This document shows positions 1 to 64,000 of a DNA stretch of 64,000 nt, piece by piece. The number at the start of each line of letters is the position of its first letter. The first letter of the stretch is position 1. The notes beneath the pieces are model-generated. The model had not been told where the DNA came from and searched no databases. It saw only the letters and a program-made list of their open reading frames with translations. Origin of the DNA: Actinobacteria bacterium IMCC26077 (GTDB taxonomy: Bacteria; Actinomycetota; Actinomycetes; Nanopelagicales; Nanopelagicaceae); the NCBI GenBank assembly GCA_002284915.1, contig CP015606.1, positions 558,001 to 622,000 on the forward strand, read 5' to 3'. The position numbers were made by a program, and so were the translations under genes.

Positions 1-303
1 GGTGCCCGAGCCGACCTTGCTCCACCAACTTTTTTGATCACCTTCTCCGTGAGAGCAGCCGAAGAATTTTTACCGTCGCTAGGTTTTGACTGGTCTCGCG
101 TAGTCCACGGAGAGCAACGCTTCAAGCATTACCGAAATCTCAAAGTCGAGGACGTTCTTAGCTCAGTGAGTGAGATAGAGAGCTATAAGAGTATGGCCGG
201 GAATGAATTCGTAACTGTCAGAACAGATTTTGCTGAGAGCGAATCTGGAGACTTAGTCTCTTCGACTTGGTCGACGCTGGTGTTTCGAGGAGCGCCCGCA
301 TGA
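1..303 (+). CDS. hadA: HadA-like (FAS1-type) dehydratase, C-terminal part
   Basis: The reading frame is open from the first base, so this is the 3' part of a gene cut by the window edge. The visible protein resembles the MaoC-like N-terminal dehydratase domain of HadA: an EQRFKHYR stretch, then the end of a hotdog fold finishing TWSTLVFRG. HadA pairs with HadB as a (3R)-hydroxyacyl dehydratase in fatty acid elongation in actinobacteria. The stop overlaps the next start (ATGA at 300-303), so the two genes are translationally coupled. HadA, HadB, MurB, aminotransferase, tRNA-Trp, secE is a familiar actinobacterial order. The assignment leans on context as well as the short sequence. Confidence 0.8.
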   Translation, partial: GARADLAPPTFLITFSVRAAEEFLPSLGFDWSRVVHGEQRFKHYRNLKVEDVLSSVSEIESYKSMAGNEFVTVRTDFAESESGDLVSSTWSTLVFRGAPA

Positions 304-698
304 GTTTTGACATCGGTCATGAATTTAATAAAGCGACCTTTTTTGTGAATCGGGACAAGCTGCGCGCTTATGCTGATGCTAGTGGCGATCAAAATCCCAT
401 TCATCAAGATGAGGATTTCGCAAAATCTGTTGGGCTTCCCAACGTCATCGCACATGGCATGTACACCATGGCGCTCGCCGGAGAGGCCGTTCGGAGTTGG
501 ATTGGCGATGATAAGAGCATCATCGAATTTTCAACAAGATTTACCAAGCCGGTAGTCGTGCCAGAGAATCAAGAAGTTCCTATCGAATTCACCGGGAAAA
601 TTGTCGAAGTAAATCACGGTGAAATAGCAGTTGAGGTCAGCGCGCTTTGTGAGGGCATCAAGGTACTGGGTCAGACTCGAGTACGAGCCTGGGTTTGA
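300..698 (+). CDS. hadB: HadB-like MaoC-family (R)-hydratase/dehydratase
   Basis: This is a 132-residue single hotdog-fold protein. It carries the hydratase-2 motif around residues 24-35 (YADASGDQNPIH), which supplies the Asp30 and His35 catalytic pair, followed by the usual GLPNVIAHGMY segment. It is expected to act with the preceding HadA-type subunit on (3R)-hydroxyacyl thioesters in the cytoplasm. The ATG at 300 overlaps the HadA stop. A longer in-frame start at 267 would lie inside HadA and is less likely. The stop overlaps the TTG that can start the next gene, so three genes appear co-transcribed. Whether the acyl substrate is carried by ACP or CoA cannot be read from the sequence. Confidence 0.88.
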   Translation: MSFDIGHEFNKATFFVNRDKLRAYADASGDQNPIHQDEDFAKSVGLPNVIAHGMYTMALAGEAVRSWIGDDKSIIEFSTRFTKPVVVPENQEVPIEFTGKIVEVNHGEIAVEVSALCEGIKVLGQTRVRAWV

Positions 699-709
699 GC
701 GCGATTGAA

Positions 710-1402
710 ATGAATGCGATTACCGAACAGGACATCACGGTACATCTGATACTCGATGGTTTTATCGATGATTTTCTCGAATCGCTCCACTCGATTCTTG
801 AATTTTCCTCGGTGCCGATTTATGTCGTGGTAAACGGGAAGCAGGACTTTGAGCGAATCACAGAGCTATCTCCGCGAGTCACTATCGATTATCAGAAGCA
901 ACGCTTAGGTTGGTCCAACGCAGTCAATTTGGCTTTGACGAAGATAACGACCGAATACATCGTACTTATGGATCCTTCGACGCGTTTTATCGCTAACCCA
1001 TTTCCAGAGGTGATTAAAAGTCTTGAGCTGGGTTTCGCCGGGGTTGGTTGGCGCGGGGGATTAATTGACCTCGAAGACGAATGGCGTTCAGTAATTGATA
1101 AAGGGCCAGGCGAGGTGGATGTCCTCTTTGGTTATTTCATGGTTCTTCAGCGAAGACTTGCGAGCGAGGTCGGGGCGAACCCGAGCGCTAAGTATTATCG
1201 AAATGCAGACCTAGAACTCTCACTAGCGCTGCGCTCAGCTGGGGAGAAGTTGATTCAAATTGAACTTCCACTAGTACAGGAGCGTCACCATGGATATCAC
1301 GACGTCGAGAGTGGATATCGAGAGAAACATTCAAAGGAGAATTATCAGCGGCTACTCAAGCGTTTTCGGGGAAACCTAGGGATTCTCGCGCCGCGCCGGT
1401 AA
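710..1402 (+). CDS. Glycosyltransferase family 2-like protein
   Basis: The protein is 230 residues from ATG 710, or 235 from an overlapping TTG at 695; neither has a clear Shine-Dalgarno sequence. The N-terminal half looks like a GT-A Rossmann fold: a beta strand giving IYVVVNG, an RLGWSNAVNLAL stretch, then YIVLMDPS at the place where the metal-binding DXD normally sits. The C-terminus has ERHHGYHDV followed by a basic segment. There are no membrane segments. Family 2 enzymes transfer sugars from nucleotide donors to cell-envelope or other acceptors, but the donor and acceptor here are unknown. It sits between hadB and murB, so a cell-envelope role is a reasonable guess. The acidic motif is degenerate, so activity is not certain. 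Confidence 0.65.
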   Translation: MNAITEQDITVHLILDGFIDDFLESLHSILEFSSVPIYVVVNGKQDFERITELSPRVTIDYQKQRLGWSNAVNLALTKITTEYIVLMDPSTRFIANPFPEVIKSLELGFAGVGWRGGLIDLEDEWRSVIDKGPGEVDVLFGYFMVLQRRLASEVGANPSAKYYRNADLELSLALRSAGEKLIQIELPLVQERHHGYHDVESGYREKHSKENYQRLLKRFRGNLGILAPRR

Positions 1403-1411
1403 TCTTTTCTT

Positions 1412-2434
1412 ATGAGATTCTCTGACCTCACCACATTTCGAATCGGCGGGGAGATTAGACGTTTCATCGATGGCACGTCAGAAGAGATCATCCTTCAAGC
1501 GCTTACTGATTCGCAGGTTGATTCCGAATCGATTGAAGTAATTGGTGGGGGCTCTAACCTATTAGTGGGCGATGCAGAATTCGACGGAACTGTTCTTCGG
1601 ATCAGTACTAGCGGAAGTCAATTAGATTACGACCCTTGCTCCGGTGGGATGATTACGGTCGCAGCCGGTGTTGAGTGGGAGGCATTTGTTGCCCAGAGCG
1701 TTACTTCTGGTTTTTCTGGTTTGGAGACCCTTAGCGGTATTCCTGGAAGAGTCGGTGCGGCGCCTATTCAGAATATCGGCGCCTATGGGCAAGAGGTTTG
1801 CAATGTGATTGCTCGAGTTCGCGCGTGGGACCGGCAGGAACGAGAGCAACGAACCTTCACTGCAAGCGAGTGTGGATTCGGTTATCGAACATCACTTTTC
1901 AAGGAAGAGCCTCGTCGATATGTGATTCTCGATGTTACGTTTCAGTTGAAAAAAGGGGAGCTCTCGATTCCGATTACCTATCCTGAACTTGCGCGAGAGT
2001 TGGGAATTAATGAGGGCGAGCGTGCGCTGGTTGCGCAGGTGCGCGAGCGAGTCCTAGCTATCCGGAAGCGGAAAGGAATGCTCCTTTCAGAATCTGATCG
2101 CGATTCTTGGTCGGCGGGTTCATTCTTTATCAACCCTTCGATATCTGCCGAGACTCTTGTGCAGCTACCAACTGATTTACCGAGATGGCCAAGTGGCGAG
2201 GGCACATACAAAATCTCAGCAGCGTGGCTCTTGGAACACTCTGGAGTTGTGAAAGGGCAGCGCCTTGGCGGAGCTGGAATCTCTACGAAACATGTGTTGG
2301 CCCTGACCAACGTAGATCGTGCAAGCGCCCGCGAAGTATGCGATCTGGCAAGAGCTTGCCAGATAGAGGTTCAATCGAAGTTCGGAATCTCCTTAGAACC
2401 CGAAGTTCGCCTCATCAACTGTGCACTCGCATAG
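1412..2434 (+). CDS. murB: UDP-N-acetylmuramate dehydrogenase MurB
   Basis: MurB reduces UDP-GlcNAc-enolpyruvate to UDP-MurNAc with FAD and NADPH, the second committed step of peptidoglycan precursor synthesis. The 340-residue protein has the FAD-binding GGGSNLL motif at about residues 45-51, SGIPGRVGAAPIQNIGAYG in the middle, the type I YRTSLFK motif, SAGSFF with catalytic Ser237, and the C-terminal EPEVRLI Glu motif. Length and motif order are normal. The start ATG at 1412 leaves nine bases after the previous stop, in keeping with co-transcription. It ends 15 bases before the convergent aminotransferase stop, and no strong terminator hairpin is visible between them. Confidence 0.96.
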   Translation: MRFSDLTTFRIGGEIRRFIDGTSEEIILQALTDSQVDSESIEVIGGGSNLLVGDAEFDGTVLRISTSGSQLDYDPCSGGMITVAAGVEWEAFVAQSVTSGFSGLETLSGIPGRVGAAPIQNIGAYGQEVCNVIARVRAWDRQEREQRTFTASECGFGYRTSLFKEEPRRYVILDVTFQLKKGELSIPITYPELARELGINEGERALVAQVRERVLAIRKRKGMLLSESDRDSWSAGSFFINPSISAETLVQLPTDLPRWPSGEGTYKISAAWLLEHSGVVKGQRLGGAGISTKHVLALTNVDRASAREVCDLARACQIEVQSKFGISLEPEVRLINCALA

Positions 2435-2449
2435 TGATAGCCGAGCCAA

Positions 2450-3658
2450 CTAGCCGTTAATGAGTTTTAGAATCCTTGAGATTCCCTCGACAATATCCTC
2501 ATCGCTAAGCGCGTAAGAGAACCGTAAATATCCCGAGGGTCCGAAAGCTTCCCCTGGCACTGCAGCTACTTCAACCTCATCCAAAATCAACGTCGCAAGC
2601 TCTGCACTCGTCATCGGCTTCTTTCCACGAATTTCGCGACCCAAGACCTTATGTACCGCTGGGTACACATAGAAGGCGCCCTGTGGCATTGGACATTCGA
2701 AACCATCGATCTCATTAAGCATTTTGACGATGAGTTTTCGACGTCGGTCGAAGGCGACTTTCATTTCATCAACTGCCGAAAGGTCACCAGTGAGCGCTGC
2801 AATCGCAGCTCGCTGCGCGACATTCGAGACATTGCTCGTCAAGTGCGACTGCAGGTTCGTTGCTGCCTTGATTACATCTTTAGGACCAATCATCCAGCCT
2901 ACGCGCCAACCTGTCATTGCATAAGTCTTTGCGACACCATTGAGGATGATTGTTTGATCTGCCAACTCAGGAATTAGGACTGGCAAGGATGGCGCTTCGA
3001 CGCCGTCGTATCGAAGATGCTCATAGATTTCATCAGTAATGATCCAAATGCCATGTTTGAGCGCCCACTCACCAATTGCGCGAACTTGTGCTGGTGGGTA
3101 AACCGATCCGGTGGGATTACTGGGGGAGCAGAAGATCAACGCCTTCGTCTTGGCTGTGCGTACAGCTTCAAGCTGCTCAACGCTCACACAATAGTTACTT
3201 TGCTCATCCGCGAAGACTTCAACCGGAGTTCCGCCGGCCAATCGAATACATTCTGGATAAGTTGTCCAATATGGAGCAGGAAGAATTACTTCATCGCCTT
3301 GATCGACAATTGTTGCAATCGATTGGTAGACAGCTTGCTTGCCACCATTGGTAACTAGAACATTGTCAACGGCAATTTCAAATCCAGAGTCACGCGAGGT
3401 CTTAGCGACGATTGCTTGTCGTAGTTCAGGTAAACCTGGAGTTGGTGTGTATCGATGATTGGCAACTACCCGCACCGCTTTCTCGGCGGCATCGAGGATG
3501 TAACTCGGGGTGGGAAAATCAGGCTCACCTGCGCCAAAGCCAATGACGGGTCGACCCGCCGCTTTGAGGGCTTTTGCCTTGCCATCGACGGCAAGGGTGG
3601 CTGATTCGGCGATAGCGGCGATGCGCTTGGAAATACGGGGCTTGGCGGGATTGGACAC
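2450..3658 (-). CDS. aspC: Class I PLP-dependent aminotransferase (aspartate aminotransferase type)
   Basis: This 402-residue fold-type I aminotransferase probably interconverts aspartate and 2-oxoglutarate with oxaloacetate and glutamate. It shows [11 protein letters not shown] near residue 41, the SPSNPTG substrate/PLP loop near 178, TDEIYEHL near 208, and the PLP lysine Lys244 in [16 protein letters not shown]. The start is GTG at 3658 with an AGGA sequence upstream. It is the only minus-strand gene in the first 55 kb, lying between murB and the tRNA, a position an aminotransferase often occupies in actinobacteria. Substrate choice within the family (aspartate, prephenate or a neutral amino acid) cannot be settled from motifs. 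Confidence 0.9.
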
Positions 3659-3703
3659 GGCGGTAATCCTGCCATGTTTGGCCGGATTAGACCCTGCGCC
3701 ACT

Positions 3704-3731
3704 TTGACCCGTAAACTCCTCCGCCTAGCTC
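3704..3731 (+). promoter_or_regulatory. Possible promoter of tRNA-Trp/secE
   Basis: TTGACC at 3704-3709 is followed by 16 bases and TAGCTC at 3726-3731. The -35 box is identical to that of the four stronger promoters described elsewhere in the window, but the spacer is short and the -10 box lacks the final T. It lies about 50 bases upstream of the mature tRNA. An inverted repeat (CTTCTT-CAT-AAGAAG, 3747-3761) follows and could be a processing hairpin. Confidence 0.4.
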
Positions 3732-3781
3732 CTTCCGTGGCCAGCCCTTCTTCATAAGAAGTGAGGGTCGCGAAGCGCTGG

Positions 3782-3854
3782 AGGGCAGTAGTTCAACTGG
3801 TAGAGCACCGGTCTCCAAAACCGGGGGTTGGGGGTTCAAATCCCTTCTGCCCTG
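3782..3854 (+). tRNA. trnW: tRNA-Trp (anticodon CCA)
   Basis: A 73-base cloverleaf can be drawn. The acceptor arm AGGGCAG (3782-3788) pairs with CTGCCCT (3847-3853), with discriminator G3854. The anticodon stem CCGGT/ACCGG encloses the loop CTCCAAA, with anticodon CCA at 3815-3817. The T-arm contains GTTCAAA. The 3' CCA is not encoded. A tRNA-Trp directly before secE-nusG is the standard actinobacterial arrangement, which supports the call. Confidence 0.97.
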
Positions 3855-3871
3855 CTAGTAGTTCACAACGG

Positions 3872-3896
3872 ATATAGACGTATATATAGGAAGGAG
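3872..3896 (+). promoter_or_regulatory. AU-rich ATATAGA-type element before secE
   Basis: The segment reads ATATAGAC-GTATATATAGG and ends in a Shine-Dalgarno-like GGAAGGAG. A near-copy (ATATAGAG-GTATATAGAGG) precedes rpsL at 15122-15143, also running into a purine-rich ribosome-binding sequence. The function is not known. It could be a start-site/-10 region, an unstructured ribosome landing site or an RNase site. Confidence 0.4.
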
Positions 3897-3911
3897 AGTG
3901 AGTAAGGCACG

Positions 3912-4148
3912 ATGAGCGATATCAACCATAGTGAGCGTGAGGTAGAGCAAGAGCGCGGAAATATTTTCGAACGCGCAGCACGCTTCTACCGCCAAGTCGT
4001 TGCTGAGCTTCGTAAGGTCGTCTGGCCTTCGCGCAAGCAACTCACTACTTACACCGCCGTTGTGTTGGTTTTCGTGACCTTCATCATCGCGGTTGTATCA
4101 CTCTTCGATCTCGTCCTCACCAAACTCACATTCTGGGTTTTTGGGTAA
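3912..4148 (+). CDS. secE: Preprotein translocase subunit SecE
   Basis: This is a 78-residue single-span SecE. It has a charged cytoplasmic N-terminus, the conserved amphipathic segment with VVAELRKVVWPSRKQ, and one membrane helix at roughly residues 48-70. SecE clamps SecY in the SecYEG channel; secY lies at 28704. An in-frame TAA at 3903 rules out any earlier start, so ATG 3912 stands even though the strongest purine run (GGAAGGAG, 3889-3896) is unusually far away; a weaker AAGG at 3904 is closer. It is followed after 21 bases by nusG, the near-universal secE-nusG pairing. Confidence 0.96.
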   Translation: MSDINHSEREVEQERGNIFERAARFYRQVVAELRKVVWPSRKQLTTYTAVVLVFVTFIIAVVSLFDLVLTKLTFWVFG

Positions 4149-4169
4149 CGGTAAGCGAGTCGAGAATCT

Positions 4170-4850
4170 ATGAGTGAAGATAATTTCGAAGCAGCGCTAG
4201 AAGCTGCTGCACATGATGTGCCTGTAACTGACGCAGAAGTCACTGTCGAAGCTGATGCTGCCGTTGAAGAAGAGAACGACCCGCAGGCAGAGTTCCGCCG
4301 CGCGCTACGTTCTGCGCCTGGCGATTGGTATGTCATTCACTCTTATGCTGGATATGAAAATCGCGTAAAGGGCAACCTCGAAAACCGTATTCATACCTTG
4401 AATATGGAGGATTACATCTATCAGATCGAAGTCCCACAGGAAGAGATCACAGAGATCAAGAATGGCGTTCGTAAGCAGGTTAAGCGAAACGTCTTCCCTG
4501 GATATGTACTCGTTCGAATGGATCTCACCGATGAATCGTGGTCAGTCGTTCGGAATACACCGGGCGTTACAGGTTTCGTTGGTCATGGCCATAACCCAAG
4601 TCCGCTCTCGCTCGATGAGGTAGAGGGGATTTTGGCGCCTCGTCCATCGAAGAAGGGCGAGAAGCCAGAGATCAAGATGGTCGATTTCGAAGTTGGCGAA
4701 TCCGTTACCGTTATGGATGGCCCCTTTGCCACCTTGCCAGCCTCAATTAGCGAAATCATGCCTGAGCAAGCCAAGCTCAAGGTTTTGGTCTCCATCTTTG
4801 GTCGCGAGACCCCCGTTGAATTGTCATTCGCTCAGGTACAGAAGCTTTAA
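4170..4850 (+). CDS. nusG: Transcription termination/antitermination factor NusG
   Basis: NusG binds RNA polymerase and links it to Rho, ribosomes or pausing signals. The 226-residue protein has an acidic, low-complexity N-terminal extension of about 50 residues, common in actinobacteria. The NGN domain follows ([16 protein letters not shown], then [12 protein letters not shown] and [10 protein letters not shown]), and then a C-terminal KOW domain with [13 protein letters not shown]. The start ATG 4170 lies 21 bases after secE. Its presence directly before several predicted RNA hairpins in the downstream ribosomal operons is functionally apt, but any specific regulation is inference. Confidence 0.96.
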
Positions 4851-4875
4851 GAAGTTATAAGAGAGGAAGAGAAAC

Positions 4876-5307
4876 ATGGCACCGAAGAAGAAGGTACAGG
4901 CGCTCATTAAGCTCCAGATTCAAGCTGGCGCCGCTACACCAGCGCCTCCAGTAGGTCCGGCACTTGGTCAACATGGCGTGAACATCATGGATTTCGTCAA
5001 GGCATACAACGCCGCGACCGAAACGCAAAAGGGCCAGATCATCCCGGTCGAGATCACGGTTTATGAAGATCGTTCCTTCACTTTCATAACTAAGACGCCA
5101 CCAGCATCACGCCTAATCTTGAAGGCTGCCAAACTCGAAAAGGGATCAGCCATTCCTCATAAGAACAAGGTCGGAAACATCACGATGGCTCAATGCCGTG
5201 AGATTGCCACTGTCAAAATGGCAGATCTCAATGCAAATGACCTTGATGCAGCAAGTTTGATCATTGCCGGAACTGCTCGCTCTATGGGCATCACCGTCAA
5301 CGGTTAA
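4876..5307 (+). CDS. rplK: Large ribosomal subunit protein uL11
   Basis: L11 binds the GTPase-associated centre of 23S rRNA and works with L10/L12 in factor binding. The 143-residue protein shows the proline-rich thiostrepton-region motif [15 protein letters not shown] near residues 24-38 and the C-terminal RNA-binding domain ending [24 protein letters not shown] ribosome-binding sequence precedes ATG 4876. It is 25 bases from nusG and 95 bases from rplA; the latter gap contains a structured RNA segment annotated separately. Confidence 0.97.
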
Positions 5308-5323
5308 ATAACTAAATAAAAAA

Positions 5324-5382
5324 GTGGGAGAGTCGCGCTGACTCGCTAACCACAACCAACTATCTAACTCAGATGAGTTAGC
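5324..5382 (+). promoter_or_regulatory. Candidate L1-binding hairpin and alternative hairpin in rplK-rplA gap
   Basis: GTGG (5324-5327) pairs with CCAC (5350-5353) and GAGTC (5330-5334) with GACTC (5340-5344), leaving an asymmetric internal loop of GA opposite GCTAA. The 5' side GTGGGAG matches the sequence carried by the L1-binding region of 23S rRNA. A second hairpin is CTAACTC/GAGTTAG (5364-5381). GCTAAC (5345-5350) can instead pair with GTTAGC (5377-5382), so the two folds exclude each other. Autogenous control of rplA by L1 is known in other bacteria; that it operates here is inference. Confidence 0.5.
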
Positions 5383-5402
5383 AGAGAAGAAAGCTGGATG
5401 AT

Positions 5403-6104
5403 ATGAAGCGCAGTAAGAAATACCGTGCCGCGGTTGAGAAGTACGACGTAACCAATGTCTACGCTCCAGTCGAGGCAATGAAAATCGTTCGCGAAACATC
5501 TGTTACTAAGTACGACTCAACCGTCGAGGTTTCGCTCGCACTTGGTGTCGATCCTCGTAAAGCTGATCAAGCTATTCGCGGCACCGTCAACCTGCCACAT
5601 GGCACTGGTAAGACTGCTCGCGTTTTGGTATTCGCCGGTGGTGAGCGTGCTGAAGAGGCACGTGCAGCCGGCGCCGATATCGTCGGTGCAGACGAGCTCA
5701 TCGATGAGGTTGCAAAAGGTCGACTCGACTACGACGCCGTGGTCTCAACTCCTGACCTCATGGGTAAAGTCGGTCGCCTTGGAAAGGTACTTGGTCCTCG
5801 CGGATTGATGCCGAATCCTAAGACGGGCACAGTGACCAACGATGTCACCAAAGCTGTTAACGACATCAAAGGCGGAAAGATTGAGTTCCGCGTCGATAAG
5901 AATTCGAATCTACACTTCATTATTGGTAAGGCATCATTTAGTGCCGATGCCCTTCTCGATAACTATGTAGCGGCGATGGAAGAAGTGCTACGCGCCAAAC
6001 CATCATCGTCAAAGGGGCGATACATCAAGAAGGCCACTGTCTCCACCACGATGGGCCCAGGAGTCCAGGTCGATCCAAACCTCCTCCGTGAAGGGGCTAA
6101 TTAA
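5403..6104 (+). CDS. rplA: Large ribosomal subunit protein uL1
   Basis: L1 forms the mobile stalk at the E site and is a classic translational repressor of its own operon. The 233-residue protein has the [16 protein letters not shown] segment near residue 62 and the family signature around [18 protein letters not shown]. Length is normal for the two-domain family. The start is ATG 5403 with AGAAAGCTGGATG upstream; the Shine-Dalgarno sequence is modest, which fits a start that may be controlled by the hairpins just before it. Downstream is the long rplJ leader, so rplKA and rplJL are probably separate units. Confidence 0.97.
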
Positions 6105-6123
6105 GCACGATTGAAAGGTCGTT

Positions 6124-6153
6124 TTGACGGGTAGGCGCACTAGCGCCTACCCT
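6124..6153 (+). promoter_or_regulatory. Promoter of rplJ unit, with palindromic spacer
   Basis: TTGACG (6124-6129) and TACCCT (6148-6153) are separated by 18 bases, matching the form found before rpsL, rplM and groES. The spacer and box edges form a perfect palindrome: GGGTAGGCGC (6129-6138), loop ACTA, GCGCCTACCC (6143-6152). As RNA this would also be a strong hairpin at the end of the rplA transcript, followed by only a weak T-rich run. The predicted start near 6160 gives a leader of about 190 bases. Confidence 0.65.
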
Positions 6154-6164
6154 TCTGCTTATCC

Positions 6165-6353
6165 GAAGACCGCAGGTCTTCTGTTGAAAGGCTCACAAAG
6201 CCCTTCAGCAGAGTGAAAGAGTAGATACTCACCAGCGCAGGAGCCTTACGAAGTAGCTAGCAACTTGGCTAACTTTCCTCGTAGCGCTTTCGCGCTTCGA
6301 GGATTTTCTTTTTATCCCTGTGTTCTCCCGGTTGGAATAACGAGAGGAGAAAC
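6165..6353 (+). promoter_or_regulatory. rplJ leader (L10-leader type) with intrinsic terminator/attenuator
   Basis: Three helices are visible. The first is GAAGACC/GGTCTTC (6165-6181). The second is a longer arm in which CTGTTGAA (6181-6188) pairs with TTCAGCAG (6204-6211) and GGCT with AGCC. The third is CCTCG-T-AGCGC, loop TTTC, GCGCT-T-CGAGG (6277-6302), followed directly by ATTTTCTTTTT (6303-6313). The last has the form of an intrinsic terminator and lies 40 bases before the rplJ start, so it would act as an attenuator. L10(L12)4-controlled leaders of this design are known upstream of rplJL in Firmicutes. The specific antiterminator pairing here is not proven. Confidence 0.68.
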
Positions 6354-6983
6354 ATGGCAAAGACCGATAAGTCGTCAGTCATTGCAGAGCTCACGGAAGA
6401 TTTCCGTGGCGCTGGTGCAACGATTGTTACCGAATATCGCGGACTCTCCGTCACTTCCATGAAGGCACTTCGTCGTTCTCTCGGCGGTACTACCAAGTAC
6501 TCCGTCGCAAAGAACACATTGATGCGTATCGCAGCAAAGAATGCAGGAGTAGAAATCTCTGACGATTTACTCAAGGGACCATCTGCTGTCGCATTCATCA
6601 ACGGTGATCCAATCGATGCTGCAAAGAGCCTTCGCGACTTCGCTAAAGAGAATCCAGCTCTTGTTATCAAGGGTGGAATCTACGAAGGCAAGTTGGTTAC
6701 TACTGAAGAGATCATGAAGCTTGCAAACCTTGAGTCCCGTGAGGTTCTCTTGGCAAAGCTTGCTGGTGCAATGAAGGGTTCACTTGCAAAGGCTGCGCGA
6801 GTATTCGACGCGCTCCGAATCAAGATGGAAGCCGGAGTACCAGTAGTTGCGCAAGCGACCGAAGCACCTGCAGCTGTAGCGGCAGAGGCATCTTCAGAAG
6901 AGGCAGGCGATTCCACCGAAGCGCCCGCTGCTGAACCAGAAGTGACCTCAGCCGAACCATCAGCTGAAACAGATGCGCAGTGA
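6354..6983 (+). CDS. rplJ: Large ribosomal subunit protein uL10
   Basis: L10 anchors the L7/L12 dimers on 23S rRNA to build the stalk that recruits translation factors. Residues 1-165 cover the RNA-binding domain ([16 protein letters not shown] near residue 28) and the L12-binding helix. The last 40 or so residues are an Ala/Glu/Pro-rich low-complexity tail ending in TDAQ, which is longer than in the usual family of about 170 residues and probably disordered. ATG 6354 has an ideal GAGAGGAG upstream. It is followed by rplL after 35 bases and preceded by the attenuator-like leader. Confidence 0.96.
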
Positions 6984-7018
6984 TTTCAGAGAACTAGTAA
7001 GAACCAAGGAGAACTAAC

Positions 7019-7402
7019 ATGGCAAAACTTTCAACTGAAGATTTATTGGCACAATTCAAGGACATGAGCCTTGTTGAGCTTAGCGACTTCGTAAAGGCTT
7101 TCGAGACTGAATTCGATGTCACTGCTGCTGCACCAGTTGCAGTTGCTGCTGCTGGTGGCGCTGCTGGCGCTCCTGCTGCTGCAGAAGCTCAAGATGAGTT
7201 CACATTGATCCTCGAGGATGCTGGCGCACAGAAGATCGCCGTCATTAAAGAGGTTCGTACCTTCACCGGTCTTGGTCTCAAAGAGGCTAAGGATCTCGTC
7301 GATGGCGCGCCATCAACGGTTTTGGAGAAGGCAAATAAGGAGACCGCCGATAAGGCAAAGGCAGCATTCGAGGCTGCTGGCGCAAAGGTCACCGTTAAGT
7401 AA
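7019..7402 (+). CDS. rplL: Large ribosomal subunit protein bL12 (L7/L12)
   Basis: L12 forms the multimeric stalk that stimulates GTPase factors. The 127-residue protein has the dimerising N-terminal helices, an Ala/Gly-rich flexible hinge at about residues 36-58, and the factor-binding C-terminal domain with [24 protein letters not shown]. The ribosome-binding sequence CAAGGAGAACTA precedes ATG 7019. A stable hairpin follows in the gap before rpoB, which would let the highly needed L12 be made in excess over RNA polymerase. That excess is usual in bacteria but is inferred here. Confidence 0.97.
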
Positions 7403-7442
7403 GGTCCCGCCAGGGAGAGTGTTTGGGCGCAAAGCCCAGCAG

Positions 7443-7490
7443 GGGAGCGGGTTCGGTTGGGGCAAACCCCAATTGGACACGCTCCCTTTT
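7443..7490 (+). terminator. Long hairpin with T-run between rplL and rpoB (partial terminator)
   Basis: GGGAGCG (7443-7449) pairs with CGCTCCC (7480-7486), GTTC (7451-7454) with GGAC (7475-7478) and TTGGGG (7457-7462) with CCCCAA (7467-7472), around a CAAA loop; small mismatches separate the helices. TTTT follows at 7487-7490. The short T-run suggests incomplete termination or RNA processing, the classical behaviour of the rplL-rpoB gap. A smaller GGGC/GCCC hairpin (7424-7436) lies just upstream. Confidence 0.65.
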
Positions 7491-7607
7491 CGCATCGTAA
7501 AATCCCCTTAATCCCAAATTTTGAGGTCTTCGCATATAGCGGTGGTGACCTTCTCTTTTCGCTGGGTTCTGCAAGTGAACACTCGTGCGAGTACGGAAGG
7601 ACCGTCT

Positions 7608-10600
7608 TTGAAAAACAAATCCCAATCCCCGCATGCCCCACATCGTCTCTCATTCGCAAAGATTCGCGAGCCGCTTGAGGTTCCCAATCTTCTAGCGCTG
7701 CAGGTAGAGAGCATGGACTGGCTCCTAGGTAACGATGCATGGCGTGCGCGTATTGCAAATAGCGCAACTACCAACACCACTCGTGGTGAACTTCCGAATC
7801 AATCGGGTCTCGAGGAGATCTTCGAAGAGATCTCACCTATCGAAGACTTCCAAGGATCGATGAGCCTCTCCTTCCGCGATCATCGCTTCGAACCACCGAA
7901 GTACTCAATCGAAGAGTGCAAGGAGCGCGACATCACTTACAGCGCACCACTCTTCGTCACCGCCGAGTTCATGAATAACGTGACTGGTGAAATCAAGAGC
8001 CAGACCGTGTTCATGGGTGAATTCCCGCTCATGACATCACGCGGCACTTTCATTATCAACGGAACTGAGCGCGTTGTGGTCTCGCAGATTGTTCGTTCAC
8101 CTGGCGTCTACTTCGAGAAAGCTGATCCAGATAAGAGCGCAGACAAAGACACGCTGGTAGGCAAGATCATTCCAAGCCGAGGCGCATGGTTGGAATTCGA
8201 GATTGATAAGAAAGATATGGTCGGTGTTCGCATCGATCGCAAACGAAAGATTCCAGTTACAGTCTTCCTTAAGGCGCTCGGCTGGGATGAAGCTCAGATT
8301 CGGGAACATTTTGGCGACTATGAATCGATGGTCGCGACTCTTGAGAAGGATCACACCGTTACTCAAGACGATGCGCTCCTGGATATCTATCGAAAACTTC
8401 GCCCTGGTGAGCCACCAACTCGTGAAGCAGCACAAACACTTATCGAGAATCTCTACTTCAATCCCAAGCGCTACGACCTTGCCAAAGTTGGTCGTTTCAA
8501 GATCAATAAGAAGCTTGGTACCGATCTCGATCTTCGCAAAGGCCTGTTAACGATTGAAGATATCGTCTGGGCAATCAAGTACTTGGTGAAGATGCATGCA
8601 GGCGAATTGGTTATGGATTCAGTTCGTGGCCAAGTTCGTATCGAGACTGATGACATCGACCACTTTGGAAACCGTCGCCTACGCACCGTTGGTGAGCTGA
8701 TCCAAAATCAGGTTCGCACCGGCCTTTCTCGTATGGAGCGCGTTGTTCGCGAACGCATGACGACCCAAGATGTCGAGGCGATCACGCCGCAGACTCTTAT
8801 TAATATCCGGCCAATCACTGCGAGCATCAAAGAGTTCTTCGGAACCTCTCAGCTCTCACAATTCATGGATCAGACCAACCCACTCTCAGGTCTGACTCAC
8901 AAGCGCCGACTCTCGGCTCTTGGGCCTGGCGGACTCTCGCGCGAGCGTGCTGGCTTCGAAGTTCGTGACGTACACCCTTCGCATTACGGTCGGATGTGTC
9001 CGATTGAAACTCCTGAAGGTCCAAATATTGGTCTTATCGGATCGCTGGCCACCTTCGGTCGAATCACGCCATTTGGTTTCATCGAGACGCCATACCGCAA
9101 GGTCGTCAAGGGCAAGGTAACTGATCACATCGATTACCTCACCGCAGATGAAGAGGATGAGCACATCATCGCTCAGGCGAATGCACCTCTAACTGATTCG
9201 AATCACTTCGCAGAGCCACGTGTGTTGGTTCGCCGTAAGGGTGGAGAGGTCGAATACATCCCGGCAGAAGATGTCGACTATATGGATGTTTCACCACGAC
9301 AGATGGTCTCTGCTGCAACTGCGATGATTCCATTCCTTGAGCACGATGATGCAAACCGTGCGCTCATGGGATCAAACATGATGCGTCAAGCAGTTCCACT
9401 ACTTCGAGCCGAAGCGCCACTTGTTGGTACGGGCATGGAGTTCCGCGCTGCAGTCGATGCTGGCGATGTCATCGTGAGCGAGAAACCAGGTGCGGTCACT
9501 GAAGTCAGTGCTGATGAGATCAAAGTCAGCCATGATGATGGTACTTCTAAGACTTATTACCTATCTAAATTCCGCCGTTCGAATCAAGGCACTTGCTACA
9601 ACCACAAACCGGTTGTCGCTCAAGGTGCACGAGTCGATGCTGGGGATGTTCTTGCAGATGGGCCAAGTACCGACCTTGGCGAATTAGCGCTCGGCAAGAA
9701 CCTACTCGTGGCTTTCATGCCATGGGAAGGTCACAACTACGAAGATGCAATCATCTTGAGCCAACGTCTTGTCCAAGACGATGTCCTCTCATCAATTCAC
9801 ATCGAGGAATATGAAGTAGATGCTCGCGACACCAAGCTAGGTGCTGAAGAGATCACTCGTGATATTCCAAACGTGAGCGAGGAAGTCCTTGCTGATCTCG
9901 ATGAGATGGGAATCATTCGGGTTGGCGCCGATGTAGTGCCAGGCGACATTCTCGTTGGAAAGGTAACGCCAAAGGGCGAAACGGAGCTCACTCCAGAAGA
10001 GCGACTACTTCGTGCAATCTTTGGTGAGAAAGCTCGTGAAGTTCGCGATACCTCACTCAAAGTCCCACACGGTGAGGGCGGTAAGGTCATCGGCGTTAAA
10101 GTCTTCGAAAGCGAAGAGGGCTACGAACTTCCATCTGGGGTTAACCAATTGGTTCGCGTTTATGTCGCGCAGAAGCGGAAGATCCAAGATGGTGACAAGC
10201 TTGCAGGTCGCCACGGAAATAAAGGCGTTATCGCGAAGATCCTTCCAGTCGAAGATATGCCATTCCTCGAAGATGGAACTGCGGTAGATGTCGTACTCAA
10301 TCCACTTGGAGTTCCTGGTCGTATGAACGTTGGCCAGGTGCTAGAGACTCACCTCGGTTGGGTCGCCAAGCAAGGTTGGCAGGTTGAAGGCGATGATGCT
10401 TCGTGGAAGAAGAATCTCAAAGCAATCGGCGCACAAACTGGTAAGCCAGGTACTCGCGTCGCAACACCAGTCTTCGACGGTGCTCGCGAAGATGAGATCA
10501 CCGGACTTCTTGGTTCAACGATGCCCAACCGCGATGGCAACCGAATGGTTGGCGAGAGCGGTAAAGCCCGACTATTCGATGGTCGTAGCGGTGAGCCATA

Positions 10601-11075
10601 TCGCGATCCGATATCGGTTGGATACATGTACATCTTGAAGTTGCTCCACTTGGTCGATGACAAGATTCACGCACGTTCCACCGGTCCATACTCAATGATT
10701 ACTCAGCAGCCACTGGGCGGAAAAGCGCAATTCGGTGGTCAGCGCTTTGGTGAGATGGAGGTGTGGGCGCTCGAGGCGTATGGAGCTGCTTACACACTTC
10801 AAGAACTTCTCACCATCAAATCAGATGACGTTCTTGGTCGCGTGAAGGTTTACGAAGCGATTGTTAAGGGCGAGAACATTCCCGAGCCGGGCATCCCAGA
10901 GTCATTCAAGGTGCTTATCAAGGAAATGCAATCTCTCTGCCTCAATGTTGAAGTCCTTTCCTCCGATGGCGCAGCCATCGAGATGAAGGACACCGATGAA
11001 GAAGTGTTCCGTACCGCAGAAGAGCTCGGCATCAACCTTTCCCGGGTTGAGCCAAGCAGCGTTGAAGAGATCTAG
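7608..11075 (+). CDS. rpoB: DNA-directed RNA polymerase beta subunit
   Basis: From TTG 7608 the protein is 1155 residues. All hallmarks are present: [19 protein letters not shown] near the N-terminus, the rifampicin region [12 protein letters not shown]...[13 protein letters not shown] with the sensitive residues conserved, the [14 protein letters not shown] segment, and the conserved C-terminal [24 protein letters not shown] 7608 is preferred because GGAAGGA lies seven bases upstream and the protein then begins like other actinobacterial RpoB proteins. GTG 7575 and a further in-frame start at 7521 are possible. rpoC follows after 14 bases. Confidence 0.95.
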
Positions 11076-11089
11076 GAGAGGCGATACCT

Positions 11090-14913
<3,824 letters not shown>

Positions 14914-14914
<1 letters not shown>

Positions 14915-14940
14915 GCCCCTCCACCAAAGAGGGCCGTTTT
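14914..14940 (+). terminator. rpoC terminator hairpin merging into rpsL promoter
   Basis: GGCCCCTC (14914-14921) pairs with GAGGGCC (14929-14935), with one bulged base, around CACCAAA. GTTTT follows (14936-14940). The last T bases are the first bases of the TTGACC -35 box at 14939, so terminator tail and promoter share DNA. The T-run is short, so efficiency is uncertain. Confidence 0.5.
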
Positions 14941-14968
14941 GACCGGGCGAGAGTGATTCCGTTACTCT
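14939..14968 (+). promoter_or_regulatory. Promoter of rpsL-rpsG-fusA-tuf
   Basis: TTGACC (14939-14944), an 18-base spacer and TACTCT (14963-14968) match the promoter form before rplJ and rplM. An inverted repeat GGGCGAGAGT (14945-14954)/ACTCTCGCCC (14964-14973) fills the spacer and covers the -10 box. As RNA the same repeat would be a hairpin followed by TCTGCCTTTT, a possible second terminator for rpoC. The expected start near 14975 gives a leader of about 177 bases. Confidence 0.62.
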
Positions 14969-14974
14969 CGCCCT

Positions 14975-15151
14975 CTGCCTTTTGTAAGCCAGGCGCTGAA
15001 AACTCACGCGAGATTCTCGGGTGCAGGATTCGATAGCAGGTTCGACACGCCCGACCTCGTGGGTCGGGAGAACCAGTGCGCACGGCGAGCAGAGAGCAAG
15101 TAGTGCACCTGCATTACTTACATATAGAGGTATATAGAGGGAGTCATACGT
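14975..15151 (+). promoter_or_regulatory. Untranslated leader of rpsL
   Basis: No reading frame is supported here. A clear hairpin CCCGACC/GGTCGGG (15050-15068, loop TCGTG) lies in the middle. The 3' end holds ATATAGAG-GTATATAGAGG (15122-15140), a near-copy of the element before secE, then GGGAG as ribosome-binding sequence and ATG 15152. The length and structure suggest an autogenously regulated ribosomal leader, but no known class is recognised. Confidence 0.45.
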
Positions 15152-15526
15152 ATGCCAACGATTGAACAGTTGGTTCGCAAAGGTCGCTCAGATAAGAGCG
15201 CGAAGACGAGCACCCCTGCGTTGAAGGGTTCCCCACAACGTCGTGGCGTCTGCACGCGCGTTTACACAACAACTCCAAAGAAGCCAAACTCTGCGCTCCG
15301 TAAAGTTGCACGTGTCCGTCTGACAAGTGGCATGGAAGTTACTGCATACATTCCAGGAGAAGGCCACAACCTCCAAGAGCACTCAATCGTTCTCGTACGT
15401 GGCGGTCGCGTTAAGGATCTGCCCGGCGTTCGCTACAAAATCATTCGCGGTTCACTCGATACCCAAGGAGTTAAGAATCGCAAGCAAGCACGTAGCCGTT
15501 ACGGAGCAAAGAGGGAGAAGAAGTAA
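15152..15526 (+). CDS. rpsL: Small ribosomal subunit protein uS12
   Basis: S12 sits at the decoding centre and governs accuracy. The 124-residue protein starts [11 protein letters not shown] and contains the [16 protein letters not shown] loop and [13 protein letters not shown] loop; the lysines usually altered in streptomycin resistance are both lysine here, so wild-type sensitivity is predicted. The C-terminus is basic as usual. It is the first gene of the str operon and its last stop base is shared with the rpsG start (TAATG at 15524), so the two are coupled. Confidence 0.98.
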
Positions 15527-15996
15527 TGCCACGTAAAGGTCCCGCCCCCAAGAGCCCGGTCATCGCAGATCCGGTATACAACTCTCCAGTTGTCACTGCG
15601 TTGATCAACAAAGTTCTCCTACACGGCAAGCGTTCCACCGCTGAGCAGATTGTTTACTCCGCTCTTGAAGGTTGCCGCGATAAGACGCAAGGCGATCCAC
15701 TCATCACCTTGAAGCGCGCTCTCGATAACGTCAAACCAACTCTTGAGGTCCGCAGCCGTCGCGTTGGTGGCGCTACCTACCAAATTCCTGTTGAAGTTAA
15801 GGCTGCGCGCGCAACTGCGCTCGCCCTTCGCTGGCTCGTTGGTTACTCCCGACTACGTCGCGAGAAGTCGATGGCCGAACGTCTTACCAATGAATTAATC
15901 GATGCAAGCAATGGTCTTGGTGCAGCTGTAAAGAAGCGCGAAGACACGCACAAGATGGCAGAGGCAAACAAGGCGTTTGCTCACTACCGCTGGTAA
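15526..15996 (+). CDS. rpsG: Small ribosomal subunit protein uS7
   Basis: S7 nucleates assembly of the 30S head and contacts E-site tRNA. The 156-residue protein begins [11 protein letters not shown] and contains the conserved [20 protein letters not shown] stretch and the LRWLVGYSR helix; its C-terminus [15 protein letters not shown] is typical of bacteria with the 156-residue form. The start overlaps the rpsL stop by one base. The gap to fusA is 16 bases and contains a GGGAGATA ribosome-binding sequence. S7 is a known operon repressor in enterobacteria; no S7 target was recognised here. Confidence 0.98.
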
Positions 15997-16012
15997 TAGG
16001 GAGATATAAAAA

Positions 16013-18115
16013 GTGGCTGTTGATTCAGTAATTGACCTCGCCAAGGTCCGGAACATCGGGATCATGGCTCATATCGACGCGGGTAAAACCACGACAACTG
16101 AGCGAATCCTCTTTTACACCGGCGTGAACTACAAGATTGGTGAAGTTCACGAAGGCGCTGCCACCATGGACTGGATGGAGCAAGAGCAAGAGCGCGGAAT
16201 CACTATTACCTCCGCTGCTACCACCTGCTTCTGGAATGACCATCTCATCAACATCATCGATACCCCTGGCCACGTAGATTTCACCGTTGAGGTTGAGCGC
16301 TCACTTCGCGTTCTCGATGGCGCCGTTGCAGTATTCGATGGCGTTGCTGGCGTCGAGCCACAATCTGAGACTGTCTGGCGTCAAGCAGACAAGTACAAGG
16401 TTCCAAGAATTTGTTTCGTGAACAAACTCGATCGCACTGGTGCGAACTTCGATATGTGCGTCGGCATGATCAAGTCTCGACTCAATGCGACACCGCTCGT
16501 GCTCCAAATGCCAATCGGCGCTGAAGCTGATTTCCAAGGCGTTGTCGATCTCATCGCCATGAAGGCTCTCGTCTGGCCTGGCGAAACGAAGAAGGGCGAG
16601 GATTACATCGTCGAAGAGATCCCAGCTGATCTCAAAGCGAAGGCTGATGAAGCTCGCCACCTACTCGTGGAGACTCTCGCTGAAGCTGATGATGCGATTA
16701 TGGAGAAGTACCTCGAAGGTCAAGACCTCTCTGAAGCTGAGATCATCGCTGGTATTCGTCGCGCAACTTTGGGCGACAAGCTCACGCCAGTTCTCACCGG
16801 TTCTGCATTCAAGAACAAAGGCGTCCAGCCGATGCTCGATGCTGTAACTCGTTATCTACCAAGCCCACTCGATGTCGCAGCGATTGTCGGACATAAGCAG
16901 GGCGATTCCTCAGTTGAGATCACTCGTAAGCCTGATCCGAAAGAGCCGTTCTCGGCACTTGCTTTCAAGATCATGAGCGACCCACACCTTGGCAAGCTCA
17001 CTTTTGTTCGAGTCTATTCAGGAACTCTCACCGCTGGTGATCAAGTCCTAAACTCGACGAAAGATCGCAAAGAGCGAATTGGCAAGATTTATCAGATGCA
17101 CGCAAATAAGCGGGAAGAGCGTGAGACTGCAACTGCCGGAATGATCATCGCGGTCATGGGTCTTAAAGACACCACCACTGGCGAGACGCTCTGCGATTCA
17201 TCAAACCCAGTAATTCTCGAATCGATGGAGTTCCCCGATCCAGTTCTGCATATTGCCATCGAGCCAAAGACCAAGGGCGATCAAGAGAAACTTGGCACTG
17301 CGATCCAGCGCCTAGCTGAAGAAGATCCAACATTCCACGTTCGCACCGACGAAGAGACCGGTCAAACGATCATCGCCGGCATGGGCGAGCTTCACCTTGA
17401 GATCCTCGTCGATCGCATGCGTCGCGAATTCAAAGTCGAGGCAAACGTTGGTAAGCCACAGGTTGCCTACCGCGAAACGCTCCGTAAGGCCGTTGAGCGT
17501 CACGACTACACCCACAAGAAACAAACTGGTGGTTCTGGTCAATTCGCAAAAATTCAAATTGCTCTTCATCCACTCGAGCCAGGCAAAGAAGGCGGCTACG
17601 AGTTCGTAAACAAGATCACTGGTGGACGCGTACCGCGGGAGTACATCCCTTCGGTCGATGCCGGATGCCAAGAGGCGATGCAATCTGGTCCGCTCGCCGG
17701 CTATCCATTAACAGATGTACAAGTCACTCTTCTTGATGGCGCATACCACGATGTTGATTCATCGGAGTTGGCCTTCAAGATTGCTGGAATCGCAGCATTT
17801 AAGGAAGCAGCGAAGCTTGCTAACCCTGCATTGCTCGAACCAGTGATGTCTGTCGAAGTCATTACCCCTGAAGATTTCATGGGCGATGTCATCGGCGACC
17901 TCAACTCACGCCGTGGCCAAATTCAGGCTATGGATGAGCGATCAGGTGCTCGCGTTGTTCGCGCCCTTGTTCCACTCTCGGAGATGTTCGGCTACGTCGG
18001 AGATCTTCGAAGCAAGACACAAGGTCGTGCCAGCTACAGCATGCAATTTGACTCATATGCAGAAGTTCCTGCAGCTGTGTCAAAGGAGATCATTGCAAAG
18101 GTCCGGGGCGAGTAG
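16013..18115 (+). CDS. fusA: Elongation factor G
   Basis: EF-G drives translocation and, with RRF, ribosome recycling. The 700-residue protein has the G1 loop [13 protein letters not shown] near residue 20, switch [19 protein letters not shown], and domains II-V with [15 protein letters not shown] in domain IV and the C-terminal [11 protein letters not shown]. Start is GTG 16013 after GGGAGAT. Only one copy is in the window, directly before tuf as in the standard str operon. A GTG start for a very abundant protein is common in this genome (tuf also uses GTG). Confidence 0.98.
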
Positions 18116-18158
18116 TCCTACCAATAGTTCAACTACACCGATTCAATAGGAGGTCACA

Positions 18159-19352
18159 GTGGCGAAGGCGAAGTTCGAACGTACGAAGCCGCACGTCAAT
18201 ATCGGCACCATCGGTCACATTGACCACGGTAAGACCACTCTTACTGCGGCAATTTCCAAGGTGCTTCACGACAAGTATCCAGATGTAAACCCATTCACGC
18301 CTTTCGATCAGATCGATAAGGCTCCAGAAGAGCGTCAACGCGGTATCACGATCTCGATCGCACACATCGAGTATCAGACCGAGAAGCGCCACTATGCGCA
18401 CGTTGACTGCCCAGGTCACGCCGACTACATCAAAAACATGATCACTGGTGCTGCACAGATGGACGGAGCAATCCTCGTCGTCGCTGCAACTGATGGTCCA
18501 ATGCCTCAGACCAAGGAGCACGTTCTCCTTGCTCGCCAGGTAGGCGTTCCTGCAATCGTCGTCGCACTTAATAAGTCCGACATGGTTGATGATGCTGAAA
18601 TCCTCGAGCTCGTCGAGATGGAAGTTCGTGAACTTCTCTCGCTATACGAGTTCCCAGGCGACGACACTCCAATCGTCCGCGTCTCCGCACTCAAGGCTCT
18701 CGAAGGAGATGCCAAGTGGGCAGATGCGCTCATGGAGTTGATGGGCGCTGTTGATGACTTTATTCCAACCCCTGAGCGTGAGATCGATAAGCCATTCCTC
18801 ATGCCAGTTGAAGATGTCTTCACCATCACCGGTCGCGGAACTGTTGTTACCGGCCGTATTGAGCGTGGCATCGTCAAGGTCAACGAAGAAATCGAAATCG
18901 TTGGTATCCGTCCAGATTCACAGAAGACCACCGTCACCGGTGTTGAAATGTTCCGCAAGTTGCTCGACGAAGGTCGCGCTGGCGAGAACGTCGGCCTTCT
19001 TCTTCGTGGAACCAAGCGTGAAGATGTCGAGCGCGGACAGGTTTGCTGCAAGCCTGGCTCGATCACTCCACACACCGATTTCGACGCATCCGTTTACATC
19101 CTTTCAAAGGATGAAGGCGGACGTCACACTCCATTCTTCAATAACTACCGTCCACAGTTCTACTTCCGTACCACCGATGTCACTGGCATCGTCACGCTAC
19201 CGGGTGGAACTGAAATGGTTATGCCTGGCGACAACACTGAGATGGCCGTTGCGCTCATCCAGCCAATCGCTATGGAAGAGGGATTGCGCTTTGCAATCCG
19301 CGAAGGTGGCCGCACCGTTGGTGCAGGTCGCGTAACCAAGATCAAGAAGTAA
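18159..19352 (+). CDS. tuf: Elongation factor Tu
   Basis: EF-Tu delivers aminoacyl-tRNA to the ribosome. The 397-residue protein has [14 protein letters not shown] (G1), the effector region [18 protein letters not shown] (G3), NKSDM (G4), and domains II/III ending [13 protein letters not shown]. The start GTG 18159 has a strong AGGAGG sequence with ideal spacing. It ends the str operon; the 56 bases to rpsJ hold an A-run and a GGAAAGGAGGGCGAGGAG ribosome-binding stretch but no clear hairpin, so transcription may continue into the S10 cluster. Confidence 0.98.
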
Positions 19353-19408
19353 TTAAGTAATCCAAAAAAAAGTTAACTAGACGCGAAGCGGAAAGGAGGG
19401 CGAGGAGT

Positions 19409-19717
19409 ATGGCGGGTCAGAAGATTCGAATTCGACTCAAGGCCTACGACCACGAGGTAATCGATACCTCGGCGAAGAAAATCGTCGAGACTGTCGAACG
19501 TACCGGTGCAAAGGTTGCAGGTCCTGTCCCACTACCCACAGAGCGAAATACGTACTGCGTAATTCGTTCGCCCCATAAGTACAAGGACAGTCGTGAGCAT
19601 TTTGAAATGCGCACCCATAAGCGTTTGATCGACATCCTCGATCCCACGCCCAAGACTGTTGATTCCTTGATGCGCCTCGACCTCCCCGCTGGCGTCGACA
19701 TTGAGATTAAGTTGTAG
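19409..19717 (+). CDS. rpsJ: Small ribosomal subunit protein uS10
   Basis: S10 is part of the 30S head and also, as NusE, joins NusB in antitermination and contacts NusG. The 102-residue protein begins [19 protein letters not shown] and has the conserved loop [24 protein letters not shown] split over its middle, ending AGVDIEIKL. The ribosome-binding sequence is very strong. It is the first gene of the S10 cluster, 11 bases before rplC, with no room for an L4-type leader of the enterobacterial kind. Confidence 0.97.
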
Positions 19718-19728
19718 GAGAGCGAACC

Positions 19729-20415
19729 ATGGCTAACACTGCTAATTCATCTACTACAGCGATTGCGACCCGTAAAGGCATTCTCGGCACCAAGCTGGGA
19801 ATGACGCAGATCTTCGATGCGAATAACCACATCGTGCCCGTCACTGTTGTGCAAGCTGGACCATGCGTAGTCACTCAAGTCCGCACCCTTGAGAACGATG
19901 GCTATAGCGCAATCCAACTCGCCTTTGGCGCAATCGATCCTCGTAAAGTTTCCAAACCACTAGTTGGTCACTTCGCAAAGGCAGGCGCAACGCCACGTCG
20001 TTACGTGGCGGAGATCCGCACCGATAAGGCAGGCGAATACACCGTTGGTGACGAAGTCACCGCTGAAGTCTTCGCCGAGGGTGAGATCGTTGATGTCACC
20101 GGCACGTCAATCGGTAAGGGCCATGCCGGTGTTATGAAGCGCCACGGTTTCGGTGGTATCGGAGCATCGCACGGTGTTGATCGTAAGCACCGCATGCCCG
20201 GTTCGATCGGCGCTTGCGCGACACCAGGTCGCGTATTCAAGGGCCTTCGAATGTCCGGACGGATGGGCTTCGATCGCGTCACCACAATGAATCTCACCGT
20301 TGCTCGCATCGACGCAGCGAAAGGCCTCATCTTGATTAAGGGTTCGGTCCCTGGTCCAGATGGCGGCCTAGTCATGATTCGTTCTGCCGCTAAGACCATC
20401 GGGGCGGGTGCATAA
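19729..20415 (+). CDS. rplC: Large ribosomal subunit protein uL3
   Basis: L3 is an early assembly protein reaching the peptidyl-transferase centre. The 228-residue protein carries the conserved [15 protein letters not shown] segment and [17 protein letters not shown], with the Gln/His-rich tip near the active site. The first dozen residues ([14 protein letters not shown]) are a short Ser/Thr-rich extension before the standard [13 protein letters not shown] start; a later start is not obvious because the upstream ATG has AGGAGAG in place. It overlaps no neighbour and is two bases from rplD. Confidence 0.96.
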
Positions 20416-20417
20416 CG

Positions 20418-21080
20418 ATGTCGCTAACACTCACTATTAAAGATGCATCAGGTAAGGCAGCAGGTTCGATCGATCTTCCTGCAGATGTCTTCGATGTACA
20501 GACAAATGTTCCGCTTATTCACCAAGTTGTCACAGCGCAACTTGCCGCCGCACGCCAAGGAACCCACAAGGCAAAAAATCGTGGCGAAGTCAGTGGTGGC
20601 GGTAAGAAACCGTTTAAGCAGAAGGGAACTGGTCGCGCCCGACAAGGCTCGACTCGTTCACCAAACCAACGCCATGGTGGCGTTGCCCACGGTCCAGTTC
20701 CTCGCACTTACGAGCAACGGACTCCCAAGAAGATGATTGCAGCTGCCCTCCGTGGCCTGCTCTCTGATCGTGCTCGTAACGCACGTATCCATGTTGTGTC
20801 TGAAGTTCTCCCCAGCGAGAGCCCAACGACCAAGGGTGCGATTGCTGCAGTCCGCCAATTCTCGAATCGCAAGCGGTTACTCGTAGTAGTAGCTCGCCAC
20901 GAAGAAGATGCCTGGCGTTCACTTCGCAATGCGACCGATCTCCACCTAATCGTCTGGGATCAGCTCAATGCCTATGACGTCGTCGTCGCCGACGATGTCG
21001 TATTCACCAAAGCTGCTATCGAAGATTTCATCGCAGCTCGATCAATCAACGCTGCAGCGAAAGTTGAGGTCAGCGCATGA
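20418..21080 (+). CDS. rplD: Large ribosomal subunit protein uL4
   Basis: L4 lines the exit tunnel and, in some bacteria, represses the S10 operon. The 220-residue protein has the extended tunnel loop [19 protein letters not shown] near residues 74-92 and the C-terminal Rossmann-like domain with [19 protein letters not shown]. It overlaps the rplW start by four bases (ATGA at 21077). The length is typical of actinobacteria, and nothing odd is seen. Confidence 0.97.
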
Positions 21081-21373
21081 GCCGCGATTACCGTTCAGTT
21101 CTCCTCTCACCAGTTGTCTCTGAGAAGTCATACAGCTTGTTAGATCAGAACAAATACACATTCCTTGTTGCACCTGATGCAAACAAGACCGAGATCAAGA
21201 TTGCTGTTGAGAAGGTTTTTGGTGTTCGTGTACTTCGCGTTAACACTTTGAATCGCACCGGCAAGAGTCTGCGCAATCGTTTTGGAACCGGAAAGCGAAG
21301 CGATACCAAGCGTGCAATCGTTCAAGTTGCACCTGGCGATCGCATCGACATCTTCGGCGGACCGGTTAACTAG
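21077..21373 (+). CDS. rplW: Large ribosomal subunit protein uL23
   Basis: L23 is the docking site for trigger factor and SRP at the tunnel exit. The 98-residue protein has [21 protein letters not shown] split across residues 13-33 and the [17 protein letters not shown] core. The basic loop [21 protein letters not shown] is in place. ATG 21077 overlaps the rplD stop, and 18 bases with GAGTGAGGA lead into rplB. Confidence 0.96.
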
Positions 21374-21391
21374 GGCGAGTGAGGAACTAAC

Positions 21392-22225
21392 ATGGGTATC
21401 CGTAAGTACAAGCCGACGACTCCAGGTCGCCGTGGCGCAAGCGTCTCTGACTTTGTCGAGATTACGCGCGCAGAGCCTGAGAAATCACTCATCCGGCCTA
21501 TCAACTCAAAGGGTGGACGTAACAACCAAGGTCGCGTCACTGCTCGCCATCAAGGTGGCGGCCACAAGCGCGCCTATCGTGTTATCGATTTCCTTCGCAA
21601 TGATAAAGATGGTGTTCCTGCGACAGTTGCACATATTGAGTACGACCCAAATCGCAGCGCACGTATCGCTCTTCTCCATTATGCAGATGGCGAGAAGCGT
21701 TACATCATCGCTCCAGTGAACCTTGAGCAAGGCGCCGCCATTGAGAATGGTCCAAGCGCTGACATCAAGCCTGGCAACAATCTCCCACTTCGTAACATCC
21801 CAGTCGGTACCGTCGTACACGCAATCGAAATTCGCCCAGGTGGCGGCGCAAAGATCGCACGCTCTGCTGGCGCTGCGGTTCAGCTCGTCGCGAAAGAGGG
21901 AAGCTGGGCGCAACTTCGTATGCCATCTGGCGAGGTCCGCAATGTCGATGTCCGCTGCCGTGCAACGGTTGGTTCAGTAGGAAATGCTGAGCAATCGAAT
22001 ATCAATTACGGAAAAGCTGGTCGCATGCGCTGGAAGGGCCGTCGTCCAACGGTTCGTGGTGTTGTTATGAACCCAGTAGATCACCCACATGGTGGTGGTG
22101 AAGGCCGTACCTCCGGTGGCCGACATCCAGTCTCGCCATGGGGACAACCCGAGGGTCGCACCCGAAAGAAGAAGGCAAGCGATGCACAAATTGTCCGCCG
22201 TCGTCCAAAGAACAAGAAGCGATAG
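21392..22225 (+). CDS. rplB: Large ribosomal subunit protein uL2
   Basis: L2 is essential for subunit association and peptidyl transfer. The 277-residue protein has the N-terminal [13 protein letters not shown], the SH3-like core around [23 protein letters not shown], and the C-terminal signature [17 protein letters not shown] with the conserved histidine. Its tail is strongly basic (KNKKR). Spacing to rpsS is nine bases with an AGGAG ribosome-binding sequence. Confidence 0.98.
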
Positions 22226-22234
22226 GAGCCCTAA

Positions 22235-22516
22235 ATGCCACGTAGTTTGAAAAAGGGTCCTTTTGTGGATTCACATTTGACGAAGAAGGTTGCTCTTCAA
22301 AATGAGAAGAACACTAAAAACGTCATTAAGACCTGGTCACGTCGTTCCATGATCACTCCAGACATGATTGGCCACACCATCGCTGTTCACGATGGACGTA
22401 AGCACATTCCAGTCTTTATCACCGAAGCGATGATCGGTCACAAGTTGGGCGAATTCGCACCAACTCGTACCTTCAAGGGTCACGTCAAGAGCGATGGGAA
22501 GGCAAAGAATGGCTAA
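22235..22516 (+). CDS. rpsS: Small ribosomal subunit protein uS19
   Basis: S19 forms the S13-S19 pair in the 30S head. The 93-residue protein starts [15 protein letters not shown], contains the conserved [22 protein letters not shown] run and ends [14 protein letters not shown]. The final codons overlap the rplV start at 22509 by eight bases, so ribosomes finishing rpsS may reinitiate. Length and sequence are normal. Confidence 0.97.
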
Positions 22517-22892
22517 CCAACATGTAGTCACTGCGCGCGCAGTCCTTCGTGATGTTCGCATCACCCCACAAAAAGCTCGTCGCGTCATCGATCTCATTCG
22601 TGGTCAAAAGGCTGATGAAGCGCTGACAATCTTGAAGTTTGCTCCGCAAGCTGCTGGCGAGGTCTTTCATAAGCTCCTGGCTTCCGCAGTTGCCAATGCA
22701 AAGCAACAGGATCCTGCGATTCGCGATGCCTCTGAGCTCTATGTCACCGAGGCTTTTGTCGATGGGGGAGTAACGCTTAAGCGTTTCCGTCCACGTGCCC
22801 AAGGCCGTGCCTATCGCATCGATAAGCGAACCAGCCACATCACCATCGTTGTTTCAGAGATATCGCAGCCTTCAGAAAGGAGCGCCAAGTAA
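22509..22892 (+). CDS. rplV: Large ribosomal subunit protein uL22
   Basis: L22 lines the exit tunnel next to L4. The 127-residue protein shows the VTPQKARRV-like motif [21 protein letters not shown] and the beta-hairpin with [18 protein letters not shown], the macrolide-relevant loop. ATG 22509 gives the usual [16 protein letters not shown] start. A start at 22494 would add five residues inside rpsS and lacks family support. Its stop shares a base with the rpsC start. Confidence 0.95.
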
Positions 22893-23665
22893 TGGGACAG
22901 AAGATCAATCCACATGGTTTCCGTCTAGGCGTAACCACTGAATTCAAGTCTCGTTGGTATACCGACAAGCTTTACAAAGATTATGTAAAGGAAGATATCG
23001 CTATTCGCCGAATGCTCGATAAGGGCATGGAGCGCGCTGGTATCTCTCGCGTGGAGATCGAGCGCACTCGCGAGCGAGTACGTATCGATATCTACACTGC
23101 CCGACCAGGAATCGTCATCGGCCGTCGTGGTGCAGAGGCTGACCGCCTTCGCCAAGATCTTGAGAAGCTCACTGGCAAGCAAGTCCAGCTCAATATTCTT
23201 GAGGTAAAGAGCCCTGAGACTGATGCGCAACTAGTTGCACAAGGCGTTGCTGAGCAGCTTGCTAGCCGCGTCTCGTTCCGACGTGCGATGCGTAAGTCGA
23301 TGCAAACTGCGCTCAAGTCTGGTGCAAAGGGCATTCGTGTCCAGTGCAACGGTCGACTTGGTGGCGCTGAAATGTCGCGTTCCGAGTTCTATCGTGAAGG
23401 TCGCGTTCCGCTACACACTCTTCGCGCTGATATTGACTATGGCTTCTACGAGGCAAAGACAACTTTCGGCCGAATCGGCGTGAAGGTATGGATCTACAAG
23501 GGCGACATCGTTGAATCTCGCTCCGAGCGTGAAGCAGCAGCTCTCGCTGGTGCCACCACTCGAAGCCACCGTCGTGCAACAGCGAACTCTGCTCCTGTAG
23601 CAACATTGGGCGCACTTGCCAATGAGGCTGCCGGAAGCGGCGCAAGCGAAGGAGGGCAGGCCTAA
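22892..23665 (+). CDS. rpsC: Small ribosomal subunit protein uS3
   Basis: S3 lies at the mRNA entry tunnel and has helicase activity with S4/S5. The 257-residue protein starts [14 protein letters not shown], has the KH domain ([22 protein letters not shown] split near residues 74-95) and [17 protein letters not shown] in the C-domain. The last 40 residues are an Ala/Gly/Ser-rich low-complexity tail, a feature common in actinobacteria. Both ends overlap neighbours by one base, implying tight coupling. Confidence 0.97.
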
Positions 23666-24078
23666 TGTTGGTGCCTCGCAAAGTTAAATTCCGCAAGCCG
23701 CATCACCCATCGCGCTCTGGCGCATCAAAGGGTGGCACCACAGTCAACTTCGGTGACTTTGGTATCCAAGCGCTTGCACCTGCATACGTCACCAACCGCC
23801 AAATCGAAGCGGCACGTATCGCGATGACTCGATATGTGAAGCGTGGCGGAAAAGTCTGGATCAACATCTACCCAGATATTCCTTTGACCAAGAAGCCAGC
23901 GGAAACTCGTATGGGTTCGGGTAAGGGTTCACCTGAGTGGTGGATTGCAAACGTTAAGCCAGGTCGCGTCATGTTCGAGATCTCTGGCGTTACTGAAGAG
24001 ATTGCAACACAAGCGATGACTCGTGCGATGCACAAGTTGCCGATGAAGTGTCGCATCGTTCGACGTGAGGAGGCGTAA
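23665..24078 (+). CDS. rplP: Large ribosomal subunit protein uL16
   Basis: L16 organises the A-site of the 50S subunit and is late-assembling. The 137-residue protein starts [17 protein letters not shown] and carries [19 protein letters not shown] and [19 protein letters not shown], which includes the arginine that some bacteria hydroxylate. The ATG overlaps the rpsC stop. Only two bases separate it from rpmC. Confidence 0.97.
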
Positions 24079-24080
24079 GA

Positions 24081-24296
24081 ATGGCTAATCCAAAGATCGA
24101 TGAACTTCGCGCTCTCTCCGTTGATGAGCTCGAGACGAAACTACGCGAAAGCAAGGAAGAGCTTTTCAACCTTCGCTTCCAAGCAGCGACTGGCCAACTC
24201 GAGAGCCACGGCCGTCTCTCTGCTGTTCGCAAGGAGATCGCCCAGATCTACACAATCATTCGTGAACGCGAACTAGGTATTGGAGGTGCTGCATGA
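24081..24296 (+). CDS. rpmC: Large ribosomal subunit protein uL29
   Basis: L29 is a small two-helix protein at the tunnel exit near L23. The 71-residue protein has the family pattern [29 protein letters not shown] at its N-terminal half with the conserved [13 protein letters not shown]. The stop overlaps the rpsQ start (ATGA at 24293). A GAGGAGG ribosome-binding sequence lies inside the end of rplP. Confidence 0.95.
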
Positions 24297-24562
24297 CGAA
24301 CAACACGCAAGCTCGCGGTTTCCGCAAGACTCGTGAAGGAATCGTCACGAGCGACAAGATGGATAAGACCGTCACTGTCCTCGTTGAAGATCGCGTCAAG
24401 CACGCCCTTTACGGAAAAGTTATGAGCCGTGCCAACAAGTTGAAGGCGCACGACGAGACCAACCAATGCGGCGTAGGTGATCGCGTTCTCATCGCTGAGA
24501 CTCGACCACTCTCTGCCACAAAGCGCTGGCGCGTAGTGCAAATTCTCGAAAAAGCGAAGTAA
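24293..24562 (+). CDS. rpsQ: Small ribosomal subunit protein uS17
   Basis: S17 is a primary 16S rRNA-binding protein with an OB fold. The 89-residue protein contains [20 protein letters not shown] and the conserved [22 protein letters not shown] segment. The short N-terminal [12 protein letters not shown] extension is usual in actinobacteria. ATG 24293 overlaps the rpmC stop by four bases. Confidence 0.96.
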
Positions 24563-24576
24563 CAGGAGAGATAGCC

Positions 24577-24945
24577 ATGATCCAACAAGAGTCGCGACTT
24601 CGCGTCGCCGACAACACTGGTGCCAAGGAGCTCCTCTGCATTCGCGTGCTTGGCGGTACCGGACGTCGCTATGCCGGAATCGGCGACATCATCGTCTGCT
24701 CGGTCAAGGATGCAATTCCTGGTGGCCAGGTAAAAAAGGGTGAAGTCGTAAAGGCAGTCATCGTTCGCACCACCAAAGAGAACCGTCGCGCAGATGGTTC
24801 CTATATTCGTTTTGATGAGAATGCTGCCGTCATCTTGAAGACAGATGGCGAACCACGTGGCACTCGCATCTTCGGTCCAGTCGCTCGTGAGCTTCGTGAT
24901 AAGAAGTTTATGAAGATCATCTCTCTCGCACCGGAGGTGTTGTAA
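24577..24945 (+). CDS. rplN: Large ribosomal subunit protein uL14
   Basis: L14 forms an inter-subunit bridge. The 122-residue protein starts [18 protein letters not shown] and has the motif [15 protein letters not shown] and the C-terminal [12 protein letters not shown], as expected. It opens the spc-type gene order here, 14 bases after rpsQ with an AGGAGAG ribosome-binding sequence. There is no sign of a separate promoter between the S10 and spc genes. Confidence 0.98.
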
Positions 24946-24948
24946 ACC

Positions 24949-25269
24949 ATGGCGAAGATTCGTAAAGGCGACACCGTCCAGGTGATTGCCGGCAAAGATA
25001 AGGGCGTCAAGGGCACCGTAATTCAGGTCATTCGTGACAAGGATCGCGTAGTCGTTGAAGGCGTCAACCGAGTTCTCAAGCACACCAAGGTCGATACAAC
25101 CGAGCGTGGCGTGAAGACCGGCGGCATCATCACTACCGAAGCCTCGATTCACATCTCGAATGTCATGATCATTGATGACGACGGCAAGGCAACTCGCCTT
25201 GGCGCTCGTAAAGATGAGAAGGGCAAGAATGTTCGGATCTCTCGCCGTAGCGGAAAGGACATCAAATGA
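24949..25269 (+). CDS. rplX: Large ribosomal subunit protein uL24
   Basis: L24 initiates 50S assembly. The 106-residue protein has an N-terminal KOW motif, [21 protein letters not shown], and the basic loop [11 protein letters not shown]. The start ATG 24949 comes three bases after the rplN stop, with GGAGG inside the end of rplN. It overlaps rplE by four bases (ATGA). Length is typical. Confidence 0.97.
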
Positions 25270-25823
25270 GCACAGCAACGCAAGCCCGCTTAAAGGCGCG
25301 CTACCGCTCTGAAATCGTCCCAGCGATGCAGAAGGAATTTAACTATTCCAATGTGATGCAGGTTCCTACGCTCGTGAAGATCGTGGTCAACATGGGAGTT
25401 GGCGAGGCAGCTCGTGATTCGAAGTTAATTGAAGGCGCGATTCGCGACCTTGCAGCAATCACTGGACAACGTCCACAGGTGACTCGCTCCAAGAAGTCGA
25501 TTGCGCAATTTAAGCTTCGCGAGAATATGCCAATCGGCGCCCACACCACTCTCCGTGGTGACCGGATGTGGGAGTTCTGCGATCGCCTACTCTCCATCTC
25601 ATTGCCTCGTATCCGTGACTTCCGCGGACTCTCACCAAAGCAATTCGATGGCAATGGCAATTACACCTTTGGCCTTACTGAGCAGGTCGTCTTCCCTGAG
25701 ATCGAACAGGACAAGATCGACCGTACGCGCGGTATGGACATCACCGTCGTAACCACCGCAAAGAACGATGTGGAAGGACGTGCACTTCTGAAGATGCTCG
25801 GCTTCCCATTCAAGGAGAACTAA
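25266..25823 (+). CDS. rplE: Large ribosomal subunit protein uL5
   Basis: L5 binds 5S rRNA and contacts P-site tRNA. The 185-residue protein has [14 protein letters not shown], the [18 protein letters not shown] segment and the C-terminal [31 protein letters not shown] 25266 overlaps rplX. A five-base gap leads to the zinc-type S14 gene. Confidence 0.98.
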
Positions 25824-25828
25824 GAGAT

Positions 25829-26014
25829 ATGGCAAAGACATCGTTAAAGATCAAGGCGAGCCGTAAGCCTAAGTTCAAGGTTCGGGGTTACACCCGCTGC
25901 CAGCGTTGTGGTCGTGCCCGCGCTGTCTATCAAAAGTTTGGCATTTGCCGCGTCTGTTTCCGTGAAATGGCGCACCGCGGTGAACTTCCAGGTATCACAA
26001 AAGCAAGTTGGTAA
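25829..26014 (+). CDS. rpsZ: Small ribosomal subunit protein uS14, zinc type
   Basis: This 61-residue form of S14 keeps the zinc ribbon: Cys24, Cys27, Cys40 and Cys43 in [20 protein letters not shown]. The zinc-type gene inside the spc cluster is the actinobacterial and Gram-positive norm. Some relatives carry a second zinc-free copy elsewhere for zinc starvation; none is present in this window. A 71-base gap with a hairpin follows. Confidence 0.97.
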
Positions 26015-26024
26015 CTAACTACGG

Positions 26025-26054
26025 GGTAGGTCGCTGGAACTCGCCAGTGATACC
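26025..26054 (+). promoter_or_regulatory. Hairpin before rpsH
   Basis: TCGCTGG (26031-26037) pairs with CCAGTGA (26044-26050, one G-T pair) around AACTCG, and GGTA (26025-26028) pairs with TACC (26051-26054), leaving GG bulged on one side. It occupies the only sizeable gap (71 bases) between rpsJ and secY and sits just before the gene for S8, which is a translational repressor of spc genes in enterobacteria. An S8 site is only a suggestion. Confidence 0.4.
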
Positions 26055-26085
26055 GCTTCGAGAAAGGTTCTAGGTAGAGCCACTT

Positions 26086-26490
26086 ATGACAATGACGGAT
26101 CCGATTGCAGATATGTTGACGCGTATCCGCAACGCCAATACTGCTCATCACGAGAGTGTGACGATGCCATCTTCCACCGTGAAGTCGCGTATCGCCGCAA
26201 TCTTGCAGCAGGAGGGTTACATCGCCTCGTACAAGGTTGATCAAAACCCGTTTGGCGTTGGCAAGACGCTCACTATCACTCTTAAATATGGTCCTAACCG
26301 CGAGCGCTCCATCGCTGGAGTACGTCGGGTAAGCAAGCCAGGTCTTCGTGTTTATGCGAAGTCCACTGCGCTACCTCGCGTACTCGGTGGCCTCGGCGTT
26401 GCCATCATTTCCACCTCATCCGGATTGCTTACTGATAAGCAAGCGGGCAAGCAAGGAGTAGGCGGAGAAGTTCTCGCCTACGTATGGTGA
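26086..26490 (+). CDS. rpsH: Small ribosomal subunit protein uS8
   Basis: S8 organises the central domain of 16S rRNA and represses spc translation in E. coli. The 134-residue protein begins [18 protein letters not shown] and ends with the RNA-binding motif [11 protein letters not shown], preceded by [15 protein letters not shown] second ATG two codons later gives the more common MTDPIADM start, and the ribosome-binding site does not decide between them. It is six bases from rplF. Confidence 0.97.
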
Positions 26491-26496
26491 TCTGAC

Positions 26497-27039
26497 ATGT
26501 CACGTATCGGTAAAAAGCCAATCGAGCTCCCTAAGGGAGTCGAAGTAACGCTCAACGGACAAGAAGTTTCCGTCAAGGGCCCAAAGGGTTCACTCTCGTT
26601 GACGATTGCAGAGCCAATCACCATTGCGAAAGAGGGCGAGAACACACTCGTACTCTCACGACCAGATGATGAGCGAAATAGTCGCTCACTTCACGGCCTA
26701 TCCCGCACGCTCGTTGCAAACATGATTGAGGGCGTAACCAAGGGTTATGAGAAGAAGTTGGAATTGGTCGGCGTCGGTTACCGTGTCGCAGCGAAGGGCA
26801 AGGATCTCGAGTTTGCGCTCGGATTTAGCCATCCAGTCCACGTTCCAGCCCCAGAGGGAATCTCTTTTGCCGTCGAGAACCCGACAAATTTCTCCGTTCA
26901 AGGTATCGACAAGCAACTTGTTGGAGAGGTCGCTGCGAATATTCGCAAGATCCGCAAGCCTGAACCATATAAAGGTAAAGGTGTTCGCTATGCCGACGAG
27001 AAGGTTCGCCGCAAGCAAGGAAAGGCAGGTAAGAAGTAA
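26497..27039 (+). CDS. rplF: Large ribosomal subunit protein uL6
   Basis: L6 lies near the sarcin-ricin loop. The 180-residue protein has two homologous domains; the second carries [28 protein letters not shown] and the C-terminal signature [26 protein letters not shown] in segments. Start ATG 26497. The stop shares one base with the rplR start. Confidence 0.97.
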
Positions 27040-27422
27040 TGTCGCAACAAGTTAGCGTCAAGGTCCGCAAGGGATCTGCACAAGTTGCGCGCAAGCGCCG
27101 CCATTTCCGAGTTCGCAAGAAGGTAGTCGGAACCGCTGCCCGTCCTCGCCTCGTCGTCACTCGTTCTGCTCGCCACATCGTGGCGCAGATCGTTGATGAT
27201 TCTGCGAGCAAGACTTTGGCATCAGCCTCAACAATGGAAGCTGATATTCGAAATCAGAACGAAGATAAGACTCGCAAGGCTCGCCAGGTTGGCGCACTCG
27301 TTGCGCAACGTGCCAAGAGCGCAGGCATCACCAGCGTGGTCTTCGATCGTTCGGGAAATAAGTTTCATGGTCGAGTTGCTGCTCTCGCCGAGGGTGCACG
27401 CGAGAATGGATTGGACTTCTAA
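27039..27422 (+). CDS. rplR: Large ribosomal subunit protein uL18
   Basis: L18 carries 5S rRNA into the 50S subunit with L5. The 127-residue protein has a basic N-terminus ([21 protein letters not shown] in two runs), [12 protein letters not shown] and the C-terminal [26 protein letters not shown]. It is coupled on both sides by single-base stop/start overlaps with rplF and rpsE. Confidence 0.97.
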
Positions 27423-28051
27423 TGGCTGCTGAAAAAGTAACTGATCGCAACGAGAAGGGCGCACGCGAACGCGGTGGCCGTGATCGTGGTGGCCGCGAAG
27501 GTGGCCGTGATGGCGCTGAGAAGAGCCAATATATGGAGCGCGTGGTCTTCATCAATCGCGTATCCAAGGTGGTTAAGGGTGGTCGTCGATTCTCGTTCAC
27601 CGCACTCGTCGTAGTAGGCGATGGCAAGGGAACTGTAGGCGTCGGATATGGCAAGGCAAAAGAAGTTCCGGCAGCGATTGCAAAGGCCGTCGAAGAGGCG
27701 AAGAAGAGCTTCTTCAAAGTCTCAATGATCCAGGCAACTATTCCTCATCCAGTGCAAGGCGAAGCTGCCGCTGGCGTCGTACTACTCCGTCCAGCTAGCC
27801 CTGGAACCGGAGTTATTGCTGGCGGACCAGTCCGTGCAGTCCTCGAGTGCGCTGGCATCCATGATGTTTTGAGTAAGTCGCTCGGCTCCAGCAATGCGAT
27901 CAACATGGTCCACGCCACTGTTGCCGCGCTGAAGCAACTCGAGCATCCATCGGCGATTGCTGCTCGTCGCGGTCTTCCATTAGAGAAGGTCGCACCAGCT
28001 GCTCTTCGACGTGCAATGAACGCTACAGCTCACACATCGGTAGGTGCCTAA
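27422..28051 (+). CDS. rpsE: Small ribosomal subunit protein uS5
   Basis: S5 works with S4 in decoding accuracy and mRNA unwinding. The 209-residue protein has an N-terminal extension of about 40 residues rich in Arg-Gly repeats ([15 protein letters not shown]) ahead of the standard double-stranded RNA-binding domain, [21 protein letters not shown]. The [21 protein letters not shown] helix and the C-terminal domain follow. The Arg-Gly extension is common in actinobacteria and is probably disordered. Confidence 0.97.
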
Positions 28052-28233
28052 TGGGTCGTCTAAAAGTAACTCAGCTCCGCTCAAAAGTTGGCGGGCGCCC
28101 TGAGCAACGCGAAACTCTCCGTTCCCTTGGCCTTAAGCGAATTGGCGATGTCGTTGTAAAGGAAGATCGCCCAGAGATCCGTGGCATGGTGCACGCAGTG
28201 CGCCATCTCATTCGCGTTGAGGAGGTCGAGTAG
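28051..28233 (+). CDS. rpmD: Large ribosomal subunit protein uL30
   Basis: This 60-residue protein has the L30 ferredoxin-like fold: [30 protein letters not shown] with the conserved Arg/Gly spacing, then [12 protein letters not shown]-like [14 protein letters not shown]. It overlaps rpsE by one base and is two bases from rplO. The short bacterial form is normal. Confidence 0.96.
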
Positions 28234-28235
28234 TC

Positions 28236-28676
28236 ATGACATTAAAGATGCATCATCTTCGTCCAGCACCAGGTGCTAAGAAGGCGAAGACTCGTAAGGG
28301 TCGCGGTGAGGCCTCGAAGGGTAAGACCTCAGGTCGTGGCGGCAAAGGTACGCACGCTCGAAACACTGTTCGCGCAGGGTTCGAGGGTGGACAGATGCCA
28401 CTACATATGCGCCTTCCTAAGCTTCGCGGTTTCAAGAACCCAGAGCGGGTCGAGTATCAAGCAGTCAATGTTGCGACGCTTAATGCGCTCTTTCCTAAGG
28501 GTGGCACCGTCGGCGTCAATGAGATTGTCGCTGCTGGCGCAGCTCGAAAGGGTCTACCAATCAAGATTCTTGGTAATGGCGAGATCTCAGTAGCGCTCAC
28601 AATTACTGCACACGCGTTTTCAACGAGCGCACAAGAGAAAATCACTGCCGCTGGCGGAAAGACCAACGCTCTCTAA
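28236..28676 (+). CDS. rplO: Large ribosomal subunit protein uL15
   Basis: L15 is a late-assembling 50S protein with a glycine-rich basic N-terminus. The 146-residue protein has [39 protein letters not shown] and [15 protein letters not shown], all in the expected order, and the C-terminal KITAAGG. An alternative ATG three codons later exists. The 27-base gap to secY contains GGGGAGAG. Confidence 0.97.
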
Positions 28677-28703
28677 ATTAGAGAGTGATTGAGGGGAGAG
28701 AAA

Positions 28704-29999
28704 ATGCTTGCTGCATTCGGTAAGGCGTTTAAGACGCCAGATCTTCGTCGCAAAATTTTCTTCACGCTCTCGATCATGGCGCTCTTCCGTTTCGGCTCCG
28801 TTATTCCAACTCCTGGCGTCTCGTATCAGAATGTCCAAAAGTGTTTAGCTCAAGTTGAAACTGGCGGGCTTTTCGGTCTGATTAACCTCTTCAGCGGTGG
28901 CGCGTTGCTTCAACTCAGCGTTTTCGCGCTCGGCATCATGCCGTACATCACCGCATCGATCATTGTTCAGCTTTTGACCGTGGTTATCCCGCGCTTTGAA
29001 GCGTTGAAGAAAGAGGGACAATCGGGAACTGCGAAATTAACGCAGTACACCCGATATCTCACAATCGGCCTTGCGATCTTGCAATCTTCAGGACTTGTTG
29101 CGGTAGCGCGGACACCTGGGCGACTTTTCAGCGGATGTAACGAAGCAATCATCCCTGATACCTCATGGTCACGAATCATCACCATGGTGGTTGTGATGAC
29201 CGCTGGAACTTCGGTCGTGATGTGGCTTGGCGAGTTAATCACTGATCGTGGCGTCGGCAACGGAATGTCCATTCTGATCTTCACCTCAATTGCTGCCGGT
29301 TTCCCTGGACAACTCTGGAGCATCCGCCTCTCCAAGGGTCTCTTCACCTTCCTCTTCGTATTAGCGATTGGCTTCCTGATTGTGGCAGCGGTCGTATTCG
29401 TCGAACAGGCCCAGCGACGTATCCCTGTGCAGTACGCCAAGCGTCAAGTGGGTAGCCGCTCCTATGGCGGCGCCAGCACGTATATTCCGATCAAGGTCAA
29501 CCAAGCTGGCGTTATTCCAGTCATCTTCGCATCTTCGTTGCTCTACATTCCATCGCTCGTTGCAAACCTCACCAATAGCAAAGCGGCGTGGGTAGTCTGG
29601 ATCCAATCGAATTTTGTTCGCGGCGATCACCCGATTTACATCGCTGCCTATTTCGCAATGATCATCTTCTTCACCTATTTCTACGTCTCGATTACCTTCA
29701 ATCCTGAAGAAGTCGCTGACAATATGAAGAAGTACGGTGGCTTTATCCCTGGTATTCGTGCGGGACGTCCAACGGCTGAGTATCTCCAATATGTGCTCTC
29801 CCGAATCACCGCGCCGGGTTCGCTCTATCTCGGTCTAGTCTCGATTATCCCCATCATCGCCCTCGTGCTTTTCGGTGCATCTCAGAACTTCCCATTTGGT
29901 GGAACTGCGATTCTTATCGTCGTCGGCGTAGGACTTGATACCGCAAAGCAGATCGAGAGCCAATTGCAGCAGAGGTCTTACGAAGGCTTCTTGCGCTAA
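28704..29999 (+). CDS. secY: Preprotein translocase subunit SecY
   Basis: SecY is the ten-helix protein-conducting channel. The 431-residue sequence has the plug/first-helix region [16 protein letters not shown], the loop [19 protein letters not shown] before helix 7, and the cytoplasmic loop [29 protein letters not shown] that contacts SecA and ribosomes. ATG 28704 has GAGGGGAGAG at good spacing; the in-frame start at 28689 precedes that sequence and is less likely. The stop TAA overlaps the adk start (TAATG). Confidence 0.97.
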
Positions 30000-30550
30000 T
30001 GCGTCTCGTACTCGTCGGTCCGCCGGGAGCAGGTAAGGGAACTCAAGCGGAGTTCATCTCTGCTCACTTTGCAATTCCCCATATCTCTACCGGAGATATC
30101 TTCCGCGCCAATCTCTCTGCCGGCACTCCGTTAGGGCTTGAGGCAAAGGGATATATGGATAAGGGTGATTTGGTACCTGATTCTTTGACCACTGCCATGG
30201 TTAAAGATCGCCTACAACAAGGTGATGTCGCTAATGGCTTCTTGCTTGATGGCTTTCCTAGAACAACCGGGCAGGCAGAGGCTCTCGATGGAATCCTTCG
30301 TGAGATCAATACTCCGTTAGAGGTAGTTCTTGAGATGCAGGCTGATGAAGATGAGATCGTGGGGCGCCTTCTAGCTCGCGGTCGCTCAGACGATAGCGAA
30401 GAGGTCATCCGACATCGGCTAAAGGTTTACGCAGAACAGACTGCCCCAATCATTTCGTATTACAAGAATTCAGGAATCCTTCGCACGATTAATGGCCTAG
30501 GTTCAGTAGCCGAAGTTACCGAACGTGCAATTTCTGCTTTGAGCCGTTAA
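29999..30550 (+). CDS. adk: Adenylate kinase
   Basis: Adk interconverts AMP + ATP and 2 ADP. The 183-residue enzyme has the P-loop [14 protein letters not shown] near residue 7, the AMP-binding [10 protein letters not shown], and the [13 protein letters not shown] motif. The LID is the short form ([13 protein letters not shown]) without the zinc cysteines, which accounts for the length below 200 residues and is usual in actinobacteria. It is coupled to secY by a one-base overlap, and map follows 23 bases later: the conserved secY-adk-map order. Confidence 0.97.
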
Positions 30551-30573
30551 TAACTTTAGCGTCTGGATAATCC

Positions 30574-31380
30574 ATGGCAATTGAAATCAAATCCCTTGAT
30601 GAACTCAAGAAGATGCGTAAAGCAGGCGTGCTTGTAGCGCAGACTCTTGAACGGATACGTGAAGTCGTGCGACCTGGATTGATGACCAAAGACCTCGATC
30701 TCATAGCTCATAACTTCATTACAAAAAATGGCGGCACGCCATCATTTCTTGGTTATCACGGATATCCCGCGACCATCTGTACATCAGTAAATAGCCAAGT
30801 AGTTCACGGCATCCCAGGTGAATTAGTTCTTCATGAGGGCGATGTCATCTCGATCGATTGTGGTGCGATAGTGGATGGGTGGCATGGCGATAGCGCGATA
30901 TCACTTGGAGTTGGCCAGATCACTGCTGAAGATCAGAAGATGATCGACGACTGTGAATTTTCGATGTGGGCTGGAATCGCTGCGGCAAAAGTAGGCGGTC
31001 GCCTCACTGATTTAAGTTATGCAATCGAAAAGGCAATCACCGCTCGCGGGAAGTATGGAATCGTTCGAGAGTATGGCGGCCACGGCATTGGCACCGCGAT
31101 GCATCAAGAACCGCACCTGTTGAACTACGGATCTGCTGGGCGTGGTCCGAAGCTCGTTGCCGGTATGGCGTTAGCGGTAGAGCCGATGATCATGCATGGA
31201 TCGGAGAAGGTCCGAGTCGAAAGCGACGAATGGACGGTATCCACCGTCGATGGCTCCCGCGCCGCGCATACCGAACACACCTTCGCCCTCCTGCCCTCAG
31301 GGGAGATATCGGTCCTCACCGCCTTGGATTCTGGGGCGGCCGGCCTTGCCCCCTTCGGGGTAACGCCCGCTGTTTTCTAG
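30574..31380 (+). CDS. map: Methionine aminopeptidase, type I
   Basis: Map removes the initiator methionine from nascent chains. The 268-residue enzyme shows the metal-binding pattern of the pita-bread fold: SIDCGAIVDGWHGDSA with two Asp ligands, GGHGIGTAMHQEPHL with the ligand and catalytic His, AVEPMIMHG with Glu, and the last Glu in TEHTF. There is no N-terminal zinc-finger or SH3-like extension. ATG 30574 follows adk by 23 bases. Ninety-three bases without a clear hairpin separate it from infA. Confidence 0.97.
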   Translation: MAIEIKSLDELKKMRKAGVLVAQTLERIREVVRPGLMTKDLDLIAHNFITKNGGTPSFLGYHGYPATICTSVNSQVVHGIPGELVLHEGDVISIDCGAIVDGWHGDSAISLGVGQITAEDQKMIDDCEFSMWAGIAAAKVGGRLTDLSYAIEKAITARGKYGIVREYGGHGIGTAMHQEPHLLNYGSAGRGPKLVAGMALAVEPMIMHGSEKVRVESDEWTVSTVDGSRAAHTEHTFALLPSGEISVLTALDSGAAGLAPFGVTPAVF

Positions 31381-31473
31381 GGCTGCGTGCAACCCGATTT
31401 CTATAAATCCGCCACCCTGGCCTAGACTTACCCCTCTTGAGTGCATAACGGAATACATGGGAGTAGGTAGGGC

Positions 31474-31695
31474 TTGTCGAAAAAAGATGGTGCCATCGAA
31501 ATCGAGGGCACTGTGGCTGAAGCTCTGCCAAATGCGATGTTTCGAGTTGAACTCACGAATGGGCATAAGGTCCTCGCGCACATCAGCGGAAAGATGCGAC
31601 AGAACTACATTCGCATCCTTCCTGAAGATCGTGTCATCGTGGAGTTAAGTCCATACGACCTCACCAGAGGTCGAATCGTTTATCGGTACAAGTAG
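31474..31695 (+). CDS. infA: Translation initiation factor IF-1
   Basis: IF-1 blocks the A site during initiation. The 73-residue OB-fold protein begins [22 protein letters not shown] and ends [12 protein letters not shown], matching the family closely. The start is TTG 31474 (MSKKDGA) preceded by TAGGTAGG; a rare TTG start on IF-1 is notable because IF-1 influences start-codon selection. An ATG at 31457 is in another frame. rpmJ follows after 16 bases. Confidence 0.95.
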
Positions 31696-31711
31696 TAACA
31701 AGAGGAGAACT

Positions 31712-31825
31712 ATGAAGGTCAAGCCAAGCGTGAAGAAGATTTGCGACAAGTGCAAAGTCATTCGTCGTAATGGTCGCGTCATGGTGATCTGTGAAAATCT
31801 CCGACACAAGCAACGACAAGGCTAG
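31712..31825 (+). CDS. rpmJ: Large ribosomal subunit protein bL36
   Basis: This 37-residue gene translates as [19 protein letters not shown] followed by [18 protein letters not shown] and a TAG. It is the zinc-binding form, with Cys11, Cys14, Cys27 and His32 as ligands. AGAGGAGAACT precedes ATG 31712. It lies between infA and rpsM, its standard place. Zinc-free paralogues exist in some actinobacteria, but none is seen here. Confidence 0.97.
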
Positions 31826-31852
31826 ATAACTCAATACACACTCGTGGTGAAA

Positions 31853-31914
31853 CTGGATTTCGGTCCAGGCCCTTGGTCCAGAGGCCGAGGAATTCACTGC
31901 GGAGGACCTCTGGA
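31853..31914 (+). promoter_or_regulatory. Structured segment before rpsM
   Basis: Two helices can be drawn in the 106-base gap after rpmJ: CTGGA (31853-31857)/TCCAG (31864-31868), and TCCAGAGG (31877-31884)/CCTCTGGA (31907-31914) enclosing a GAGGAATTC-containing loop. The second ends 17 bases before the rpsM start. The alpha-operon leader upstream of rpsM is an S4 target in enterobacteria. Whether this unrelated-looking sequence does the same is unknown. Confidence 0.4.
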
Positions 31915-31931
31915 ATATCGAAAGGCCAACA

Positions 31932-32309
31932 ATGGCACGTTTAGTTGGTGTGGATCTTCCGCGCGAGAAGCGGGTTGAGATCGCACTCACATATATCTTC
32001 GGAGTGGGGCGTACTCGTTCAATCGAGATGCTCGCCGCTACCGGGATCAACCCCAACACTCGCGTGAAAGATCTCGAAGAGAGCGATCTCATCAAGCTCC
32101 GCGAGTACATCGAGAGCAAGTTCAAGATCGAAGGCGATCTTCGCCGCGAGATTGCATCTGATATTCGCCGCAAGGTTGAGATTCAGTGCTACCAAGGAAT
32201 TCGTCACCGCAAGGGTCTTCCTGTGCGTGGACAACGAACCCACACCAACGCTCGTACTCGCAAGGGTCCACGCGTTGCTATCGCAGGTAAGAAGAAGGTG
32301 ACTAAGTAA
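31932..32309 (+). CDS. rpsM: Small ribosomal subunit protein uS13
   Basis: S13 forms bridges to the 50S subunit and contacts P-site tRNA. The 125-residue protein starts [21 protein letters not shown]-type and has the helix-two-turn-helix [18 protein letters not shown] and the C-terminal signature [19 protein letters not shown]. The tail is basic. The stop shares a base with the rpsK start. Confidence 0.98.
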
Positions 32310-32731
32310 TGGCAACTAAACCCGCAGCTGCTGCTTCCGGAAAAGGAAAGCCCGCAGCAAAGATTCGCAAGAAAGAGAAGAAGAATGTTGCGGTTGGACA
32401 AGCTCATATCAAGAGCACCTTCAACAACACAATCGTCTCAATCACTGATCCCACTGGCGCTGTCATCGCGTGGTCATCATCTGGCCAGGTTGGATATAAG
32501 GGTTCGCGTAAATCGACGCCATTCGCCGCACAACTTGCCGCTGAAGCAGCAGCTCGTCGCGCACAAGAGCATGGTGTTCGCAAAGTAGATGTATTTGTTA
32601 AGGGTCCAGGATCAGGTCGCGAGACTGCAATCCGCTCCCTACAGGCTGCTGGCCTCGAGGTTGGTTCCATCTCTGATGTGACCCCAGCGCCACATAATGG
32701 TTGCCGTCCACCAAAGCGTCGTCGAGTCTAA
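32309..32731 (+). CDS. rpsK: Small ribosomal subunit protein uS11
   Basis: S11 lies on the platform near the mRNA exit. The 140-residue protein has a Lys/Ala-rich N-terminal extension ([22 protein letters not shown]), then the core [19 protein letters not shown] and the C-terminal [22 protein letters not shown] 32309 overlaps rpsM. It is 18 bases from rpsD with AAGGGGAGAAG as ribosome-binding sequence. Confidence 0.98.
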
Positions 32732-32749
32732 GGAAAGGGGAGAAGAACT

Positions 32750-33376
32750 ATGGCTCGTTATACCGGAGCAGATTGCAAGCGTTGCCGTCGCGAGAAAGTA
32801 AAGCTCTTCCTTAAGGGCTCGAAATGCGATGGTCCAAAGTGTCCAATCGAATCTCGTCCATACCCACCAGGTGAGCATGGTCGTGGTCGTACCAAAGAGA
32901 GTGAGTACTCACTTCAGATGCGTGAGAAGCAGAAGTGCGCACGTATCTATGGCGTTCTCGAGAAGCAGTTCCGCGGTTACTACCAAGAGGCAAACCGTCT
33001 CGCTGGTCGTACTGGTGAGAACTTGCTCCGCATCCTGGAATCACGTCTAGACAACATCGTCTACCGTGCAGGTTTTGCGAAGAGCCGCGATATGGCACGC
33101 CAACTCGTGCGCCATGGCCACTTCCTAGTAAATGGTCAAAAGGTGAACATTCCGTCCTATCGCGTTTCGCCATCCTCGGTGATCGACCTACGTCCATCAT
33201 CACATGATTTGACGCCATTCATCGTTGCAAGTGCTGAGCTAGGCGAGCGCCCAGTTCCAGCATGGTTAGAAGTTGTTGGCTCCAAGATGCGAATTTTGGT
33301 CCACTCACTTCCAGAGCGATCTGTTATTGACACTCAGGTTCAAGAGCAGCTCATCGTTGAGTTCTATTCCAAGTAG
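32750..33376 (+). CDS. rpsD: Small ribosomal subunit protein uS4
   Basis: S4 initiates 30S assembly. The 208-residue protein is the zinc-containing form with Cys9, Cys12, Cys26 and Cys31 at the N-terminus, then the S4 RNA-binding domain (LESRLDNIVYRAGFAKSRDMARQLVRHGHFLVNGQKVN in pieces). It sits in the alpha cluster before rpoA, as in proteobacteria and actinobacteria rather than in the isolated Bacillus arrangement. Two hairpins fill the gap to rpoA. Confidence 0.98.
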   Translation: MARYTGADCKRCRREKVKLFLKGSKCDGPKCPIESRPYPPGEHGRGRTKESEYSLQMREKQKCARIYGVLEKQFRGYYQEANRLAGRTGENLLRILESRLDNIVYRAGFAKSRDMARQLVRHGHFLVNGQKVNIPSYRVSPSSVIDLRPSSHDLTPFIVASAELGERPVPAWLEVVGSKMRILVHSLPERSVIDTQVQEQLIVEFYSK

Positions 33377-33399
33377 TAAGTAAGAAGTAAAGCAAGACT

Positions 33400-33459
33400 C
33401 GCGCCGTCAGGCCTGGCGGTGCGGGAAGTAAGTAAGCGGAGATCAAATAGCGGATCTCC
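33400..33459 (+). promoter_or_regulatory. Two hairpins between rpsD and rpoA
   Basis: The first is a near-perfect 24-base palindrome (CGCGCCGTCAGG/CCTGGCGGTGCG, 33400-33423, with two G-T pairs). The second is GGAGATC (33438-33444)/GATCTCC (33453-33459). Neither is followed by a T-run, so they are more likely RNA-processing or translational elements than terminators. The GGAGG ribosome-binding sequence of rpoA begins about ten bases later. Confidence 0.45.
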
Positions 33460-33480
33460 ACGAGTTACGGAGGATCTTTA

Positions 33481-34545
33481 GTGCTAATCGCGCAGCGCCC
33501 CATCCTTACCGAAGAAGTAGTAAGTGAGTACCGTTCACGTTTCATCATCGAACCGTTGGAGCCAGGTTTTGGTTACACGTTGGGTAACTCCCTTCGTCGC
33601 ACCTTGCTCTCCTCGATTCCTGGCGCCGCTCTAACCAGCGCGCGCGTTGAGGGAGCCCCTCATGAGTTCATCACTCTTGAGGGAGTGAAGGAGGATCTCA
33701 CTGAGATCGTCCTCAACCTCAAAAACCTGGTGCTCTCATCAGATAACGACGAGCCAGTTGCGCTCTACATCCGCAAGAGCGGAGAGGGCACCATCACCGG
33801 TGCTGATGTAGTAGTTCCTGCCGGCGTCGAGGTGCATAACCCAGAGCTCCACATCGCAACGCTCAATGCAAAGGCGAATGTTCAAATGGAGTTAACAGTT
33901 GAGCGTGGTCGTGGTTACGTCACCGCCATCCAAAATAAGCAAGCCGGACAAGAGATCGGCCGAATTCCCATCGACTCCATCTATTCACCAGTCCTCAAGG
34001 TGACATACAAAGTCGAAGCGACTCGTGTCGAACAGCGCACCGACTTTGATCGACTAGTACTCGATGTCGAGACCAAGCGTTCAATGAGTCCTCGTGATGC
34101 CATGGCATCTGCGGGTAAGACTCTCGTCGAACTCTTCGGCCTTGCTCGCGAACTCAATGTCGATGCCGAAGGTATCGAAATCGGACCTTCTCTAACCGAC
34201 GCTGCGCTCGCCGCTGATCTTGCGTTGCCAATCGAAGATCTTGATCTCACCGTTCGCTCCTACAACTGCTTGAAGCGTGAAGGTATTCACACAGTTGGCG
34301 AATTAGTGAGCCGTAGCGAAGCAGACCTGCTCGACATTCGAAACTTTGGTTCGAAGTCGATTGATGAGGTTAAGGCGAAGCTGGTTTCGATGGGTCTACA
34401 GCTCAAGGACAGCCCAATCGGATTTGATCCAACGCTCTCACCTGGCTATCACGACAATGGTGATGACTTCGGTGACGACGAGTTCTATGCCGTCGAGCCT
34501 GTCGATGCAGCTGCAGCGAACGAAGAAGAGAAAGAAAGCGAGTAG
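33481..34545 (+). CDS. rpoA: DNA-directed RNA polymerase alpha subunit
   Basis: The 354-residue alpha subunit has the assembly N-terminal domain ([29 protein letters not shown] near residues 20-48) and the C-terminal helix-hairpin-helix domain ([19 protein letters not shown] and [14 protein letters not shown]), which binds UP elements and activators. An acidic tail of about 25 residues ends EEEKESE. GTG 33481 has ACGGAGGA upstream. rplQ follows after four bases. Confidence 0.98.
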
Positions 34546-34549
34546 ATAG

Positions 34550-35242
34550 ATGCCAAAGCCAAGTAAAGGACCACGTCTAGGTAGCGGTCCAGCGCACGAG
34601 CGCCTGCTATTGGGAACTCTCGCCACTCAACTGCTCAAGCATGGCAAGGTCGAAACCACGCTCGTTCGTGCAAAGCGCCTTCGTCCATATGTCGAGAAGA
34701 TCATCACTGCGGGCAAGAAGGGCGACCTTCCGGCTCGTCGTCGGGTCATGAAAGTGATTACTGAGAAGGGTGTAGTTCATTCACTCTTCACTGAAATCGG
34801 TCCTCGATTTGCTCAACGCAATGGTGGATACACTCGAATCACCAAGATTGGGATTCGCAAAGGTGACGCCGCAGATATGGCAATCATCGAGATTCTTTCC
34901 GAAGGCACCCCTGAGAAGAAGAAAGTTCTTTCGCAAGCTGAAGCAATCGCGAAGCGTGCTGCAAAAGCTGAGATCACCAAGAAGGCTGCCGCTACTCGTG
35001 TTGCTGATCGAATTGCAGCTCGTGGCAAGGTCGCTGATCGAATTGCTGCTCGCGCTGCTGCGCCTGCTGCACCGACAAAGAAGAGCGGAAAGAAGGCGAC
35101 TGCTGCCGAAGGTTCAGATGAAGATTCTGAAGTCGAAGTAGCTCCAGTGAAGAAGGCTGCTGCGAAGAAAGCTCCAGCAAAGAAAGCTGCCGCCAAGAAA
35201 GCTCCAGCAAAGAAAGCTGCCGCTAAGAAAAGTGCGAAGTAA
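34550..35242 (+). CDS. rplQ: Large ribosomal subunit protein bL17 with long Lys/Ala-rich tail
   Basis: The first 120 or so residues are standard L17: [44 protein letters not shown] and RIGDAAD-like [14 protein letters not shown]17 surrounds the tunnel exit. The remaining 110 residues are an added tail with two VADRIAAR units, an acidic spacer and [10 protein letters not shown] repeats, giving 230 residues against about 120-200 in relatives. The tail resembles histone H1-like and HupB-type basic tails and is probably disordered and nucleic-acid binding. It ends the alpha cluster. Confidence 0.96.
35165..35224 (+). repeat. 30-base tandem repeat in rplQ tail
   Basis: Units at 35165-35194 and 35195-35224 are identical except for the last base. 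Each codes for ten residues of the [10 protein letters not shown] type. Flanking shorter AAGAAAGCT pieces extend the pattern on both sides. Copy number is likely to vary between strains. Confidence 0.9.
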
Positions 35243-35267
35243 GCTCGCAATCTCATAAGTAATCAAC

Positions 35268-36110
35268 GTGTCTGAACCCGTCCTCGAAGTAGTGGACGGG
35301 TTCTCGCGTATTCGAGTGGATTGCCAATACGACGGCACCGCCTTCTCTGGATGGTCAGTTCAACCTGATCGACGAAGCGTGCAAGGAGTCGTCGAAGAAG
35401 TCCTTTCTAAAGTTTTAAATCACCCAGTTTCTACCACCGTCGCTGGTCGTACTGATGCTGGAGTCCATGCACTTGGTCAGGTATTTCACTTCGACCTACC
35501 AAATCAATTACGAAGTAATTGGAATTTGGAATCACTCCTTTACATCGCCAATCGAATTCTCACCGCCGAGGTAAGGTTCATCGCATTAAATGATGTACCC
35601 GGAGATTTTCACGCACGATATAGCGCTCTACGCCGCCACTATCGCTATCAGCTTGTCGATGATGCGCGAACCTTAAATCCTCTCGAGCGGGTAGCAACTA
35701 GCTCATATCACCGACCTCTCGATGAGAAGTTGATGAATGCGGCAGCAGCGCTACTGCTTGGTGAACATGATTTCGCGGCGTACTGTCGGCCGCGCGAGGG
35801 CACGACGACGATTCGCTCCCTCGAAACCTTCACATGGAAGCGAGAGGAGAGCGGGCTCTTGACGGCCGCAATCTCCGCAGATGCCTTCTGCCATAACATG
35901 GTTCGTTCTTTGGTAGGGGCGATGATGATGGTTGGCGATGGGCGTTGGCAGGTGGAGCAGCCATTTGAGATTTTGATGTCGAAGGTTCGACATAGCCATA
36001 TCGCCCCGGCAGCTGGCCTGACCCTGATGGGGGTGGCGTACCCAGAAGCGGCAGAGTTTGGCCAGCGGGCCAAGCAGGTGACCTCTCCGGTAGCTCGGGG
36101 GCGGATCTAG
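35268..36110 (+). CDS. truA: tRNA pseudouridine(38-40) synthase TruA
   Basis: TruA makes pseudouridine at positions 38-40 of the tRNA anticodon arm. The 280-residue enzyme has the catalytic Asp63 in AGRTDAGVHALGQV, the QYDGTAFSGWSVQP N-terminal motif and FCHNMVRSLVGAMMMVG in the C-terminal domain. GTG 35268 is 25 bases after rplQ. The stop TAG lies in the loop of a GCGG/CCGC hairpin followed by six T bases, so gene end, terminator and the next promoter are compressed together. Confidence 0.96.
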   Translation: MSEPVLEVVDGFSRIRVDCQYDGTAFSGWSVQPDRRSVQGVVEEVLSKVLNHPVSTTVAGRTDAGVHALGQVFHFDLPNQLRSNWNLESLLYIANRILTAEVRFIALNDVPGDFHARYSALRRHYRYQLVDDARTLNPLERVATSSYHRPLDEKLMNAAAALLLGEHDFAAYCRPREGTTTIRSLETFTWKREESGLLTAAISADAFCHNMVRSLVGAMMMVGDGRWQVEQPFEILMSKVRHSHIAPAAGLTLMGVAYPEAAEFGQRAKQVTSPVARGRI

Positions 36111-36120
36111 CCGCTTTTTT
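36101..36120 (+). terminator. truA terminator feeding into rplM promoter
   Basis: GCGG (36101-36104) and CCGC (36111-36114) pair around ATCTAG, which contains the truA stop, and TTTTTT follows at 36115-36120. The stem is only four pairs, all G-C. The last two T bases begin the TTGACC box at 36119. Confidence 0.5.
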
Positions 36121-36148
36121 GACCGTCCCCGCCCCCGGAAGGTACCCT
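36119..36148 (+). promoter_or_regulatory. Promoter of rplM-rpsI
   Basis: TTGACC (36119-36124), 18 bases and TACCCT (36143-36148) give the same architecture as the promoters at 6124 and 14939. The expected start is near 36155, about 76 bases before the rplM start codon. Confidence 0.68.
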
Positions 36149-36230
36149 CTACCTCTTGCCAGGCGCCGTTTTGGTCGCCCGGATAGTTTCGACAAAGAAG
36201 ATCAACGAACGAGAAGTGAGTGAGGTTGGC

Positions 36231-36680
36231 GTGCGTACTGCGAGCCCAAAGGCGTCTGAGATAACCCGCGCTTGGCACATTATCGATGCCAAAGATGTGG
36301 TCTTGGGGCGTCTTGCGACCCATGCTGCCGCGTTATTGCGTGGTAAGCACAAGCCGACATTTGCCCCGCACATGGATACCGGTGATTTTGTCATCGTTAT
36401 CAACGCGGGTGAGATTGCTCTTACTGGTTCGAAGAATGCCGACAAGATGGCATTCCGTCACTCCGGTTACCCAGGTGGTCTTACCGCCACAACGTATGCC
36501 GACATGATGGCGACTCACCCAACTCGTGCGGTTGAGAAAGCGATTCGCGGAATGTTGCCAAAGAATTCGCTCGGTCGTTCGCAAATCACCAAGCTCAAGG
36601 TTTACGCAGGGGCGGAGCATCCGCACGCTGCACAGAATCCAACTCCATATTCCATCAACCAAGTTTCACAAATTTCCTGA
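36231..36680 (+). CDS. rplM: Large ribosomal subunit protein uL13
   Basis: L13 is an early 50S assembly protein. From GTG 36231 the 149-residue protein begins [19 protein letters not shown], matching the family start, then [20 protein letters not shown] and ending NQVSQIS. The frame is open further upstream (to 36156) and a GTG at 36216 is possible, but those extra residues fit no L13. GAGG lies five bases before GTG 36231. rpsI follows after 12 bases. Confidence 0.94.
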
Positions 36681-36692
36681 TAGGTGCGTGCA

Positions 36693-37187
36693 ATGTCTGA
36701 CTTTTCCAATGTAGATGTCAATCTCGATGATGATTTTGAGACTCCAACGAGTTACTCCTCGAGCACACCAGCACCTGCCACTAATCGCTCTGCTATCACT
36801 GCTCCAGGTGCAGGTGTAGGTCGCCGGAAAGAGGCAATCGCACGCGTTCGACTTATCCCAGGTACCGGAAAGTGGAGCCTCAACGGACGATCACTTGATG
36901 TTTACTTCCCAAATAAGGTCCACCAGCAATTGGTCTCTGAGCCATTCCGCACTGTTGGCGTTGAGGGAAATTACGATGTGGTTGCGCTTATCAATGGCGG
37001 CGGTGTTTCTGGTCAAGCAGGCGCCCTTCGCCTCGGAGTAGCGCGCGCACTTAATGCGATTGATGCAGATGCTCATCGTCCAGCGCTTAAGAAAGCTGGA
37101 TTCTTGACTCGTGATGCTCGCGTCATTGAACGTAAGAAGTACGGCCTCAAGAAGGCTCGTAAGCGTTCTCAGTACAGCAAGCGCTAA
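36693..37187 (+). CDS. rpsI: Small ribosomal subunit protein uS9
   Basis: S9 has a C-terminal tail that reaches P-site tRNA; it is intact here ([18 protein letters not shown]). The core [19 protein letters not shown] begins near residue 41. The first 40 residues are an acidic, then Ser/Thr/Pro-rich extension ([16 protein letters not shown]) that is longer than in most bacteria but common among actinobacteria. ATG 36693 is chosen over an in-frame GTG at 36684 because it gives better spacing to AGG. Confidence 0.95.
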
Positions 37188-37228
37188 TCTCCCAGAATCC
37201 TCAAGTAAGCCGCACTATCATTGCGGAT

Positions 37229-38548
37229 ATGGCGCTCTTCGGAACCGATGGTATCCGTGGGCGATTTGGGGATTTCCTCACCGAAGAACTTGCCGAACGG
37301 GTTGCGTTCGCAGCTGGGCAATTGATTCCCGCACATTCGAAGGTAATCATCGGTCGTGACACTCGTAGCTCGGGTCTGCTCCTGGAGCGCGCAATAGCCT
37401 CCGGATTTATCAAATGTGGGCACGAAGTAACGCAGGTGGGGATCATTCCAACCCCTGGCCTTGCCTATCTCGCACTTGAGCCAGGAGTTGAGTTAGCGGT
37501 GATGATTACGGCATCGCATAATCCTGCCTCTGATAATGGCATCAAGATTTTTGGACATGATGGGATGAAGATTCCCGATTCACTCGAACACGAGATCGAA
37601 AGTTGGGTCAATTCCACCGCAGTCGTTTCAAACACTGCAACAGGTTCGAGTCTTACTGACGTCGAGGCCATTGAGCGTTATGCCCTGCATCTCAGAGAGT
37701 CAATCGATACCCCACTTACCGGAATGAAAATCGCAATCGATTGCGCTCACGGCTCGGCAAGTGCGATTGCGCCAAGGATTCTCGAAGAGTTGGGCGCAGA
37801 GGTTTATGCGATGGGGAATGCCCCTGATGGTCAGAACATCAATGCTGGAGTTGGGTCAACTCATCTTGAGGCAATCATCGAATTAGTAGAGCGAAGTGGC
37901 GCCGACCTCGGTATTGCTCACGACGGTGATGCCGATCGGGCATTACTCGTCGATCGTAAAGGTCGAATCATCGATGGAGATCACATTCTGGCCAATCTTG
38001 CGATTTCGATGGCGCGCTCTGGAGAACTCAGTGCTAACACCGTAGTTACAACGGTAATGAGCAATCTCGGATTTCATAAAGCGATGGCAGCGGCTGGAAT
38101 CTCCGTCGAAGTAACTGCGGTTGGTGATCGTTATGTCCTTGAACGAATCAATGAGCGTCACCTAGCACTTGGCGGGGAGCAATCCGGGCACATCATCATC
38201 CGGAAACTCGCGACGACTGGTGATGGCATCCTAACTGCGCTTTCAATTCTTGCGCTCGTGGCAAAGCGGCGAGTATTACTCTCCGAGTTGGCAGAGGTGT
38301 TCACGAGCTATCCGCAGGTTTTGGTAAACGTTCCGGTTGGTAGCAAAGCTCAGGCTCTCGCGGATCCAATCGTTCGTCATGCAATAGCCGAGGCCGAGCA
38401 GAGATTTGGGAGCGAAGGTCGCTTGTTGGTGCGCGCATCTGGTACTGAGGATTTGGTGAGAGTTATGGCAGAAGCCGACACTATCAAGCGCGCGCGAGAG
38501 ACTGTAGATTCACTCGTAGCATTAATCACCTCGCGCCACGGCGCATAA
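37229..38548 (+). CDS. glmM: Phosphoglucosamine mutase GlmM
   Basis: GlmM converts glucosamine-6-phosphate to glucosamine-1-phosphate for UDP-GlcNAc synthesis. The 439-residue enzyme has FGTDGIRG at the start, the phosphoserine Ser96 in TASHNPASDNGIK, the metal loop HDGDADRALLVD and the phosphate-binding RASGTEDLVRVMAEA. TATCAT lies seven bases before the start ATG, so the transcript may be leaderless, although no good -35 box is visible. glmS follows after 17 bases, placing two successive-pathway enzymes together. Confidence 0.97.
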   Translation: MALFGTDGIRGRFGDFLTEELAERVAFAAGQLIPAHSKVIIGRDTRSSGLLLERAIASGFIKCGHEVTQVGIIPTPGLAYLALEPGVELAVMITASHNPASDNGIKIFGHDGMKIPDSLEHEIESWVNSTAVVSNTATGSSLTDVEAIERYALHLRESIDTPLTGMKIAIDCAHGSASAIAPRILEELGAEVYAMGNAPDGQNINAGVGSTHLEAIIELVERSGADLGIAHDGDADRALLVDRKGRIIDGDHILANLAISMARSGELSANTVVTTVMSNLGFHKAMAAAGISVEVTAVGDRYVLERINERHLALGGEQSGHIIIRKLATTGDGILTALSILALVAKRRVLLSELAEVFTSYPQVLVNVPVGSKAQALADPIVRHAIAEAEQRFGSEGRLLVRASGTEDLVRVMAEADTIKRARETVDSLVALITSRHGA

Positions 38549-38565
38549 ATTCAGGAGCCTAAGTA

Positions 38566-40401
38566 ATGTGCGGAATCGTCGGCTATGTCGGAAAATCCGA
38601 TGCTACGCCCGCGCTACTTACCGGGCTCGCTCGTCTGGAATATCGCGGTTATGACTCTGCGGGAATTTCAGTGCTCGCTAATGAAAAAATTTCTACCCTT
38701 AAACGCGCCGGGAAGCTATCAGTCTTAGTAGATGCGTTACGTGAGCACCCACTGCCGCAGGGCAGGGTGGGAATAGGTCACACTCGATGGGCCACCCATG
38801 GCTCTCCCGTGGATCGCAATGCCCATCCACATATGGATCCTGATGATCAGATTGCCATCATCCATAACGGAATCATCGAGAATTACCAGCTTCTCAAATC
38901 AGAGCTAGAACGCGCAGGCCATTACTTCATTTCAGATACCGACTCTGAAGTAGTCGCACACCTTTTGGGAATTGAATATAAAGCTAGTGGTGATCTCACA
39001 ACTTCTATGCAGCGAGTTTGTCAACGTCTGCACGGAAACTTCTCACTAGTTGCGATTGCAACTTCTTCTCCAGATGTATTGGTAGGAGCGCGCCGCAACT
39101 CACCACTTGTAGTTGGTCTAGGGCATGGTGAGAATTTCCTAGCTTCCGATGTCGCAGCATTTATCTCCTTTACAAAACGAGCTCTGGAAATCGGCCAGAA
39201 TCAAGTCGTCACGTTAACCAGCCAGAGCCACCTCATTACTGATTTTGCGGGGGTGGTCCAAAGCGCTAGAGAGTTTGAAGTCACCTGGGATGCCGGAGCT
39301 GCTGAAAAGAATGGCTTTCCCCATTTCATGGCAAAAGAGATTATGGAGCAGCCAAAATCTCTCGCTGACTGCCTCTTAGGGCGCCTTGATGAACGCGAAC
39401 ACCTCATGCTCAATGAAATTCGACTGAGTGATGATGAGATCCGAGATATTGAAAAGGTGATCATCATCGGTTGTGGCTCTGCTTTCCATGCTGGAATGAT
39501 TGCCAAATACGGAATCGAACATTGGTCTCGATTGCCGGTCGAAGTCGAACTTGCTTCAGAGTTTCGCTATCGCGACCCCATCATCACTCGCAGCACTCTT
39601 GTGATTGCTATTTCGCAGTCGGGGGAGACGATGGACACTTTGATGGCCCTTCGTCACGCTCGTGATCAACGGGCCAAGGTAATTTCGATCTGCAACACTC
39701 ATGGAGCATCTATTCCACGTGAATCTGATGGCGTCATATACACGCAAGCTGGACCAGAGATAGCGGTCGCTTCAACCAAGGCTTTTCTCACCCAGATTGT
39801 CGCTGCATATCTCGTTGGTCTATACATCGCGCAAGTCCGCGGTCTTAAATTCATCGACGAGGTTCGAGATATTTTGGATGAACTTGGCGAGTTGCCCGAG
39901 AAGATTGAAAGGTATCTTGAGACTTCCGAACGATTGAAAGAACTCGCTCTTGAATTCAAAAGCGCTCAGTCGATTCTCTTTTTGGGCAGGCATGTTGGCT
40001 TCCCAGTTGCGCTAGAAGGTGCATTGAAGTTAAAGGAGTTGGCGTATATGCATGCGGAGGGTTTCGCTGCAGGTGAACTTAAGCATGGCCCAATTGCCCT
40101 GATTGAGGAGGGAACTCCGGTACTGGTCATCATGCCGAGCCCGAATAGTCCCTTGCATGACAAGATGGTCAGCAACGTGCAGGAGATCGAGGCACGTGGT
40201 GCTCGCGCAATCATTATCGCTGCTGAAAGCGATAGCTCGATAACCTCCCTGCGAGCGATTCGAATTCCCGACTCATCAGTTCTCTTCCAACCGATCTTGG
40301 CGGTTCTTCCCCTTCAACTCTTCGCCTATGAATCTGCACTCGTTCGAGGATATGATGTCGACCAACCAAGGAATTTGGCGAAATCTGTGACAGTTGAATA
40401 G
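38566..40401 (+). CDS. glmS: Glutamine-fructose-6-phosphate aminotransferase (isomerizing) GlmS
   Basis: GlmS makes glucosamine-6-phosphate from fructose-6-phosphate and glutamine. The 611-residue protein has the N-terminal nucleophile Cys2 (MCGIVGYVG), the glutaminase motif GHTRWATHGSP, and two SIS domains (GCGSAFHAGM, SQSGETMDT; then FLGRHVGFPVALEGALKLKEL), ending with the usual LAKSVTVE. There is no glmS ribozyme: the gap to glmM is 17 bases. Confidence 0.98.
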   Translation: MCGIVGYVGKSDATPALLTGLARLEYRGYDSAGISVLANEKISTLKRAGKLSVLVDALREHPLPQGRVGIGHTRWATHGSPVDRNAHPHMDPDDQIAIIHNGIIENYQLLKSELERAGHYFISDTDSEVVAHLLGIEYKASGDLTTSMQRVCQRLHGNFSLVAIATSSPDVLVGARRNSPLVVGLGHGENFLASDVAAFISFTKRALEIGQNQVVTLTSQSHLITDFAGVVQSAREFEVTWDAGAAEKNGFPHFMAKEIMEQPKSLADCLLGRLDEREHLMLNEIRLSDDEIRDIEKVIIIGCGSAFHAGMIAKYGIEHWSRLPVEVELASEFRYRDPIITRSTLVIAISQSGETMDTLMALRHARDQRAKVISICNTHGASIPRESDGVIYTQAGPEIAVASTKAFLTQIVAAYLVGLYIAQVRGLKFIDEVRDILDELGELPEKIERYLETSERLKELALEFKSAQSILFLGRHVGFPVALEGALKLKELAYMHAEGFAAGELKHGPIALIEEGTPVLVIMPSPNSPLHDKMVSNVQEIEARGARAIIIAAESDSSITSLRAIRIPDSSVLFQPILAVLPLQLFAYESALVRGYDVDQPRNLAKSVTVE

Positions 40402-40413
40402 GTTCATATAACA

Positions 40414-41091
40414 ATGGAAGTTCTACGTCGGTCGGTCTCATGGCATATTCGCAATGCCGCTGTCTCGATGGCACTTTTCATTCTTATCACCATCGATGTA
40501 CTCCATAGCGGTCCGCTAACTGAGATTGACGCGAACATTGCGCGCTGGCAACGGCCTGAGTTGCCAGATTGGGCTGATTGGATCATCTACAACTTGGATC
40601 ACCTTGGATTACGTGGTCTTACCGCGCTCTGCCTACTGACTCTAGCAATCTATCTTGGACGACGATTCAAGACCTGGCGCCCGTTTAATCTCTCGCTGCT
40701 CTCATTGCTGGCGCTCAATCTAGTAGTCGGCTTGGCAAAGTTGGAGTTTGGTCGGACCAAACCGAAATTGCAGATTGATCTCCTTGATGCAGGTGGAATG
40801 TCCTATCCGAGTGGCCATGCGTCGAATGCAATTCTCACTTGGGGCTTGTTCGCGTACCTTGCGGTCAAATATTCAGCGCCGAGCAAGTTCCGAACCAATC
40901 TTGCAATCTGGTCCGTCTCTGCAGTTTCCATACTCGTAGTTCTGATCTCTTTATTTCGTAACACGCATTGGCTCTCTGACCTTGTTGGTGGAGTGAGCAT
41001 TGGAGCTGCGCTCTTCTTTCTCATAGTTGCAATCGATCGAGTCATCTCATCGAGTCGAACGATAAATACCTCCCAGGTTCAAACCATATGA
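40414..41091 (+). CDS. PAP2-superfamily membrane phosphatase
   Basis: The 225-residue protein has about five membrane segments and the three PAP2 phosphatase motifs: KLEFGRTKP (109-117), PSGH (132-135) and R182-N-T-H185-W-L-S-D189. Such enzymes dephosphorylate lipid phosphates, including undecaprenyl pyrophosphate and phosphatidylglycerol phosphate, on the outer face of the membrane. Next to glmM/glmS and alr, a role in recycling the peptidoglycan lipid carrier is a sensible guess. It overlaps acpS by four bases. Confidence 0.85.
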   Translation: MEVLRRSVSWHIRNAAVSMALFILITIDVLHSGPLTEIDANIARWQRPELPDWADWIIYNLDHLGLRGLTALCLLTLAIYLGRRFKTWRPFNLSLLSLLALNLVVGLAKLEFGRTKPKLQIDLLDAGGMSYPSGHASNAILTWGLFAYLAVKYSAPSKFRTNLAIWSVSAVSILVVLISLFRNTHWLSDLVGGVSIGAALFFLIVAIDRVISSSRTINTSQVQTI

Positions 41092-41450
41092 TTAAAGGAA
41101 TCGGAGTAGATGTCGTCGATATCGCTCGCTTCGAGGAATCGCTAGTGCGTACCCCAGGTTTGCGAGAGCGCTTGTTCACAGATGAAGAATTAGCAACTTC
41201 ACAAGATCGTAACCCTTCATTTCTGGCCGGCCGATTTGCCGCAAAAGAGGCGCTGGCAAAAGCTCTCGGTGTTCCCGAGGGGCTAGCTTGGCATGATGTG
41301 AATGTTCATCGTGCGGATAATGGCGCGCCCATAATGGAATTGAATGGGATTGCAAAACAGCGCGCGGGGAGTGGAAAAATCCATCTTTCAATCTCTCATG
41401 ATGGTCCAGTAGTTGTTGCAATGATCGTGATTGAGAATTCACGTGGCTAA
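41088..41450 (+). CDS. acpS: Holo-[acyl-carrier-protein] synthase AcpS
   Basis: AcpS transfers 4'-phosphopantetheine from CoA to apo-ACP. The 120-residue protein has GIGVDVVDIARFEE with metal ligand Asp8, FLAGRFAAKEALAKALG with the conserved Glu and Lys, and the C-terminal HLSISHDG motif. It is translationally coupled to both neighbours. In many actinobacteria a NAD(P)H-hydrate epimerase/dehydratase gene lies between acpS and alr; here acpS overlaps alr directly, so that gene is absent from this site. Confidence 0.95.
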   Translation: MIKGIGVDVVDIARFEESLVRTPGLRERLFTDEELATSQDRNPSFLAGRFAAKEALAKALGVPEGLAWHDVNVHRADNGAPIMELNGIAKQRAGSGKIHLSISHDGPVVVAMIVIENSRG

Positions 41451-42552
41451 GCCGGTAATCTGCGCGACGATTGATTTCGCACAAATTAGTAAGAATGCCG
41501 AGGCAATCATCGCGGCAACTAATAAGCCATTGATGGCGGTAGTGAAGGCAGATGGTTATGGCCACGGTTTAATACCAACTGCTCAGGCGGCGCTTCGGGG
41601 TGGAGCGACTTGGCTGGGCGTTGCATTTACCGACGAGGCGCTCACACTTCGCAAGAGCGGCATCACCGCTCCAATTCTCGCTTGGCTAACTCCGCCGACC
41701 GATGACTTCGCAAAAGCCCTTGAATCAGGGATTGATCTTTCACTCTCTGCACTCGATCAGCTCGATGCAATCATGGCGGCAAGTAGTTTGACCGGCATCA
41801 AACCACGAGTGCATCTAAAAGTTGACACGGGTATGAGCCGCGGCGGTGCGCTCGAAGAGTTCCCTTTGCTAGTCAGCGCGATTGGTGAACTACTCAACGA
41901 GCAACGGATAGATCTCGTTGCTACCTGGTCGCATCTTGCATGCGCAGATGAACCAGAGCATCCACTTAACGCCAATCAATTAAAGCGGTTCCATTCTGCG
42001 CTTGATTATCTCGAGAGCGAAGGGATTGACCCTGGTATTCGCCATTTCGCCAATTCCGGCGGCGTGCTGCATCTACCTGAACTTCACTTCGATATGGTTC
42101 GAGCTGGATTACTTTTGTACGGATATCTTCCTGGCGGAATCGCAACGGAACGTATTTCGGTTCAGCCGGCAATGGAGTTGAGCGCCCAGGTCGCCTTGGT
42201 GAAGCGAGTTCCTGCTGGTTCAACGATTGGTTACGGCGCAACTGCCGAGTTAAGTGTTGATAGGTTTATTGGACTAATTCCACTTGGGTATGCCGATGGA
42301 ATTCCCCGTCAGCTACTGGGGGAGATCACTTGCACCATTGCTGGTCGGCGATACCCGTTAATAGGACGGGTCTCGATGGATCAGGTCACCGTTGATTTAG
42401 GCTCGGAGACCGAGGTCCGAGCTGGTGACGAGGCCATCATCTTTGGCGCAGGCTCGAGCGCAACTGCCGACGATTGGGCAAAGGCTGCAGGGACGATTTC
42501 ATATGAAATCTTGTCGAGAATTGGCTCGCGAGTACCTAGGGTCGCACGCTAA
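41443..42552 (+). CDS. alr: Alanine racemase
   Basis: Alr supplies D-alanine for peptidoglycan. The 369-residue enzyme has the PLP lysine Lys35 in VVKADGYGHG, VHLKVDTGMSRGG in the barrel and, in the C-terminal beta domain, the GSTIGYGA motif with the opposing catalytic Tyr, followed by GRVSMDQ. GTG 41443 gives a family-like start and overlaps the acpS stop by eight bases; a TTG at 41431 is possible. After the gene the conserved order is interrupted by the liv cluster before tsaE. Confidence 0.95.
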   Translation: MAKPVICATIDFAQISKNAEAIIAATNKPLMAVVKADGYGHGLIPTAQAALRGGATWLGVAFTDEALTLRKSGITAPILAWLTPPTDDFAKALESGIDLSLSALDQLDAIMAASSLTGIKPRVHLKVDTGMSRGGALEEFPLLVSAIGELLNEQRIDLVATWSHLACADEPEHPLNANQLKRFHSALDYLESEGIDPGIRHFANSGGVLHLPELHFDMVRAGLLLYGYLPGGIATERISVQPAMELSAQVALVKRVPAGSTIGYGATAELSVDRFIGLIPLGYADGIPRQLLGEITCTIAGRRYPLIGRVSMDQVTVDLGSETEVRAGDEAIIFGAGSSATADDWAKAAGTISYEILSRIGSRVPRVAR

Positions 42553-42613
42553 AACAATACATACTAATCTTCGGAAAATTTATCTTTCGAGCGGCATAGA
42601 GAGAAGGTGAGCG

Positions 42614-43378
42614 GTGTCCACCCTGTTGAGCGTTGCTCAAGTCAATGTCACTTTTGGTGGATTACGAGCTCTTAAGGATGTCTATCTAGATCTCCATGAG
42701 AATGAGATCGTGGGATTGATTGGCCCCAATGGTGCGGGCAAGACGACCTTACTCAATGCGATCTCAGGTTTGGTTAAACCAGATTCTGGTTCCTTTGCTT
42801 TGTACGGCAAGGAAGAGAATTGGCCTAAGCCACATCAATTAGTTGGACACGGAATTAGCCGAACTCTGCAAGGCGTCGGGCTCTTCGCTGATCTCACGGT
42901 CCTGGAAAACGTCATGATTGGTGCCCATAAATTTGCCTCTGCTGGATTGGGGCGGGCGCTCTTAGGGCGAACTGCGAAAGATGAGGCAGCGCTTCGAGAT
43001 CGAGCGATGCTTGCCCTGGAGCGGGTATATGCCGGAGGGTTAGCTAATCGGCGGGCAGATACCTTGGCCTACCCTGAGACTAAACGAGTTTCGATTGCTC
43101 GGGCACTTATTTCAGAGCCAAAAATCCTTCTTCTCGATGAACCCGCTGGCGGTTTAGGCAAGGAGGATATTGAGTGGCTTGGACAATTGATTAAGAATCT
43201 CCGACGTGATTGCTCGGTAATTCTTGTTGAACATCACATGGATGTGGTGATGGCAGTTTGCGAACGGTTATATGTTTTGGATTTCGGTGAAGTAATTTCA
43301 AGTGGCGGTGCGGAAAAGGTGCGCCAAGATCCAGCAGTTATCGCTGCATATCTGGGAACAGCGGTGAGTGGTTCATGA
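42614..43378 (+). CDS. livG: LivG-type ABC transporter ATP-binding protein, degenerate signature
   Basis: This 254-residue ATPase belongs to the branched-chain amino acid/amide (HAAT) importer family. Walker A is GPNGAGKTT (37-45) and Walker B is ILLLDEPAGG, with an H-loop VEHHMD. The signature motif reads LAYPE instead of LSYGQ or LSGGQ, and the D-loop region is GGLGKED. One of the two ATP sites formed with LivF may therefore be weak or inactive. GTG 42614 follows AGAAGGTGA. It overlaps livF by four bases. Confidence 0.9.
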   Translation: MSTLLSVAQVNVTFGGLRALKDVYLDLHENEIVGLIGPNGAGKTTLLNAISGLVKPDSGSFALYGKEENWPKPHQLVGHGISRTLQGVGLFADLTVLENVMIGAHKFASAGLGRALLGRTAKDEAALRDRAMLALERVYAGGLANRRADTLAYPETKRVSIARALISEPKILLLDEPAGGLGKEDIEWLGQLIKNLRRDCSVILVEHHMDVVMAVCERLYVLDFGEVISSGGAEKVRQDPAVIAAYLGTAVSGS

Positions 43379-44091
43379 CGCTACGAGTACGTGGATTGAC
43401 GATTGACCATGGCGCCATTCGCGCAATCTCCAACGCAACATTCAATATTCCACAGGGTTCGATCACAGCGGTCATTGGCGCCAATGGTGCCGGCAAATCG
43501 ACCCTGCTTAGGACGATCTCTGGCCTCAAGCGAGCTACATCAGGAAATATCCTGTGGGAGGAGCTTGAGCTCCATCGCCTGCAAACAGAACAGATTGTTC
43601 GCGCCGGAATCGTTCATGTTCCTGAAGGTCGCTCCGTAGTCACCGAATTAACTGTCGCGGAAAACCTCGCATTGGGTGGCATCTGGCGTTCGCGTAATAA
43701 CAAGAGCGATGTCTTAGCGGCGATTGCCGAGGTATATGAGCTCTTTCCGCGATTGGGGGAGCGGAAGAAGCAACGCGCCGACACGCTCTCTGGAGGCGAA
43801 CGTCAGATGTTGGCAATTGGTCGAGGCCTGATTTCTCGCCCACAACTTCTCTTGCTCGATGAGCCCTCGCTCGGTTTAGCTCCATTAGTTGTCGAACAGA
43901 TTTTCCAAACTTTAGCTGAGTTGCAAAAGAGTACCGGGATGACAATCTTGTTGGTTGAACAGAATGCGATGAGCGCGCTCCGGATTGCCTCGCAAGGAAT
44001 AGTGCTCGATCAAGGCCAAGTAGTGATTGCCGACGATGCGCGCGCAATCATGAATGACACGGCGCTGCGATATGCGTATTTGGGATACTAG
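43375..44091 (+). CDS. livF: LivF-type ABC transporter ATP-binding protein
   Basis: This is the second ATPase of the importer, 238 residues. It has a canonical Walker A (GANGAGKST), the Q-loop region HVPEGR, an intact signature LSGGERQMLAIGRGL, Walker B LLLLDEPSLGLAP and H-loop VEQNA. It is expected to form a heterodimer with the upstream LivG. ATG 43375 overlaps the livG stop, and livH starts nine bases after its own stop. Confidence 0.95.
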   Translation: MTLRVRGLTIDHGAIRAISNATFNIPQGSITAVIGANGAGKSTLLRTISGLKRATSGNILWEELELHRLQTEQIVRAGIVHVPEGRSVVTELTVAENLALGGIWRSRNNKSDVLAAIAEVYELFPRLGERKKQRADTLSGGERQMLAIGRGLISRPQLLLLDEPSLGLAPLVVEQIFQTLAELQKSTGMTILLVEQNAMSALRIASQGIVLDQGQVVIADDARAIMNDTALRYAYLGY

Positions 44092-44099
44092 GTGAGCTG

Positions 44100-44993
44100 A
44101 TGAATCTGATTAATACGCTCATCGCTGGAGTAAGTATTGGGGCTATTTATAGCTTGATCGCATTTGCACTGATTCTCGTCTGGCGAAGTACGCGAGTGGT
44201 TAACTTCGCTCAAGCCGGACAAGCCGCATTCTCTACTTATGTCGGTCTGAGCGTTGAGAAAGCGGTCGGAAATTACTGGTTGGCGCTCATTGCTGCAATC
44301 ATTGCGGGAGTTCTCGTAGGTGCTTTTGTCGAAGTGGTCATCGTTCGATTTATCGTTAAGCGTGCGACATCTGCGGCCACGGCCACCGTGGCTCCGGTCA
44401 TTGCGATGCTCGGCCTCCTGGGAATTTTCCAAGGATTGATGGGGTTGATTTGGGGCGGTGACTACCAGCCGTATCCCACCGCCTTCTCTCGTGATGGCAT
44501 ATCTATCGCTGGAAATCAGATTCCGTTCTCACGTTTTGACCTCTTTGTTCTCTTAACGGTGGTCGTTGCGATGTCATTTGCGGCAGTGATATTCCAGCGA
44601 ACAAGCTTGGGGCTCTCGATGCGCGCAGCTGCATTTGCCCCCGAGGTAACCAGGCTCGCAGGTATCCGAGTGAGTCGAATCCGCACCCTAGGCTGGGCTT
44701 TCGCTGGCGGCGCGGGTGGTTTAGCAGGCGTCCTAGTAGCACCAACGACATTTATCGCGCCCAATTCCTTTGATCTCCTTCTGGTCTTTGGATTTACTGC
44801 GGCAGTCATCGGTGGTCTGGATAGTTTGATTGGCGGAGTCTTGGGTGGTCTGGCGCTTGGGATTGGACTGTCGGTAGTGACGGGATATCTCGGTGGTTCG
44901 TATACCTTCATGACCGCATTCGTCTTGCTGATCATCATTTTGTTAGTGCGACCACAAGGAATATTGGGAGCGCGAGGTGCTCGCCGTGCGTAG
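44100..44993 (+). CDS. livH: LivH-type branched-chain amino acid/amide permease
   Basis: The 297-residue integral membrane protein begins NLINTLIAGVSIGAIYSLIAFALILVWRSTRVVNFAQ, the standard LivH opening with the conserved NFAQ(A)G loop, and has eight or so membrane helices. The SLGLSMRAAAFAPEVTRLAGI motif, a cytoplasmic contact for the ATPases, is in place. The substrate of LivH-type carriers ranges over branched-chain amino acids, amides, urea and aromatic compounds, so the name does not fix it. Confidence 0.93.
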   Translation: MNLINTLIAGVSIGAIYSLIAFALILVWRSTRVVNFAQAGQAAFSTYVGLSVEKAVGNYWLALIAAIIAGVLVGAFVEVVIVRFIVKRATSAATATVAPVIAMLGLLGIFQGLMGLIWGGDYQPYPTAFSRDGISIAGNQIPFSRFDLFVLLTVVVAMSFAAVIFQRTSLGLSMRAAAFAPEVTRLAGIRVSRIRTLGWAFAGGAGGLAGVLVAPTTFIAPNSFDLLLVFGFTAAVIGGLDSLIGGVLGGLALGIGLSVVTGYLGGSYTFMTAFVLLIIILLVRPQGILGARGARRA

Positions 44994-45972
44994 TTCTCAT
45001 AAGCCCAGTGCCACCAAACGAATCATCCTAGCGATTGCGGTCGGAGCTCTTCTCTTTGTCGCAAGTAATTTAATTGATGAGTATCGAATCTTCCAAGGCG
45101 CGCAAGTTGCTGCATATTTAGTCGGCATCATTTCGATTGTTTTACTCACTGGTTACTCTGGCCAAATCACTCTGGGGCAAGGCGCGTTCATGGCGGTGGG
45201 TGCATATAGCGCCTCGTTAGTCGTACAAGAGTTCGGTCTCCCAATCTGGGCATCGTTCTTCGTTGCAGTAATTGCAGCAGCGCTCTTTGGAGCGATCATC
45301 GGTATCTCTGCAGGAAGGTTAAGCGGACCTTATCTTGCGGGTGCTACGTTGGCCTTTGCTGTTGGTATTCCCGCGTTAGCGAACGCGATTCCTATTCTTG
45401 GCGGCGAGCAGGGCCTTAGCTTTGACATCGGATATGCCCCAGGAAAGTATGCAGATACAGTTTCACCATACAAATGGTTATTCTGGATTTGCGCTCTCTG
45501 TGCAATCATTGCGATCGTCATCGCAGTTAATCTCACCTCCAGTGGCATCGGACGCCAATGGCGCGCAGTCCGAGCGCATGAGACAGCTGCTGCACTCTCG
45601 GGGATCAATCCAGCGCGAAGCAAGGTCCTTGCATTCACTGTGAGTTCAGGTTTTGCAGGTCTAGCTGGCGTCTCATTTTCGGCAACAGTGGGGCTCGTTG
45701 CACCTTCCAGCTTTACTTTGGCGCTCTCCTTCTTGTTATTGACCGGCAGCATCCTCGGCGGCATCTCACATATTTCTGGCGCGCTGGGGGGCGCACTGAT
45801 CATCGTCATCATCCCGACTATTTTCGAGAGCTGGACCGAGGAGGCTTCGCTTGGGGTCGCGACCTATTTACCTGGAATCATCGTCAGCGCGCTCCTGCTC
45901 TTGAGCATCGCCTTGGCGCCCGAAGGCCCCTCCGAGCTCCTCCACAAAATCCGCCACCGCCACCGCCACTAG
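44986..45972 (+). CDS. livM: LivM-type branched-chain amino acid/amide permease
   Basis: The 328-residue second permease has about ten membrane helices, the GYSGQITLGQGAFMAVGAYS signature near residue 50 and GRQWRAVRAHETAAALSGINP as the ATPase-contacting loop. GTG 44986 has GAGG eight bases upstream; an in-frame GTG at 44977 is also possible. Both overlap the end of livH. The C-terminus is His/Arg-rich (IRHRHRH). The gene closes the membrane part of the importer; the binding-protein gene follows after 158 bases. Confidence 0.92.
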   Translation: MRSSHKPSATKRIILAIAVGALLFVASNLIDEYRIFQGAQVAAYLVGIISIVLLTGYSGQITLGQGAFMAVGAYSASLVVQEFGLPIWASFFVAVIAAALFGAIIGISAGRLSGPYLAGATLAFAVGIPALANAIPILGGEQGLSFDIGYAPGKYADTVSPYKWLFWICALCAIIAIVIAVNLTSSGIGRQWRAVRAHETAAALSGINPARSKVLAFTVSSGFAGLAGVSFSATVGLVAPSSFTLALSFLLLTGSILGGISHISGALGGALIIVIIPTIFESWTEEASLGVATYLPGIIVSALLLLSIALAPEGPSELLHKIRHRHRH

Positions 45973-46130
45973 CCAAATTCGCCACCATACTCAGCTTTTT
46001 CTCGGATAAAGGTTCGATAACGAGCTGGAACTGGGTGGGTTTTCCGCTAGCTAGATAGGTAGGCTCAGAACCCCTAGCCCTCCCCAAAACCGGGACGGGA
46101 AGTAAGAAAGTCACGAATGGAAGGACATCC
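45973..46130 (+). promoter_or_regulatory. livM-livK intergenic region
   Basis: No gene is supported. It contains TAGGCT (46060-46065) as a possible -10 box without a convincing -35, a CTAGCTAG palindrome at 46047-46054, and GGAAGGAC before the start ATG 46131. A separate promoter or RNA processing here would allow excess production of the binding protein, which is usual for such importers. Confidence 0.3.
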
Positions 46131-47477
46131 ATGATTCGCGCACTTAATAATCGAATCCGTGTAGGTGCAGCTGTTGCTGCAATTGCCGGACTCGCGTTAT
46201 CCGGCGTACCTGCAAAGGCTGCAGATGCTCCAGGTGTAACGAAAGACACAATCACCCTAGGAATGACGAGCGCCCAAAGCGGTGCCGCTTCTCCTGGTTA
46301 TAACAAAGTTGGACCAGCGATGCGAGCTTACTTCGACTACATCAATGAGAAGGGCGGCGTCTATGGCCGCAAGATTGTTCTCAAGCTCGAAGACGATAAG
46401 TACGTTCCTACAAATGCCGTTAACAAAGTCAACAAATTAATTTTGCGCGACAAGGTCTTCGCGTTAGTTGGAAACCTTGGTACTGCGACACATACCGCTG
46501 CATTGAAGAAGACTCCTATCATCAAGCAGCAGGTCCCAGATCTATTTGTGAACACTGGTTATAGCGGATTTGCAAGTCCAAAGAAGTATCCGACAACTTT
46601 CATGTACCTGCCTTCCTACATCATGGAAGCCAAAGTCATGTCCAAGTACATCAAGGACAAGTTCCCTGGCAAGAAGATTGGCATCCTCTATCAGGATGAC
46701 GATTTCGGTAAAGATGGACTCGCTGGCTTCAAAGCGGCAGGACTCACCTTTGTCGCAGGCGGAACTCAGAAGTATGCATCGCTCTCACAGGCAACTGTTG
46801 GTTTGACCGCACAGATGACTGAGCTCAAGAGCTCAGGTGCTGAAGTGATCATCATCTTTGGTGTTACCAGTGCAACAGCAGTCGCACTTCGTACTGCGGC
46901 AGCGCTCGGATACGGCACGACATGGGGCCCACAGTTCATCATGGGCTCGGTTGGTGCAGATCCGACAACGCTGCTCACACTTGCTGGCGCCACAACCGCT
47001 GAGGCTCGTGCGGCAACGCTTCGTTCATTAACCGGTGCGCTTAGCCTCTCCTTCCTCCCTGCAGCAACCGATACTGAGGATGAGTACGTCAAGAAGTTCA
47101 TCGAGATCAACACCGCTTACAACAAGGGTGTTGTCTGGGATAACAACGTGCTCGTTGGCATGAACCAAGCGATGTTGGTCGTCCAAGCGCTCCGCGCGGC
47201 TGGCCAGAACCCAACTCGCGCATCGCTCATCGCTGCTCTCAAGAGCAAGGGTGGCACTTTCGCATCTGCCGGATACTCCAAGCTTGATTCGGCAAATAAC
47301 GTCGGTTACACCGGTTACTGGGTTGGTCGTTATAACTCAACAGGTGTCATTGCACCGGTTGATGGTGGCAAGCCTGTGGTTTACACCGCTGATTCCAGCA
47401 CTTCTAATGGCGATGTCGCCGTATCCACCTTCACTCGCCCAGCAATGCCTGCTGATGGCGTTCCAACCAACAGCTAA
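46131..47477 (+). CDS. livK: LivK-type extracellular substrate-binding protein
   Basis: The 448-residue exported protein has a signal peptide (basic start, hydrophobic AAVAAIAGLALSGV, cleavage after AKA near residue 31) and a type I periplasmic-binding fold: ITLGMTSAQSGAASPGY, YINEKGGVYGRKIVLKLEDD, and KIGILYQDDDFGKDGLAGF between the lobes. It is longer than classic LivK (about 370). No lipobox Cys is seen at the cleavage site, so anchoring in this Gram-positive background is unclear. It shares its unit with the next secreted hydrolase, 25 bases downstream. Confidence 0.92.
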   Translation: MIRALNNRIRVGAAVAAIAGLALSGVPAKAADAPGVTKDTITLGMTSAQSGAASPGYNKVGPAMRAYFDYINEKGGVYGRKIVLKLEDDKYVPTNAVNKVNKLILRDKVFALVGNLGTATHTAALKKTPIIKQQVPDLFVNTGYSGFASPKKYPTTFMYLPSYIMEAKVMSKYIKDKFPGKKIGILYQDDDFGKDGLAGFKAAGLTFVAGGTQKYASLSQATVGLTAQMTELKSSGAEVIIIFGVTSATAVALRTAAALGYGTTWGPQFIMGSVGADPTTLLTLAGATTAEARAATLRSLTGALSLSFLPAATDTEDEYVKKFIEINTAYNKGVVWDNNVLVGMNQAMLVVQALRAAGQNPTRASLIAALKSKGGTFASAGYSKLDSANNVGYTGYWVGRYNSTGVIAPVDGGKPVVYTADSSTSNGDVAVSTFTRPAMPADGVPTNS

Positions 47478-47502
47478 TCGATAAGGAAAAGGAGAAAACG
47501 AA

Positions 47503-49191
47503 ATGAGACTTACTCTTAATAAGACTCGCCGTAACATGGCGCTCCTTCTCTCGGTAGCGCTTGTTGGTGCAGTCCTTGGTTTCCCAAGCGCTGCTACTGC
47601 TGCTGAGCCAACATGTACTACTGCCAACGCGGTAACCACATGCACTGGTGAGACCAGCGACACCGCAAAGTACGAAGTACGCGTGCCAGCTGATTTCAAT
47701 GGCACCCTTCTGCTCTGGTCACACGGCTACACCTATGTTGCGAAGATACCTGCTCAAGTTCCACTCCTTGGTGGCGCCGGCAATGATCTTCGTCCAACCA
47801 TCGCACCAGGTGCTCCCGACAGCATGGGCATCGCTGACTCACTTCTCAATCAGGGTTATGCGCTAGCTGGATCTGGCTTCGCAGTGCCAGGTTGGAATGC
47901 TGAGTCTGCAGTGAAGACCAACGTTGAGCTTTTGGGAATCGTGAAGAAGAAGTTCCCAACAATCAAGCGCACAGTTGCATGGGGCGCATCTCTTGGTGGC
48001 ACCATTACGCAACGCCTTGCAGAGACCAATCCAAAGTTGATCGATGCAGCGTTGCCAATCATGGCTTTCAATAACATCGATAAGGTGACTGGAAGCAATG
48101 GTGGCTATGGCACCGATGCGGTCTGGCTCTTCAAGATGTTCTTCGATCCATCAATTCAAGGCTTTGGCTATACCGCAGGTCCAGCTGGCTTCGGTCAAGC
48201 TGCGCAAGACTTCGGCAAGGTCCTCGCTGCGATTGTTGCCATCCAAGGTGGATTGACTAAGTCAGGTGCTGATACTTGGCCTGCAACCGCAACCTTGGTG
48301 CCAGCAGCTGTCAAGGCAGCCCTACCTGCACGTAGTGCGCTCTTGATGATTGGTCTGCTTTCCGGAATGCCGATTCGTAGCGCAAGCTTCGATGGCGTCA
48401 CCGGTACACCAATCGACACCTCAAGCGTTGCTGCTGCAAGCGCCTCAACTTCTGCTGCAACTGGATTCTCATTAGCAGTACAGCCAGCACTTGCAGTCGC
48501 TGAGAACATGGTGAATATCGCAGGCTTTGCGACATTCGCGCGCTATGACCTCGAGTCACAAACTGGTAACAAGAACTTTGCTGATAACCAGAAGGTTGAT
48601 TATGCAAAGAAGCTCTCGGAAGAAGAGCGTGCTACCTACAACGTCGCACTCTCGGGTGAGGCTGGCATCGATGGACTTCTTGCACTTGTTGCCGGATTCC
48701 AGAAAGCCGCTCCACTCAAGGCTGATGCTGATGCGCTAGCGAAGCTACAGAAGCTCGACACGATGACTGGAAAGATCAACGTGCCAACAATCGCCTTCAA
48801 TAACACTGAAGAGACTGTTGAATTCCAGCCGATGATGGCATGGCAGATTGAGAAGGCAAATGCCCAATATGCCGCCGAGGTAGCTGCTGCAAAGGCTAAG
48901 AAGAAGAAGGCACCTGCCAAGAAGTTCGCGGCCATTTGGGGTCAACCGCTTGACGAGTACACCAAGTTCAATGCTGATGGCACACCAAAAGTCCAAACAG
49001 ATACACCGGGAACGGCACACGTGAAGTTCTCCTTCCCACAGTGGATGGATATGGTCCGTCTTGGTGACATGGCAGCGCGCTTGAAGCGACTTCCAAGCGA
49101 TGCAATCCTGCAACTCACTCGCGAGAGTGATCCAAACTGGTACCCAGCTGATGAATTCGATGCGGATACCTTCGAATCAATCGGTTCATAA
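47503..49191 (+). CDS. Secreted alpha/beta hydrolase-like protein
   Basis: The 562-residue protein has a signal peptide ending near ATAAEP (residues 30-36). A hydrolase fold then follows: LLLWSHGY with the oxyanion-type HG, and a nucleophile elbow G161-A-S163-L-G165 in VAWGASLGGTITQRLAE. The family and substrate are not recognised; esterase or peptidase activity is possible. The C-terminal part contains an unusual Lys-rich run (AKKKKAPAKK, about residues 464-474). It lies 25 bases after livK with AAAAGGAGAAAACG as ribosome-binding sequence, so a released product may be taken up by the importer. That link is inference. Confidence 0.72.
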   Translation: MRLTLNKTRRNMALLLSVALVGAVLGFPSAATAAEPTCTTANAVTTCTGETSDTAKYEVRVPADFNGTLLLWSHGYTYVAKIPAQVPLLGGAGNDLRPTIAPGAPDSMGIADSLLNQGYALAGSGFAVPGWNAESAVKTNVELLGIVKKKFPTIKRTVAWGASLGGTITQRLAETNPKLIDAALPIMAFNNIDKVTGSNGGYGTDAVWLFKMFFDPSIQGFGYTAGPAGFGQAAQDFGKVLAAIVAIQGGLTKSGADTWPATATLVPAAVKAALPARSALLMIGLLSGMPIRSASFDGVTGTPIDTSSVAAASASTSAATGFSLAVQPALAVAENMVNIAGFATFARYDLESQTGNKNFADNQKVDYAKKLSEEERATYNVALSGEAGIDGLLALVAGFQKAAPLKADADALAKLQKLDTMTGKINVPTIAFNNTEETVEFQPMMAWQIEKANAQYAAEVAAAKAKKKKAPAKKFAAIWGQPLDEYTKFNADGTPKVQTDTPGTAHVKFSFPQWMDMVRLGDMAARLKRLPSDAILQLTRESDPNWYPADEFDADTFESIGS

Positions 49192-49207
49192 CCAGTCAAA
49201 TACCATC

Positions 49208-49248
49208 AATTGGGCCTGCACCTTCGGGTGTGGGCCCAATTCTTTTCT
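49208..49248 (+). terminator. Intrinsic terminator after the secreted hydrolase gene
   Basis: AATTGGGCC (49208-49216) pairs with GGCCCAATT (49233-49241) and CACC with GGTG around a TTCG tetraloop, with a TG/TG internal loop. CTTTTCTCT follows. The position 17 bases after the stop and the strong stem make it the likely end of the liv transcript. Confidence 0.85.
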
Positions 49249-49278
49249 CTAGTTTCGATAAAATTAAGGGTGCGAATA

Positions 49279-50883
49279 ATGCGAAAATTTTCAACCTTCT
49301 TTCTTTTCGTGCTCTTCATGAGCTCTGCAGTGACTGCGCGCGCATCTGAGGTTTTTGATCCAGGTTCGAGCGTTACTAGCCCTGACGAGTACGTCTTTAT
49401 AGTTGGCTGGAGTAATCCATTCACGCACTCAACGCTTTCGGTTCAACCACCAGCGGTAAGTGAGATTGGCGTGCGCGGGGATTGGCTTTACTGCACATCG
49501 ACAAAAGATCCGGCATGTGATTTTGCAAGCGCTAAGTGGGGCCAGGATCAACGTGGGATTATTGGGATGTCTGTCCTGCCCTATTGTGCAACTTCCGCGT
49601 CAGAGAACTGCATTGAGAATCTCGAGATTTCTTACCAAGGCAAGGCATATGCGCCCGCAAAACACCTTCGAATGCTAAATAGTGGATTGGTACAACAACC
49701 AGACCCAAGCCTTAGTTACCTGGGCGGTGCTTCAACATCCATCTGGGATGACTCGGGAATCGAAGGATCGCTTGGTCGCTCCTACCAAACTAACGTCGTC
49801 TATTCTGTAAATTATGATCCTGAACTGAAGAAGTTCTCTATCAACAACATTGCATTTGGAATCACGCCCTTTCGCGAAGTCACCGGAAGTTATCGAGCGC
49901 CCTCCATTGACCCAAATAAGCCCGCTAATTCACGAGTGGAGTGGGGCACTGACAGAAAAACCATCTGGGAGGAGAATGGTCGGGCAGGTATCGCCACCGA
50001 TTTCCCCGCTGATGCTCGCTATCGCATCACAGCGCGAGTTACCAATCAGATAACAGGTTGGTACAAGGCGAGATTGCAGGATCCACAAGTCTCAATCAAT
50101 AAATTCTCTGCTTTGAACAACCGAGTTACTATTGAAGGGAAACCTGTTTCAGTACCATCGTTCGCCTACAAGAAATCTAAACGCGATTTCACACCGCTTG
50201 AGAATAAGTGGTGGCAGAACAATGGACAATCGAATAACACCACCCCAGCGGGAGCTGACCAACAAGATATTTTCGAATATCTTGACTACTTCCGACCGCT
50301 GGTAAAAGACACAGTCGCTGGATTCAATTCATTGTGGACGGTGAATTCGACCAATTGGGGTAACGACAATAAGTGCCTTATGGATACCAGCCGGGTAGTG
50401 GGAATAGTAAGCACCAATGCGATGGGATTTAACGGTAATTCACCGAAATACGAGAGTGGAACTCTCAATTATCAAGTAGGCGGAATGCACTATCTTCCTG
50501 ATGGCAAGAGCCTGGTCGAAGGTACATATGACCTTCTCTTGCGATCGGATGCCGCACGGTGTCTCTATGGTTTCTCGAATGCACCTATTCAGGCGAGCAT
50601 CTCAGTTACGGGCGACCAGAATCAACGGACTGCAGTGACATCTATGGTTGAGAAAGATGGGTGGATCAAGTTATCCGCTTATGGTTTCAATTTCTCGAGT
50701 CCAAATATCTCCGTGAAATTCTCACAAGAGAGCATGCCTTCGAAGGAGGCAACCAAAGCGCCATCGGCTGCAGCTACAAATTCAGTTCTCACAAAGCGGA
50801 CTATTTCATGCACCAAGGGAAAAGTGATTCGCAAGGTTGTTGGCCCGAACCCAAAGTGCCCCGCGGGCTTCAAGAAGCGTTAA
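49279..50883 (+). CDS. Secreted protein of unknown function with Lys-rich CX15C C-terminus
   Basis: No family is recognised. The 534-residue protein has a signal peptide (RKFSTFFLFVLFMSSAVTARA) and a mature part rich in Tyr, Asn and Ser with paired cysteines near the N-terminus. The last 26 residues are ISCTKGKVIRKVVGPNPKCP followed by AGFKKR, a compact basic segment with Cys-X15-Cys that looks like a separate small domain. ATG 49279 is chosen because the signal peptide begins there; the frame is open to 49210 through the terminator. TAAAAT at 49259-49264 could be a -10 box. It is probably its own transcription unit. Confidence 0.7.
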   Translation: MRKFSTFFLFVLFMSSAVTARASEVFDPGSSVTSPDEYVFIVGWSNPFTHSTLSVQPPAVSEIGVRGDWLYCTSTKDPACDFASAKWGQDQRGIIGMSVLPYCATSASENCIENLEISYQGKAYAPAKHLRMLNSGLVQQPDPSLSYLGGASTSIWDDSGIEGSLGRSYQTNVVYSVNYDPELKKFSINNIAFGITPFREVTGSYRAPSIDPNKPANSRVEWGTDRKTIWEENGRAGIATDFPADARYRITARVTNQITGWYKARLQDPQVSINKFSALNNRVTIEGKPVSVPSFAYKKSKRDFTPLENKWWQNNGQSNNTTPAGADQQDIFEYLDYFRPLVKDTVAGFNSLWTVNSTNWGNDNKCLMDTSRVVGIVSTNAMGFNGNSPKYESGTLNYQVGGMHYLPDGKSLVEGTYDLLLRSDAARCLYGFSNAPIQASISVTGDQNQRTAVTSMVEKDGWIKLSAYGFNFSSPNISVKFSQESMPSKEATKAPSAAATNSVLTKRTISCTKGKVIRKVVGPNPKCPAGFKKR

Positions 50884-50891
50884 TTAACGGG

Positions 50892-50906
50892 GTACTCTCT
50901 GAGTAC
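50892..50906 (+). promoter_or_regulatory. Palindrome and possible -10 before tsaE
   Basis: GTACTC-TCT-GAGTAC is a perfect inverted repeat ending one base before the tsaE start codon. It contains TACTCT (50893-50898), the same -10 sequence as the rpsL promoter, with a poor TTCAAG -35 candidate 18 bases upstream. A nearly leaderless tsaE transcript is possible. An operator or a short RNA hairpin are alternatives. Confidence 0.35.
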
Positions 50907-50907
50907 T

Positions 50908-51351
50908 ATGCGTCGCAGCCTCGATTGTGCCAGTGAAGTCGAAACGGCTCACATTGCCAGAGCGCTGGCGGCAAACCTTCGCGCGGGCGACCTACTCTTA
51001 CTTGAGGGGCCACTCGGCGCTGGTAAGACTTTCTTTACCCAAGCGTTGATTAAATCGCTGGGAGTTAGCGAACAGGTGACCTCACCTACCTTTGTGATTG
51101 TGAAGAGCTATCAAGGAGCGCTCCCGATTCACCACATAGATGCTTATCGGCTGCTAGATGCTCCAGATCCGCGCCAAGCATTCGACGAGCTCGATATTGA
51201 TGTTGAAGGTTCTGTAACGATTGTGGAATGGGGTAAGAACTTCGATCTCACCGGGAGTGCGTTGCATATCGAAATTGAAATCGGGCCTGGGCAATCTCGA
51301 ACGCTCACGCTAGAAGGTCCTGATGCTCGCTGGGGTGATCTGCAGGTATGA
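50908..51351 (+). CDS. tsaE: tRNA threonylcarbamoyladenosine biosynthesis ATPase TsaE
   Basis: TsaE is the ATPase that resets the TsaB-TsaD complex during t6A37 modification of ANN-decoding tRNAs. The 147-residue protein has the P-loop GPLGAGKTFFTQ near residue 34, SPTFVIVKSYQG and the HIDAYRL motif. ATG 50908 is the first plausible start after the palindrome. It overlaps the tsaB-rimI gene by four bases, and the whole set tsaE-tsaB/rimI-tsaD is consecutively overlapping. Confidence 0.95.
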   Translation: MRRSLDCASEVETAHIARALAANLRAGDLLLLEGPLGAGKTFFTQALIKSLGVSEQVTSPTFVIVKSYQGALPIHHIDAYRLLDAPDPRQAFDELDIDVEGSVTIVEWGKNFDLTGSALHIEIEIGPGQSRTLTLEGPDARWGDLQV

Positions 51352-52370
51352 AACGCGCGCTCACGATTGATACTTCAACCTCGAAGACAACAGTAGGAGT
51401 TGTCGAAAATGGCGTAGTCATCTGGACGGATTCCGTTGAAGGTGCCACATCACATGGCGGTGCGCTGGGCGCGCTCATCGAACGCGCTCAAGGTCTAGAT
51501 GTTGTCGATCATGTCATTGTTGGTATGGGGCCAGGCCCGTTCACCGGGCTGCGAGTGGGCATCATCTTTGCCCAAGGTTTCGCTAAAGCGCGAAATCTGC
51601 CATGCATTGGAGTGGTCTCACTTGATGCGATTGCCCAATCAGTCGAGCTACACAGCGAGAACGTCATCTCTATCGACGCGCGGAGAAAAGAGCGGTACTG
51701 GGCGCGATACGAAGCTACCGGCGAGCGAATCTCTGAGATAGCGGTATCAAAAATTGACGAGGTACCTTCAGGAATTTCTGACCAACATCCAACGCCACTA
51801 GGTCTAGCAAAAGCTGCGAATAATCCGCGCTCGATTAGGCAAACTCCGATCTATTTGCGGAAACCAGATGCTGCGCTCGCCCCCTTATCTGGAGTTACCC
51901 TTCGAGAGCTACGTTTCTTTGACTTGGGTGAGATTCTTGGCATCGAACGCGAGTTGTTTCCAGATCCTTGGTCGCTAGCACAATTCAAAGAAGAGTTAAG
52001 TTTCTCGCCTCGCTCCAGATATTACGTAGTAGCCGAAGATCGAAGCGGTGCAGTCCCACGTATTCTTGGATATGCCGGAATTGCTTTTACTGGTCATGGC
52101 GAACCAGTTGATATTCACACTCTCGGGGTTACCAAAGAGCATCAAGGTCGTGGATTAGGTCAGAGGCTTCTCGACCATCTCATCGACAAGGCGAAGGAGC
52201 TTCATGGTTCGAGCATCTTGCTTGAGGTGCGCGATGGAAATGAGCCTGCGCGAGCTCTCTATGCAAAGAATGGTTTTACTGAAATCTCCCGAAGAGTCGG
52301 TTATTACGCGCGTTTTGGCGATGCGCTTGTCATGGAGAAACCTTTGGAATATTCCGGAGGTGATCGATGA
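51348..52370 (+). CDS. tsaB-rimI: TsaB-RimI fusion protein
   Basis: One uninterrupted frame of 340 residues contains two proteins usually coded by adjacent genes. Residues 1-178 are Tsa[15 protein letters not shown], the [13 protein letters not shown] motif near 59, and YLRKPDA at 169-175, where TsaB normally ends. Residues 183-340 are a GNAT acetyltransferase like Rim[25 protein letters not shown] and the acetyl-CoA loop HQGRGLG (265-271). TsaB partners TsaD in t6A synthesis; RimI acetylates the N-terminus of S18. The stop overlaps tsaD. The ORF contains no stop or frame break at the junction. Confidence 0.94.
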
Positions 52371-53404
52371 GCGCGAGCGAGCCTCTGATTCTGGGTATTG
52401 AAACCTCCTGTGATGAAACTGGTATTGGTATCGTCCGCGGCCGAACACTTCTGGCTAATGAGATTGCATCGAGCGTTAATGAGCATGCCCGTTATGGCGG
52501 CGTAGTCCCTGAAGTGGCAGCGCGTGCACATCTTGAGGCGTTCTATCCGACGCTAGATCGCGCACTGAATACCGCGAAAGTAAAGCTCTCAGACTTGGAT
52601 GCAATCGCCGTCACTCGCGGCCCCGGATTGGCAGGACCCTTATTAGTTGGAACTGGCGCAGCTACGGGACTTGCTTCTGGCTTGAATATTCCGATCTATG
52701 GCGTCAATCATCTTGCGGCGCACATCGCGGTTGATGCGCTGGAACGAGAACCAGTGCCGACAATCGCGCTCTTGGTTAGTGGCGGCCATTCATCAATCCT
52801 TGAGGTGCGCGATATCAATAGCGACATCAGACAGTTGGGGGCGACCTTCGATGATGCGGCAGGTGAAGCATTCGACAAGATCGCACGGATATTAGGTTTA
52901 CCTTTCCCTGGTGGTCCACATTTAGATCGCCTCGCACGTGATGGCGATGGCGCTGCGATTGAATTCCCGCGCGGGATGACGCTCTTTGCCGATGAGAGCG
53001 AACGGAGCGAGAAGGAGTTCTCATTCTCTTTCTCTGGGCTAAAGAGCGCTGTTGCGCGATGGATTGAGAAACATCCACAACTCTCCGAACGAGAGCGAGC
53101 AAACGTCGCCGCTTCCTTCCAAGAGGCGGTAGTAGATGTTTTGACGATGAAGGCGCTCGCCGCGTGCGAGCGAGTAGGTATCGATCGGTTACTCATTGCT
53201 GGGGGAGTGGCGGCGAACTCGCGCCTTCGAGAAGTGGCGAGCGAACGCGCGGAGCGAGTGGGGATCGAGCTAGCCATCCCCAACCCAGCCCTATGCACCG
53301 ATAACGGCGCGATGGTCGCAGCGCTCGGATCGCTCGCGGTGGCAGCAGGGGTGGCGCCTAGCTCTCTGGCCCTGGATGTCGAGCCCGGGCTACCAGTGGC
53401 CTAG
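52367..53404 (+). CDS. tsaD: tRNA N6-adenosine threonylcarbamoyltransferase TsaD
   Basis: TsaD transfers the threonylcarbamoyl group to A37. The 345-residue enzyme has [14 protein letters not shown] at the start, the iron-binding His115 and His119 in [19 protein letters not shown], the substrate-pocket [23 protein letters not shown] and the C-terminal [10 protein letters not shown] with the last metal Asp. ATG 52367 overlaps the fusion gene by four bases. The stop is 12 bases before the groES promoter -35 box. Confidence 0.97.
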
Positions 53405-53416
53405 CGCCCCTTCAAA

Positions 53417-53445
53417 TTGACCGCCTGGGAGCCAGGTTCTACCCT
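53417..53445 (+). promoter_or_regulatory. groES-groEL promoter
   Basis: TTGACC (53417-53422), 17 bases and TACCCT (53440-53445). The spacer contains CCTGG-GAG-CCAGG (53424-53436). The expected start near 53452 falls at the left edge of the CIRCE-like operator, the standard geometry for HrcA repression. The leader is about 110 bases. Confidence 0.72.
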
Positions 53446-53450
53446 TTGGG

Positions 53451-53489
53451 TTAGCACTCTCGCCTGGACACTGCTAACGCTTAGCACCC
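53451..53489 (+). promoter_or_regulatory. CIRCE-like HrcA operator with an extra half-site
   Basis: TTAGCACTC (53451-53459), nine bases, CACTGCTAA (53469-53477). The CIRCE consensus is TTAGCACTC-N9-GAGTGCTAA, so the left half is exact and the right half has two mismatches at its inner end. Three bases later TTAGCACCC (53481-53489) is an additional left half-site with one mismatch. HrcA control of groESL is established in actinobacteria. hrcA itself is not in the window. Confidence 0.82.
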
Positions 53490-53564
53490 CCACGGTGGCA
53501 GGGTGGCAGGGTAGGCAAAGAGTTGCCACGAATATTCGAAGAGATATTGGGAAGGAACCTCGTT

Positions 53565-53861
53565 ATGTCAGCATCAGTAGGAATCAAGCCGCTCGAAGAT
53601 CGCATCGTCGTTAAGCCAAGCGATGCCGAGCAGACAACCGCATCTGGCCTTGTCATTCCAGATACCGCCAAAGAGAAGCCACAAGAGGGCGAAGTTGTCG
53701 CTGTGGGTCCAGGACGATTCGATGATGGCGTTCGCGTGCCGATGGATGTCAAAGTTGGCGACCGCGTGATGTACAGCAAGTACGGCGGAACTGAAGTCAA
53801 GCTCAAGGGAACCGAGTACCTCGTGCTCTCTGCTCGCGACATCCTCGCAATCATCGAATAA
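53565..53861 (+). CDS. groES: Co-chaperonin GroES
   Basis: GroES caps the GroEL chamber. The 98-residue protein starts [17 protein letters not shown], has the mobile loop [11 protein letters not shown]-type [20 protein letters not shown] and ends [15 protein letters not shown] 53565 has AAGGAACC upstream; an in-frame start at 53523 would fuse unrelated residues. groEL follows after 43 bases, with no terminator between them. Confidence 0.97.
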
Positions 53862-53901
53862 CACAAAGAATCATTCAGTCGACCTAGTTAAGGATTAATA
53901 A

Positions 53902-55539
<1,638 letters not shown>

Positions 55540-55550
55540 TCTCAATAAGT

Positions 55551-55592
55551 AAAAAAGAGGGCCAGTTGCTTTAAGCAACTAGCCCTCTTTTT
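55551..55592. terminator. Bidirectional intrinsic terminator between groEL and whiB
   Basis: AAAAA-GAGGGC (55552-55562) pairs with GCCCTC-TTTTT (55582-55592) and AGTTGCT with AGCAACT around TTA, with one C-A mismatch. T-runs are on both strands, so it can end groEL transcripts on the plus strand and whiB transcripts on the minus strand, 32 bases after the whiB stop. Confidence 0.92.
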
Positions 55593-55624
55593 CGTTGAGG
55601 GGGTAGTACAGAAGCTTCGTTACA

Positions 55625-55915
55625 TCACATCGCAAGTCGATTGGAGCGCGAGATGAGCTCAGCGCGCTCATCTTCGGAGAGGCCACCCCAGATGCCATAT
55701 GGCTCTTGGACGGCGAGCGCATGCTCACGGCATTGCGCGAGTACTGGGCAGGAGGCACAGATTGCCTTCGCTTCGACGATCCGCTTTCGGCGGCTCGGTC
55801 CACGCTCGCCCTCAGGATGAAAGAACATCTCTGCGGGGTAGTTTCGGCAGGCACCTTCGAATTGCCACTCCCAATTGCTGGCAGTTGGCATCGGTAGCCT
55901 TGATATCTCAGCCAT
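55625..55915 (-). CDS. whiB: WhiB-family iron-sulfur transcriptional regulator
   Basis: WhiB proteins are found only in actinobacteria and their phages; they bind a [4Fe-4S] cluster and the sigma factor. The 96-residue protein has four cluster cysteines, Cys23, Cys53, Cys56 and Cys62, then the GIWGG turn and a basic end. ATG 55915 with AAGGTGAG upstream is preferred over GTG 55921, which is too close to that sequence. The location beside groEL and near guaB matches that of whiB3 in mycobacteria, but sequence alone does not prove it is WhiB3. It is divergent from a MerR/B12 gene. Confidence 0.93.
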   Translation of the reverse strand: MAEISRLPMPTASNWEWQFEGACRNYPAEMFFHPEGERGPSRRKRIVEAKAICASCPVLAQCREHALAVQEPYGIWGGLSEDERAELISRSNRLAM

Positions 55916-55942
55916 TTCCACTCACCTTTTCCTTTGCTTTCG

Positions 55943-55953
55943 GGTAGGCTACC
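55943..55953. promoter_or_regulatory. Palindrome in the whiB-merR divergent region
   Basis: GGTAG-G-CTACC lies 28 bases upstream of the whiB start and 69 bases upstream of the MerR-type gene. Its size and position fit a regulator operator, for either neighbour. TAGGCT within it may also be a -10 box for plus-strand transcription. The rest of the 106-base region has no obvious features. Confidence 0.4.
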
Positions 55954-56021
55954 AATCGCGCCATAAGTTGTTCAAGTACCTAGAGCGGTTCGGGAGTGAA
56001 TTCTTCCTGAGAGGGGGATGG

Positions 56022-56903
56022 GTGGAGGCTCAACGCGGGGTGACTGTCGCGGAGGTGGCCCACCGCCTCGGCGTAGCGCCAGCGACCCTCCGGACCTGGG
56101 ATCGCCGCTATGGCCTTGGCCCCACAACACATGAGGCGGGCGCACACCGTCGTTATAGCGACGAGGATCTTGCTCGGCTAGCCACGATGCGGCGCCTAGT
56201 TGTCTCCGGAGTCCCGCCCCAGCAAGCAGCCCAGTTGGCTAAGAGCGCTCCTGTCTCGATTGATGAGCCGCTCCCGCTACCCAAGTTCCAAGATCGCGAA
56301 GATGTCGTCGTAGCAATCGTCCGCGCACTCGATGGAATTGATAGCGGTTTTGTAGAAGCGCTCATTCGCCGTGAAATCCTCTCAGCCGGAATTATCAAGA
56401 CGTGGAATGAGATTTTGGTACCAGCCTTGGTGCTCGTTGGTAAACGGTGGGAAGAGAGCGGTTCTGGCATTGAGGTAGAGCACCTCTTTTCAGAAATCGT
56501 CAAACGAATCATGCGCGAGTGCGCCAATGAGATTGAATCACCGCGAAATCCCAAGCCAGTACTACTTGCAAGTATCGGCGAGGAGCACCATTGCTTAGCA
56601 ATTCACGCGCTCGCAGCTGCGCTCGCGGAAGAGAACATCGCTACTCACTTTCTTGGCGCTCGAACGCCCGTATCGGCGCTCTCCGAAATGGTGCGCAAAA
56701 CCCATCCACCCGTTGTCTTTCTCTGGGCCCAGTTGGCAAAGAATGCCGATTACTCTGCGATGAGCGCGCTGCCTGCGCTCCGCCCGGCGCCGCGTCTGAT
56801 TCTCGGTGGACCAGGGTGGGAGCCATCTCAAGTAACGGGGGCGAGCCTGGTTGAGACGCTCTTCGAGGCATGCGAATTGGTCGGCTCGACGATCGGAAAG
56901 TAA
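56022..56903 (+). CDS. MerR-family regulator with B12-binding domain (CarH-like)
   Basis: Residues 5-75 are a MerR helix-turn-helix (VTVAEVAHRLGVAPATLRTWDRRYGL and RRYSDEDLARL). The rest matches the four-helix plus Rossmann-like cobalamin-binding module: W143-X9-E153-H154 corresponds to the Trp, Glu and His around the upper face of adenosylcobalamin in CarH, and G186-E-E-H189 matches the loop with the lower-ligand His, although the following Gly is Leu here. CarH-type proteins repress carotenoid genes in the dark and release DNA in light. GTG 56022 has GAGGGGGA upstream; the 49 extra residues of the longer frame are not MerR-like. Light sensing is inference. Confidence 0.85.
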   Translation: MEAQRGVTVAEVAHRLGVAPATLRTWDRRYGLGPTTHEAGAHRRYSDEDLARLATMRRLVVSGVPPQQAAQLAKSAPVSIDEPLPLPKFQDREDVVVAIVRALDGIDSGFVEALIRREILSAGIIKTWNEILVPALVLVGKRWEESGSGIEVEHLFSEIVKRIMRECANEIESPRNPKPVLLASIGEEHHCLAIHALAAALAEENIATHFLGARTPVSALSEMVRKTHPPVVFLWAQLAKNADYSAMSALPALRPAPRLILGGPGWEPSQVTGASLVETLFEACELVGSTIGK

Positions 56904-58067
<1,164 letters not shown>

Positions 58068-58069
58068 AT

Positions 58070-59188
58070 GTGAGCGAGATTGAGATTGCCCTAGGCAAAC
58101 GAGCCCGCCAGACATACTCTTTTGATGACATTGCAATTGTGCCAAGTCGCCGCACGCGTAACCCTGAAGATGTCTCTACCTCGTGGCAGATCGATGCGTA
58201 TAAGTGCGAGATTCCGATGTTGGCGGCGCCGATGGACTCCGTGGTCTCGCCAGAAACTGCGATTGAGATTGGTAAGCAAGGTGGCATCGGTGTTCTCAAT
58301 CTCGAGGGGCTGTGGACTCGTTATGAGAATCCACGTATTCCATTAGGCGAGATCGCATCCATCCCAGATCACCAGGTGACTAGGCGGATGCAAGAGCTTT
58401 ATGCCGCTCCGATTCGACCAGAGTTGATCAAGGAGCGGATTGCTGAGGTGCGGGCGGGGGGAGTCACGGTTGCCGCGGCCCTATCTCCGAAGCGAGCAGC
58501 AGAATTCCATAAAGTTGTTGTTGATTCGGGCGTGGATATTTTCGTAATTCGCGGGACGACTGTCAGTGCGGAACATGTTTCGCCGAAAGATAATGACAAT
58601 GCGCTTAATTTGAAGAAGTTCATCTACGAGTTAGATGTGCCAGTGATAGTTGGTGGCGTTGCTACTGCTAATGCTGCGATTCACTTGATGCGCGCGGGCG
58701 CCGCTGGAATCTTGGTTGGTTTTGGTGGGGGCGCTGCACACACCACGCGTCAGGTGTTGGGCGTTGCGGTTCCAATGGCTACTGCAGTTGCTGAAGTCGC
58801 TGCTGCGCGTCGTGAGTATCTCGATGAATCTGGTGGTCGTTATGTCCACGTCATTGCTGATGGCTCCGTTGGTCGAAGTGGTGATATCGCAAAGGCGATT
58901 GCATGTGGTGCTGATGCGGTGATGATGGGTTCGCCTCTGGCGCGCGCAGTGGAATCGCCAGGTAAAGGTTGGCACTGGGGCGTTGAGGCGGTACACCCAG
59001 AGCTCCCTCGCGGACAGCGCGTTCATGTGGGCACAGTTGGCACGCTCGCTGAGATCCTGCATGGTCCATCGCACAATGCCGACGGAACGATGAATCTTTT
59101 CGGTGCGCTCCGCCGCGCGATGGCGACGACGGGGTATTCCGATGTGAAGGAATTCCAGCGAGTAGAGGTGGTTATCCATCGCCCGTGA
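58070..59188 (+). CDS. guaB3: GuaB3-type IMP dehydrogenase-related protein
   Basis: This 372-residue relative of IMPDH belongs to the actinobacterial GuaB3 group: [28 protein letters not shown] near the start, [25 protein letters not shown], and the C-terminal [26 protein letters not shown]. It has no CBS insertion. Its GTRQVLGV-like region ([13 protein letters not shown]) lacks the Ser-Ile-Cys-Thr catalytic loop of true IMPDH, so it is unlikely to be an IMPDH; the group's activity is uncertain. GTG 58070 has GAGG at better spacing than GTG 58064. guaA follows after one base. Confidence 0.88.
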
Positions 59189-59189
59189 T

Positions 59190-60722
59190 TTGGTGCTCGT
59201 CGTAGATTTCGGCGCGCAGTATGCACAACTCATCGCACGGCGAGTGCGTGAGGCGAATATCTATAGCGAGATTGTTCCGCACACCATGGATGTGCACGAG
59301 ATTCTTGCGAAGAAACCCAAGGCGCTCATCCTTTCGGGTGGACCATCGAGCGTGTATGAATCTGGAGCTCCGAAGTTGGATGCTCAACTTCTTCAATCAG
59401 GCGTTCCAGTATTTGGGATTTGTTACGGCTTTCAAGTGATGGCCGCCACCCTTGGTGGCGAGGTGGGCAAGACCGGTGCACGCGAGTATGGACGCACCGA
59501 ATTCACCGTGCAGAACACCTCGCGATTATTTACTGGACTTCCAAAGGCGCAGCAGGTCTGGATGTCTCATGGCGATAGCGTGCTGCGCGCCCCCGAAGAT
59601 TTCACTGTTACGGGCTCAACTTCACAAACTCCAGTAGCCTCCTTCGAATCTGCTGATGGGAAATTAGCCGGCGTTCAATATCACCCAGAAGTTGTGCACT
59701 CGACGTATGGACAAGAGGTGCTTAAGCGCTGGTTGGTTGATGTTGTTGGTTGCGAACCGACATGGACATCGTCGAACATTGCCGGAGAGCAGATCGAACG
59801 AATAACGGCGCAAATAGGGGGAGAGCGAGTTATTTGCGGTCTCTCCGGGGGCGTGGATTCAGCTGTTGCGGCCGCTATCGTGCAACGCGCGGTAGGTGCG
59901 CAGCTCACTTGTGTATTCATCGATCATGGACTCTTGCGACAAGGCGAGGCTGAGCAAGTCGAACGAGATTTCGTTGCCGCTACTGGGGTGACGCTGAAAG
60001 TTGTCGATGCAAAAGCGAAGTTTCTTACCGCGCTCAAAGGCGTGACAGATCCAGAAGAGAAGCGAAAGATCATTGGCCGCGAATTCATCCGTTCATTCGA
60101 AGCAGCTGCGCGCGAGATTGCTACTCAGGATGTGAAGTACTTGGTGCAGGGAACGCTCTACCCAGATGTTGTCGAATCTGGTGGTGGCACGGGGACCGCG
60201 AATATCAAGAGCCATCACAATGTTGGTGGTCTTCCTGATGATCTCCAATTCGAATTAGTCGAGCCGTTGCGAACGCTCTTCAAAGATGAAGTTCGTTCGC
60301 TTGGTTTGGAGTTAGGGCTTCCGGAAGAGATTGTTTGGCGCCAACCATTCCCCGGGCCAGGTTTGGCAATTCGGATTATCGGTGAAGTGACCCAAGAACG
60401 ACTAGATCTACTCCGTCACGCTGATGCGATAGCACGTGCGGAGTTGCATGATGCAGGTCTTGATCGCGAGATCTGGCAGTGCCCGGTCGTGCTCCTTGCT
60501 GATGTGCATAGCGTTGGCGTGCAAGGCGATGGCAGAACTTATGGACATCCAATCGTGCTTCGCCCAGTCTCGAGCGAAGATGCGATGACTGCTGATTGGT
60601 CGCGATTACCGAATGATGTCTTAGCGAAAATCTCCAATCGAATTACCAATGAAGTTCAAGGGGTAAATCGGGTCGTTTTGGACATTACCAGTAAACCTCC
60701 CGGAACAATCGAGTGGGAGTAA
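59190..60722 (+). CDS. guaA: GMP synthase (glutamine-hydrolysing)
   Basis: GuaA aminates XMP to GMP with glutamine and ATP. The 510-residue enzyme has the class I glutaminase domain ([24 protein letters not shown] with the nucleophilic Cys, QYHPEVVHS with His/Glu), the ATP-pyrophosphatase motif [12 protein letters not shown] and the dimerisation domain ending [10 protein letters not shown]. The start is TTG 59190 or GTG 59193; upstream in-frame options are absent. The three guanine genes are close-packed, so guaB, guaB3 and guaA are one unit. The stop is four bases from the convergent PIG-L gene. Confidence 0.97.
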
Positions 60723-60726
60723 ATAA

Positions 60727-61449
60727 CTAATTGGTATTAACTACGCGGAATGCTTCGGCAATCCGTCCGGCAGGTAAACCGCCAGCTTCAGCATTTCGTT
60801 CGCCCCATTCGCGAACCATCTTTTCTAGTTCAGAGTTGTGCGCTGTTTGGCTTACATGCGCATGGAGCGCAGCCATCTTCTTCGGGAATGTGTCGGTGAT
60901 ATCGACGTAATGGTTTGGCGTGATCATCGACGTCACCCAAACTTCCTTGACGCGCCATGGTTCAAGACCTTCATCAAGGAGATCCATGAAAGCGAAACGA
61001 TTACGTGAATCAGGATAGACGGCTTGAATTGCAGCCTCACCTGCAGCCATATGATCTGGATGGCTCGCGCCAAGTCGATCCAAATTACGCTCTGGACTTT
61101 GAATGATCATCCGATCTGGTTTGACTCGGCGAATCGCACGGACAATCTTCTTCCGCAATTCGATTGTTGGCTCTAACCAGCCATCGCGATAATTCAAGAA
61201 TTCGATATCTGTGACGCCGAGAATCTTTCCGGCATCTCGTTGTTCCTTCTGGCGAATCACCGGCATCTGATCGCGGGGGAGATCGGGATCTTCGCCACCT
61301 TGGTCACCGTTAGTCGCAATGCAGTAGGCGACCTCAATACCTTTTGCGGTCCACTGCGCAATCGTTCCACCCGCACCAAAGTCGACATCATCCGGGTGCG
61401 CCGTGACGACGAGGACCTTCGAAACTTCCGAGTCGGCAATCGGCTCCAT
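60727..61449 (-). CDS. PIG-L family deacetylase
   Basis: The 240-residue zinc enzyme has the metal motif A17-H-P-D-D21 near the N-terminus and a second ligand in SHPDHMAAGEA. PIG-L (LmbE) enzymes deacetylate N-acetylglucosaminyl compounds; in actinobacteria they include MshB and Mca of mycothiol metabolism. The length is short for Mca and the substrate cannot be fixed from motifs. ATG 61449 starts 39 bases from the divergent pcrA start, so the two share a compact promoter region. It ends against guaA with no terminator between. Confidence 0.87.
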   Translation of the reverse strand: MEPIADSEVSKVLVVTAHPDDVDFGAGGTIAQWTAKGIEVAYCIATNGDQGGEDPDLPRDQMPVIRQKEQRDAGKILGVTDIEFLNYRDGWLEPTIELRKKIVRAIRRVKPDRMIIQSPERNLDRLGASHPDHMAAGEAAIQAVYPDSRNRFAFMDLLDEGLEPWRVKEVWVTSMITPNHYVDITDTFPKKMAALHAHVSQTAHNSELEKMVREWGERNAEAGGLPAGRIAEAFRVVNTN

Positions 61450-61488
61450 GGCGCTCCTTATCAGTGGGTCAGGTTAGGCTCGTACATT
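61450..61488. promoter_or_regulatory. Compact divergent region, PIG-L gene and pcrA
   Basis: Only 39 bases separate the two start codons. TAGGCT (61474-61479) ends nine bases before the pcrA ATG and could be a -10 box giving a nearly leaderless transcript. No clear -35 box is seen, and no operator is evident. Confidence 0.35.
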
Positions 61489-63711
61489 ATGAGTGAAACC
61501 GGGGGCGATCACCCACTCCTTGATGGGTTAAACCCAGCACAGCGCGAGGCGGTCATTCACTCCGGCTCGCCACTGTTGATTGTCGCCGGCGCTGGTTCGG
61601 GCAAGACCCGCGTACTCACCAACCGAATCGCCTACCTCTTGGCAGTTCGCGCCGTGGCGCCTTACGAGGTCCTCGCCATCACCTTCACCAACAAAGCAGC
61701 GGGCGAGATGCGTGAGCGCGTCCAAGCCCTCGTCGGCCCGCGCGCGAAATCGATGTGGGTCTCCACCTTTCACTCAGCGTGCGTGCGCATCCTCCGCCAA
61801 GAGGCAGTGGCCGCTGGATATAAACCAAACTTCACGATCTACGACCAGAGCGATGCGCAACGCTTGGTTGCTCTCATCGGCAAAGATCTCAACCTCGATC
61901 CTAAGCGTTATAACCCGCGCCAGATTCACGCGATGATCAGCAATGCTAAGAATGAATTGATGGGGCCGGCAGATTATGCCAATCAAACAACGAATCACTT
62001 CGAAGAGATCGTCGCCGAAACCTATGCCATCTACCAACGAAAATTACACGAGGGCAATGTCTTCGATTTCGATGACCTAATCATGAAAACGGTCGAACTC
62101 CTGCAACGACATCCAGAGGTGAAAGCTCGCTACCGTTCACGCTTTGGTCACGTCCTTGTCGACGAGTACCAAGATACCAACCACGCTCAATATATATTAG
62201 TTCGCGAGCTCGTTGGCGATGAGCGCGATGGCTTTCCTCCCGCCGAGCTCTGCGTCGTCGGTGATGCCGATCAATCTATCTATGCATTCCGTGGCGCCAC
62301 GATTAGAAACATCCTCCAATTCGAAGAGGACTATCCATTAGCGCGCACGATCTTGCTCGAACAGAACTATCGCTCCACTCAGAACATTCTCTCCGCAGCC
62401 AACGCGGTTATCACCAATAACGCCAGCCGTAAAGCGAAGAATCTCTGGTCTGATTCTGGGGCAGGATCTGCAATCGTCACCTACGAAGCAGATGATGAAC
62501 GCGACGAAGCTGAATTCGTGATGGGCGAAATTCGCTCCCTTCAACAAGAGGGAATCTCACAACCTGGCGACACCGCAATCTTCTACCGGACCAACAACCA
62601 ATCTCGACCCTTCGAAGAAGTCTTCATGCGTAATGCGATTCCATACAAGGTCGTCGGGGGCGTCCGCTTTTACGAGCGGAAAGAGGTTCGCGACCTTCTC
62701 GCCTATCTCCGGGTACTTGCCAATCCATACGATGAAATCTCACTCCGCCGGATTATCAATACCCCAAAGCGCGGAATCGGCGATAAGGCGATTGAATCTC
62801 TCGATGCGCTCAACATCCCGCTCTGGGATGCGCTCTTTAAGTCTGACCAAGCTCCCGATATCTCTTCCCGCGCGATCTCTGCAATCGATCAATTTGCCAA
62901 CCTGATGGCCACCTTGCGCACCATGGTCGAAAAGGGATTCAAACCGTCGGTCATTGCCGAAGCAGTCATTGAGCAAAGTGGTTTAGGTGCCGAACTCTCC
63001 GATAGCACCGATCCCCAAGATGAAGGTCGTCTCGAGAATATCGAAGAGTTAGTTGCAGTAGCTCAGGAGTATGAAGAGGATGAAACTCGAATAGGAACTG
63101 GCATCGACGGCGAACCTGATGAAGTGTCGTTGATTGGTTTCTTAGAGCGCGTATCACTCGTCGCCGACTCGGATCAGATTCCAGACGGTGAAGATCATGG
63201 CGGTGTGGTCACCTTGATGACGCTACACACAGCAAAAGGCCTCGAATTCCCGACCGTCTTCCTCACTGGATTAGAGGAGGGCGTCTTCCCACACTCGCGC
63301 TCACTCGGTGATCCAAACGAAATCGAAGAGGAGCGACGACTTGCATACGTGGGGCTCACTCGCGCCCGCGAACGCCTTTATCTCACTCGCGCCTCCACGC
63401 GCTTCATGTTCGGCACACCGACACACAACGCGCCATCACGATTCTTTGGTGAGATCCCCGAACATCTCTTGGAGCGAAAAGCGCCAACGTTTACCCCGCG
63501 CGTAAAGAGCGCTCCACCAGTTCGTTCCACAGGTAAGCGAGTGATCGCCCTCGATCTCGCCGTTGGCGATCGAGTCCTCCATCAGACCTTCGGTATCGGT
63601 CAGGTTCGCTCCATCACGGGAGCGGGCGACCGCGCCGAGGCAACGATTGATTTTGGAAGCTACGGGGAGCGGCGCCTGCTCCTCCGGTATGCCCCCGTCG
63701 AGAAGGTCTAG
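61489..63711 (+). CDS. pcrA: ATP-dependent DNA helicase PcrA/UvrD
   Basis: The 740-residue superfamily 1 helicase unwinds DNA in nucleotide excision repair and replication. It has the Q-motif LNPAQREAV, Walker A A33-GAGSGK-T40, [10 protein letters not shown] (motif II), [13 protein letters not shown] (III), QNYRST, and the C-terminal [25 protein letters not shown] and [14 protein letters not shown]. The last 50 residues form the beta-barrel tail typical of PcrA ([15 protein letters not shown]). ATG 61489 matches the family start; the longer frame from 61240 runs into the opposite gene and is rejected. Confidence 0.97.
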
Positions 63712-63775
63712 CGAAGGTCTAGCTGATTTAGTAGTTAATTTGGCGGGGCCTACCTATGCGTGGCACGGTAGCGCT

Positions 63776-64000
63776 ATGGGAAAGCGACCGATCCGAGTGG
63801 TAGTTGCGAAAGCTGGCCTTGACGGCCACGATCGTGGCGCCAAAGTAGTCGCACGTACCCTTCGCGATGCCGGATGTGAGGTGATCTACACCGGCCTACA
63901 TCAAAGCCCTGAAGAGATCGTCACAACAGCTATTCAGGAAGATGCTGATGCGATTGGCCTCTCAATTCTCTCCGGTGCACACCTGACCCTCTTTAAGCGC
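63776..64000 (+). CDS. Cobalamin B12-binding domain protein, N-terminal part (mutase small subunit type)
   Basis: Only the first 75 codons lie in the window; the frame is open to the last base. The sequence begins [20 protein letters not shown], with the base-off cobalamin motif Asp-X-His-X-X-Gly (GLDGHDRG), and continues as the Rossmann fold of methylmalonyl-CoA mutase-type B12 domains ([11 protein letters not shown]). Stand-alone subunits of this type pair with a catalytic chain in acyl-CoA mutases. The partner is not visible. It starts 64 bases after pcrA; TACCTAT (63751-63757) and TAGCGC may be promoter elements. Confidence 0.88.

Follow-up and report, generated by a model that had tools for sequence, protein, structure and literature searches.

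Conserved pairing of a CarH-like MerR gene with whiB3/whiD in an actinobacterium suggests a dedicated B12-type regulator of a redox protein

WhiB3/WhiD governs redox balance and development across the actinobacteria, and for this reason the control of its expression is of wide interest. In the 64,000-nucleotide stretch of Actinobacteria bacterium IMCC26077 analysed here (the window), a gene for a WhiB-like protein stands back to back with a gene for a MerR-type protein with B12-binding domains, which raises the question of whether, and how, the second controls the first. The earlier note on this DNA had described the two genes as divergent over 106 bp and had suggested that a B12-based light or cobalamin signal could be combined with redox state at one locus. 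ORF coordinates and Pfam domains bear out the divergence over exactly this distance (55916-56021). The source genome comprises 1.55 Mb in one contig, and its relatives are mainly freshwater actinobacteria, e.g. Candidatus Planktophila and Nanopelagicaceae. The features of the locus are collected in the table.

Table. Features of the whiB-merR locus, with coordinates in the window
Feature	Position	Strand	Basis or remark
groEL	53905..55539	+	conserved flank, convergent with whiB
whiB3/whiD ortholog, WhiB-like [4Fe-4S] protein, 96 aa, ATG at 55915	55625..55915	-	Pfam and PDB matches
Palindrome GGTAGGCTACC, from the earlier note	55943..55953		overlaps whiB -10, not conserved
Putative whiB -10 (TAGCCT), 18 bp from -35	55946..55951	-	homologous promoters, sequence reading
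Block R, 25 bp, whiB -35 and spacer, proposed operator, reads ACTTGAACAACTTATGGCGCGATTG	55953..55977	-	aligned intergenic regions
Putative whiB -35 (TTGAAC)	55970..55975	-	TTGAAC in 101 of 102 distinct homologous promoters
MerR-type regulator, CarH-like B12-binding domains, 293 aa, GTG start	56022..56903	+	Pfam, alignment, AlphaFold model
guaB (IMP dehydrogenase)	56952..58067	+	conserved flank, same strand as merR and downstream of it

The WhiB gene call was confirmed by Pfam (Whib, 87.6 bits). Among PDB structures the best match was WhiB3 (E 3e-30) while WhiB1 reached just 3e-15, and the protein was therefore assigned to the WhiB3/WhiD group. WhiD is the ortholog of WhiB3 (PMC4255298), and by sequence the gene in the window is a WhiB3/WhiD ortholog, in the same WhiB subfamily as the proteins of M. 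tuberculosis and Streptomyces. Its translation contains four Cys, the number expected for ligation of the predicted [4Fe-4S] cluster. The gene order at the locus is groEL, whiB, merR, guaB, guaB3 and guaA, all on the plus strand except whiB, with guaA called by reading its sequence. We take the neighbourhood of groEL and guaB to surround whiB3/whiD in M. tuberculosis and Streptomyces as well. The divergent partner there, presumably bldM in Streptomyces and the sigD region in M. tuberculosis, differs from the MerR protein of the window. Two observations on the flanks can be added. The start of guaB at 56952 was placed by a Shine-Dalgarno-like sequence in an ORF opening at 56925, and the encoded protein is short (56925-58067, at most 380 aa) with a split match to the IMP dehydrogenase model, which would fit a loss of the CBS domains. 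On the other side of groEL, the ORF 51348-52370 resembles a TsaB-RimI fusion.

For the divergent gene, the earlier call of a MerR protein with B12-binding domains also holds. Pfam found the MerR domain and B12-binding_2 (32.1 bits, above the cut-off of 23), and a match to B12-binding of 25.4 bits, below its cut-off of 32.1. In the AlphaFold model (pLDDT 88.7), the architecture is that of class I CarH/LitR proteins: a DNA-binding domain (residues ~1-75) is followed by a four-helix bundle (~92-169) and a Rossmann domain (~180-291). The predicted fold is nearest to Thermus CarH; the best 50 Foldseek matches were all Thermus CarH/LitR structures, with a TM of ~0.8 over the B12-binding domain. The NCBIfam CarH model gave 105.7 bits and did not reach its cut-off of 400; matches below this cut-off also occur in 11 out of 14 control genomes and are thus common.

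The signature residues were compared in 156 aligned relatives, a set including some duplicate fetches of one genome. Trp-X9-Glu-His, noted earlier, is present as W143-x9-E153-H154 and strongly conserved (W143 in 150, E153 in 156 and H154 in 155 of the 156 rows). The Glu-X-His motif is present as well, with Glu or Asp at position 188 and His at position 190 in every row. The claim that Leu replaces the Gly after the ligand His had to be corrected, as it had taken H189 for the ligand. Because H190 is invariant and position 189 varies (L, M, Q or H), the ligand His was placed at H190, giving the motif E188-x-H190-x2-A193 with Ala at the Gly position. This position is Ala in 98 and Pro in 56 of the 156 rows. 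A second change, overlooked in the earlier note, affects the signature Ser of SxV/T, which is Trp235 in 152 of 156, and the V/T position is Gln. CarH proteins are defined by Wx9EH plus ExHx2Gx41SxV/Tx22-27GG (PMC8156234). With H190 as ligand, E-x-H, GG and the published x41 and x22-27 spacings are kept (A193, x41, W235, x24, G262-G263), and the departures from the second motif are Gly to Ala/Pro, Ser to Trp and V/T to Gln. From the replacements of Ser and Gly the pocket for the lower tail looks altered; the adenosyl side would be kept and the tail side changed. The His adjoining the signature Trp, upper ligand of CarH in the light-exposed state (PMC8156234), is Glu144 here and Glu, Ala or Gln in the family. 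Out of the light-responsive signature GxxW, EH, GxxH, GxxxP (PMC11796333), GxxW, EH and GxxxP are present, while GxxH is found only via the non-conserved H189.

The Gly and Ser replacements could weaken or abolish cobalamin binding. A MerR-like protein could accordingly regulate whiB without cobalamin, its module serving as a protein-interaction or oligomerisation domain as in CarA or class II LitR. The family-wide replacements and the Pfam B12-binding score below cut-off point in this direction, as does precedent: CarA works independently of B12, and class II LitRs, of which control by a LOV protein has been described (PMC9758184), are taken as non-binders. We nevertheless regard this explanation as rather doubtful, for Wx9EH is nearly and the ligand His fully invariant across very divergent sequences, whereas CarA is without Wx9EH, class II LitRs are without a recognisable Rossmann B12 domain and classes IV and V lack B12 domains (PMC8156234, PMC9758184). 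Other B12 proteins are also encoded in the genome, namely a probable MetH (an ORF of 1262 aa containing a B12-binding domain) and a mutase-type B12 subunit encoded on its own, so that a corrinoid is plausibly present. The latter gene, of the methylmalonyl-CoA mutase small-subunit type, occupies ~63790-64000 of the window and beyond, after a helicase gene and just ahead of a sucC-like gene. The CarH-like fold of the model and the Ado-capping Wx9EH motif support a B12-type ligand, and the protein, although not a CarH by the published definition, probably works like one.

Conservation of the pair, on which the earlier note had made its proposal depend, was found both within and outside the family. 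In more than 100 fetched loci of the same family, whiB and merR are divergent wherever the locus reaches far enough (the contig of L055 ends before whiB, and the WhiB match of L052 is weak, at 40%), nearly always flanked by groEL and guaB where the contig extends to them. In other families of the class the divergent pair is kept in 22 loci. In one genus, represented by three closed genomes, neither merR nor a close WhiB3 ortholog was found, while in seven loci (L180, L182, L187-L190 and L192) merR is located away from whiB. In a FastTree phylogeny most whiB-linked merR copies group together, and unlinked copies fall outside this group or form a side branch. A literature search, with most subscription journals outside its coverage, located no description of a whiB/CarH-like merR pair.

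In the intergenic region, TTGAAC-17/18-TAnnnT was present in 100 of 102 distinct homologous whiB promoters, and the spacer sequence is conserved too. In 49 of the 102, exactly 6 nt separate the -10 from the start codon, which suggests a leaderless whiB mRNA in about half of them; the leader in the window is longer. The palindrome GGTAGGCTACC pointed out in the earlier note is indeed present, once; by chance, no copy would be expected in the window. As an operator it was rejected, being unconserved even within the genus (its counterparts are GCTACGCTACC in L002, GCTAGGCTACC in L004 and GGTAGGCTATC in L005) and overlapping the -10 hexamer.

The conserved element adjoins this palindrome. Alignment of the intergenic regions revealed a common block, ACTTGAACAACYTATGRMRCGRTTG reading toward whiB and including the -35, here named block R. 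A search of the genome with the 19-base core of R, allowing up to three mismatches, gave one exact site, at whiB, and five further near matches (L032-L036), all inside ORFs; a wide regulon was therefore rejected. A separate R-like site opens an MFS transporter ORF in genus g21 (L219 and L220; G040:C13 and G067:C64), possibly a second target or a coding coincidence.

The occurrence of R follows that of the gene pair. R was scored with a weight matrix derived from the family and taken as present above 6 bits. It occurred in 19 of the 22 pairs from other families, in none of five loci with a whiB3-like gene but without merR, and in none of seven loci where merR is not adjacent to whiB. A stricter pattern of the core, run over 247 genomes, was found in 41 of 110 genomes with merR and 0 of 137 without, counts that are not independent given the common ancestry of R-bearing and R-lacking genomes. 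Of the 43 sites, 39 adjoin merR, and a reversed control pattern gave eight matches in all. As R is upstream of none of the seven merR genes not beside whiB, autoregulation of merR through R was rejected, and the absence of R wherever one of the two genes is missing suggests that it serves the control of whiB by the adjacent gene instead. The block is inverted in L135 and extra direct copies occur in many family members, which fits an operator better than promoter sequence alone. The putative role of the MerR protein as a conserved, dedicated regulator of whiB3 is thus well supported by the comparative data.

R contains TACTTGAACAA at the -35, which by eye fits the CarH half-site nAnnTnnACAn (a chance of a few per cent in 25 bp); operators of CarH and CarA overlap and block the -35 (PMC8156234). 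Known CarH operators have a series of 11-bp direct repeats; no such series was seen in R, which holds one half-site only. A second block, TTTCAAGTGGTGAG, lies near merR in relatives and is not recognisable in the genus of the window. Its spacings to R cluster at 21, 31, 42 and 52 (Rayleigh R ~0.68 at 10.5 bp), with 11.5 as best period, the groups 45/55 and 68-70 off the pattern and p-values inflated by shared descent; helical phasing between the two blocks is suggestive only.

R could also be the site of WhiB3 itself, acting with sigma-A region 4, or just a strong primary-sigma promoter, in which case the MerR protein would have its target elsewhere and the linkage would be old synteny. The -35 lies within R, WhiB proteins contact sigma-A region 4 close to the -35, and the groEL-whiB3-guaB synteny is presumably old, judging from M. 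tuberculosis. This explanation appears unlikely, as the whiB3-like promoters are without R in all five genomes lacking merR, conservation extends into the spacer beyond -35 and -10, and R occurs inverted and in extra copies.

The explanation that we consider probable is that the CarH-like MerR protein represses whiB3 through R under the gating of a corrinoid-type ligand. The main conserved task of the 293-aa protein would be control of the neighbouring whiB3/whiD. It would most likely bind R, over the -35 and spacer of a primary-sigma promoter with normal spacing, and block RNA polymerase as CarH does at its own target, so that whiB is repressed. Classical MerR activation uses longer spacers; a normal length of 17-18 bp is better suited to repression by occlusion. 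The C-terminal four-helix and Rossmann module would most likely bind a corrinoid, coordinated from below by H190 and capped at an adenosyl-like upper group by W143, E153 and H154. If this ligand were lost or photolysed, oligomerisation would change and whiB would be freed, and a B12 and/or light signal would thereby set the level of an Fe-S redox/NO regulator. The conservation of a site over the whiB promoter points to a B12-type protein as the on/off switch of a redox regulator, and it is from this promoter architecture that we infer a combination of light or B12 with redox at one locus. Against repression by the MerR protein, R was confined to loci carrying the two genes side by side, and the factor bound there may instead be WhiB or some other protein. 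Binding by the module of another tetrapyrrole (heme, or a corrinoid whose lower base differs or is missing), making the signal redox, gas or heme rather than B12 or light, is improbable: the axial His is kept with bulkier residues in place of those expected for the benzimidazole tail, and SCHIC domains, named for heme replacing cobalamin, are a precedent, but Wx9EH, the adenosyl cap in CarH, is kept and nothing positive points to heme.

More broadly, and as a tentative proposal, the locus could represent an old actinobacterial circuit: a CarH-derived protein, its tail pocket remodelled (Ala/Pro, Trp), would read a corrinoid, possibly light, and gate WhiB3/WhiD transcription through a dedicated operator. 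If a B12-type sensor is the dedicated regulator of WhiB3/WhiD in many lineages, redox regulation would take direct input from cofactor status or light, also in bacteria that are among the most abundant in freshwater. The locus would also offer a naturally occurring CarH variant in which the corrinoid pocket is changed, together with a compact candidate operator, testable in vitro.

Among known systems, class I CarH/LitR of Thermus thermophilus and Myxococcus xanthus shares with the protein of the window the MerR, four-helix and Rossmann B12 domains, Wx9EH and the E-x-H ligand motif, and the proposed operator likewise lies over the -35 of a TTGA-type promoter. The protein of the window differs in its signature, ExHx2(A/P)x41Wx(Q)x24GG, in the replaced light-state His, in the missing repeat series and in its likely target, whiB3 instead of carotenoid genes. 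CarA and the class II-V LitRs belong to the same MerR superfamily, with B12 features missing or degenerate. In AerR-CrtJ a B12-binding photoreceptor is tied to a redox-responsive regulator (PMC6199135); in that system the B12 protein acts by binding to the redox regulator itself, whereas the link within the whiB-merR pair would be transcriptional.
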